Assembly (NCBI GenBank): GCA_018711385.1
Contig: DVIK01000039.1
Location: 1-38,483, forward strand
Length of the DNA stretch: 38,483 nucleotides
Source: Candidatus Coproplasma avistercoris
Lineage (GTDB): Bacteria > Bacillota > Clostridia > Christensenellales > Borkfalkiaceae
Direction: 5' to 3'
Position 1 is the first letter of the stretch; every line of letters starts with the position of its first letter. The notes beneath the pieces are model-generated. The model had not been told where the DNA came from. It saw only the letters and a list, made by a program, of their open reading frames with translations, and made no database searches. This document shows positions 1 to 38,483 of this stretch, in pieces. The position numbers were made by a program, and so were the translations under genes.

Positions 1-204
1 GGGGGATTGCTATTATTGATTGTATGCGCTACGTTTGCGATTCTTTCTTTGATCGACGGCGTGATCGGTCAGTTAATTCATACTGTTGTTAATTTTAAAT
101 TTATATTTAACCGAGAAGAGCGTGGCTATGCAATCTGTGCATTCATTATCGCTTTACTGTCTATTATTGCAATGGTAGTAGTAATGGTCATTTTGTTAAA
201 TTAA
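1..204 (+). CDS. Partial small hydrophobic membrane protein (5' end outside window)
   Basis: The reading frame is open from the first base and ends at TAA 202-204, so the gene probably begins upstream; the first in-window start would be TTG at 7. The visible ~67 residues contain two hydrophobic segments (about residues 1-22 and 42-65 of the TTG-started version) separated by a short charged loop with the residues NREERGY. That suggests the end of a small two-span membrane protein. I recognise no family. The stretch is much more AT-rich than the rest of the window and may belong to a different genomic block, such as a mobile or phage-derived segment. No terminator follows directly. Confidence 0.45.
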   Translation, partial: GGLLLLIVCATFAILSLIDGVIGQLIHTVVNFKFIFNREERGYAICAFIIALLSIIAMVVVMVILLN

Positions 205-238
205 ATACATTTAATTTTATTTCTTTTAAAAATTATTA

Positions 239-334
239 ATGAAAGTTTATAAAGAAACAGTTAGAAGACGACCATATGCACGACCAGATAAGTATGAGCG
301 AATACATAGACCCGTTTACGGGTATAAAGAATAA
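239..334 (+). CDS. Possible 31-residue basic peptide
   Basis: ATG 239 to TAA 332-334 encodes 31 residues, rich in Arg, Lys, Tyr and Pro (starting MKVYKETVRRRPYARP). There is no convincing Shine-Dalgarno sequence, only an AT-rich leader. It sits 34 bases after the truncated membrane ORF and before a cluster of hairpins. The composition is protein-like but could be chance. No family recognised. Confidence 0.2.
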   Translation: MKVYKETVRRRPYARPDKYERIHRPVYGYKE

Positions 335-344
335 GTAAGGAAAA

Positions 345-370
345 AAAAGACAGCCGCGACATAGCGGCTG
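345..370 (-). terminator. Terminator-like hairpin oriented for minus-strand transcription
   Basis: CAGCCGC (351-357) and GCGGCTG (364-370) form a perfect 7-bp stem with a 6-base loop. On the + strand it is preceded by a run of A (341-348), so on the minus strand the hairpin is followed by TCTTTTTTTT, a classical intrinsic terminator. No clear minus-strand gene ends here, so a short minus-strand RNA, or the edge of an old mobile element, is possible. Confidence 0.45.
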
Positions 371-449
371 CCCGAGATAAGTGATGCGTTGCCAAATTTC
401 GATACCCGTTGACGGGTACGCCGGCAATAAACCCTTCTATGGTATGTGC

Positions 450-474
450 AAACCACCAGTTTAACTGGTGGTTT
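450..474. repeat. Perfect 11-bp stem, 3-base loop hairpin
   Basis: AAACCACCAGT (450-460) and ACTGGTGGTTT (464-474) pair perfectly around TTA. Two shorter inverted repeats lie nearby: CCCGT/ACGGG at 311-322 and CCCGT/ACGGG at about 404-417. Small hairpins of this kind occur in the ends of IS200/IS605-type elements, but no transposase is visible, so this is only a possible element remnant. Confidence 0.4.
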
Positions 475-515
475 TGAATTCACCCCGCAATATGTTTTGA
501 ATAATGCGCAGATCG

Positions 516-543
516 CCGCCGCGTCACAGCGGCGGTTTTTTTT
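516..543 (+). terminator. Intrinsic terminator upstream of the recombinase gene
   Basis: CCGCCGC (516-522), loop GTCACA, GCGGCGG (529-535), then eight T (536-543). This is a strong rho-independent terminator that insulates the recombinase from transcription coming from the AT-rich left edge. Confidence 0.8.
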
Positions 544-600
544 GCGCTTCGGGTTTTAAGCCGCACGTTATAAATAAATAATAGAGTAAAGGAGGTTTTT

Positions 601-1563
601 ATGAAATATAGGGACTGGCTTTACGAGTGGCTGGAAAACTTTGTAAAGCCGAACGTAAAGGAGAACACTTATTGCAAGTATATCAGGCAGTCGGGCGCAT
701 ATATAGTGCCCGCGCTGGGTGACTGTCCGCTCGGCGGGATCACCGCGCTCACTCTGCAGAAATTTGTAGCGGGACTGAACGCGCGGGGGCTTTCTCCCGC
801 TACGGTGAACGGGCTGATAACGCTGCTGAAGGGCTCGCTCAAAAAGGCGGTGCTGCTCGGCCTGTGCGAAAGGGAGTTCACCGACTGTATCCGCCGCCCG
901 CATCCGAGCGAGGGCAAGACGGGCTGTTTCACGCTTGCCGAGCAGCGGAAGATCGAGGTATATATCCTCTCAGGCGAAAATCCAAAGCTCTGCGGCATAA
1001 TCCTGTGCCTGTATACCGGCCTGCGCATAGGCGAACTGCTCGCCCTTGAGTGGGGCGACGTTGACTTTTCAAAGGGCACAATAACCGTGAGCAAGACATG
1101 CCGCGACGGCTGGCGCAACGGCGCATATTTCAAGATCGTCGGCACGCCCAAAACATCCAATTCGTACAGGACTATACCCGTTCCGAAGCAGATCCTCGCC
1201 ATGTTGAAATGGTGCAGGCGCAGGCGCAGGAGCGAATACGTGTGCGAGGGCAGGAGCCGTTACGGCGCGCAGGTACGCTCTTATCAGCGCACATTCGAAA
1301 CGTTGCTCAAAAAGCTCGGCATACCCCACCGCGGTTTTCATTCGCTGCGGCACACGTTTGCAACGCGTGCGCTCGAGGTCGGCATGGATGTAAGGACGCT
1401 TTCGGAGATACTCGGCCACAACAACCCCGCCATAACGCTAAAACGGTATGCCCATTCGCTGATGGAACACAAGGTGCAGATGATGAACAGGCTGGGCAGA
1501 CTGTTTGAGGACAAAACAAAAAACCGGCAGCTGAGAGCGCTGCCGGCCATGTACATGGAATAA
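601..1563 (+). CDS. Tyrosine recombinase / phage-type integrase
   Basis: A 320-residue site-specific recombinase acting on DNA by a covalent 3'-phosphotyrosine intermediate. The N-terminal part (about 1-100) is a SAM-like core-binding domain. The catalytic domain shows Arg142 (TGLRIGEL), Lys184 (TPKTSNSYR), His247 and Arg250 (HSLRHTF), His273 (LGHNN) and nucleophile Tyr283 (KRYAHS), so the active site is complete. ATG 601 follows AAAGGAGG (588-595) at ideal spacing. Length is near that of short integrases; an N-terminal arm-binding domain is small or absent. The gene stands alone, with no excisionase, transposition or conjugation genes visible, and its 3' end contains a hairpin (1524-1546). 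The next 280 bases are full of inverted repeats that may be its binding sites. It could serve a small integrative element whose other genes lie to the left, or act as a local invertase; the sequence does not decide. Confidence 0.92.
   Translation: MKYRDWLYEWLENFVKPNVKENTYCKYIRQSGAYIVPALGDCPLGGITALTLQKFVAGLNARGLSPATVNGLITLLKGSLKKAVLLGLCEREFTDCIRRPHPSEGKTGCFTLAEQRKIEVYILSGENPKLCGIILCLYTGLRIGELLALEWGDVDFSKGTITVSKTCRDGWRNGAYFKIVGTPKTSNSYRTIPVPKQILAMLKWCRRRRRSEYVCEGRSRYGAQVRSYQRTFETLLKKLGIPHRGFHSLRHTFATRALEVGMDVRTLSEILGHNNPAITLKRYAHSLMEHKVQMMNRLGRLFEDKTKNRQLRALPAMYME
1524..1546 (+). terminator. Hairpin at the 3' end of the recombinase ORF
   Basis: CCGGCAGC (1524-1531) and GCTGCCGG (1539-1546) pair perfectly around a 7-base loop, inside the last codons of the recombinase. 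No T-run follows, so it may act as a weak terminator or an mRNA-stabilising structure. Confidence 0.35.
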
Positions 1564-1717
1564 ATCAATCAATGTAGGAAAATCTACATAATACGGTCAT
1601 GATTATATCATGCCGCGCACAAGCCGGCAATATTTTTACATAATGTCGCCGTGTGCCGCCCGCGGCCGGCGTGCCCGTGGTGCGCAAGGCGCTCAGAAGG
1701 CGCGACGACTGAATTTT

Positions 1718-1734
1718 GCAAATAAAAATTTGCA
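1718..1734 (+). repeat. Pseudo-palindromic 17-bp direct repeat, copy 1
   Basis: GCAAATAAAAATTTGCA, nearly identical (16 of 17) to 1816-1832 and in the same orientation, 98 bases apart. With the T at 1717 it contains the palindrome TGCAAAT/ATTTGCA. Confidence 0.7.
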
Positions 1735-1815
1735 AGTAATCCGATAAAATTATGGGCGCGCGGCGGAAATCTTTCTGCCGCGCGCCCCAATGCGTTTTGT
1801 GTGTTTTTATTTGCG

Positions 1816-1832
1816 GCAAATAAAACTTTGCA
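1816..1832 (+). repeat. Pseudo-palindromic 17-bp direct repeat, copy 2
   Basis: GCAAATAAAACTTTGCA, one mismatch to copy 1. It overlaps the inverted repeat 1805-1825 and lies 73 bases upstream of the -35 box of the HTH-receptor gene. Confidence 0.7.
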
Positions 1833-1904
1833 TTTCGGGCTACTGTGCGGGCATGTGGACACGCCGGCGGGGACGGTTTTTGCGCGACGCGGAGCGCGCA
1901 GCTG

Positions 1905-1933
1905 TTGCCTTATTGCCGGAAATGTGCTATACT
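1905..1933 (+). promoter_or_regulatory. Sigma-A promoter of the HTH-receptor gene
   Basis: TTGCCT (1905-1910), 17-base spacer, TATACT (1928-1933). Transcription would start near 1940, giving a ~25-base leader with a GAGGGA ribosome site before ATG 1965. The promoter position argues against the longer upstream start at 1845. Confidence 0.75.
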
Positions 1934-1964
1934 TGCGTTGAATAACTCATTCGCGAGGGATAAA

Positions 1965-4900
1965 ATGGAGCGGTTCGGTGAAAGGTTGAAGTCGCTGCGC
2001 AAGGCGGCGGGAATGACCCAGCAGGAGCTGGCGGATAAACTGAATGTTCACTTGCAGACGGTGTCTAAGTGGGAGAGGGGTGTTTCCGAGCCCGATTTTT
2101 CTCTGCTCGGCGAAATTGCCTCGGCACTTTTTGTGCCGCTGGAAAGGCTGATAGGCGCGCCCGAGGAGTGCGGGCTGTTTTCGGGCAGCTTCGACGTCGT
2201 GCGCGAAGGGAGGGCCATCGCCTCGGCGCGCAGAGCAAGAGGCGAGGGTCAGGACGAAGTGGCCGCTGCCGCGGGCGTATCCTCCGATATCGTGTCCAAG
2301 TGGGAGCGCGGCATTACCTGCCCCGACATGGGTCAGCTTTGCGCGCTCGCCTCGCACTTCGGCACCTCTGCCTCGCAGCTGTACTTCGGCGTCGCGCAGG
2401 ATACGGTGGCCGAGACTCCCGTGCAGATCGTGCGCCGCAGACGGGTGTCGCTTGCGGCGGTGCTTGCCGCGGCGTTCGTTGCGGTGGCGGCGATAGTACT
2501 TGCCATAGTATTGCCGCAAGTACTCACAAGGCATTTCACCGTAACGGTGGACGGAGTGGAATACGAGGTGACCTCTGACGACTGGTTTGTGCCCGCCACA
2601 CCGCAAAAGACAGGCTATGATTTTGAATACTTCGAGGATAGTACGGGGGCAATCGTAAATTTTCCCATAAAGATCACTGATAACGCCGAATATTTCCCCG
2701 TGTTCAGCCTGCGGGAATATACCATAGATTACTGGCTGAACGGCGGCGCGTTCGGCACCGCGCCCGCCTACACCTTCAATATGGAGAGCGGCATGATCTC
2801 GTTGCCCGCGCCGTATAAGGAGGGTGCTTCGTTCGAAGGCTGGTATCTTACGCCCGACTTTTCGGGGCAGGCGGTAGGCGGGGTGGAGTGCTGCTGCTCG
2901 GACATAGCGCTGTATGCAAAGTGGAGCGACGGCACGTTCACCGTGCGCTACGAACTGTGCGGCGGCTCGCTGGAAGCAGGCAACCCCTCGCAGGTCACCT
3001 CCGCGCGGGAAGAGGAGCTTGCCGAACCGGTGCGCGCGGGCTATATGTTTCTGGGCTGGTTCGACTCCCCCGAAGGAGGGAACAGGTACGAAAGCGTGGG
3101 CGGCGAAAGCGCAAAAAATCTCACCCTTTACGCGCGCTGGCAGGCGAGCGGGGACTTCTTTTCGGTGACGTACAACACCCACGGCGGCACGCTTCTCGGC
3201 GAAAATCCCTCTTCTGTGGGCGCGGGCGAAGTGCACACGCTGTACGGCGCGCAGAGGGAGCACTACGACTTTATCGGCTGGAACACGGCGGCCGACGGCA
3301 GCGGCGAGTGGGTGGAAAGATTGTACGGCATCTTTTGCGACATTGAGCTGCACGCCGTATATTCTCCCGAGATATATACCGTGGTCTACGAGCTCGACCG
3401 CGGCACGTATCCGGGCGGCGAAGGCAATCCCAATTCCATTGCTTACGGCGATACGGTGCGCTTGAAGCCGCTGTTAAGGGCTGGGCACACCTTTGTCGGC
3501 TGGTTCACGAGCGAGGTCGGCGGCGAGCGGATAACCGAGATAAATGCAGATAATGTTGCCGAATTGAATACCGTATATGCCCGATTTACCGCAAATAAAT
3601 ATATTGTTGAGCTTGACGCCGCAGGCGGTGAATTTACGCTCGGCGGCGATACATGCGACTATCTTGACTGCGAAATTTATTTCGGCGAGGAACTCGCTTT
3701 GCCCGAATGCGTGCTTGCGGGATATGATTTTATCGGCTGGTACGATGAACTCGGCGAACGGGTGGAGATCATTGATGTCGAAAGCATCGGCAACATGACG
3801 CTCACCGCAAAGTACCGCGAGGCCGGGCTGACGTACGCCCTCGAATGCGTGCCCGGCGGCGGCACTCTCAAATACCCCGCGCCTTCAAAGGTGGCATGGA
3901 ACCAGGTGATCTTGCTGCCCGTGCCCGAGCGGGAAGGCTGGCTGTTCCTCGGCTGGAACACTGCGCCCGACGGCAGCGGAGAATACCTTGAAGCCACGCC
4001 CGCAACGCAGCAGTCCGATCTCACAGTCTACGCCGTATGGCAGGAGGTGATGGTCAACGGCAGCGCCGAAGATTTCAGCTTCAGGATAGGCCCCGAAAGC
4101 GTGATAATCACGGGATATACCGGATCCTTCGGCAAAAATGTAGACCTCGTTATTCCCGCGTATATACAGGATAAGCCGGTAGTCGCGATAGAAGGCAGGT
4201 TCGACAGGTACACAGAGTCTCATCCCGAAATCTTATATCTGAACAGCCTGGTAATACCGGGTACGGTCGAACGCCTCGGCGACAACTGTTTCAACTATAT
4301 GGCAATATCGCAGCCGGTAGTAATACCTGCAGGTGTTAAGCAGATAGGAAAGGAATGTTTCAGAACTTCAGATATTTCCATTGAGTTTGCAGAGGGCAGC
4401 TCGCTCAAATCTATAGGCGAATATGCCTTTTCGGGCGCGTATATACACAATATCCCCGTCCTGCCCGAAGGGCTTGAAAGGCTGGAAAGTTACGCCTTTT
4501 GCGACGCACTGGTGTACAGCGGCGGCATAATTCTGCCCGACACGCTGGAATATATAGGCGGTTATGCGCTGGCGGTCGACCTGTTGATGTCCAACGATCC
4601 TCCCTGCATATATATCCCTTCTTCCGTGCGCACGATAGAGCCGTACGCCTTCGGCGAGGGGGAAACGTACGTCTACACGGCGCTTCCCGAACAGGTCGTT
4701 GCAGGGTTTGCGGAAGGATGGGACTACGGGACAAGGGTGACTTGCCTTGAATCGGAGGTCGAGGGGGTCACGCTCCGCTGCGAGGGAGGCGACGTGTTTG
4801 CAGAGGGCAGCCACATAGTGCTGCCCGAACAGGAAAGGGAGGGCTGCAACTTCATAGGCTGGCGCGAGGTCGGCGGCGACTTCGTAAATTTCAGCTATAT

Positions 4901-5261
4901 CCCGCTCCGCGGCGGCGTAGTGCTCGAACCGGTGTTCGAAGAGGCTTCGCAGGAGGACGGCAGAACGCAATACACCCCCGCGGTGATAGAAGCGGGCAGG
5001 CAATACGAGTTTGTTTTAAGGGGCAGCGACGCGCTGTACTTCGTGCCCGATGTAAGTAAAGGCGGGCGATTCCGCATAACCTACCGCTGCGAGGTCGTCG
5101 GCTGCGGATATGCGCACAACGCGTTCTGTGTTACCGACGAGGCCTTAAATTTCCTCTACAGCGGCGTGGGCTATGAATACGGCGGCGGGACGTTCGCCGT
5201 AAACAGGGACGTGCAGTGCGGCAGCATGCTTCGCTTTACCGTAGAGCTGGAAGTGTTGTGA
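1965..5261 (+). CDS. Membrane-spanning one-component regulator: two XRE HTH domains + InlB-type repeats + BspA-like LRR
   Basis: A 1098-residue protein starting at ATG 1965, supported by the promoter and a GAGGGA ribosome site (the frame is open back to 1845). Residues 7-61 and 84-140 are two XRE/Cro-type helix-turn-helix domains, each with the recognition-helix feature SKWERG. An RRRR stretch (157-160) then a membrane span (161-187) places the HTHs in the cytoplasm. Outside follow about six Listeria-Bacteroides/InlB B-type repeats (roughly 190-690), each with the G-[YF]-x-F-x-GW core and ending in Y-A-x-W-like strands, then a BspA-like LRR_5 segment (about 700-930), one more GW repeat and an unassigned beta-rich tail. 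It resembles a giant ToxR-style sensor: an extracellular interaction surface linked directly to DNA-binding domains. XRE-membrane proteins exist, but such a large adhesin-type ectodomain is unusual. The ligand is unknown; paired pseudo-palindromes upstream could be its own operators. It is monocistronic, ending in a strong terminator. Confidence 0.88.
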   Translation: MERFGERLKSLRKAAGMTQQELADKLNVHLQTVSKWERGVSEPDFSLLGEIASALFVPLERLIGAPEECGLFSGSFDVVREGRAIASARRARGEGQDEVAAAAGVSSDIVSKWERGITCPDMGQLCALASHFGTSASQLYFGVAQDTVAETPVQIVRRRRVSLAAVLAAAFVAVAAIVLAIVLPQVLTRHFTVTVDGVEYEVTSDDWFVPATPQKTGYDFEYFEDSTGAIVNFPIKITDNAEYFPVFSLREYTIDYWLNGGAFGTAPAYTFNMESGMISLPAPYKEGASFEGWYLTPDFSGQAVGGVECCCSDIALYAKWSDGTFTVRYELCGGSLEAGNPSQVTSAREEELAEPVRAGYMFLGWFDSPEGGNRYESVGGESAKNLTLYARWQASGDFFSVTYNTHGGTLLGENPSSVGAGEVHTLYGAQREHYDFIGWNTAADGSGEWVERLYGIFCDIELHAVYSPEIYTVVYELDRGTYPGGEGNPNSIAYGDTVRLKPLLRAGHTFVGWFTSEVGGERITEINADNVAELNTVYARFTANKYIVELDAAGGEFTLGGDTCDYLDCEIYFGEELALPECVLAGYDFIGWYDELGERVEIIDVESIGNMTLTAKYREAGLTYALECVPGGGTLKYPAPSKVAWNQVILLPVPEREGWLFLGWNTAPDGSGEYLEATPATQQSDLTVYAVWQEVMVNGSAEDFSFRIGPESVIITGYTGSFGKNVDLVIPAYIQDKPVVAIEGRFDRYTESHPEILYLNSLVIPGTVERLGDNCFNYMAISQPVVIPAGVKQIGKECFRTSDISIEFAEGSSLKSIGEYAFSGAYIHNIPVLPEGLERLESYAFCDALVYSGGIILPDTLEYIGGYALAVDLLMSNDPPCIYIPSSVRTIEPYAFGEGETYVYTALPEQVVAGFAEGWDYGTRVTCLESEVEGVTLRCEGGDVFAEGSHIVLPEQEREGCNFIGWREVGGDFVNFSYIPLRGGVVLEPVFEEASQEDGRTQYTPAVIEAGRQYEFVLRGSDALYFVPDVSKGGRFRITYRCEVVGCGYAHNAFCVTDEALNFLYSGVGYEYGGGTFAVNRDVQCGSMLRFTVELEVL

Positions 5262-5275
5262 TTTTAATTGCGGGC

Positions 5276-5317
5276 GCCCCGCGCCGCGGCGGATATGCCG
5301 CGGCGCGGGGCATTTTT
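5276..5317 (+). terminator. Intrinsic terminator after the HTH-receptor gene
   Basis: A perfect 15-bp stem GCCCCGCGCCGCGGC (5276-5290) with its complement at 5297-5311, loop GGATAT, followed by ATTTTT. Confidence 0.9.
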
Positions 5318-5425
5318 ATGCCCGCGATCTGCCCACGAACGGGCAATTAAGCGCAAATTTCCTGTAATTAAGCCGAATTTTCCACCGTTTCCGAAAACGC
5401 TGCTCAACAAAACGCTCGCAGAATC

Positions 5426-5434
5426 TGCTACACT
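5426..5434 (+). promoter_or_regulatory. Possible extended -10 promoter for the small winged-helix gene
   Basis: TGC followed by TACACT (5429-5434) fits an extended -10 element, with no good -35. The IR ACTA-TCGG-TAGT (about 5432-5443) directly follows and could be an operator. Confidence 0.35.
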
Positions 5435-5507
5435 ATCGGTAGTTGCAACAGGGGCGCCGCCCCGAAAAAATCAAAGGAGACATCAAAGCGCTTTATGAAA
5501 TTTTACC

Positions 5508-5744
5508 ATGAAAAAAAGTTACATAATTTTGCAGATGTACGACGCCCTGCGCCTAGGCGCATGCATTAAAATACGCGACTGCTGCGGTGTATACGGCATA
5601 TCGGTTTCCACATTCCGCAGGTATATGGCGTTCCTGCGCGCATACTTTTCCGAAATGTACGGACTGGATATAGTGTACGATGCGTATCTTTCGTCATACA
5701 GCCTTACCGCGGACGGCTCCGTGCGTGAAAAACTTGCCACCTAA
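5508..5744 (+). CDS. Small orphan winged-helix DNA-binding-like protein
   Basis: A 78-residue protein. The segment from residue 5 to 60 resembles the N-terminal HTH of DeoR/WYL-type regulators: a helix, then GVYGISVSTFRRYMAFLR as the recognition region, then a wing-like IVYDAYLSSYSL. No effector domain follows, so it is far shorter than those regulators and may be a stand-alone DNA binder or an accessory protein. AAAGGAG (5473-5479) lies 28 bases before ATG 5508, too far for ideal use. An overlapping 24-codon ORF starting at ATG 5495 is better placed relative to that site, so translational coupling through a leader peptide is possible. Function not recognised. It may be the local regulator of the permease that starts 70 bases downstream. 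Confidence 0.6.
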   Translation: MKKSYIILQMYDALRLGACIKIRDCCGVYGISVSTFRRYMAFLRAYFSEMYGLDIVYDAYLSSYSLTADGSVREKLAT

Positions 5745-5768
5745 TTTCTGCGCGCGTGCGCTAAATTG

Positions 5769-5797
5769 TTGTGCGATGCGCCGTCAGGTGATATAAT
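5769..5797 (+). promoter_or_regulatory. Sigma-A promoter of the permease gene
   Basis: TTGTGC (5769-5774), 17-base spacer, TATAAT (5792-5797). It implies a start site near 5804 and a short leader before ATG 5814. Confidence 0.7.
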
Positions 5798-5813
5798 CGC
5801 TTGCGGTGATATT

Positions 5814-6944
5814 ATGAACAAGGTGTTTTCCGCCGCGTGGCGGTTTGCAAAACGCGAGGCGGTGCTGTGCATAGCCGTCCTGCTCGCCGTGATCTCCATG
5901 TGCTTCGTGCCGCCGGATATCGGCTACCTCGACTACATCGACTGGGACACTATCGCCCAGCTGTTTGCGCTCATGACGGTCATGAAGGGCTTTCAGTCGG
6001 CGGGGCTGTTCTCCTTTCTGGCGCACAAGCTGCTCAAAAGGGCAGGCAGCACCCGCAAAATAATGCTTGTGCTCGTCTTTCTGCCCTTCTTTTTCAGCAT
6101 GGTCGCCACCAACGACGTCGCGCTCATCACCTTCGTGCCGTTCGCGCTGGTGGTGCTCAGGCTCTCGGACAGCCTGCGGCTGGCCGTGCCGCTCGTCATA
6201 TTGCAGACGCTCGCCGCAAACCTGGGCAGCATGCTCACGCCGATGGGCAATCCGCAGAACCTGTATCTGTATGCGCAGTCGGGGATGTCGTTCGGGGAGC
6301 TGGTGCTCACCATGCTGCCGTACTGCGCGCTGTCCGCCGTAGGACTGTTTGCCGTTGTCATGTGTTTCAGAAGCGCGCCCGTCGCATGCGGGGTGCCCTC
6401 CGCGCCGCTCGGCAGCGTCTTCGGCCTTGTATGGCCGGCCGTCGGGTTCGTGCTGTGCATGCTCGCGCTGTTCGACATAATACCGCCGCTCATAGTCGCC
6501 GCGGCGCTCCTGGTGTTCGGGCTGATCGCGGCAAGGGGAGTGCTCGCAAAGGTGGACTATTCCCTGCTCGGCACGTTTGCCGCATTGTTCATATTCATCG
6601 GCAACATAGGCAACATCGGCCCCTTCCGCGATTTTCTCTCCTCCGTCATCTCCGGCCGCGAGACTCCCGTCGCGGTGCTCGCCAGCCAGATAATAAGCAA
6701 CGTGCCCGCCGCGCTGCTGCTTTCGGGGTTCTCCGACGGCTGGCACGCGCTCGTCGTGGGCTGCAACCTCGGCGGGCTGGGCACGCTGATAGCCTCCATG
6801 GCCAGCCTCATCTCCTACAAGGAGATAGCCCGCAACTTTCCCGAAAAGCGCGTCAGGTACCTGCTCGTGTTCACTGCATACAACGCCGCCTTTCTTGCCG
6901 TGCTGATGGGGCTGTGGGCGCTGCTCGAATTTGTAATACTTTAA
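5814..6944 (+). CDS. SLC13/ArsB-superfamily permease (anion or organic-acid transporter)
   Basis: A 376-residue integral membrane protein with about 10 hydrophobic segments. Features typical of the ion transporter (IT) superfamily that includes SLC13, CitMHS and ArsB/NhaD are the conserved loops NDVALITFVPFA (about residues 86-97), TPMGNPQNLYLY and, in the second half, SNVPAALLLSG followed by NLGGLGTLIASMASLISYKE, which are the two inverted-repeat substrate-binding hairpins. Substrate cannot be read from sequence; dicarboxylate, citrate or another anion, coupled to Na+ or H+, is plausible. The start ATG 5814 is chosen because the promoter lies just upstream and inside the 16-codon extension back to TTG 5766; GGTGAT (5805-5810) is a weak ribosome site. 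Single gene with its own terminator. Confidence 0.85.
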   Translation: MNKVFSAAWRFAKREAVLCIAVLLAVISMCFVPPDIGYLDYIDWDTIAQLFALMTVMKGFQSAGLFSFLAHKLLKRAGSTRKIMLVLVFLPFFFSMVATNDVALITFVPFALVVLRLSDSLRLAVPLVILQTLAANLGSMLTPMGNPQNLYLYAQSGMSFGELVLTMLPYCALSAVGLFAVVMCFRSAPVACGVPSAPLGSVFGLVWPAVGFVLCMLALFDIIPPLIVAAALLVFGLIAARGVLAKVDYSLLGTFAALFIFIGNIGNIGPFRDFLSSVISGRETPVAVLASQIISNVPAALLLSGFSDGWHALVVGCNLGGLGTLIASMASLISYKEIARNFPEKRVRYLLVFTAYNAAFLAVLMGLWALLEFVIL

Positions 6945-6956
6945 CATCTCCTTAAA

Positions 6957-6981
6957 GGGGCGCCGGGCGCGCCCCTTTTTT
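6957..6981 (+). terminator. Intrinsic terminator after the permease gene
   Basis: GGGGCGC (6957-6963) and GCGCCCC (6969-6975) form the stem, followed by six T (6976-6981). Confidence 0.85.
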
Positions 6982-7044
6982 AACGCCCGTTACAGTTCCG
7001 TTCTTTCATTTTTTGTTAATTTTTTGTCAAAGTAAAAATTTATA

Positions 7045-7054
7045 AACTATGGTT
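7045..7054. promoter_or_regulatory. Candidate operator, upstream copy (AACTATGGTT)
   Basis: A one-mismatch copy of the perfect palindrome at 7093-7102, in the same AT-rich context (TAAAC-ATGGTTAA). It lies 8 bases upstream of the -35 box. The two centres are 48 bases apart and bracket the promoter. The likely ligand is the DtxR-like protein encoded first in the operon, but that is inference. Confidence 0.5.
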
Positions 7055-7062
7055 AATTTTTC

Positions 7063-7091
7063 TTGACAGCCGGAGACGAAAGTTATAGAAT
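7063..7091 (+). promoter_or_regulatory. Sigma-A promoter of the haem-uptake operon
   Basis: TTGACA (7063-7068), exactly 17 bases, TAGAAT (7086-7091). Start site expected at about 7097-7098, inside the downstream palindrome. Confidence 0.85.
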
Positions 7092-7092
7092 A

Positions 7093-7102
7093 AACCATGG
7101 TT
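7093..7102. promoter_or_regulatory. Candidate operator, downstream copy (AACCATGGTT)
   Basis: A perfect 10-bp palindrome immediately after the -10 box, covering the expected transcription start. Occupancy would block RNA polymerase. Paired with the copy at 7045-7054. Confidence 0.6.
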
Positions 7103-7138
7103 AAGAATTTTACGGCATATACATATTTTACCATTTGC

Positions 7139-7206
7139 CTATCCGGAAGTTCCCGCGCCGTTGCGGGGCCTTCCGGATAGAGTGCTTTTACGGGGCGTTA
7201 CCCCGT
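7139..7206 (+). promoter_or_regulatory. Structured 5' leader of the haem-uptake operon
   Basis: Two consecutive hairpins lie in the ~125-base leader. The first has an 11-bp outer stem CTATCCGGAAG (7139-7149) with CTTCCGGATAG (7170-7180) and an inner CCCGC/GCGGG. The second is ACGGGG (7190-7195) with CCCCGT (7201-7206), ending 9 bases before the ribosome site GGAGGGGG (7214-7221). There is no T-run, so a translational or RNA-stability role is more likely than termination. I do not recognise a known riboswitch class. Confidence 0.5.
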
Positions 7207-7223
7207 GACTAACGGAGGGGGAC

Positions 7224-7580
7224 ATGACTGTTTCCGAATTGCGGTATCTCATGGCGGTCGCCCGCACGGGCGGCGACTGCGGGCGGACGAGCGGCTCAGA
7301 GGTAGCGCGCTGTCTGAACGTTTCGCGCGTGAGCGTGTTCCGCGCTCTGGGCAGACTAGAGCGCGCGGGACTCGCCTTAAAGGGCGAAGACAAGTGCGTG
7401 CGCCTCACGGAGGCGGGGGTGCGCGTGCTGGAAGAGTATTCAGCGCTCTCGCGCATGCTGAAAGCTCATCTTGTGCGGGCGGGGCTTGCAGAGGGCGTGG
7501 CGGAGAGCGAGTCGCTTAAAATGGCGTGCGCCATGGGTGAAGAGGCGCGCAGGGCCGTCTTTGCCTCGTTCGGCGATTGA
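7224..7580 (+). CDS. DtxR-family-like transcriptional regulator (short form, degenerate metal site)
   Basis: 118 residues with an N-terminal winged helix (about 1-65; SEVARCLNVSRVSVFRALGRLERAG is helix-turn-helix 2-3 and VRLTEAG the wing) and a helical segment (66-115) matching the DtxR/IdeR/MntR dimerisation domain; the C-terminal SH3-like domain is absent, as in MntR. In a manual alignment with corynebacterial DtxR, the ligands His79, Glu83, Cys102, Glu105 and His106 fall on Tyr72, Ser76, Leu/Ser, Ala and Cys here, so the classical metal sites look lost; Cys102 of this protein may be a new ligand. As first gene of the haem operon with palindromes around its promoter, it is probably the local repressor, sensing haem, metal by another geometry, or nothing. 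ATG 7224 follows GGAGGGGG. Confidence 0.7.
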   Translation: MTVSELRYLMAVARTGGDCGRTSGSEVARCLNVSRVSVFRALGRLERAGLALKGEDKCVRLTEAGVRVLEEYSALSRMLKAHLVRAGLAEGVAESESLKMACAMGEEARRAVFASFGD

Positions 7581-7641
7581 TTGCGGTATATTGCCGTATC
7601 CGAGAAAAAACATTGCGCCTTTAAGGCGGAAGGAGGACAAC

Positions 7642-8229
7642 ATGAAAAAGTTACTTGCTGCCGTTGCGGCAGCCGCGTGCGCACTCGCGGCAGGGCTTAC
7701 GGCCTGCGCGCAGCCCGAAACCCCCGGCACATATTCGGTGGAGGCGGAGCTGAGCTGTTACATATCGGCCATGGGCGGCATAGAGTTCGGCAAACCCCTG
7801 CTCGAAAGGACGGAATACACCGTCGCGGAGGACGGTTCGCTCAGCATCACGCTGCGCCTTATAAAGAGCAGCGTAAAGATATTTTCGATAGAATGCTTCA
7901 CGTTTGTGGACGCCGACCCGCCCGAAACGGGAATAAACAACAAGGGCAGCCTGAAAAACGGCACGATCGGCATATACGGCGGGGACGGCAGCCTGGTTAC
8001 GGAGGGGGTGTCTTACACCCTCAGCGAAGACACCGCCACCAACAACACGCAGGAAGAGGTGCATTACGTGGACAGCATCACCCTCCCCGTTGAGGAAAAG
8101 AGGCAAAGTTATATGCTCGCGCTGTGCATAGATTCGCAGGTGATGGGCGCGCAGTTCGCGGCGGACAGCTACGAAGCCACGCTCACGGTGGACTGGGATA
8201 CCGCCTCGGCTGCGGGGGAGGCGGAGTGA
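7642..8229 (+). CDS. Haem-operon lipoprotein made of one unnamed surface domain
   Basis: 195 residues. Signal peptide with lipobox LTAC, lipidated Cys22, so anchored to the outer face of the membrane. Residues about 30-185 form a single beta-rich domain that is clearly homologous to residues 135-306 of the large LRR lipoprotein at the end of this operon. Shared features, in order, are YI-x-AMGG-x-EFG, C-x-TF-x-D, NGTIG-x-Y, G-x-LVT-x-GV-x-Y-x-LS and [DN]SQVMG-x-QF. I do not know a family name. Because it is followed directly by an IsdE-like haem-binding protein, a role as haem receptor or relay, possibly as a very divergent NEAT-like module, is the best inference. GGAGG precedes ATG 7642; its stop overlaps the next start (TGATG), so translation is coupled. 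The longer frame upstream overlaps the regulator and is not used. Confidence 0.8.
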   Translation: MKKLLAAVAAAACALAAGLTACAQPETPGTYSVEAELSCYISAMGGIEFGKPLLERTEYTVAEDGSLSITLRLIKSSVKIFSIECFTFVDADPPETGINNKGSLKNGTIGIYGGDGSLVTEGVSYTLSEDTATNNTQEEVHYVDSITLPVEEKRQSYMLALCIDSQVMGAQFAADSYEATLTVDWDTASAAGEAE

Positions 8230-9125
8230 TGCGGCCGAAGAACATTGCGGCGCTTGCAGGCGCCGCATGCCTTGCGTTTGCCGCCTCTGTCCTCGGAGGC
8301 TGCGGGCTTGCGGGCGAGCGCTCGCAACCCTACGGCATAGCCACCACGTCCATGGCCGTCTGCCAGATACTCGACAGACTGGAGATAGACGAAGTCGTGG
8401 GTATACCTTCCGCCGCGGAGGATATCGACCTGCCCGAACGCTACGAGGGCGTGGCGACCATAGGCAACGCCATGACACCCGACATGGAGATACTCAGCAA
8501 CATAAATCCCGAGCTGGTGCTCGTGCCGCGCACGCTCGAAGCAGGGCTCTCGGCTCAGTTTGCAAACGCCGGCATAAAGGCGCAGTACATCGACCTTTCG
8601 AGCGTGGAGGGCATGTACGATGACATAGACGCCCTCGGCAGGCAGTTCGGCAGGGAGCAACAGGCCGCCGCGATGCGCGCGGAGTACGAGACTTATGTCG
8701 AGGAGCACAGGGTCACGGCCGAACAGCCGCAGACCGTGCTCGTGCTCATGGCATATCCCGGGGGCTTTTACCTCATCGTCACCGCCGATTCCTATGTTGG
8801 AAGCCTGATAGAACTGGCGGGCGGCACCAACGTCTACGGCAAGGACTATGTGGACGACGGCTCGGGCGTGGCGGCGGTGAACCAGGAGCACATGATCCAG
8901 ACCGACCCCGACAAGATATGCGTGTTTGCGCACTACGATGAGGAGAACGCCTTTGCATATATGCGCAACGAGATAGCCACGGGCGAGCTCTGGCAGAGTT
9001 TCAGAGCGGTAAGGGAGGGCGAGGTGTATTACCTCTCCTCCGACGACGCCTTCGGGATGAGCGCCAACCTCGACTGGTACACGGCGTTCGATTTTCTCAC
9101 GGAAACGGTGTTCGCGCAGGCATAG
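8229..9125 (+). CDS. isdE: Haem ABC transporter substrate-binding lipoprotein, IsdE type
   Basis: 298 residues: signal peptide with lipobox LGGC (Cys25), then a class III periplasmic-binding (BtuF/FecB-like, PF01497) fold. The sequence follows IsdE closely: GIATTSMAVCQILDRL, LPERYEGVATIGNAMTPDME, YIDLSSVEGMYDDID, SYVGSLIELAGGTNVYG and FGMSANLDW. Staphylococcal IsdE binds haem through Met78 and His229; here Met82 (GNAMTPD) and His235 (FAHYDEE) occupy the matching positions, which is strong support for haem rather than siderophore or cobalamin. It receives haem from surface proteins and delivers it to the permease encoded next. Start ATG 8229 overlaps the previous stop by one base and the permease starts 3 bases after its stop. 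Alternative substrate: another tetrapyrrole. Confidence 0.88.
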   Translation: MRPKNIAALAGAACLAFAASVLGGCGLAGERSQPYGIATTSMAVCQILDRLEIDEVVGIPSAAEDIDLPERYEGVATIGNAMTPDMEILSNINPELVLVPRTLEAGLSAQFANAGIKAQYIDLSSVEGMYDDIDALGRQFGREQQAAAMRAEYETYVEEHRVTAEQPQTVLVLMAYPGGFYLIVTADSYVGSLIELAGGTNVYGKDYVDDGSGVAAVNQEHMIQTDPDKICVFAHYDEENAFAYMRNEIATGELWQSFRAVREGEVYYLSSDDAFGMSANLDWYTAFDFLTETVFAQA

Positions 9126-9128
9126 TAT

Positions 9129-10142
9129 ATGGGCAATGAACAAAAAAGACGCAAAATAAGCGGGCTTGTCAAGGTTATACTTGCATTCTCGGTCACGGCG
9201 GTACTGCTGATTGTGTTCATCTTCCTGGCGGCAGCGACGGGCGGAATCAAGGTGTCCTTTTTGCGCATACTGCGCGGCATATTCGTTGAATACGACGAGG
9301 AAGTGGCCATAATCGTGCAGCTGCGCTTTCCGCGCATATTCGTCGCCATTCTGGGCGGCATGGCCATGTCCGCCGCGGGCGTTATGACCCAGGCGGTGAT
9401 GCGCAGCCCGCTCGCCGACCCCGGCATAATAGGCATAGGCGCCGGCTCCTCGTTCGTGGCGGTGCTCGTCACGGCGTTTCTGCCCTCGCTCTACTACCTG
9501 TCGCCGCTGTTTTCCTTCTTCGGCGGACTGCTTGCCTTCGCCATAGTGTACGTCCTTTCGTGGAAGGGCGGGCTCAGCCCCGTGCGGCTGATACTTGTCG
9601 GCATAGCCGTCGACGCGCTCTTTTCGGGGCTGTCTTCGGCGTTCAACCAGATGACGGGCGGCAACTTCACGGGCGCGGCAAGCATAGTCGAATCCAACAT
9701 ATCGCTCAAAAGCTGGGACGATGTTGTTGTGCTCGGCATATATGTGGCGATAGGTGCGGCGCTGTGCGTGTTCTGCGTGCGGCAGTGCAACCTGCTCGCC
9801 CTCTCCGACAGGCTGGCGTGCAGCCTTGGCGTAAACGTGTCGCGCACCCGCCTTCAGGTCTCGGTGGCGGCGGTGTTCCTTGCCTCGGCGGCCACGGCGG
9901 TGGTGGGCAGCATAAGTTTCCTCGGCCTGATAGTGCCGCACATAGCCCGCCTGCTCGTGGGCAACGATCACAAAAAGCTCATACCGTACAGCGCGCTGCT
10001 CGGCGCACTGTTCTTCCTCGTCGCCGACACCGTGGGCAGGTGGATAGCCTACCCCTACGAGATAGGCGTGAACATCATAATGTCTGTCGTGGGCGGCCCG
10101 CTGTTCATAGTGCTGCTGCTCAGGAGCAAGAAGTATGCCTGA
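9129..10142 (+). CDS. FecCD-family ABC transporter permease (haem)
   Basis: 337 residues with about 8-10 membrane spans, typical of the BtuC/FecCD (PF01032) permeases that work as homodimers with a type II importer ATPase. Diagnostic segments are LRFPRIFVAILGGMAMSAAGVMTQAVMRSPLADP-I-G (about 64-100), the coupling region near SLGVNVSRTRLQV and GSISFLGLIVPHIARLLVG (about 260-280), a conserved signature of the family. It would correspond to IsdF/HmuU. No good ribosome site precedes ATG 9129; it probably depends on coupling from the binding-protein gene, whose stop is three bases upstream. Its own end overlaps the ATPase start by 8 bases. Confidence 0.92.
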   Translation: MGNEQKRRKISGLVKVILAFSVTAVLLIVFIFLAAATGGIKVSFLRILRGIFVEYDEEVAIIVQLRFPRIFVAILGGMAMSAAGVMTQAVMRSPLADPGIIGIGAGSSFVAVLVTAFLPSLYYLSPLFSFFGGLLAFAIVYVLSWKGGLSPVRLILVGIAVDALFSGLSSAFNQMTGGNFTGAASIVESNISLKSWDDVVVLGIYVAIGAALCVFCVRQCNLLALSDRLACSLGVNVSRTRLQVSVAAVFLASAATAVVGSISFLGLIVPHIARLLVGNDHKKLIPYSALLGALFFLVADTVGRWIAYPYEIGVNIIMSVVGGPLFIVLLLRSKKYA

Positions 10143-10914
10143 AAACGCGTTTGAAATGCACTCGGTCTCCTTCGGGTACGAACGGGGGACGCGCGTGCTC
10201 AAAGATATAAACCTCGCGGTGCCCGCGGGCAAAGTGACGGCGCTCATAGGCCCCAACGGCTGCGGAAAGACCACCGCGTTTGCCCTTCTTTCAAGGATAT
10301 ACAGGCCCGCTTCGGGGAAGATACTGTTCTTCGGGCGGGATATATCGGCCATACCGCGCAGGGAATACGCGCAGAGCGTCGCCGCGGTGCACCAGTACAA
10401 CACCGTACCCGACGACATGACGGTGCGCGAACTTGTGGCAATGGGCAGGACTGCCTACCATAACGTGTTCTTTTCGCACTCAACGCAGGCCGACCTCGAC
10501 GCGGCGGAGCGCGCCATGGAGGAGACCCGCACCTCGGCTTTTGCCGAAAGGCGGGTAAAGGAGCTCTCGGGCGGGCAGATGCAGCGCGTATGGCTGGCGC
10601 TTGCAATGGCGCAGACCGACAGGGCGCTGCTGCTCGACGAGATAACCACCTACCTCGACGTGCACTACCAGCTGGAGATGCTCGGGCTGATACGCTCGCT
10701 CAACGAGCGGCACGGCACCACCGTGCTGATGGTGCTGCACGACGTCAACCAGACCCTGCGCTACGCCGACCACGTGATAATGATGAAGGAGGGCGGCGTG
10801 CTTGCGGCGGGCGCGCCCGACGAGGTGATAACGGACGGCATGCTGCGCGAAACTTACGGCGTGCAGGCGCAGATAGCCCGCGTAAGCGACAGAAAGATAT
10901 GCATATTCGGCTGA
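10135..10914 (+). CDS. ABC transporter ATPase of the haem importer (FepC/HmuV type)
   Basis: 259 residues. Walker A GPNGCGKTT (39-47), Q-loop near HQYN, signature LSGGQMQRV (about 144-152), Walker B ALLLDE followed by ITTYLD, and H-loop VLHDVNQ. The usual Pro after the Walker B Glu (DEPTTYLD in this subfamily) is Ile here; the catalytic Glu is kept, so activity is expected. It powers haem import with the FecCD permease. The ATG overlaps the permease end by 8 bases, a tight translational coupling. Confidence 0.93.
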   Translation: MPENAFEMHSVSFGYERGTRVLKDINLAVPAGKVTALIGPNGCGKTTAFALLSRIYRPASGKILFFGRDISAIPRREYAQSVAAVHQYNTVPDDMTVRELVAMGRTAYHNVFFSHSTQADLDAAERAMEETRTSAFAERRVKELSGGQMQRVWLALAMAQTDRALLLDEITTYLDVHYQLEMLGLIRSLNERHGTTVLMVLHDVNQTLRYADHVIMMKEGGVLAAGAPDEVITDGMLRETYGVQAQIARVSDRKICIFG

Positions 10915-10962
10915 AAGGCCGGTTGCGGATAAATTCAGATCAATTATTAAAAGGAGATATAG

Positions 10963-13900
10963 ATGACAACAACAAAGAAGAGATTGGGCAAGATCGCATT
11001 CGGCGCGCTCAGCGCCGCGGTAGCGCTCTGCTCGGCGTTCACTCTCTCCGCCTGCAACCCCGGCGGACAGAGCGGCACGGGCGGCACGGACGGCGCGGGG
11101 GACGGCCAGACCACCCTGCCCGAGGAGAGGACGTACACCGTGACGTTTTCGTCCGAAGGCGGGTATGTGTACGGCACGCAGCAGGTGAAGGAGGGGCAGA
11201 AGGCCACCCTGCCCGAATACACCGACGCGCTCGGCAACGCCATCACACAGTGGTATTACAGGTACGAAAGCGGCGCGACCGAACCGTGGTCGTTCGCGGG
11301 CTATACGGTGACCGAGGACATGACCCTCTATGCGGCGGAAGCCGACGAGCAGCCTGCGGGCACGACGTACGCTCTCGACGCCTCGCTGAGCGCCTACATA
11401 GACGCCATGGGCGGCGTGGAGTTCGGCGAAGGGCTGTATAAGGGCGGCACCATAACCGACCTCGGCGACGGGCGCTATCTGCTCGGCATAGACACCGACA
11501 AGAGCGAAGTGGTGATATACACCGTTCAGTGCGACACGTTCATCGATCCTTACGGCACAGGCGCCACGGGCGAGGGCGAGATCGAAAACGGCACCATAGG
11601 CTATTACAACGCCGAAGGCGAGCTTGTGACCGACGGGGTAACCTACGAGCTCTCTGCCGAGGACGACCTCGTAAACGCGCCCGACCCCGAGGGCGGCAGC
11701 AACTATCAGAAGGTGCGCTACGTCACGCACATCGACATGGTGCTGGAAAACGTAGGGCCTTTGGAGGAGCTCGACGAACTGGAACTCACGTTCTACATAA
11801 ACTCGCAGGTGATGGGCGGACAGTTCGGGTACGGCGCGGCGTCCGATTCCATGCATGCGGCGGTGCTCACCATATCCGGAATGACCGAAGTCGAGCAGCC
11901 GCCCGAAGAGGAGATCAACGGAATAGAGGACGCCCGCATAGACGAAGACGGGCACCTCATTCTCACCCTGACAGGCGGCAGGGAGATCGACGCCGGCAAG
12001 GTAACGGGCAGCGACGGCGCGCAGGGCACGGGCATATCCAACATCATCTGTTCCGAAGGTACGCTGCACATATATCTTACCAACGGCGACCACTATCAGT
12101 TCGACCTCTCGGGCGCGGGCGAACAGCTGCCCGACAACGTCACCGAGACGGCCGCATCCTGCACGCAGGACGGCGTACGCACTACCTACACCGACGCCTC
12201 TAAGACGGAGGTGGCGGGCATACGCACCATAGAGCGCGCCACGGGCCACACCTATGCGGACGGCGTCTGCACTGTCTGCGGCCACAGCCAGCTTGACGAC
12301 ATGACTTTTGCCGAGAGCGATGACGGCAATTCGTACACTCTCACCGCATACGAAAGCCGCGCATGGGACACCGTTGCCATCCCCGATACCTGCAACGGCA
12401 AACCCGTTGCGGCGATAGCCGACGGCACCACGCTCATGGGCATGGTGCTGCAGACCGGCGTGTTCATGGGGCACACCGAAATAGAGCGCGTTATAGTCGG
12501 CGAAAACTTAAAGACGGTGGGCATAGGCGCCTTTTCGGGCTGCACCTCGCTTGAAAGCATAGACCTCGGCGGCGTGACGGGGCTGGGCAAGTGGGCGTTC
12601 CAGAACTGCTCTTCCCTTGCGGAGGCCGCATTGAACGAAGGTATAACGGAGCTTGCCGACTATGTGTTCACGGGGTGCGCCTCGCTCGAAGACATAGCGC
12701 TGCCCGCAGGCCTCGTCTCGATAGGTTCGAGCACCTTCTCCGGCTGTTCGGCGCTGCAATCGATCTCGCTCCCCTCGGGGCTGGAAAGCATAGGCGCAAG
12801 CGCCTTTTCGGGCTGCTCGTCGGCGGCGGGCGCGCTCACCATACCCGCTTCTCTCACCTCGATGGGCAGGGGCGCGTTTTCGGGCTGCTCCTCGATAGAG
12901 GCCGTGACAATAGAGGCAGTCATGGACTCGCTGCCCAACGCCGCATTCCAGAGCTGCACCTCGCTGCTCACGGTCAATTCCTCCGAGGAGGGGACATACG
13001 ATCTTTCCGGTTTCACTGCGATAGACTCCAACGTCTTCCTCGGCACGCCCGTGCAGAGGGTGATATTCGATGGAGAGCTCGCCTCGGTGGGCGGCATGGC
13101 GTTCCAGGGCTGTGCGCAGCTCGTGCAGCTCGACTTCGGAGAAAACACGGCGGCGCTCGCCTTCAACGGCCAGCAGACCTTCCAGAACTGCACCGCGCTT
13201 GAAGAGGTAAGCCTTCCCGCAAACACCGCAAAACTGTCGAACTACATGTTCGACGGCTGCACCGCGCTCTCCTCCGTAGGGCTGGGCAGCGCCATAACCG
13301 AGATCCCGGGCAACTGCTTCAGGGGCTGCACTTCGCTTGCCTCCGTATCCGTGCCCGACAGCGTTGAAAAACTTGCAAGCGGCTCGTTCGACGGCTGCAC
13401 CTCGCTCGAAAGCATATCGTTCGGCGAACAGACCTCCGTAACGGAGCTTGCGGGCATATCGGGCTGCACCTCGCTTAAAAGACTGACCATACCCGCCACG
13501 GTGACAAAAATTTCCTCCTGCGGCAGCAATTACTGCCTTATCGAGATAGTCAACCTCAGTTCGGTAGACCTCACCTGCGGCGGCACCGATAACGGAATGA
13601 TAGCCATGTATGCCGAAACTATCGTAACTTCGGCGCCCGAAAGCGGCTATGTGCAGAGCGGCGACTATACGCTCTATCACGACGGTGCGGCAGGCGGCGA
13701 AAACTGGTTCGTTACGGCATACGGCGGCACTGCCGAGGGCGGCACGCTCACCCTGCCCGAAAGTTTTTCGGTGAACGGCGGGCAGGTCACCACCTACGGC
13801 ATAGCCGCCCGCGCGTTCTACGGCAACGGCGGTATTGTAACGCTCAATATTCCCTCGTCCGTAACCTCCGTCAGCGCGTATGCCTTTGCGGGCTGCACCT

Positions 13901-15123
13901 CGCTCACGGCAGTTAACTTCGAAGGGGAGAGCGCTCTTGCGGACATCGGCGCATACGCGTTCAGCGGCGACTACCGCCTGCGCGATATAACGCTGCCCGA
14001 CAGCCTCGTATCGATAGGCGCCTCGGCGTTCGCGAACTGCTACGCGCTCAAGACGATAAATATCCCCGAAAACGTGCAGACGATCGACGCAAGCGCCTTT
14101 TCGGGCTGCACGCTCGCCGAAGTGCGCAACCTTGCGGGCGCGGAGGTGGCAAATATCCCCGCGGCGCTCAACGTCTACACGGCGGCGAGCGGACAGAGCA
14201 GGCTGATAACCGAAGGCGACTTCACCTTCATATATATCCCCGCCGAGGGGGAGGAAGAGCCCTTTGCGGCGCTCGTATCTTACGGCGGCTCGGCAAGCGT
14301 GGTAACGCTGCCTTCGGGCTTTACCGCTCAGGACGGGCAGGTGACTTCCTACGAAATATTTGCGGGCGCGTTTGCGGGAAGGGAGATCTCCGCAGGGGTG
14401 GCGCTCTCTTCCGCGGTGACCGCCATAGGCGATTATGCGTTCTACCGCACGCAGACGATGCGCATCTCGTTCAGCGGCGAAAATAACCTTGTCAGCATAG
14501 GCGAATACGCTTTTGCCTATTCCACGGTGTGGATGTTCAACACCGTCACGGTCGGGCTGCTCAACCTCGACGGGATCGTAAACATAGGCGAATATGCCTT
14601 TAATAACGCCTCCCGCCTGACTTCGGTGAACATAGCATCAAGCGTTGAAAGCATAGCCGCGCGGGCGTTCCAGTCCTCGGAGATAGAGAGCATCTCGTTC
14701 GCCGCGGAGCGCGGAACGGCGCTCACGCTCGCAACGTATGCGTTCGCCTATATGAGCTCGCTTGAAAGCGTCACCGTTCCCGGCTATATTACCGAACTTC
14801 CCCAGAACCTGTTCCGCGGCTGCTCGGCGCTTGCCGATGTGGTGCTCGAAGAGGGCGTGCAGATAATTAACAACAATGTATTCTACGACTGCGACGCGCT
14901 GGAAAGCATAGTGCTGCCCGCAAGCATGACGTCCACAACCGCCTCGTGGTCGAGCAATTCGGGCATACGCAGCGTGTATGTGAGCGGGGCAAAGGAGGAC
15001 TTCGGAGGGCTGAAGTTCAGCTCTGCGCTCGACGTGTATTACCTCTGCGAGGAGGAGCCCATCACCGACGGCATGTTCTGGCACGAGGTCGGCGGCGAGC
15101 CCGCCGTGTGGCCCATGGTATAA
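10963..15123 (+). CDS. Giant BspA-like LRR lipoprotein carrying the haem-operon domain
   Basis: 1386 residues, lipobox LSAC with Cys31, so attached to the membrane rather than the wall. Order of parts: Gly-rich linker; one InlB/Flg_new-like repeat (about 57-127); a ~170-residue domain (135-306) homologous to the small lipoprotein encoded at the start of this operon; a short GREIDAG-type beta module with DGAQG linker (315-395); a C-x-x-C knuckle (HTYADGVCTVCGH, about 428-440); then some 900 residues of BspA-type LRR_5 repeats with the recurring core F-x-GC-[TS]-[SA]-L-x-x-[IV]-x-[LI]-P. GGAG precedes ATG 10963 and no terminator separates it from the ATPase 48 bases upstream, so it belongs to the haem operon. 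Likely role: outermost haem or haemoprotein capture, with the LRR part binding host or food protein. The interruption of repeats near 880-930 is natural repeat decay, not a frameshift. Confidence 0.85.
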   Translation: MTTTKKRLGKIAFGALSAAVALCSAFTLSACNPGGQSGTGGTDGAGDGQTTLPEERTYTVTFSSEGGYVYGTQQVKEGQKATLPEYTDALGNAITQWYYRYESGATEPWSFAGYTVTEDMTLYAAEADEQPAGTTYALDASLSAYIDAMGGVEFGEGLYKGGTITDLGDGRYLLGIDTDKSEVVIYTVQCDTFIDPYGTGATGEGEIENGTIGYYNAEGELVTDGVTYELSAEDDLVNAPDPEGGSNYQKVRYVTHIDMVLENVGPLEELDELELTFYINSQVMGGQFGYGAASDSMHAAVLTISGMTEVEQPPEEEINGIEDARIDEDGHLILTLTGGREIDAGKVTGSDGAQGTGISNIICSEGTLHIYLTNGDHYQFDLSGAGEQLPDNVTETAASCTQDGVRTTYTDASKTEVAGIRTIERATGHTYADGVCTVCGHSQLDDMTFAESDDGNSYTLTAYESRAWDTVAIPDTCNGKPVAAIADGTTLMGMVLQTGVFMGHTEIERVIVGENLKTVGIGAFSGCTSLESIDLGGVTGLGKWAFQNCSSLAEAALNEGITELADYVFTGCASLEDIALPAGLVSIGSSTFSGCSALQSISLPSGLESIGASAFSGCSSAAGALTIPASLTSMGRGAFSGCSSIEAVTIEAVMDSLPNAAFQSCTSLLTVNSSEEGTYDLSGFTAIDSNVFLGTPVQRVIFDGELASVGGMAFQGCAQLVQLDFGENTAALAFNGQQTFQNCTALEEVSLPANTAKLSNYMFDGCTALSSVGLGSAITEIPGNCFRGCTSLASVSVPDSVEKLASGSFDGCTSLESISFGEQTSVTELAGISGCTSLKRLTIPATVTKISSCGSNYCLIEIVNLSSVDLTCGGTDNGMIAMYAETIVTSAPESGYVQSGDYTLYHDGAAGGENWFVTAYGGTAEGGTLTLPESFSVNGGQVTTYGIAARAFYGNGGIVTLNIPSSVTSVSAYAFAGCTSLTAVNFEGESALADIGAYAFSGDYRLRDITLPDSLVSIGASAFANCYALKTINIPENVQTIDASAFSGCTLAEVRNLAGAEVANIPAALNVYTAASGQSRLITEGDFTFIYIPAEGEEEPFAALVSYGGSASVVTLPSGFTAQDGQVTSYEIFAGAFAGREISAGVALSSAVTAIGDYAFYRTQTMRISFSGENNLVSIGEYAFAYSTVWMFNTVTVGLLNLDGIVNIGEYAFNNASRLTSVNIASSVESIAARAFQSSEIESISFAAERGTALTLATYAFAYMSSLESVTVPGYITELPQNLFRGCSALADVVLEEGVQIINNNVFYDCDALESIVLPASMTSTTASWSSNSGIRSVYVSGAKEDFGGLKFSSALDVYYLCEEEPITDGMFWHEVGGEPAVWPMV

Positions 15124-15165
15124 AATTACTGCCCTGTCAGGGCACTGTCCTGTCGGACGCACTTT

Positions 15166-15200
15166 CGCGGGCGCGGCATACAGCCGCGCCCGCGATTTTT
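15166..15200 (+). terminator. Intrinsic terminator of the haem operon
   Basis: CGCGGGCGCGGC (15166-15177) pairs perfectly with GCCGCGCCCGCG (15183-15194), followed by ATTTTT. Confidence 0.9.
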
Positions 15201-15248
15201 CCGTGCGGCGTAATTGGAGTAATAAATTGCACCGTTTAAGAAAAAATC

Positions 15249-15278
15249 TTGCGGCGCGCGCAAGCGTTATATTATAAT
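15249..15278 (+). promoter_or_regulatory. Sigma-A promoter of the first GH3 gene
   Basis: TTGCGG (15249-15254), 18-base spacer, TATAAT (15273-15278), 65 bases before the GTG start. The leader holds a GC-rich inverted repeat around 15281-15313. Confidence 0.65.
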
Positions 15279-15342
15279 CCCGCTGGCGGGCGCGGCTTCG
15301 CTGCCGCCTGCCGCTTATGATCTTGCGACGGGAGGAGAAATC

Positions 15343-18300
15343 GTGAAAGCGACGGGCATACTTTACAGGGCGGGCATATCTGCCGCGCTGCTTGCGCTGT
15401 TTTTTACGGCGTGCGGCGACGGCGCGGGAGGCGCAGACGGCGATGGGGATGCCGCCGCAAACTATGTTTCGCAATACCGCGCTCAGACGTCGTGCGCCGA
15501 CGAGGCGCTTGCCCTTGCCAATGAAGTCAACGAAAGCATCGTGGAAGAGGGCATAGTGCTTATGAAGAACGAAGGCGGTGCGCTGCCGATAGCCTCCGGC
15601 AGCAGGATAACCGTGTTCGGCAAGAACTCTGCAGACCCGGTCTACGGCGGAGGCGGATCGGCTTCGGGCGCAGACGGTTCGGGCCAGGGCGGGATGATGT
15701 ACAGCGATCTGTACGGCAGCCTCGAGAAAGCGGGCTTTGCGCTCAACCCCGTCATGCGCGCATTTTACGAGGACGACTCAGCTTCCGGCAGCGGGCGCGA
15801 CGGCGGTTCGGGCACGGGCGAGGTGGCGACCGTTACGGGCGAAACGCCCCTGCCGTCGTATACCGCCGAAGTGCGTGCAAGCTATAACGACTATAACGAT
15901 GCCGCCATAGTCTTTCTTTCGCGTGCGGGAGGCGAGGGCGCCGATCTTATGACCAACTACACCTCGTCCGTCGCGGGCAGGAGCGACTATAACGACGACG
16001 GCGATGCCGCTTCGGGTGATCATTACCTCGAGACGGACGACAACGAAGAGGCCCTCATTGCAGAGGCCAAGGCAAATTTCGACAGGGTGGTGGTAGTGCT
16101 CAACGTCGGTACGTCCTTCGAGCTCGGCACGCTCGAAGACGACGAGGGCATAGATGCCGTGCTGTGGCTGGGTTTCCCGGGCGGGAACGGTATGGACGCC
16201 CTCGGCAGTGTGCTCAGCGGCGAGGTCAACCCCTCGGGCAGGACGGCGGACATATACTCCGCCGATTTCAAGGCCGATCCCACGTTCGCAAATTTCGGCG
16301 GCAACTATGCTTCGCAGTATCTCACAAGCAGTGGAAGGGACACGGGCGTGAATTTCGTGGAGTACGACGAGGGCATATATACGGGCTACCGCTATTACGA
16401 GACGCGCGCCTTCGAAGAGGGCGGCGACTGGTACGAAGAGAACGTCGTGTATCCCTTCGGCTACGGCCTCTCCTATACCCGATTTGAATGGGACGTGACG
16501 TTCCGCACGGACAAACTTACCGCCGACGGCGGAATAGTTGCCGACGTTACCGTCACAAACACGGGCGATATGGCGGGCAAGGATGTGGTGCAGCTCTATT
16601 ACAGCGCGCCGTATTGCGAAGGCGAGGTCGAAAAGGCACACGTCGTGCTGGGCGCGTTCGCCAAGACGGGACTCATTCAGCCCGGCATGAGCGACACCGT
16701 CACTCTTTCGCTTACTGTGCGCTCCATGGCCTCCTACGACTACTCCGACGCCAACGGCAACGGCAACCGCGGCTACGAGCTGGACGCCGGCAGGTATGTG
16801 ATGTATGTCGGCAAAAATTCCCATGCCTGGGCAGAGGACGGCACAAGCAAGACGTATTCGCTGGGCGAGACGGTCATCTATCAGGAGGACGGGACTACGG
16901 GCGCCGCCGTAGAGAACAGGTTCGGCTACATGAGCGACTATTTCGATGCGGACGGCACGGGCATATTTGCGGGCAACTCCTCCGTGATGTCGCGCGCGGA
17001 TTTCGAGGGGACGTTTCCGAAGCCCGTCACCGACGAACAGCTGCGCATATCGGAGGATGAGCGGCAGGCATATATATACGAGGAGGTTTCGGAAGAATAT
17101 GACGAGGGCAAGCCGTGGCATACCGACGAAATGCCCTCTCAGCCGCAGACCACATCCGGCGGGATAAGCGCCTCAGAACTCGTCGGTCTGGATTACGGCG
17201 ACCCGCTGTGGGAAAAGTTCATGGATAACCTTTCGGTAGAGGATATGCGCGATCTTATCGTGGACGGCTACTTCGTTACGGGCGCGCTCGAAGAGGTCGG
17301 CCTGCCAATGTCGGTCACGCCCGACGGGCCGGCAGGGTTTGTGCAGGGCTCGGGCTATAACTGGGTGGGCAACACCTGCTTTTACGCCTCGCCCATAGTC
17401 GTTGCCTCCACATGGAACTCCGCGCTCGCCCGCGCCATGGGGGAGGCCGTGGGCGAAGAGGGCATATGGGGCGGCGAACAGGGCATACAGGGCGGATACA
17501 ACGGCTGGTACGCCCCCGGCGGCAATCTGCACCGCTCGCCGTTCGGCGGCCGCAACTTCGAATATTACTCCGAAGATCCTCTTCTGTCGGGGAAAATGTG
17601 TGCCGCGGTGGTGGCGGGCGCGCAGTCGAAGGGCGTATTCGTAATGCTCAAACACTTTGCGCTCAACGATCAGGAGGGCAACCGCGCCGACCTCGCCACC
17701 TGGGCGGACGAGCAGACCATGCGCGAGATTTACCTCAAAGCCTTCGAGATCCCCGTAAAGGAGGGCGGTGCAAGGGGTATAATGGCCGCGTTCAACCGCA
17801 TGGGCAATCTGTGGTCGGGTTACAGCTACGAGCTGCTCACAGAGGTGCTGCGCGAAGAGTGGGGATTCGAGGGGCTGGTGATAACCGACTGGGCGAACTA
17901 TAACTGGTTCATGGACGGCAACAAGATGATCCGCGCAGGCGCCGACCTGTGGCTGGGCAACGGCGAGGACGGCCGCGCCCAGGGCGACATAGTCGGCACC
18001 GAAAGCGCCGTCTGCACGCCCACGCACGTTGCAGCCATAAGGCGTGCCGCAAAGAACATAATATATACCGTGGTCAATTCCAACGCAATGAACAGGCTGG
18101 GCGCGCGCTATTCCGCCGAACTGTACGAAGAAGGCCGTGCGCCCGATCTCGGTGCGTTCGCTCGCGGCGGAAGCATCTCATTTGATGCGTCGAGCAGCAT
18201 ATACACGGGCTATGAGTATGTGCTGTACGGCGGGCCGAAGTGGATATCCGTTGACGGGGCCACGGGCAGGGTGAGCGGCAAAGTGGCCGCGGATGCGCCG

Positions 18301-18387
18301 GCCGGCGTATATGCGTTTGTTATATCCCTGCGCGACGGGGGCGGGTTTATCGGGCAGAGCGCCAGGGTCACTTTCACGGTGAAGTGA
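15343..18387 (+). CDS. GH3 beta-glucosidase-like enzyme, inverted domain order, lipoprotein-like, C-terminal Ig domain
   Basis: 1014 residues. N-terminal signal ending in FFTACGDG, probably a lipoprotein although the -3 residue is not the usual Leu. The (alpha/beta)6 sandwich domain comes first (about 50-380; conserved NPSGRTADI and GIYTGYRYYET), then VYPFGYGLSYT and an FnIII-like domain (about 390-510), then the TIM barrel (about 610-930) with KHFALND and the nucleophile Asp849 in VITDWANYN. This is the inverted order known from Ruminococcus albus BGLA-type GH3. It hydrolyses beta-linked oligosaccharides, most likely beta-glucosides, at the cell surface. Residues ~945-1014 look like a putative Ig (He_PIG) domain, with PKWISVDGATGRVSG. 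The GTG start is supported by GGAGG seven bases upstream. Single gene with promoter and terminator. Confidence 0.9.
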   Translation: MKATGILYRAGISAALLALFFTACGDGAGGADGDGDAAANYVSQYRAQTSCADEALALANEVNESIVEEGIVLMKNEGGALPIASGSRITVFGKNSADPVYGGGGSASGADGSGQGGMMYSDLYGSLEKAGFALNPVMRAFYEDDSASGSGRDGGSGTGEVATVTGETPLPSYTAEVRASYNDYNDAAIVFLSRAGGEGADLMTNYTSSVAGRSDYNDDGDAASGDHYLETDDNEEALIAEAKANFDRVVVVLNVGTSFELGTLEDDEGIDAVLWLGFPGGNGMDALGSVLSGEVNPSGRTADIYSADFKADPTFANFGGNYASQYLTSSGRDTGVNFVEYDEGIYTGYRYYETRAFEEGGDWYEENVVYPFGYGLSYTRFEWDVTFRTDKLTADGGIVADVTVTNTGDMAGKDVVQLYYSAPYCEGEVEKAHVVLGAFAKTGLIQPGMSDTVTLSLTVRSMASYDYSDANGNGNRGYELDAGRYVMYVGKNSHAWAEDGTSKTYSLGETVIYQEDGTTGAAVENRFGYMSDYFDADGTGIFAGNSSVMSRADFEGTFPKPVTDEQLRISEDERQAYIYEEVSEEYDEGKPWHTDEMPSQPQTTSGGISASELVGLDYGDPLWEKFMDNLSVEDMRDLIVDGYFVTGALEEVGLPMSVTPDGPAGFVQGSGYNWVGNTCFYASPIVVASTWNSALARAMGEAVGEEGIWGGEQGIQGGYNGWYAPGGNLHRSPFGGRNFEYYSEDPLLSGKMCAAVVAGAQSKGVFVMLKHFALNDQEGNRADLATWADEQTMREIYLKAFEIPVKEGGARGIMAAFNRMGNLWSGYSYELLTEVLREEWGFEGLVITDWANYNWFMDGNKMIRAGADLWLGNGEDGRAQGDIVGTESAVCTPTHVAAIRRAAKNIIYTVVNSNAMNRLGARYSAELYEEGRAPDLGAFARGGSISFDASSSIYTGYEYVLYGGPKWISVDGATGRVSGKVAADAPAGVYAFVISLRDGGGFIGQSARVTFTVK

Positions 18388-18414
18388 ACTGCGTGCGGTG
18401 CGCTCCGCACAATA

Positions 18415-18447
18415 AAGCAGGGCGGCACTGTATGTGCCGCCCTGCTT
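18415..18447. terminator. Bidirectional terminator hairpin between convergent genes
   Basis: AAGCAGGGCGGCAC (18415-18428) pairs perfectly with GTGCCGCCCTGCTT (18434-18447). There is no long T-run on either side, but it lies exactly between the + strand GH3 gene and the minus-strand CPBP gene. Confidence 0.65.
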
Positions 18448-18491
18448 GCGCATATATGGAGCAAAGATGCGCATATATGCCGCAGATAGCG

Positions 18492-19265
18492 TTATTTGCG
18501 TTTACTCTCCGCGCGGTCGCGTCTCAGCGCGTAGACGATCAGGTGAACGGCGCAGCCCGCCGCGCATACCGCGGTAAGCACCCAGAACAGCGTGTCCTGA
18601 AAGTTTCCGCTCCCGAGGTCGGTGACTATCAGTCCGCCGACGTCGAATATGAAGTGCAGCGCCATTGCTCCCCATATATTGCCCGTTTTAAGCGTCACTG
18701 CGGCAAACATCATTCCCGTCAGGAAGGTATAGCCCACCTGCAGCAGCGTTGCGGGCAGCGCGGCGCCCTCTGCAAGGTTGAACAGGTGGAAAAGCCCGAA
18801 CGCCGCCGACGACGCTGCCACGGTCAGTATGAAACGGTGCGGCTTATCCCTGAACATGTCGCAGAGCAGTTGCAATGCTATCCCGCGGAACAGCAGCTCC
18901 TCGCTCGCGGATATGGTGAGGCATTTTATAAGGAACAGCCAGATCAGCTCGGGGCGGTCGATGCGCGCGCCGCCCGTTATCAGCGCCGAGTACGGAAAGT
19001 TTGCCAGCGCCACGGCAAGGCAGGGCAGGCACCACGCGATATCCGCGCATATGTGCCCCCTCCGCACTGCAAACAGCTCTTTCCCGCAGCACAGCGCGGC
19101 GAGCGCGACCATGGCAACGGTAAGCGCGCCGCGCACTGCGCTGTCTCGCGCAAGCGCGTCCGTCGTTTCGTCGGCGCTGAACGTCACCGGCAGCGCGTAT
19201 ATTATAATGAGCGTCGCGGCGCTCAGCGCTATCGCCCCCGCGGCGGCTATCGTGTATTTTTTCAT
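18492..19265 (-). CDS. CPBP (Abi/CAAX-like) intramembrane metalloprotease
   Basis: 257 residues from ATG at 19265 (minus strand), with about 7-8 membrane spans. The CPBP motifs are complete: EELLFRG (Glu122, Glu123, Arg127), F-x-L-F-H with His160, and HFIFD (His204, Asp208), which coordinate metal in glutamic-type/metalloprotease members of the family. Function in bacteria varies: bacteriocin self-immunity, peptide pheromone maturation or regulated proteolysis; nothing nearby decides it. The frame is open upstream to 19421, but the promoter (TTGACA-17-TACAAT) lies inside that extension, so the short start is chosen. The -10 box ends only 6 bases before the ATG, so the mRNA is probably leaderless or nearly so. 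Confidence 0.85.
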   Translation of the reverse strand: MKKYTIAAAGAIALSAATLIIIYALPVTFSADETTDALARDSAVRGALTVAMVALAALCCGKELFAVRRGHICADIAWCLPCLAVALANFPYSALITGGARIDRPELIWLFLIKCLTISASEELLFRGIALQLLCDMFRDKPHRFILTVAASSAAFGLFHLFNLAEGAALPATLLQVGYTFLTGMMFAAVTLKTGNIWGAMALHFIFDVGGLIVTDLGSGNFQDTLFWVLTAVCAAGCAVHLIVYALRRDRAESKRK

Positions 19266-19271
19266 ACACAG

Positions 19272-19300
19272 ATTGTACAGCAAACGCGGCTCTCTGTCAA
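19272..19300 (-). promoter_or_regulatory. Sigma-A promoter of the CPBP gene
   Basis: On the minus strand: TTGACA (19300-19295), 17-base spacer, TACAAT (19277-19272). The predicted start site coincides with the ATG at 19265. Confidence 0.75.
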
Positions 19301-19503
19301 TACATGCGGCGCAAACGGCATAAAATGCGGCCCGATGCGCATGCATGCCTGCAAAAAGGCTCGCGTTTTGCGTCAAGTTGTCGTATATTGCAAAAATACT
19401 GCGGTTTTTGTGGTATATCATGCAGGATTTTGAAGATATCGCGTTTCCGGCGGCTGTGCGTGCGCCCGTTTTGACAGCATGAAAACATATTTGGAGGCAT
19501 TAT

Positions 19504-19668
19504 ATGCCCGATTCAACGCGTTTTTTCTTCCATTGCTCCGCTCTCGGTCGTCATAAAAATTTCATTTTTGAATACACAAAACATTTTATGAAACCTATTG
19601 ACATGCTCTGCGAACCATGCTATAATTTATGTACAACAGCGGCACAACCTGCAGGTTTTGAGGCATGA
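19504..19668 (+). CDS. Doubtful 54-residue ORF overlapping the GH16 promoter
   Basis: ATG 19504 follows TTGGAGG at ideal distance and reads 54 codons to TGA 19666-19668, with four Cys. However, its second half contains the consensus promoter of the next gene, and no good promoter of its own is seen. It may be a short leader ORF or chance. Confidence 0.2.
   Translation: MPDSTRFFFHCSALGRHKNFIFEYTKHFMKPIDMLCEPCYNLCTTAAQPAGFEA
19552..19590. promoter_or_regulatory. AT-rich inverted repeat upstream of the GH16 promoter
   Basis: CATAAAA (19552-19558) and TTTTATG (19584-19590) are inverted around an A/T-rich core that also contains AAAAAT-TTC-ATTTTT. It ends 8 bases before the -35 box, fitting an activator or UP-type site. 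Confidence 0.35.
19598..19626 (+). promoter_or_regulatory. Perfect consensus sigma-A promoter for the GH16 gene
   Basis: TTGACA (19598-19603), 17-base spacer, TATAAT (19621-19626). The transcript would have a ~130-base leader before the GH16 start, with no obvious terminator. Confidence 0.85.
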
Positions 19669-19763
19669 ACTTAAGTGACGGCGACATTTACGGCGCTGAT
19701 TTCTTCTGTAAAGTTTCCGGAACGCGGGCATTCCCTGTATGTAATATATAAGGTATGAAAAAT

Positions 19764-21050
19764 ATGAGTAAATTAAGGCACAGAGCAGCGCTTGCCGCGC
19801 TGACGGTTCTCGCTGCCGCGCTGTTTGTATTCACAAGCGCGTGCAGCCTGCTTTCGCCCGACATCGAGCTCTCGCAGAAGAGCATCGAGCTTATAGAGGG
19901 CGATACTTTCAGACTTGCCGCCAACGTGTCCGGCAGCATCGCATGGTCAAGCTCCGACGAGTCGGTCGCCACCGTAGACGACGGGCTTGTCACCGCGGTA
20001 GCGGTGGGCGAGGCGACCATCTCGGCGGAATATAACGGCGCCACGGCAAAGTGCGGCGTTACCGTCGTTGCCGACGACGAGGCGACCGTTCCCGGCGGGG
20101 ACAACCCCGGCGATACCCCGGGCGGCAATGATCCCGATCCCGGTGACCCCGAAGAACCCGATCCCGGTGACCCCGAAGCGCCCGACGTGCCCGTCGGCCC
20201 CGTAGACCCCGATCTTCCCGATGAGGGTGACCCGGACGAGCCCGAAACTCCCGATGGCGGCCCCTGGGGCGACCGGGAGCTGGTGTGGAGCGACGAATTC
20301 GACGGTACTTCGCTCGACATGGCGAAATGGGCGTATCAGACGGGCAGGCAGGACCACTACGGTTCTTCCACAGGCCCGTGGGCGTGGGGCAACAATGAAC
20401 TTCAGTATTACACCGAGGGCGACAATGTAACCGTGTCGGACGGCACGATGAAGATAACGGCGCAGCGCGAGGCCATGCCCGACGGCGCAACATTCTCCTC
20501 TTCGCGCATAGTTACGCGCGATAAATACAGCTTTACGTACGGCTATATCGAGGCGCGCATAAAACTGCCCGCAGTCGAGGGACTGTGGCCGGCATTCTGG
20601 ATGCTTCCCCAGCCGAGCAGCACCGCCAACAGCAATAACGAATACGGCGGATGGCCCAACAGCGGCGAGATAGACATAATGGAGGCGCGCGGCAGGGAGC
20701 CGGACAGGATAGACAATACCCTCCATTACAGCAGCGGCAGCTGGTCGAGCACTTATCGGACTTCCAAATATATATTCGACGGCAGCACTATATCCGACTG
20801 GCACACCTACGGGCTGGAGTGGACGGAAGATTATATCGCCTGGTATGTTGACGGAACAGAGGCGTTCCGCCTTACAAGCGATGTTTACTGGTCGTCGTCC
20901 GCCCCCGATGACGACAACGCCCCCTTCGACGTGGACTTCTACATTCTGTTCAATCTTGCCGTGGGCGGCAACTACGACGGCGGCAGGGTGCCCCCTGAAA
21001 GTTTCACCTCCGGCGATATGGAAGTGGACTACGTAAGGGTCTATCAGTAA
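19764..21050 (+). CDS. GH16 endo-beta-glucanase (laminarinase/licheninase type) with Big_2 domain
   Basis: 428 residues from ATG 19764. The ATG at 19755 is in frame, but the AAGG ribosome site would lie one base from it and ten from 19764. Signal peptide ending TSAC, possibly a lipoprotein. Residues about 33-103 are a Big_2-like Ig domain (WSSSDESVATVD). A Pro-Gly-Asp-rich linker of ~60 residues follows, then the GH16 jelly-roll (about 172-428) with WSDEFDGT, the catalytic EIDIME (Glu302 nucleophile, Asp304, Glu307 acid/base), and DFYILFNLAVGG near the end. The extra Met in E-I-D-I-M-E marks the beta-bulge type of site found in laminarinases. It cuts internal beta-1,3 or mixed-linkage beta-glucan bonds with retention. 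First gene of a likely operon with the CBM-like lipoprotein 93 bases on and the second GH3. Confidence 0.9.
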   Translation: MSKLRHRAALAALTVLAAALFVFTSACSLLSPDIELSQKSIELIEGDTFRLAANVSGSIAWSSSDESVATVDDGLVTAVAVGEATISAEYNGATAKCGVTVVADDEATVPGGDNPGDTPGGNDPDPGDPEEPDPGDPEAPDVPVGPVDPDLPDEGDPDEPETPDGGPWGDRELVWSDEFDGTSLDMAKWAYQTGRQDHYGSSTGPWAWGNNELQYYTEGDNVTVSDGTMKITAQREAMPDGATFSSSRIVTRDKYSFTYGYIEARIKLPAVEGLWPAFWMLPQPSSTANSNNEYGGWPNSGEIDIMEARGREPDRIDNTLHYSSGSWSSTYRTSKYIFDGSTISDWHTYGLEWTEDYIAWYVDGTEAFRLTSDVYWSSSAPDDDNAPFDVDFYILFNLAVGGNYDGGRVPPESFTSGDMEVDYVRVYQ

Positions 21051-21143
21051 GTAAGAGCTGCGGTAATTTAAGCATATATCCGATCGAAACTGCCGTGCGC
21101 AGGGCTCGGCAGCCGATATATCTCATTATATAAAGGAGGAAAC

Positions 21144-22934
21144 ATGAGAAAAATTGCACTTGCCATTGTTTCGGTCGTTCTGGCCGTATGCATGGCCGTA
21201 GGTCTCGTTGCATGTGGCGAGGGGGGTAACGTTACCATAACCCTCAGCGAAACCACCCTCACCATGACGGTAGGCGATACCGAAACTCTGGAGGCGACCA
21301 CTTCCGACGATTCAGGCGTCACATGGTCGTCTTCCGATGAAAGCGTGGCGGAAGTGAATTCCCGCGGCCGCGTAACGGCAATGGGCGCAGGCGAGGCAAC
21401 GATCACCGCCACCAGCGGCGAAGCCACCGCAACCTGCAAAGTAACGGTAAAAGCTAAACCCGTCATCACGATAAGCGGCCTTCAGGAGACCGCAACGGTT
21501 GAAAGGGGACAGACAATAACCCTCACCGCAACGGCTTCTGATGAATCGACGATAGAGTGGGCTTCCGGCGATACTACTATCGCCACCGTAAACGATGAAG
21601 GCGTCGTTACGGGCGTGTTCCCCGGAGAAACCACGATAGTTGCCTTCACCGAGAGCGGCGGCAGAGCGGAATGCACGCTTACCGTAACGGCTCCCGCAGG
21701 AGCAGAGGGCAGCTGGTACGAGATGACGTTCGGCGAAGAGTCTGTTTCCCGCGGTGAAAAAGGAAACAAGATATGGTACTATTGGAATGACCAGAACTGG
21801 ACAGGCTCTCAGGTAACGCTTGAAGGCCGTCCCGAATACTTCGGCGATTCCGAAGATTCCGAAGCCGGTTCCATACATTTTGCATACACCTCTATCGGCA
21901 CCAGTTGGTTCGGTATGCAGATATTCTATAACGACACTTCCAAGGCCGACGGTACATATGAGCTCACTGCAACAATAGATATCGACGTTGCCGGTACTGT
22001 TACGCTCAATGGTAATCAGATCGCTCTCACCGAAGGTGAAAACACAGTCGAGGCAATATTCGTGTATGACGCCGACAGCACTAACACCGAAGATTCCTCG
22101 TGGTTCGACCTTCAGATGGGTTATCTTGATGCCGAAGGTAAGGGCCACATGATCTCGGCAGCAGATGTTACCATATCTAACCTTAAATGGGAAGTTGCCG
22201 AAGTTACCGCGCTTGATGCTCCCGTCGTGGTCGTTGAGGACGGGAAAGCAACAATAACGGACGATAATAATACCGAGGGCGTAGGCAGTTACCTGATCGG
22301 GCTTTTTGAATCTGCTGAAGCAAGTTCGCCCAAGTATTCTTTCACGGTCGCGCTGGATGAAATGGAAAACTATGCTATAGATACTTCTATGGTCGAAGGT
22401 GCAACTTATTATGTAAGGGCTATGGCTGTTGGTGAAAGTGCGGCATACACCAATTCTGCATGGTCTTCTGCAAATGATGTTACTTTTGTTGTTGAAGATC
22501 ATGAGATAGCTTACGACATGGTCAATACTACCGAAGCGAATATCCCTAACGATACGTGGATTTTCTGGAGTGAATACGACAAGGCTACCGGGCGTTATGA
22601 AAATGGCACGGTAACGCTCAACGCTACCGACGCGGGCGGCAACTGGTACAGCCTTCAGTTATTCTATAAGAATACGGGGCTTGTTGCGGGAACCAATTAC
22701 ACGCTTAAGCTTACAATTACTTCTACGCTTGCCGGAAAGATAACCGTGTGCGGACAAGCAGTAGAACTTGAAGCAAATGTTGCCAAGGAAGTAACTGTAA
22801 CTATAACGGGAGGAACCAATGTAGGCATACAGCTTGGCACGAATCCCGAGGCCGGCGGCAACGGCTCTGCGTTTGGACAGAATGCAGTAACCGTAACGCT
22901 CAGCAATATTTCTTTCACCGAAGTCCAGGCATAA
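21144..22934 (+). CDS. Surface lipoprotein with two Big_2 and two CBM-like beta-sandwich domains
   Basis: 596 residues. Lipobox LVAC, Cys at about 25. Two Big_2 Ig-like domains (about 30-103 and 107-188; WSSSDESVAEV and WASGDTTIATV) are followed by two similar beta-sandwich modules (about 190-350 and 455-596). Each module has W-x-[FY]-W or WYYW near the start, a [GN]W-[YF]-[SG]-[LM]-Q-[LI]-FY strand, and ends in V-T-[IL]-SN-[IL]. An FnIII-like segment lies between them (about 353-450). The repeated modules resemble CBM4/9-type or related carbohydrate-binding domains by architecture, but no exact family is certain. There is no catalytic motif, so it is likely a glucan-binding scaffold next to GH16. 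AAAGGAGG precedes ATG 21144. Codon use in the last third is noticeably more AT-rich than in the rest of the gene. Confidence 0.78.
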   Translation: MRKIALAIVSVVLAVCMAVGLVACGEGGNVTITLSETTLTMTVGDTETLEATTSDDSGVTWSSSDESVAEVNSRGRVTAMGAGEATITATSGEATATCKVTVKAKPVITISGLQETATVERGQTITLTATASDESTIEWASGDTTIATVNDEGVVTGVFPGETTIVAFTESGGRAECTLTVTAPAGAEGSWYEMTFGEESVSRGEKGNKIWYYWNDQNWTGSQVTLEGRPEYFGDSEDSEAGSIHFAYTSIGTSWFGMQIFYNDTSKADGTYELTATIDIDVAGTVTLNGNQIALTEGENTVEAIFVYDADSTNTEDSSWFDLQMGYLDAEGKGHMISAADVTISNLKWEVAEVTALDAPVVVVEDGKATITDDNNTEGVGSYLIGLFESAEASSPKYSFTVALDEMENYAIDTSMVEGATYYVRAMAVGESAAYTNSAWSSANDVTFVVEDHEIAYDMVNTTEANIPNDTWIFWSEYDKATGRYENGTVTLNATDAGGNWYSLQLFYKNTGLVAGTNYTLKLTITSTLAGKITVCGQAVELEANVAKEVTVTITGGTNVGIQLGTNPEAGGNGSAFGQNAVTVTLSNISFTEVQA

Positions 22935-22968
22935 CTTAAAGATCAAACCGCGACTTGCGGCAAACAGA

Positions 22969-23001
22969 CGGGTTCCGCCGCCCCTGCGGCGGCGGAACCC
23001 G
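22969..23001 (+). terminator. Intercistronic 14-bp hairpin
   Basis: CGGGTTCCGCCGCC (22969-22982) pairs perfectly with GGCGGCGGAACCCG (22988-23001). It is followed by AAATTCATG rather than a T-run, so it may be a partial terminator or an RNA-stabilising element that sets the ratio of the lipoprotein to the downstream GH3. Confidence 0.5.
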
Positions 23002-23017
23002 AAATTCATGTAAGGAA

Positions 23018-23040
23018 AAAATTATTTTTATAATAATTTT
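23018..23040. promoter_or_regulatory. AT-rich inverted repeat with possible -10 box before the second GH3
   Basis: AAAATTATT (23018-23026) and AATAATTTT (23032-23040) form an inverted repeat containing TATAAT (23029-23034). No good -35 is present. It lies 10 bases before GGAGG (23051-23055). Confidence 0.35.
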
Positions 23041-23064
23041 AATTTTACAAGGAGGACAATAAAG

Positions 23065-25971
23065 TTGTCAAAATCAACCATCGTAAGGATTATCTGCAGC
23101 GTTGTTGCGGTCATAATCATTGCCGCTTTGATAGCCGGCAATATCGTGCTCAATAACACGGCATATATAATCCACCAGTTCTTCTCGGGCGATACGACCG
23201 ACTACAGCGACGCCGAAGACGAACTTGTTCAGGGCGACGAAGTCGTTCAGCGCCTCGGCGAAGAGAGCGTAGTGCTCCTCAAAAACGAGGATAACTTCCT
23301 GCCTCTCTCCGAAGAGCAGGTATCCGAGGGCGTGAACCTGTTCGGCTGGGCAGCCACCGACCAGGGCTTCATAGTAGTGGGCGGCGGCTCCGGCGGTACG
23401 GTAATTGCCGAAAAAAACAAAGTCACCCTCACCAAGGCGTTTAAGGAAGAGAAGCTCCCCTATAACGAGGCGCTGCTTGAAAGCTACAGCGCGATAAGCT
23501 CTGTCGACGCCGACAGGAACGGCAACAACCCCGTTTCCACAGACGCGCTCACCAACCCCGATGCCGACTGGTACAAGGCGGACAAGATGAATCAGGCCAA
23601 GACCTTCTCGAACACCGCTGTGGTTGTGCTCAGCCGTTTCTCTGGCGAAAACGCCAGCCAGACCGAACTTGTGAACGTGGGCGGCTACAATAACGGCACC
23701 TATCTTGAACTCACAACAAACGAAAAGGCCATGCTCGACGCGCTCGAAGAGTACAACTTCGACGTGGTAGTGCTCTTCAACACCACCAACTATATCGAGA
23801 TGGGCTTTCTGGAGGAGTACGACAATATAAAGGCTGCCCTTCAGATAGGCATTCTCGGACAGTCGGGCGCGCTTGCCGTTCCCCGTATCTTAAAGGGCGA
23901 TGTAAATCCTTCGGGCAGGCTTGCCGATACGCTCGCTTACGACTATCAGACTCACAATCCCTCCTATGTGAACAACATGTACGAAAAAGACAGCATGGTA
24001 TATCAGGAGGGCATATACTTCGGCTATAAGTGGTACGAGACTGCCGACGACGCCGGCTACTTCACCGCTCAGGGCACGACCTACGACGAAGTGGTTCAGT
24101 TCCCCTTCGGTTACGGCCTCTCCTATACCGATTTCAGCTGGGAGATAATCGAAAGTTCGTTCGATGACGGCGCGGATATGAGCAAGGACACCGAATACAC
24201 CATAACCGTACGAGTTACCAACAACGGCGACGTTGCCGGCAAGGACGTAGTTCAGCTGTATTCCACCCCCGAATATACCCCCGGCGGCATCGAAAAGGCT
24301 TCGATGAACCTCATCGCCTTTGTCAAGACGCCCGAAGTTGAACCCAACGGCGGTTATCAGGACGTAACTCTCACCTTCGATGCCTACGACCTCGCTTCGT
24401 GGGACGAGCGCGAAGACGGCTGGTGGGTAGCCGAAGAGGGCGAATATGTGCTCAGCGTAATGGCCAACGCACACGACGCTCCCGTCATGACGGCGGGTTC
24501 CAACCAGCTCACTCTGTATGCCGCAGAGGATATAGTCTGGAACACCGATCCCGATACGGGTAACCCCGTTGAAAACCGCTTCACGGGCGACAACGCCTAT
24601 TCCGGTCAGGACATCAACGGCTCCGACAACATAGCCGGCGGCGTTGAATATCTTTCGCGCGCCGATGCTTTTGCAAATTATCCCAAGGCCCGCGCGGCAG
24701 CTGCCACCAATGTAAGCAACTACACCAGCGATATGTACGATGATGCGGATGCTTCCGACATACAGTACGGAGTAGACTCCGAAATGTATCTCGTAATGGT
24801 AGATACCGGCGAAGAGGCTCCTCTTGAAGAGGGTGAAGAGCTTGAAGAGGGCGAAGAGGCTCCTCATATACTCGTAAAGGCTACGCTCGCGCAGCTCAAC
24901 GGTACCGAGGAAGCAGACCTCGTGCTCAACGAAGAGCTCGCCGACCTGCTCATCAACTACGACGACGAGGAAACATGGAACGCCTTCCTCAACCAGCTTT
25001 CGCAGCAGGACGTTAAGGATCTCATCGGCAAGGGCGGGTTCCAGACCGAGGCCATCGAGAGCGTGGGCAAGCCCCGCGTGGTTGACCGCGACGGTCCTGC
25101 GGGCTTCAATATGGGCGTAAGCAACCCCGATACCAATACCATGTGGACGGGTTTCCCCACCGAAAGCACGATAGCCTGCTGCTGGAACACCGAACTGATG
25201 TACGATATGGGCGCTGCTCAGGGTCAGGTGGCTCAGGCGACCGGCCTCGGCGGCTGGTATGCCCCCGGCGTAAACCTGCACCGCAGCAACTACAATACCC
25301 GCAATTACGAATACTTCTCTGAAGACGCAACTCTTACCGCAGACCTTGCAGCTCAGATAGTAAAGGGCGCAAAGGATAACAACCTTTACTGCTACGTTAA
25401 GCACTTTGCCCTCAGCGAAGCGGGCGCCAACCCCAACAACAAGATGACGTGGTGCACCGAGCAGGCGCTGCGCGAAGTTTACTTTAAGCCTTTCGAAGCA
25501 TGCGTTAAGGATGGCGGCGCAAACGGCATGATGAGCGCGTTCAACCGCGTGGGCGCCGTATGGGCGGGCGCAAACTCTGCGATGTGCGTAGACGTGCTCC
25601 GCGACGAATGGGGCTTCAAAGGTACCGTGATCACCGACTGGCAGCAGGGCTACATGGATTATACATGGGGCCTCAAGGGCGGCAACGACCTCTGGCTTGC
25701 GGGTACCGGCAATGCGTCGGCCAACATCAACCTCGATGACCCTGCAACCGCAGTAGCGGCGCGCCGTGCTGTAAAGAGCATCCTTTATACCTACGTAGCG
25801 ACGGTAAACGAAGTTACGCCTGTAACGCCGGCTCCTCACTCGGCACTGTTCTCGGCGCTGTGGGTAATACTCAACGTAGTGCTCGCGCTCGGCCTTGCAG
25901 TCTGCATCTGGTTCATAATCTTCCCCGACGTGCACAACACGCCGTTCAACAAGCTGAAGAAAAAGAACTGA
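23065..25971 (+). CDS. Membrane-anchored GH3 beta-glucosidase-like enzyme, spans at both ends
   Basis: 968 residues with a TTG start; GGAGG (23051-23055) is nine bases upstream and no ATG fits. An N-terminal span (about 7-30) and a C-terminal span (about 936-956, then cytoplasmic HNTPFNKLKKKN) anchor both ends. Between them is the inverted GH3 order: alpha/beta sandwich (about 50-330; VVGGGSGGT, NPSGRLADTLAYDY), FnIII-like (VQFPFGYGLSYT and after), then the barrel (about 640-910) with DRDGPAGFN, KHFALSE and nucleophile Asp858 in VITDWQQGY. An acidic insertion (GEEAPLEEGEELEEGEEA, near 590-607) precedes the barrel. Expected to release terminal glucose from beta-glucan oligosaccharides made by the GH16 enzyme encoded upstream, at the outer membrane face. 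Specificity cannot be read directly. Confidence 0.9.
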   Translation: MSKSTIVRIICSVVAVIIIAALIAGNIVLNNTAYIIHQFFSGDTTDYSDAEDELVQGDEVVQRLGEESVVLLKNEDNFLPLSEEQVSEGVNLFGWAATDQGFIVVGGGSGGTVIAEKNKVTLTKAFKEEKLPYNEALLESYSAISSVDADRNGNNPVSTDALTNPDADWYKADKMNQAKTFSNTAVVVLSRFSGENASQTELVNVGGYNNGTYLELTTNEKAMLDALEEYNFDVVVLFNTTNYIEMGFLEEYDNIKAALQIGILGQSGALAVPRILKGDVNPSGRLADTLAYDYQTHNPSYVNNMYEKDSMVYQEGIYFGYKWYETADDAGYFTAQGTTYDEVVQFPFGYGLSYTDFSWEIIESSFDDGADMSKDTEYTITVRVTNNGDVAGKDVVQLYSTPEYTPGGIEKASMNLIAFVKTPEVEPNGGYQDVTLTFDAYDLASWDEREDGWWVAEEGEYVLSVMANAHDAPVMTAGSNQLTLYAAEDIVWNTDPDTGNPVENRFTGDNAYSGQDINGSDNIAGGVEYLSRADAFANYPKARAAAATNVSNYTSDMYDDADASDIQYGVDSEMYLVMVDTGEEAPLEEGEELEEGEEAPHILVKATLAQLNGTEEADLVLNEELADLLINYDDEETWNAFLNQLSQQDVKDLIGKGGFQTEAIESVGKPRVVDRDGPAGFNMGVSNPDTNTMWTGFPTESTIACCWNTELMYDMGAAQGQVAQATGLGGWYAPGVNLHRSNYNTRNYEYFSEDATLTADLAAQIVKGAKDNNLYCYVKHFALSEAGANPNNKMTWCTEQALREVYFKPFEACVKDGGANGMMSAFNRVGAVWAGANSAMCVDVLRDEWGFKGTVITDWQQGYMDYTWGLKGGNDLWLAGTGNASANINLDDPATAVAARRAVKSILYTYVATVNEVTPVTPAPHSALFSALWVILNVVLALGLAVCIWFIIFPDVHNTPFNKLKKKN

Positions 25972-25988
25972 ATAATTCCGTGATATAT

Positions 25989-26004
25989 CGGGCAATGTTG
26001 CCCG
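25989..26004 (+). terminator. Short hairpin after the second GH3 gene
   Basis: CGGGCAA (25989-25995) and TTGCCCG (25998-26004) with a two-base loop, followed by TATAAC. Weak as a terminator. Confidence 0.35.
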
Positions 26005-26009
26005 TATAA

Positions 26010-26366
26010 CGGGAAAGGCGGGGCGCCGCGGAAGCCAAGCTCATTCTGCACCTCGTTTCCGAGATAGGCGACATAACGTTGGACAGCAAGTCGTTCAGCG
26101 TCATCGTGAACGGCGAAGAACTTGAATATTCCGGTATGTATATTGCCAACAGCGACATCAACGTTGCAAAATTCTATGATAAGGCCGTGGCCGAGGGCTT
26201 TACGCTTAAACAGGGCTCCAATACCATTCAGCTGCGCGTTAACGCCAACACCATAAGGGGCGGCAATTCCCGGGGCGGGCCTCGTATCGACAGCATCAAG
26301 GTATCTACCGACGCAAACCTTACCCGGACTCCCAAAACGGAAAACGTCAGCGGCTTCCTTGCATAA
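26010..26366 (+). pseudogene. 5'-truncated CBM-like domain remnant
   Basis: The frame is open from a stop at 26007 to TAA 26364-26366, with no ATG or ribosome site. From 26031 it reads as protein, starting AEAKLILHLVSEIGD, then FSVIVNGEELEYSG, GFTLKQGSNTIQLRV and PRIDSIKVST, the typical C-terminal strands of a CBM6/35-like beta-sandwich (substitute v-x-VNG, L-x-x-G-x-N-x-[IV]-x-L, ID-x-I). A similar module lies inside the propeller protein (about residues 365-480). It is probably what remains of a deleted CBM-containing protein or of a C-terminal extension of the upstream GH3; a strong terminator still follows it. Confidence 0.65.
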
Positions 26367-26385
26367 ACGTATATGGCCATAACCG

Positions 26386-26419
26386 ATATCCGCACGGCGG
26401 TCTGCCGTGCGGATATTTT
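26386..26419 (+). terminator. Intrinsic terminator after the CBM remnant
   Basis: ATATCCGCACGGC (26386-26398) pairs perfectly with GCCGTGCGGATAT (26404-26416), followed by TTT. Confidence 0.75.
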
Positions 26420-26449
26420 GCGTTTCTGGCGGCGGGCAAAAATTGGCAC

Positions 26450-26478
26450 TTGACAATTTGCCTCCGATGACTTAGTAT
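26450..26478 (+). promoter_or_regulatory. Sigma-A promoter of the two-component operon
   Basis: TTGACA (26450-26455), 17-base spacer, TAGTAT (26473-26478), 52 bases before the response-regulator start. Confidence 0.75.
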
Positions 26479-26530
26479 TTAATGTGCAATAAAACGGCGC
26501 TGCGGCGCAAAAGGGGGCTTACAGGGGAAT

Positions 26531-27247
26531 ATGGGAATAGTGGTGAACGTTATCATTGTGGAAGATAATCCCGCCGACGCGTCGGTTCTGAGCAACATGC
26601 TGGCAAGGTATTCCGCGGAGAACGGCGTGCAGTTCAGGACGGCCGTCTACGGCGATGCGTATGCCTTTCTGGAAAGTTACCGCGCCGACGCCGACGTCAT
26701 CTTTATGGACATAGAGCTGCCCGGCATGAACGGCATGGAGGCGGCAAAAAGGCTGCGCGAAACCGATACCTCGGTGTCGCTGATGTTCGTCACCAATATG
26801 GCGCAGTTTGCCGTGAACGGCTACGAGGTGGACGCGCTCGATTTCATAGTAAAGCCTATAATCTGGGAACAGTTCAGACTGAAGCTCGGCCGTGCGCTCA
26901 GCCGCACGGGGCTTGCGGGGGACGTGGTGCTGCCGGTAAAGACGGCCGACGGTTTTGTTTCGGTGCCCGCTTCCCGGCTTAAATACGTGGAGGTGATGGG
27001 CCACAGGCTGGTCTATCACACCACGGACGGCAACGTGGAATCTTCCGGCAGCCTGTATAAGATAGAGCAGATGCTTTCCAAGGCCAGATTCGTGCGCTGC
27101 AACAGCTGTTACCTGGTGAATCCGCGCTATGTTCAGTCAATAAACAAGCTCACCACCGTCGTGGGCGGCGACGAGCTTAAAATTTCTTACGCGCGGCGCA
27201 AGGAATACCGCATGGCGGTGGCGGAATACCTCGGGGGGCTTATCTGA
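26531..27247 (+). CDS. LytTR-family response regulator
   Basis: 238 residues. Receiver domain (about 5-122) with acidic pocket Glu11-Asp12, phospho-acceptor Asp60 (FMDIELPGMNG) and Lys108 (DFIVKPI), followed by a LytTR DNA-binding domain (about 135-235; VPASRLKYVEVMGHRLVYHT, FVRCNSCYLVNPRYVQSI). The family includes AgrA, ComE and VirR, which bind paired 9-bp repeats upstream of target promoters. It is transcribed with the histidine kinase one base after its stop. Sitting between GH3 genes, it probably controls the glucan cluster; targets are not proven. AGGGGA precedes ATG 26531 closely. Confidence 0.93.
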   Translation: MGIVVNVIIVEDNPADASVLSNMLARYSAENGVQFRTAVYGDAYAFLESYRADADVIFMDIELPGMNGMEAAKRLRETDTSVSLMFVTNMAQFAVNGYEVDALDFIVKPIIWEQFRLKLGRALSRTGLAGDVVLPVKTADGFVSVPASRLKYVEVMGHRLVYHTTDGNVESSGSLYKIEQMLSKARFVRCNSCYLVNPRYVQSINKLTTVVGGDELKISYARRKEYRMAVAEYLGGLI

Positions 27248-27248
27248 T

Positions 27249-28649
27249 ATGTATGAGTTTACGGCGCTGTACCTGTATAAGGCCGTATTCATGGCGGAGC
27301 TGCTCGTCGCCGAATTTCTGATGTGCATCGGAATGAAGCGCCGCCCGCTGTTCGCGCTGCGCTTTGCGCTGTGCTGCGTGCTGTGCATAGGCATTGCCTT
27401 TGCCCTGCCCGTGCTTGCCTATAACGCGCTGTACTGCTCGGCGGCGTTTTTGGTGATGTTTGCCGCTACCCTGCCCGCCATAAAGTGGTGCTATGCCGAC
27501 AACATGACCTCGGTAGTATTCCGCGCAATGGCGGCATACACCGTGCAGCACATAGCCTACCAGGCGTTTGCGTTTATAATGTTCTTTGTGGGGCTGATGT
27601 TCGGCGGCAACAACTTTGCGGGCGGCGTATACGGCGACGGCAGCGCTTCCGAACTGTTCCCCATAATCGTATACGGCGTCAGCGGCGACATGCTTTCTTC
27701 CTCGCCTATGATGTATGCCTTTCTTTCGCTGTTCGCGTATTCTGCCTATTTCATCGTCTACATAATCACTTATACGCTTAGTTACAGGTTTGTTTCGCCC
27801 CTGCTTAAAAACAGCGACAAATTCGAGCTCAGGAATTCATCGCTGCTCATATTCGTGGGCTGCTTTGTGTTATTCAACGTGGTGATCTCTTCGGTGGTGA
27901 CCTATTACAGCGAGGGGCATAACGATATCCTGTATGTTTCGCTGCTTTCGCTGTATAACATCGCCTGCTGCATTTTTACCATGTTCCTCATGTTCGAGGT
28001 GATCTTCCGCAAGCAGTACGAGCGCGATTACGTCACCGCCGCCCGTATGCTTAAACAGTCTGAGGAGCGATACGCCCTCACCAAGGAAAACATCGAGCTT
28101 ATCAACATGAAGTGCCACGACCTTAAGCATCAGATCCGCCTGATCCGCTCTTCCCCCGCGGCGGACAGCGCCGCGCTCGGCGAAATCGAAGATCTCATTC
28201 AGGTGTACGACTCCGCCATACGCACAGGCAACGAGGCGCTGGATATCATCCTTGCCGAAAAAAGCCTTTATTGTAACAGGCACGGCATAAGGCTCTATTG
28301 CATAGCCGACGGCGCGCTGCTCTCGTTCATCGCCGATTCCGACCTGTACGCGCTGTTCGGCAACCTGCTCGATAACGCCATAGAGGCCGTGGAGGAACTC
28401 GAAGGCGACCGCCGCTTTATAAACCTTTCCATAAAAAAGATAAACGGCTTTGCCACGCTTAGCATGAGCAACTGTCACAGCCGCCCGCTGGATTTCCGCG
28501 ACGGCCTGCCTGCCACAACCAAGCAGGATAAGTCGGTGCACGGCTACGGCATGAAGAGCGTGCGGCTCATCTGCAAAAAATACGACGCCGAGCTTATCCT
28601 GAACGACGACAACGGTGTGTTCACCGTAAAAATAGTGTTCATGCAGTAA
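27249..28649 (+). CDS. AgrC/HPK10-type sensor histidine kinase
   Basis: 466 residues with about six to seven membrane spans in residues 1-250, a coiled linker (255-285) and a GHKL kinase core. The phospho-acceptor is His290 in MKCHDLKHQIR, the H-box form of HPK10 kinases. The N-box NLLDNAIEAV (372-381) and G-box HGYGMKSV (431-438) are intact. HPK10 kinases usually detect secreted peptides through the multi-span domain. No AgrB or AgrD-like gene lies beside it, so the signal could be a peptide encoded elsewhere or a sugar- or envelope-related cue. Partner of the LytTR regulator. A terminator follows 12 bases after the stop. Confidence 0.92.
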   Translation: MYEFTALYLYKAVFMAELLVAEFLMCIGMKRRPLFALRFALCCVLCIGIAFALPVLAYNALYCSAAFLVMFAATLPAIKWCYADNMTSVVFRAMAAYTVQHIAYQAFAFIMFFVGLMFGGNNFAGGVYGDGSASELFPIIVYGVSGDMLSSSPMMYAFLSLFAYSAYFIVYIITYTLSYRFVSPLLKNSDKFELRNSSLLIFVGCFVLFNVVISSVVTYYSEGHNDILYVSLLSLYNIACCIFTMFLMFEVIFRKQYERDYVTAARMLKQSEERYALTKENIELINMKCHDLKHQIRLIRSSPAADSAALGEIEDLIQVYDSAIRTGNEALDIILAEKSLYCNRHGIRLYCIADGALLSFIADSDLYALFGNLLDNAIEAVEELEGDRRFINLSIKKINGFATLSMSNCHSRPLDFRDGLPATTKQDKSVHGYGMKSVRLICKKYDAELILNDDNGVFTVKIVFMQ

Positions 28650-28660
28650 CACGGCATCCC

Positions 28661-28686
28661 GGCGCCGCCCGAGCGGCGCCTTTTTT
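28661..28686 (+). terminator. Intrinsic terminator of the two-component operon
   Basis: GGCGCCGC (28661-28668), loop CCGA, GCGGCGCC (28673-28680), six T (28681-28686). Confidence 0.9.
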
Positions 28687-28751
28687 CCCGCCATGCTCAG
28701 CCGCGGGCAAGCGCAAAAAAGCACGCAATATTTTGCATGTCCCGGGGCGGG

Positions 28752-28778
28752 CTATCGAGTTATGCGCTCAAACGATAG
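28752..28778. promoter_or_regulatory. Inverted repeat CTATCG-N15-CGATAG upstream of the third GH3 promoter
   Basis: CTATCG (28752-28757) and CGATAG (28773-28778), half-sites 21 bases apart (two helical turns), ending 14 bases before the -35 box. The placement fits an activator binding site. Confidence 0.45.
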
Positions 28779-28792
28779 GTTTATTAAAAATT

Positions 28793-28822
28793 TTAACACT
28801 TTTTGAAATGTTGTGTCATAAT
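28793..28822 (+). promoter_or_regulatory. Probable promoter of the third GH3 operon
   Basis: TTAACA (28793-28798), 18-base spacer, CATAAT (28817-28822), 57 bases before the ATG. It is off-consensus in both boxes, as expected for an activated promoter. Confidence 0.5.
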
Positions 28823-28879
28823 GATACGCGCAGGGGAAGCCTTACGATCACCTTGCAGAATATAACAGGGAGGTAAACG

Positions 28880-31800
28880 ATGAACAAAGTAGCAAAACTA
28901 ATCGTCAATTTCGTGCTCATAGTCATCATCGTGGTGGGCGTTGCCGTGGGCAACAGCATCGCGTTCCGCTATGAGGGCGAAATAAACACGCTGCTTGCGC
29001 CGCCGATAGTCGACGAAGAGGCCGTGCAGCTGTCGAGCAGCGCGGGACAGGAGATGTCGGCGCGCATCATGGAGGAGGGAGCCGTTCTGTTGCAGAACAA
29101 GGATAATACGCTTCCTCTCGATTACAATACCGTCAAAAAGGTAAACGTGTTCGGCTGGCGCTCGGTGGACTGGATCTACGGCAGCGAGGGTCAGAACGCT
29201 TCCGGCGGCGTTGCGCCCGAGGACGACGACTTCGAAAAGAACGTGGATATATACAAGGCGCTCAATAAATACGGCATTGAATATAACCAGCAGCTTTTCG
29301 ATATGTATAACAGGTATGTAAAGCCCGATCATCAGAGCGCAAACCTTAAAGCGGTGCACATATCCACGCTGATATCGCTGCGCGAACCCAAAATAACCGA
29401 CAGGGCATACTATACCGACGACCTGCTTACATATACCGAAAACTTTTCGGATACGGCGATCGTCGTGATAGGAAGAATGGCGGGCGAGGGCATGAACGCC
29501 AACACCACCACGCAGCAGAAGGAGGGCTCCGGCGTCACCGACGACAATACCCGCCACTATCTTGAAATTTCCACCGAGGAAGAGGCTCTGCTCAGATATT
29601 GCGGCGAAACGTTTGAAAACGTCATCGTGCTGCTCAACGTGGCAAACGCCTTCGAATGCGGCTTCCTTGAAACTATCCCCGGCATAGATTCCTGCCTTTA
29701 CATAGGCTTTACGGGCACGCGCGCGGCTTCCGCCATACCCAAGCTGCTCTACGGCGAAGTTTCGCCCTCCGGCAGGACGGTGGATACGTTTGCGTACGAC
29801 ATGTTCACCAACCCCGCGAACGTGTTCCTCGGCGGGCTGAACTATACCGATTATAACCGCTCGTATTCCGACAATGTCGAAAATATCTACATAGGCTACA
29901 AGTGGTATGAAACGGCGGATACGGAGGGCATCTGGGCCGATGTGGAAAACGACTTCGGCACGGGTTACGAGGGCGTTGTTCAGTTCCCCTTCGGCTACGG
30001 CGAATCTTACAACACATACAGCTGGAATGTTGACGAGATCTCGGTGGAGCCCGGCTCGTCGATAGACGACAATACCAAGATAACTTTCACCGTTTCGGTG
30101 ACCAACAACGGCGAATATCCCGGCCGCGACGTGGTTGAAATCTACTACACCGCGCCCTATACCAAGGGCGGGATAGAAAAGTCCTCGGTAGTGCTTGCGG
30201 CGTTCAACAAGACCAACATTATAGACCCGGGCGCTACGCAGCAGGTGACTATAGAGGTGGACGCGGACGATTTCGCCTCTTACGACTGCTACGACAGGAA
30301 CAAAAACGACAACTGCGGCTACGAGCTTGAAGCGGGCGAATATTCCATAAAGCTGCAGACCGACAGCCACACCGTAAAGGAAGTTACTTACGGCGGCGAA
30401 ACGATGCCCGGCGAGTTCAAATACAATGTAGACGAGACAATACTCATCAAGACGGACAAGGTGACGGGCAAGGAAGTGGGCAACCTGTTCACGGGCGACG
30501 ACGCGATAGACATAACCCCGATAGACGCCAACGACGGCGACTTCGTTGCGGATATCCCCTGGTTCACTCGCGAAAACTTCATGAAGCCCGAAGATTTTGC
30601 GGCAAACTACAAGCCGCGTGCGGTTACCCCTTCCGCCAAGGTGGACGACCGCGCTACCGCCGAAAGGCTGCTTGCGTGGGACAACGCCACGACGGACGCG
30701 TTCGGCAACCCCGTAGACACCACCCCCGTAACGTGGGGTGCTTCGGGCAACCTTAAAATTGCCGAAAACGGCGTTATAACCGACCTCGGTAAAAAGCTGG
30801 GCGCCGACTACGACGCGCCCGAATGGGAGCAGCTGCTCAATCAGATAACGATAGCCGAGGCCACCGATATCATAAACAACTATTATGGCAGCGATGCTAT
30901 AAATTCTGTGGGTAAGCCTTACCTTGCAGACTTCGACGGGCCTTCGCAGATAAAGGGCTTCAACTATGCGCCGCGCGGCACGGGTTTCCCCACCATGGTG
31001 GTCATAGCCGCAACGTGGAACCCCAACCTTGCATATGAATTCGGCAAGGCGTACGGCGACGACATGAAGGCTCTTGGCGTATTCGGCGTATGGGGCTGGG
31101 CGATAGACACGCACAGGACGGCGTTCTTCGGCCGCAACCACGAATCCCCTTCCGAAGACGCGACTCTTGCCGCAGTCATAGTAACAAATGCGGTCAAGGG
31201 CCTCAACACAAGGGGCAGGTATTGCTTCCTTAAACACTTTGCGCTCTACGGCTACGGTGGCGACAATATCTGGACTACTGAGCAGGCCCTGCGCGAAAAT
31301 TACCTGCGTCCCTTCCACGACGCGGTGGTGGACGGCGGCGCGCTCGGCATGATGACCACCTACCAGGGCGTGGGCGCAGAACATTCCGAAACGACCGAGG
31401 CGCTGCTTTCGGGCGTGCTCCGCGGCGAATGGGACTTCAAGGGCGCGATAACCACCGACTATATAGGCAACGGGCCTTATTGCGACAGCATACTGCGCTG
31501 CGGCGGCAACTTCGGCATGGGCGTTGCGCTCGGCACGGTGAGCGACGTAACTTACAGCGAAAGCTCTCCGGTAAGGTTGCAGCACAGAATGCGCGACGCA
31601 ATGCATCAGATACTGTATATGTACCTGCATGCCGACTATAACGAACAGCAGTATCTTGCCAACCCCGACAGCGATAACGACACGTTCATATCATCCAACT
31701 CTATAACTTCGTGGGTATGGTGGAAGCCGATGCTCTATACCATCGATGCGGTGGTGGGCATAGGCTGCGCGCTCTGGGTGATTCTGCTGCTCATCAGCGT

Positions 31801-31882
31801 AGGCATGCATACGCCGCCTAAAAAGAAGGCGGAAAACGCAGCCGCCGTTGAACGGGACGGCGAAGGAGGAGGCGAACAATGA
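28880..31882 (+). CDS. Membrane-anchored divergent GH3 family protein, spans at both ends
   Basis: 1000 residues. N-terminal span (about 6-27) and C-terminal span (about 951-972), so both termini are cytoplasmic and the enzyme part is outside. Inverted GH3 order: alpha/beta sandwich (about 45-350; SPSGRTVDTFAYDM), FnIII-like (VQFPFGYGESYNTYSW), barrel (about 640-910) with DFDGPSQIKG, KHFALYGYGG and nucleophile Asp860 in ITTDYIGNG. Several positions differ from the other two GH3 proteins in this window: the glycine-rich sandwich loop is GSEGQNASGG, the barrel loop reads HRTAFFGRNHESPSED, and TTDY replaces TDW. Substrate may therefore differ, though the nucleophile is retained. GGGAGG precedes ATG 28880. 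Its stop overlaps the next start (ATGA), so it is translated together with the propeller protein. Confidence 0.88.
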   Translation: MNKVAKLIVNFVLIVIIVVGVAVGNSIAFRYEGEINTLLAPPIVDEEAVQLSSSAGQEMSARIMEEGAVLLQNKDNTLPLDYNTVKKVNVFGWRSVDWIYGSEGQNASGGVAPEDDDFEKNVDIYKALNKYGIEYNQQLFDMYNRYVKPDHQSANLKAVHISTLISLREPKITDRAYYTDDLLTYTENFSDTAIVVIGRMAGEGMNANTTTQQKEGSGVTDDNTRHYLEISTEEEALLRYCGETFENVIVLLNVANAFECGFLETIPGIDSCLYIGFTGTRAASAIPKLLYGEVSPSGRTVDTFAYDMFTNPANVFLGGLNYTDYNRSYSDNVENIYIGYKWYETADTEGIWADVENDFGTGYEGVVQFPFGYGESYNTYSWNVDEISVEPGSSIDDNTKITFTVSVTNNGEYPGRDVVEIYYTAPYTKGGIEKSSVVLAAFNKTNIIDPGATQQVTIEVDADDFASYDCYDRNKNDNCGYELEAGEYSIKLQTDSHTVKEVTYGGETMPGEFKYNVDETILIKTDKVTGKEVGNLFTGDDAIDITPIDANDGDFVADIPWFTRENFMKPEDFAANYKPRAVTPSAKVDDRATAERLLAWDNATTDAFGNPVDTTPVTWGASGNLKIAENGVITDLGKKLGADYDAPEWEQLLNQITIAEATDIINNYYGSDAINSVGKPYLADFDGPSQIKGFNYAPRGTGFPTMVVIAATWNPNLAYEFGKAYGDDMKALGVFGVWGWAIDTHRTAFFGRNHESPSEDATLAAVIVTNAVKGLNTRGRYCFLKHFALYGYGGDNIWTTEQALRENYLRPFHDAVVDGGALGMMTTYQGVGAEHSETTEALLSGVLRGEWDFKGAITTDYIGNGPYCDSILRCGGNFGMGVALGTVSDVTYSESSPVRLQHRMRDAMHQILYMYLHADYNEQQYLANPDSDNDTFISSNSITSWVWWKPMLYTIDAVVGIGCALWVILLLISVGMHTPPKKKAENAAAVERDGEGGGEQ

Positions 31883-34800
31883 GAACGAGAAAATTCAAAC
31901 GCGGCGTAATGTGGGCGTGCACGGGCGTTGCCGTTCTGGTGGCCGCGGTAACGGCGATCGACATAATGATCCCCTCTTATTATGATTGGAAAGACTACTA
32001 CGACGCGGCCATTGCCGAACGTGAAGAACAGAAGTACCTGAACAGCCTGCCCTTTGAATTTTTGGGCATATCCGCCACGCTTGCCGACGGCGTTGAATAT
32101 TACAAGAACGGCAAGGCTGCGCCCGAAAACGAGGATCTGCGCGTAATAGCGCACTTCACCGAAAAGGGCAAGGATTTCGACGAGGTATTGCGTTCGGGCG
32201 ACTTCGAAATAAGCTATCCCGACAGCTTTGCGCAGAGCGGCGGCAACATAACGGTATCCTACAGCTATACGCCCGAAGCCGAGGGCGAGGAGGAACCTCA
32301 GCCCATAGTAAAGACGGCCGAGGTTGCCGTCACTCTTTCGGACGTGCTGCCCGTAAGCCTCAGCATAACCGAACTGCCCTACCGCGTGGCATACGCCGCG
32401 GGCGCCACTTTCGACATGAGCGGCATTTCGGGTGAGGTCGGCTATAACGACGGCTCCGTGCTGGCGGTAACGGAAAAAGACCTCACCACTACGGTCACCA
32501 CCCTTGCGGAGGGAGTGAACAGCGTGGACGTGACCTGGCAGAACGGCGGCGAAGAGCTGACCGCGGCGGTGCCGGTAAGCGTTTCGGCGGACTATACCGA
32601 CGGCAAGGTGGTGTCGCTCGCGCAGGACGGCCCCTTCTACATTGAACAGGGCGAGCTGCTTGCCGAAGCGCAGCCTAAAATGCGCGCCGTATATGAAAAC
32701 GGCAACAGGCTGCCCATTTCTGCCGAAGATTACACCGTTAAGGGCAATGTCGAAAGGGCTTCTTTCAATAAAAACTGCATACTCACGGTAACGGCAAACA
32801 GCAATCCGCTTGCATGGTGCAGGTTCGCCGCAAGGGTGAGCAGCGGAATGGAGGCGGAGGCGCTCGAAGATTTTTCGGGTTCCGCAACCGAGGTCGACAG
32901 TGTTTCCGAACAGGACGGCGAATGGATAACCGAGGGCAAGGTGAGCGGCGTTTCGCTCAAAGCCGGTGACGTGCTCGACTTCACCGTTTCAAGCGAAACG
33001 GTTTCCAAACCCGAACTCATGCTCAATCTCTCAAACAGGGCACTTGTGACTGAGGGCGAAAATGCCGTTGCACAGGATATAAAACTTGCCGACATCTTCT
33101 CGCTCGAAGTAAACGGCCGTGCCGTTGATATACCCGAAAGCGCAGTGCTGCACGGCTATACCATGCCTGCGGCGGAAAGCGCAGGGTATCAGTTCGAACA
33201 GTGCGCGCTTCCGTCGGTAGTGCTCAACAAAACCGCACCAAACAGCGTAAAGCTCACCGTGCGCGACGGCGCGACCGGCGTGTTTATCGACAGGATCAGT
33301 CTCGAGACGGGCTACACCGGCAAGTTCTACTCTTCTGTTGACGACTTGCTTGCGGAAAATGCCGCGGCGGGCACCACTCCCGCACTCAGCTCCGTGTCCC
33401 TGCGCAACTGGGGCGGGGTGCCCTCGTTTGAAGACGACAAAACTACCCTCGGTGCCTACGGCCACGGAATGTGCACGGACGGTACTTACATTTATATGGT
33501 AAGCACCAGCTACAGTGCAAATCTGCGCAATGCCGTCGTGGCTAAGATAGACCCCGCAACGGGCGAAATCCTTGCCACCTCGCAGCGGACGCCCGTGGGC
33601 ATGACGACGGAAGATTACGCCGGCATAACATATTACAACGGCAATATAATAATTTTCGATAATGCAGGCGGCGCATATTTTACTGCGGCTTCGAACTTTG
33701 CAGACGGCACCTCTGCAGCGGCATTTTGGACGTATAAGGAATTTACGTTCGAAGATCTCGAAGGTGTTGCGCTCAAAGACGTAAGTTACAGCGTCGCGAA
33801 CGATATGTTTGCGGTGCTTACGGGTTCAAACGTAAAATTGTTCGACGGCGAAAAGAGCTTTGTCTGCGATATATCCATAGCTACGGACGAAGGCAAGGTA
33901 AAGAGGATGACTGCCACCGACAAGTACATATACGTGCTTACTTCGGGCGACGGCATCTACAACGCCAACCTCTACATTGCCGACTGGCAGGGCAACTATA
34001 TCGGGAAGGTCACGGTGGATACCTCTGCCGCGCTGACCGATACCGCTACCGCCAAGTCAAGTATCCAGGGCGTGTGCGTGCTGGGCGACAACGTATACCT
34101 GTCCTTAGCTTCGTGGGGCCAGACCGCCCGCGTCGACGGCTTCAAAATCGTTAAGGCGGGTATGCCTGAGGTCCCTGACGATGTATCGTTTGATCTTTCT
34201 CTTGCCGAATACTTCAATGCGTGCATAGATAACGGCGTGGCACAGCCCAACCTCGTGGCATCGCCGCTCAAGGGGCAGTATGGCTCCATTTCGAGCAACG
34301 GCGGCTATAACATGGGCATAGCGTTCGACGGCGAGTACGTCTACTACGGCTTAAACACCAACGGCAACAAGCAGATAGTCGTTTACAAAGCTACTCAGGA
34401 CGGTACCATTGTGGCAAACAGCGCAACATTTGACGTGAGCAATGTGGACGGCGACAATGCCCGTCTGTTCATAAAGGACGGCACGCTGTACGCTATAGGC
34501 CCCGTATGGGAAAGGACTGTCGGCGAGGGCGATGAGGCCACAAAGGTAACCCAGGGCCCCGTATATTCGATAAGGCTTGAAGATTTCAAACAGGGCTGCG
34601 AATTTACCGAAGATGACAGCCTTCCTTTCGATGAGTCGGGCGCTCCTTTCAGTGCGGCGTGGAACGAAGCAAACCAAAAGTTTGCCGTGCTCAATACGGG
34701 CAGATGGCTGTATGTCGTAAACGAAGAAGGTGAAAGCCTCGCATCGGTTCATCCCGAAATATCCGGGTTTAATACTTCAAGCGTTACTTGTGACGACAAT

Positions 34801-35067
34801 TATATCTATGTATCGTACTGCATAAACGGTCAGAAGTCGATACCCGTCCGTGTCTATGACTGGTCTCTTAATCTGGTTTACGAGATGACCGTAAAGGGTG
34901 AGGGCGGCGCCGATATCGGCCTCGGCCCGGGGGTAGGAACCAGCTATAACGCGCAGTGCATATGCGTGGTAGACGGTGTCATCTATGTCTCCCTTTCCAA
35001 GTGGTCAGGCTCTGAAAATATGGCGGTATGGGTGATAAAACCCGACATGAGCGTATTCGGCAACTGA
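31879..35067 (+). CDS. Membrane-anchored Ig-like / CBM-like / beta-propeller protein of unknown function
   Basis: 1062 residues. N-terminal span (about 10-30) with basic residues in front, so the rest is outside. Then Big_3-like Ig domains (about 160-330; PYRVAYAAGATFDMSG, GVNSVDVTWQNGG), a CBM-like sandwich (about 340-485; FSLEVNGRAVDIPE, VKLTVRDGATGVFIDRISLE) resembling the truncated remnant at 26010-26366, and a ~560-residue C-terminal region with regularly spaced blades such as GTYIYMVSTSYS, NAVVAKIDPATGEILA, DKYIYVLTSGDG, GEYVYYGLNTNG and GVIYVSLSKW, a beta-propeller of NHL/PQQ-like appearance. I see no catalytic residues I can name; it might be a binding partner or a lyase-type propeller enzyme. 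The ATGA overlap with the GH3 gene and shared GGAGGAGG site imply a 1:1 partnership. Confidence 0.75.
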   Translation: MRTRKFKRGVMWACTGVAVLVAAVTAIDIMIPSYYDWKDYYDAAIAEREEQKYLNSLPFEFLGISATLADGVEYYKNGKAAPENEDLRVIAHFTEKGKDFDEVLRSGDFEISYPDSFAQSGGNITVSYSYTPEAEGEEEPQPIVKTAEVAVTLSDVLPVSLSITELPYRVAYAAGATFDMSGISGEVGYNDGSVLAVTEKDLTTTVTTLAEGVNSVDVTWQNGGEELTAAVPVSVSADYTDGKVVSLAQDGPFYIEQGELLAEAQPKMRAVYENGNRLPISAEDYTVKGNVERASFNKNCILTVTANSNPLAWCRFAARVSSGMEAEALEDFSGSATEVDSVSEQDGEWITEGKVSGVSLKAGDVLDFTVSSETVSKPELMLNLSNRALVTEGENAVAQDIKLADIFSLEVNGRAVDIPESAVLHGYTMPAAESAGYQFEQCALPSVVLNKTAPNSVKLTVRDGATGVFIDRISLETGYTGKFYSSVDDLLAENAAAGTTPALSSVSLRNWGGVPSFEDDKTTLGAYGHGMCTDGTYIYMVSTSYSANLRNAVVAKIDPATGEILATSQRTPVGMTTEDYAGITYYNGNIIIFDNAGGAYFTAASNFADGTSAAAFWTYKEFTFEDLEGVALKDVSYSVANDMFAVLTGSNVKLFDGEKSFVCDISIATDEGKVKRMTATDKYIYVLTSGDGIYNANLYIADWQGNYIGKVTVDTSAALTDTATAKSSIQGVCVLGDNVYLSLASWGQTARVDGFKIVKAGMPEVPDDVSFDLSLAEYFNACIDNGVAQPNLVASPLKGQYGSISSNGGYNMGIAFDGEYVYYGLNTNGNKQIVVYKATQDGTIVANSATFDVSNVDGDNARLFIKDGTLYAIGPVWERTVGEGDEATKVTQGPVYSIRLEDFKQGCEFTEDDSLPFDESGAPFSAAWNEANQKFAVLNTGRWLYVVNEEGESLASVHPEISGFNTSSVTCDDNYIYVSYCINGQKSIPVRVYDWSLNLVYEMTVKGEGGADIGLGPGVGTSYNAQCICVVDGVIYVSLSKWSGSENMAVWVIKPDMSVFGN

Positions 35068-35092
35068 CTCCTCCGGCTGCATAAAACAAAGG

Positions 35093-35121
35093 CAGGCTCC
35101 GCTTTTGCGGAGCCTGTTTTT
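35093..35121 (+). terminator. Intrinsic terminator after the propeller gene
   Basis: CAGGCTCCGC (35093-35102), loop TTTT, GCGGAGCCTG (35107-35116), followed by TTTTT. Confidence 0.9.
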
Positions 35122-35238
35122 GCGCTTGCGCGGGCAATTAGACGGGCCGTTGCGCGACCTGCGGCGGCCGACACGATATTTCCCGACGATTTTCATTTTA
35201 TTTTTACTTTCGGTTATAGTATGTTTATAAAAGCGGCA

Positions 35239-35244
35239 TATAAT
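35239..35244 (+). promoter_or_regulatory. Possible -10 box for the small membrane protein gene
   Basis: TATAAT at 35239-35244 in an AT-rich stretch, 44 bases before the ATG. No good -35 at the right distance. Confidence 0.35.
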
Positions 35245-35287
35245 ATATAAGAAAATCAGCTGCGGAAGCATCACGGAGGTACAGATC

Positions 35288-35479
35288 ATGAAATGCAGGA
35301 GCAACGGAACTGAAAAGTCGCGCGGAGCGCGCATGCAGAGGGCGCAGGAGGTACTCGGCGGAATATTCGAGGCGGTGGTGGGGCTGCCCGTGTATATCGT
35401 GCTCGCCGTCGTTGCGCTGCCCGCTGCGGCGATAGGTGCTTTATCCCGCCTTGCGTCCCGCCGCGCTGCTGCCGCATAA
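35288..35479 (+). CDS. Small single-span membrane protein
   Basis: 63 residues. A basic N-terminal third (RSNGTEKSRGARMQRAQE), one hydrophobic span (about 26-51, rich in Val, Ala and Leu), and a basic alanine-rich end. ACGGAGG lies 8-9 bases before ATG 35288, which supports a real gene. No family recognised. It ends four bases before the -35 box of the P-type ATPase promoter, so it is a separate transcription unit; any functional link to the ATPase, such as a small regulatory subunit, would be speculation. Confidence 0.6.
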   Translation: MKCRSNGTEKSRGARMQRAQEVLGGIFEAVVGLPVYIVLAVVALPAAAIGALSRLASRRAAAA

Positions 35480-35483
35480 ACCG

Positions 35484-35512
35484 TTGACAGCGTGCGCGCC
35501 GTGTGATATAAT
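35484..35512 (+). promoter_or_regulatory. Perfect consensus sigma-A promoter of the P-type ATPase
   Basis: TTGACA (35484-35489), 17-base spacer, TATAAT (35507-35512). Start site expected near 35519. Such a strong promoter followed by an attenuator implies control after initiation. Confidence 0.9.
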
Positions 35513-35542
35513 AACGCTATAAAACATAAGGGGATATTGATT

Positions 35543-35602
35543 ATGTCCGTAGGAGAGGGCGACAGTAGCGGCGCCTGCCCACGAATAGACAAAACTCGAT
35601 AA
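35543..35602 (+). CDS. Possible 19-residue leader peptide inside the attenuator
   Basis: ATG 35543 to TAA 35600-35602 encodes MSVGEGDSSGACPRIDKTR, with AGGGG about ten bases upstream. It overlaps the structured domain, so either leader-peptide attenuation or a chance ORF inside a riboswitch. No run of a single regulatory amino acid is present. Confidence 0.25.
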   Translation: MSVGEGDSSGACPRIDKTR

Positions 35603-35611
35603 TGTTTTAAG

Positions 35612-35656
35612 GCATAGCCATATAGCGCCGTAAAGTGCGTATGGTTATGCTTTTTT
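35612..35656 (+). terminator. Attenuator terminator before the P-type ATPase
   Basis: GCATAGCCATA (35612-35622) pairs with TATGGTTATGC (35640-35650), one G-U pair, and the loop can extend the stem; six T follow (35651-35656). It lies upstream of the gene it controls, between promoter and ATG 35696. Confidence 0.85.
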
Positions 35657-35695
35657 GCGCTTTAATTCAATTTACGGAGGTTTTTTTCAAAGACT

Positions 35696-38431
35696 ATGGA
35701 AGAGCAGCAACGTCGGCCCTGGCATGCAATGAGCTATGAAGAGGCCGAAAAGCTCCTCGGCACAAGCGAGGAGGGACTTTCGGACAAGGAGGCCGCCGAA
35801 AGGCTGGAAAAGTACGGCAAGAACGTCATAGCCGAGGTGAAGCCGAAGTCCGTGTGGAAGATGATACTAGAACAGATCTCCGACGTCATGGTCATAATCC
35901 TGTTCGTGGCGATGATCTTTTCGCTCGTAATGCAGTTCATCGACGGCGAGGGCCTTGCGGAAGCCATAATAATTTTCTGCGTCATAGTGCTCAACGCCAC
36001 CGTCGGCGTCATCCAGGAAAAGAAGGCGGCGGATGCGCTCGAAGCGCTTAAAAAGATGACGGCGCCCAACGCGCGCGTCCTGCGCGAGGGCGAAGAGAGC
36101 ATCGTGCCCGCCGAACAGCTCGTGCCGGGCGACATAGTGTATCTTGAAGACGGCTCTATAGTGCCCGCCGACATCAGGATAATCAGCGACAACAACATGA
36201 GCGTGCAGGAGGCCTCGCTCACCGGCGAAAGCGTGCCCAGTCCAAAGGACGGCCCCACCGTCCTCAAAGAGGACGCTCCCCTCGGCGACAGGGTGAACAT
36301 GGCATATTCGTCGTCGGTAGTGATGTACGGCAACGGCGTAGGCGTGGTGGTGGGCACAGGCATGAACACCGAGGTGGGCAGGATAGCCGGCATGCTCAAA
36401 CAGCAGGACGATTTCCAGACGCCCATAAAGCGCAAACTCAACTCGGTCGGCAAGATCCTCACCGTAATAGGCCTGATAGTTGCCGCCGTCATACTTATAA
36501 TAGGTTTCACCGACACCCGCATAGAGCGCGGCTGGGAGGAGCTGGTGTTCCTCGGCATTTCGCTCGCCATATCCATAATTCCCGAGGGGTTGCCCGCTAC
36601 CGCCACCATAATAATGGCGTTCGGCGTGCAACGTATGGCAAAGAAGAACGCGCTTGTGAAGAGCCTGCCCGCCGTTGAAACGCTGGGCAGCGCAACCGTT
36701 GTGTGCTGTGACAAGACGGGCACGCTCACACTGAACAAGATGACCGTGACCAACGTGGCCGTCGGCGCCGATTTCGAAATGGGTACGCCCACTTTGACGG
36801 AAAACCTTCAGGCAAAGCACAGGCCGGAGGTATATAAGGACCTGCTCGATGCCTGTGCGCTGTGCGGCAACGCTCACCTCGACCCCGACCGCCCCGGCGA
36901 AACCATGGGCGACCCCACCGAGGGCGCGCTGATACTGTTCGCCGACAAATTCGGCATCGATCCCGAGAAGTACGGCGACGAGCACCGCCGCGTGTTCGAA
37001 CAGCCCTTCGATTCCGACAGGAAGCGCATGACCACTCTCAACGAGATGCCCGAGGGGCTGGTAGCTTACACCAAGGGCGCGGTGGACGAGATGCTGCCGC
37101 TGTGCACGCATCTTCTGACCGAGGACGGCGTGCGCGAGATGACCGACGCCGACAGGCGCAGGATACTCGAGTTGTGCAACAACATGTCCAGGAACGCGCT
37201 GCGCGTGCTCGGATACGCCAAGCGCGTGTGGGAGAGCGCGCCCGAGGACGAGGGCGCCGACCTTGAGCACGGCATGACGTTCATAGGCGCCACGGGCATG
37301 ATAGACCCTCCCAGAAAGGAGGTGATAAGCGCCGTCGAGACCTGCCACGACGCCGGCATAAGGGTGATAATGATCACGGGCGACCACAAGGTGACGGCGC
37401 TCGCCATAGCCAAGCAGCTTCACATATTCCGCAAGGGCAATACCGTGATAACCGGCACCGAGCTGGACGAAATGACGGACGAACAGCTCGACGAGGCGGT
37501 AAAGACCTGCGTGGTGTTCGCGCGCGTTTCCCCCTCGGATAAGCTGCGCATAATCAAGTCGCTCAAACGCACGGGCGAAGTCGCCGCCATGACGGGCGAC
37601 GGCGTGAACGACAGCCCCGCGCTCAAGGAGGCGGATATAGGCGTCGCCATGGGCATCACGGGCACCGACGTTGCCAAGGACGCCGCCGACATGATATTGC
37701 TCGACGACAACTTCACCACCATCGAGCACGCCATAAGGGAGGGCAGGCGCGTCTACCGCAACATACAGAAGGTGATCCAGTTCCTCGTTGCGGGTAACAT
37801 CTCCGAGATACTCACGCTCTTCCTCGCCTTCTGCTTCGGCTGGGAAGACCCCATACTTGCCATACATGTCCTGCTCATAAACCTCGCCACCGACTCGCTC
37901 CCCGCGATCGCGCTCGGCGTGGACCCCGCCGACAGGAACGTGATGAAGGTGCCGCCCGTAAAGAGCGGAACATTGTTCGAAAAGGGCGTTATTTTAAGGA
38001 TAGTGCTGCACGGATTGTTCATAACGGCGGCGTCGCTCTCTGCCTACTGGATAGCCGAGGCCTGCTACGGCAGCGCCGAAGACGGCAGCAAGCACGCCAT
38101 AGCCATGACCATGACGTTCATGGTGCTCTCGCTCTCGCAGCTCGTGCACGCCATAAACCAGCGCTCCAATTACGACAGCGTGTTCCGTCCCGGCCAGGGC
38201 CACAACACCTTCCTCTACGGCGCAATGGCGGCCTCGCTTGCAATAGTGGCGTTCGTATCCTTCGTGCCGGGCGTCATGGGCTTCTTCGAGCTCGTATACC
38301 TCGAATGGTATCAGTATCTCATCGTGCTCGCGCTCTCGCTCTTCCCGCTCGTCGCGGTGGAGATAAGCAAGATATTCATGCGCCTGTGGCGCAAAAAGCA
38401 CGCGTCCGAAAAGGCGCCCATACCCGACTGA
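35696..38431 (+). CDS. P-type ATPase, Ca2+-type (P2), cation efflux pump
   Basis: 911 residues with the complete P-type plan: N-terminal cation_N domain (about 8-75), actuator loop with TGES (176-179), M4 motif IPEGLP (295-300), phosphorylation site DKTGTLT with Asp339, nucleotide-binding domain, hinge TGDGVNDSPALKEADIG (about 632-648), and M5-M10. Ca2+-pump ligands are largely kept: Glu297 in PEGLP, GN-IS-E in M5 (matching SERCA Asn768 and Glu771) and NLATD in M6 (matching Asn796, Thr799, Asp800). The M8 position of SERCA Glu908 appears to be Ser/Gln (LSLSQLVHAIN), so one Ca2+ per cycle, as in Listeria LMCA1, is plausible. Mn2+ transport is an alternative. Expression is gated by the leader at 35519-35656. 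ACGGAGG is rather far (15 bases) from ATG 35696, but no other start is in frame. Confidence 0.92.
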   Translation: MEEQQRRPWHAMSYEEAEKLLGTSEEGLSDKEAAERLEKYGKNVIAEVKPKSVWKMILEQISDVMVIILFVAMIFSLVMQFIDGEGLAEAIIIFCVIVLNATVGVIQEKKAADALEALKKMTAPNARVLREGEESIVPAEQLVPGDIVYLEDGSIVPADIRIISDNNMSVQEASLTGESVPSPKDGPTVLKEDAPLGDRVNMAYSSSVVMYGNGVGVVVGTGMNTEVGRIAGMLKQQDDFQTPIKRKLNSVGKILTVIGLIVAAVILIIGFTDTRIERGWEELVFLGISLAISIIPEGLPATATIIMAFGVQRMAKKNALVKSLPAVETLGSATVVCCDKTGTLTLNKMTVTNVAVGADFEMGTPTLTENLQAKHRPEVYKDLLDACALCGNAHLDPDRPGETMGDPTEGALILFADKFGIDPEKYGDEHRRVFEQPFDSDRKRMTTLNEMPEGLVAYTKGAVDEMLPLCTHLLTEDGVREMTDADRRRILELCNNMSRNALRVLGYAKRVWESAPEDEGADLEHGMTFIGATGMIDPPRKEVISAVETCHDAGIRVIMITGDHKVTALAIAKQLHIFRKGNTVITGTELDEMTDEQLDEAVKTCVVFARVSPSDKLRIIKSLKRTGEVAAMTGDGVNDSPALKEADIGVAMGITGTDVAKDAADMILLDDNFTTIEHAIREGRRVYRNIQKVIQFLVAGNISEILTLFLAFCFGWEDPILAIHVLLINLATDSLPAIALGVDPADRNVMKVPPVKSGTLFEKGVILRIVLHGLFITAASLSAYWIAEACYGSAEDGSKHAIAMTMTFMVLSLSQLVHAINQRSNYDSVFRPGQGHNTFLYGAMAASLAIVAFVSFVPGVMGFFELVYLEWYQYLIVLALSLFPLVAVEISKIFMRLWRKKHASEKAPIPD

Positions 38432-38483
38432 GCCTTAAAAGGCAGGCGTATATGCCGCATTTAATGCGGGAAATTAAGCAAAT
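38432..38483. other. Right edge of window after the ATPase
   Basis: Short inverted repeats GCCTT-AA-AAGGC (about 38433-38444) and GCCGCATT-TA-ATGCGG (about 38454-38469) follow the stop. No T-run is visible before the window ends, so a terminator is possible but not shown. Confidence 0.3.

Follow-up and report, generated by a model that had tools for sequence, protein, structure and literature searches.

The window, a stretch of 38,483 nucleotides from Candidatus Coproplasma avistercoris (contig DVIK01000039.1), contains genes that likely encode a divergent, Shp-like haem relay. As judged from sequence and modeled structure, a small lipoprotein and a large LRR lipoprotein share a domain of predicted NEAT fold that probably ligates haem through two Met residues, with the LRR protein as the receptor and an IsdE-FecCD-ATPase importer as the system that the relay would feed (Table 1).

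Table 1. Coordinates of features in the window and of fused regulators in related loci (L prefix)
Feature	Position	Strand	Remarks
ATAAACTATGGTTAA, possible operator copy 1	7042..7056	.	direct repeat; 6 bases upstream of -35
Sigma-70-like promoter TTGACA-17-TAGAAT	7063..7091	+	11/12 consensus letters; consensus match only
ATAAACCATGGTTAA, possible operator copy 2	7090..7104	.	93% identical to copy 1; overlaps -10
118-aa winged-helix regulator, MntR/MarR-like, without NEAT part	7224..7580	+	MarR_2 E 6.4e-9
195-aa lipoprotein, Shp slot, single NEAT-fold domain (predicted)	7642..8229	+	lipobox LTAC (by eye)
Shared domain copy 1	7729..8196	+	candidate ligands Met44 (7771-7773), Met168 (8143-8145)
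IsdE-like haem-binding lipoprotein (putative), ATG at 8229	8229..9125	+	TIGR03659 E 4.4e-68; Met82, His235
FecCD permease	9129..10142	+	profile E 1.9e-81
ABC transporter ATPase	10135..10914	+	profile E 4.8e-31
1386-aa LRR lipoprotein	10963..15123	+	lipobox LSAC (by eye); LRR_5 E 4.1e-140; Flg_new E 8.3e-7
Shared domain copy 2	11362..11880	+	candidate ligands Met149, Met284
Terminator-like hairpin, 13 pairs, GC-rich, then TTTTT	15165..15195	+	consensus match only
Winged-helix-NEAT regulator	L016:4252-5067	-	
Winged-helix-NEAT regulator	L017:6554-7351	-	
Winged-helix-NEAT regulator	L020:161-991	+	
Winged-helix-NEAT regulator	L108:11882-12745	-	
Winged-helix-NEAT regulator	L105:9232-10104	-	
Winged-helix-NEAT regulator	L106:6146-7000	+	
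Winged-helix-NEAT regulator	L107:9013-9870	+	

The first gene of the unit, absent from the original prediction, encodes the MntR/MarR-like regulator, which matched MntR PRK11050 at E 1.7e-7, yet with 31 of 153 bits. The lipoprotein, IsdE, FecCD, and ATPase genes overlap or sit 3 bases apart, with a 61-base spacer between the regulator and lipoprotein genes and one of 48 bases between the ATPase and LRR genes. The original prediction had placed these genes in one promoter-terminator unit. A promoter-like site and a strong terminator-like hairpin do bound the stretch, but both are consensus matches only, in a region with 4 promoter-like sites versus 2.9 expected by chance and 14 terminator-like sites versus 7.2. 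With this layout, the regulator-to-LRR genes could plausibly be transcribed as one unit.

In the region preceding the first operon gene, the palindrome GTT[AC]GC-N4-GC[TG]AAC outscored shuffled sequence at 9 of the 12 loci tested (L011, L012, L013, L014, L016, L017, L020, L024, and L025, several with more than one copy), the threshold being a score reached by at most 5 of 200 shuffles and the pattern having been picked by eye from these same regions; L015, L021, L022, and L023 were left out of this test. Both the GTTAGC and the GTTCGC variants were present in L012 and L024, and by eye, palindromes lay 3 bases ahead of TTGACA in L011, L012, and L024. Because the palindrome fell below the threshold in the window, L018, and L019, we rejected a single operator motif for all loci. 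Separately, the leader between the promoter and the regulator gene of the window holds an 18-bp inverted repeat (89%; positions 7139-7180) with a 6-base loop; Rfam returned no match at gathering score across positions 6800-15500 and none for this repeat.

The two lipoproteins that flank the importer genes had been predicted to have a domain in common, and BLASTP bore this out: residues 30-183 of the small lipoprotein aligned with residues 135-304 of the LRR protein with 68 of 172 positions identical (40%; 97.4 bits, E 1e-27), the second-best stretch reached 18.5 bits, and all five motifs quoted for the domain were present, in order. The domain spans approximately 155-173 residues. In the LRR protein, it lies between a List_Bact repeat and BspA-type LRRs, thereby placing a predicted NEAT-fold domain and LRRs in one protein exported, by eye, via a lipobox.

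Sequence profiles did not place this domain in any family. No match was found in Pfam, NCBIfam, or PDB sequence families, none of 31 aligned copies matched the NEAT profile PF05031 at an E value up to 1, and the Shp profile PF11545 did not match. Comparing the domain family with three Shp-like domains by hhalign gave 14%, and its alignment with NEAT plus Shp sequences was not significant as a whole. Neither the Pfam, NCBIfam, and PDB profile searches nor any of three hhalign runs gave more than a weak signal, and we gave up sequence proof of NEAT kinship. The SxxxxY and canonical YxxxY haem motifs were absent by eye from the 31-row alignment, and Met replaces the last-hairpin Tyr of the NEAT motif (by eye and column counts). 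This alignment omits the cut first copies of L022 (5' end) and L007, the third copy of L013 (cut at its 3' end), the second copy of L014 (truncated), a remnant in genome G127, and L023, which is the same contig end as L007. In genome G184, PF05031 covered the domains of two large NEAT proteins in part (L108:8827-11460 and 2097-6995; positions 2-58 and 2-79 of 119), and these domains end in DWSSL or DWSTL, compared with DW in the shared domain. Such proteins are a possible bridge between NEAT and the shared domain; a kinship noticed by eye from the DW ending was rejected at only 1.8% by hhalign.

Predicted structures gave a different result from the profiles. We obtained confident models of both copies, and their best PDB alignments were to NEAT entries, which made up 34 of the top 35 for copy 1 and 31 of the top 31 for copy 2. 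Both models are immunoglobulin-like beta-sandwiches of the NEAT type at moderate Z, with a long insertion between strands in the copy 1 model (residues 61-94). The original prediction had allowed either a very divergent NEAT domain or a new fold; we rejected a new fold because NEAT entries dominate both comparisons. The fold comparisons of both copies and the genome context speak for the divergent NEAT option, the sequence profiles do not confirm it, and no non-haem family was matched. Together, the models and genome context support the shared domain as a very divergent NEAT domain.

The shared domain has only two conserved Met columns (at least 60%), positions 15 and 139, each filled by Met in 30 of the 31 rows. 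In the model, position 15 falls between the first and second strands and position 139 in the turn that joins strands 127-136 and 140-143; NEAT domains hold haem in these two types of segment. Using hhalign with NEAT plus Shp, the VMG of the family aligned on the MG of the Shp-like set, within an overall alignment that lacked significance; when only the Shp-like set was used, the top-scoring stretch put the first Met approximately four residues off register. By model and alignment, a conserved Met pair thus occupies segments matching the haem-ligating ones of Shp, whose ligands are Met66 and Met153 according to the accessible text of PMC5026354; that of PMC12796733 describes Shr NEATs as likewise ligating haem by two Met. 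By analogy, the domain most likely holds haem by two Met residues, 44 and 168 in the small lipoprotein and 149 and 284 in the LRR protein. Cys is not a general ligand because Cys10 is present in only 20 of 31 rows and Cys56 in 24.

The single row lacking Met15 also lacks Met139, and its locus holds three other copies. This sole copy without either Met (L015:4700-5179, in a locus with four domain copies) is possibly a helper that does not bind haem. The NEAT-fold domain in general might bind haem proteins or other proteins, with haem going straight to IsdE; the accessible part of PMC4143258 describes a haemoglobin-binding NEAT domain that does not bind haem, and one row in 31 fits such a role. 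However, the Met pair is kept in the other 30 copies, including single-domain proteins in the Shp slot, and we regard this alternative as unlikely. It is likewise improbable that haem or another porphyrin is held by Tyr83, or by a Tyr/Met pair, instead of two Met. Tyr83 is invariant in 31 of 31 rows, even in the row without both Met, but it sits in the long inter-strand stretch of the model (residues 61-94), outside the last hairpin in which NEAT haem ligands sit, whereas each of the two Met is present in all rows but one, and the two are absent together. Bis-Met ligation by the shared domain is therefore the reading retained below.

The importer lipoprotein scored 229.6 bits against TIGR03659, below the cut-off of 298.65 but still its best family, with 56.7 bits for the next-best profile. 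The Met and His attributed to haem binding by IsdE were indeed present, as Met82 and His235, and were invariant in 15 of 15 aligned IsdE proteins, as were two more Met columns. These residues are spaced nearly as Met79 and His229 of HtsA, an equivalence that rests on spacing. An importer for another tetrapyrrole or a chelated metal (diet porphyrin, cobamide, or siderophore) would be consistent with the IsdE score under the equivalog cut-off and with FecCD and ATPase scores shared with transporters of several substrates. We find a non-haem substrate quite unlikely in view of the distance between IsdE and any other profile, the invariance of one Met and the only conserved His of IsdE, and the occupancy of the Shp slot by a new-domain protein.

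One scan of 84,980 species genomes returned 15 loci with close relatives of the domain, all from Bacillota MAGs mostly labeled Clostridia, Clostridiales, Oscillospiraceae, or Eubacterium. By tblastn, IsdE and FecCD adjoin the domain in 14 of these loci and the importer ATPase in 13, being missing from L014, where FecCD and the second copy are also cut short, and from L023, a contig end. A domain protein lies directly upstream of isdE in 13 of 15 loci, plus the window, and a second one lies downstream in 13 (one truncated), with a single two-domain protein there in L021. When the genomes of these 15 loci were searched whole with the family profile, all 33 matches fell at one locus per genome, and the source genome (1.38 Mb, 85% complete) holds just two copies. 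That genome had no PF05031 or PF11545 match, nor did 14 control genomes, while other genomes matched both. Apart from the degraded remnant in G127, copies with visible neighbors adjoin haem-type transport genes, contrary to what would be expected of a domain occurring mostly elsewhere. The G127 copy (L008:1079-1360) is partial, has an in-frame stop, lacks the first Met, and has no IsdE or FecCD within the 14 kb examined; it is a probable remnant. Another G127 match, L006 (single-sequence match, E 8e-4), did not match the family profile and was taken as chance; L010 in G181 was a weak single-sequence match (E 7e-4), and none of 119 pattern stretches in viral contigs was a relative. Downstream of the operon, L018 (13318-16430) and L019 (14198-16385) carry a CydD-like ABC exporter gene, followed by a second ABC exporter gene in L018, with an additional DUF454 gene in L019.

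The domain is rare and its presence patchy, since none was found in five other sampled species of the window's genus. It occurred in 1 of 398 genomes of a phylum sample, this being the source genome, and in 3 of 200 genomes of an order sample.

Five other genomes, found in NEAT, Shp, or regulator searches, contain the same kind of cluster with recognized parts. In all five, isdE is immediately preceded by a Shp-like protein whose tail resembles a membrane anchor, and in four a NEAT surface protein comes before the Shp-like one (none detected in L107). Like Shp of the Streptococcus pyogenes Shp/HtsABC system (PF11545), the first new-domain protein immediately precedes the haem-binding ABC lipoprotein in the compared clusters and has a single exported domain of predicted NEAT fold, two conserved Met, and, in 9 of 14 first-slot proteins, the same C-terminal tail. 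It differs in having no profile match, an inexact Met register, a lipid anchor in the window's clade, and a copy of its domain in a second protein. The other five first-slot proteins, those of the window's clade, carry a lipobox, and their genomes are those with an LRR lipoprotein as the second domain protein, although the L011 contig ends before the LRRs. In the tree, the LRR-protein copies (100/100) stand apart from the five window-type first copies (99/95); therefore, within the LRR clade the two roles predate the species split. Taken together, the first-slot copies are not a single group. That the LRR protein is an adhesin carrying a copied domain, with no part in transport, is distinctly improbable: BspA-type LRRs are common adhesin parts and the LRR form was seen in just 4 of 16 genomes, or five with L011, whose copy is cut by the contig end, but the LRR gene follows the ATPase gene in each LRR-form locus, and other loci mostly have another second domain protein downstream of the importer genes.

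Read as a relay, the unit would import haem in the manner of the Shr/Shp-Hts and Isd systems, probably under iron or haem control. The LRR lipoprotein would catch haem or a haem protein outside the membrane, and its NEAT-fold domain would pass haem to that of the small lipoprotein. The latter occupies the position that Shp takes in other clusters and would deliver the haem to IsdE (Met82/His235), FecCD, and the ATPase. Haem, as the presumed ligand, would be held in both domains by two Met, as in Shp and Shr NEATs, and in both surface proteins the NEAT-fold domain would have diverged so far in sequence that the known NEAT and Shp profiles no longer match it.

Relative to NEAT proteins of PF05031 (IsdA, IsdC, IsdX, and Hbp2), which gave the best fold matches of both models and share the haem importer context, the shared domain has no sequence match, no YxxxY (by eye), and the long insertion at residues 61-94. 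A lipidated BspA-like haem receptor had been put forward as a novelty. The novelty is less than claimed because NEAT-LRR proteins are known as haem or haemoglobin receptors, namely, Hal (PMC8977872), IlsA (PMC3923779, which also names Shr and Hal), and Shr (PMC12796733), as described in the available parts of these papers, and because haem binding has been shown for the LRR protein HupY, for which the available part of PMC6593403 reports no known haem-binding domain. Hal, IlsA, and Shr are likewise haem-uptake surface proteins that have both LRRs and at least one NEAT domain; the window's protein differs from them in its lipobox anchor, BspA-type LRRs, and unrecognized domain. Its LRR part matches NF047961, as for the LRR surface protein HupY/LrrG of streptococci, but at 106.1 bits versus a cut-off of 1250, with the best stretch in the LRR part. 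ChtA/ChtD/ChtE of Clostridium perfringens is also a clostridial NEAT haem system with a Shp-like ChtE (as described in the accessible text of PMC5026354), but its NEAT domains are recognized as such. A 2014 survey, in its available portion, describes clostridial NEATs without YxxxY that have a conserved Met in an extended loop (PMC4143258), and these and the shared domain perhaps represent the same trend. The literature searched on haem, NEAT, LRR, Shp, and gut yielded no paper on the shared domain, a sequence motif not being searchable in that way. What is new here is the sequence family of the domain, the lipid anchor, and the BspA-type LRRs.

The genomes of L016, L017, and L020, together with G184, G435, G349, and G373, encode an MntR-like winged helix fused to a C-terminal NEAT-like part in open frames of 276-295 aa matched by the family over their full length. 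Against PDB profiles, the family matched a winged helix (E 3e-9, residues 25-116) and IsdX1 (E 3e-5, residues 137-196). PF05031 reached E 1.4e-6, under the cut-off, in the L016 regulator and did not match that of L017. By eye, none of the four regulator sequences read has a signal peptide. The fused form occurred in 4 of 311 genomes of a class sample, the other ten matches being to the winged-helix part only (nine) or partial (G432). Its distance from the haem genes is less than 0.5 kb in L016, L017, L105, L106, and L108, roughly 3 kb in L107, and 7 kb in L020; L014 has a C-terminal regulator piece 0.3 kb before the operon. The regulators of the window, L011, L012, and L024 have no NEAT part. 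We would guess that the fused protein is a candidate cytoplasmic haem sensor. No such regulator was found in the literature searched, which included few subscription papers, or in the available parts of the haem-regulator reviews PMC11442138 and PMC12670364; if haem is its ligand, it would be a kind of haem sensor unnamed in those parts of the reviews.

More broadly, we propose two things jointly, as a tentative combination somewhat more apt to fail than to hold: that in gut Clostridia an unrecognized bis-Met NEAT branch, unseen by the profiles used, replaced Shp and the receptor NEATs in whole haem operons, and that near kindred operons a NEAT domain became intracellular and, joined to an MntR-like winged helix, serves as a haem sensor that switches the importer. 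The Met pair offers a direct test of how far haem ligation persists while NEAT sequence is lost. Because the NEAT, Shp, and NCBIfam profiles miss this branch, haem scavenging in commensal Clostridia may be under-counted if the haem systems of gut anaerobes are counted by NEAT profiles.
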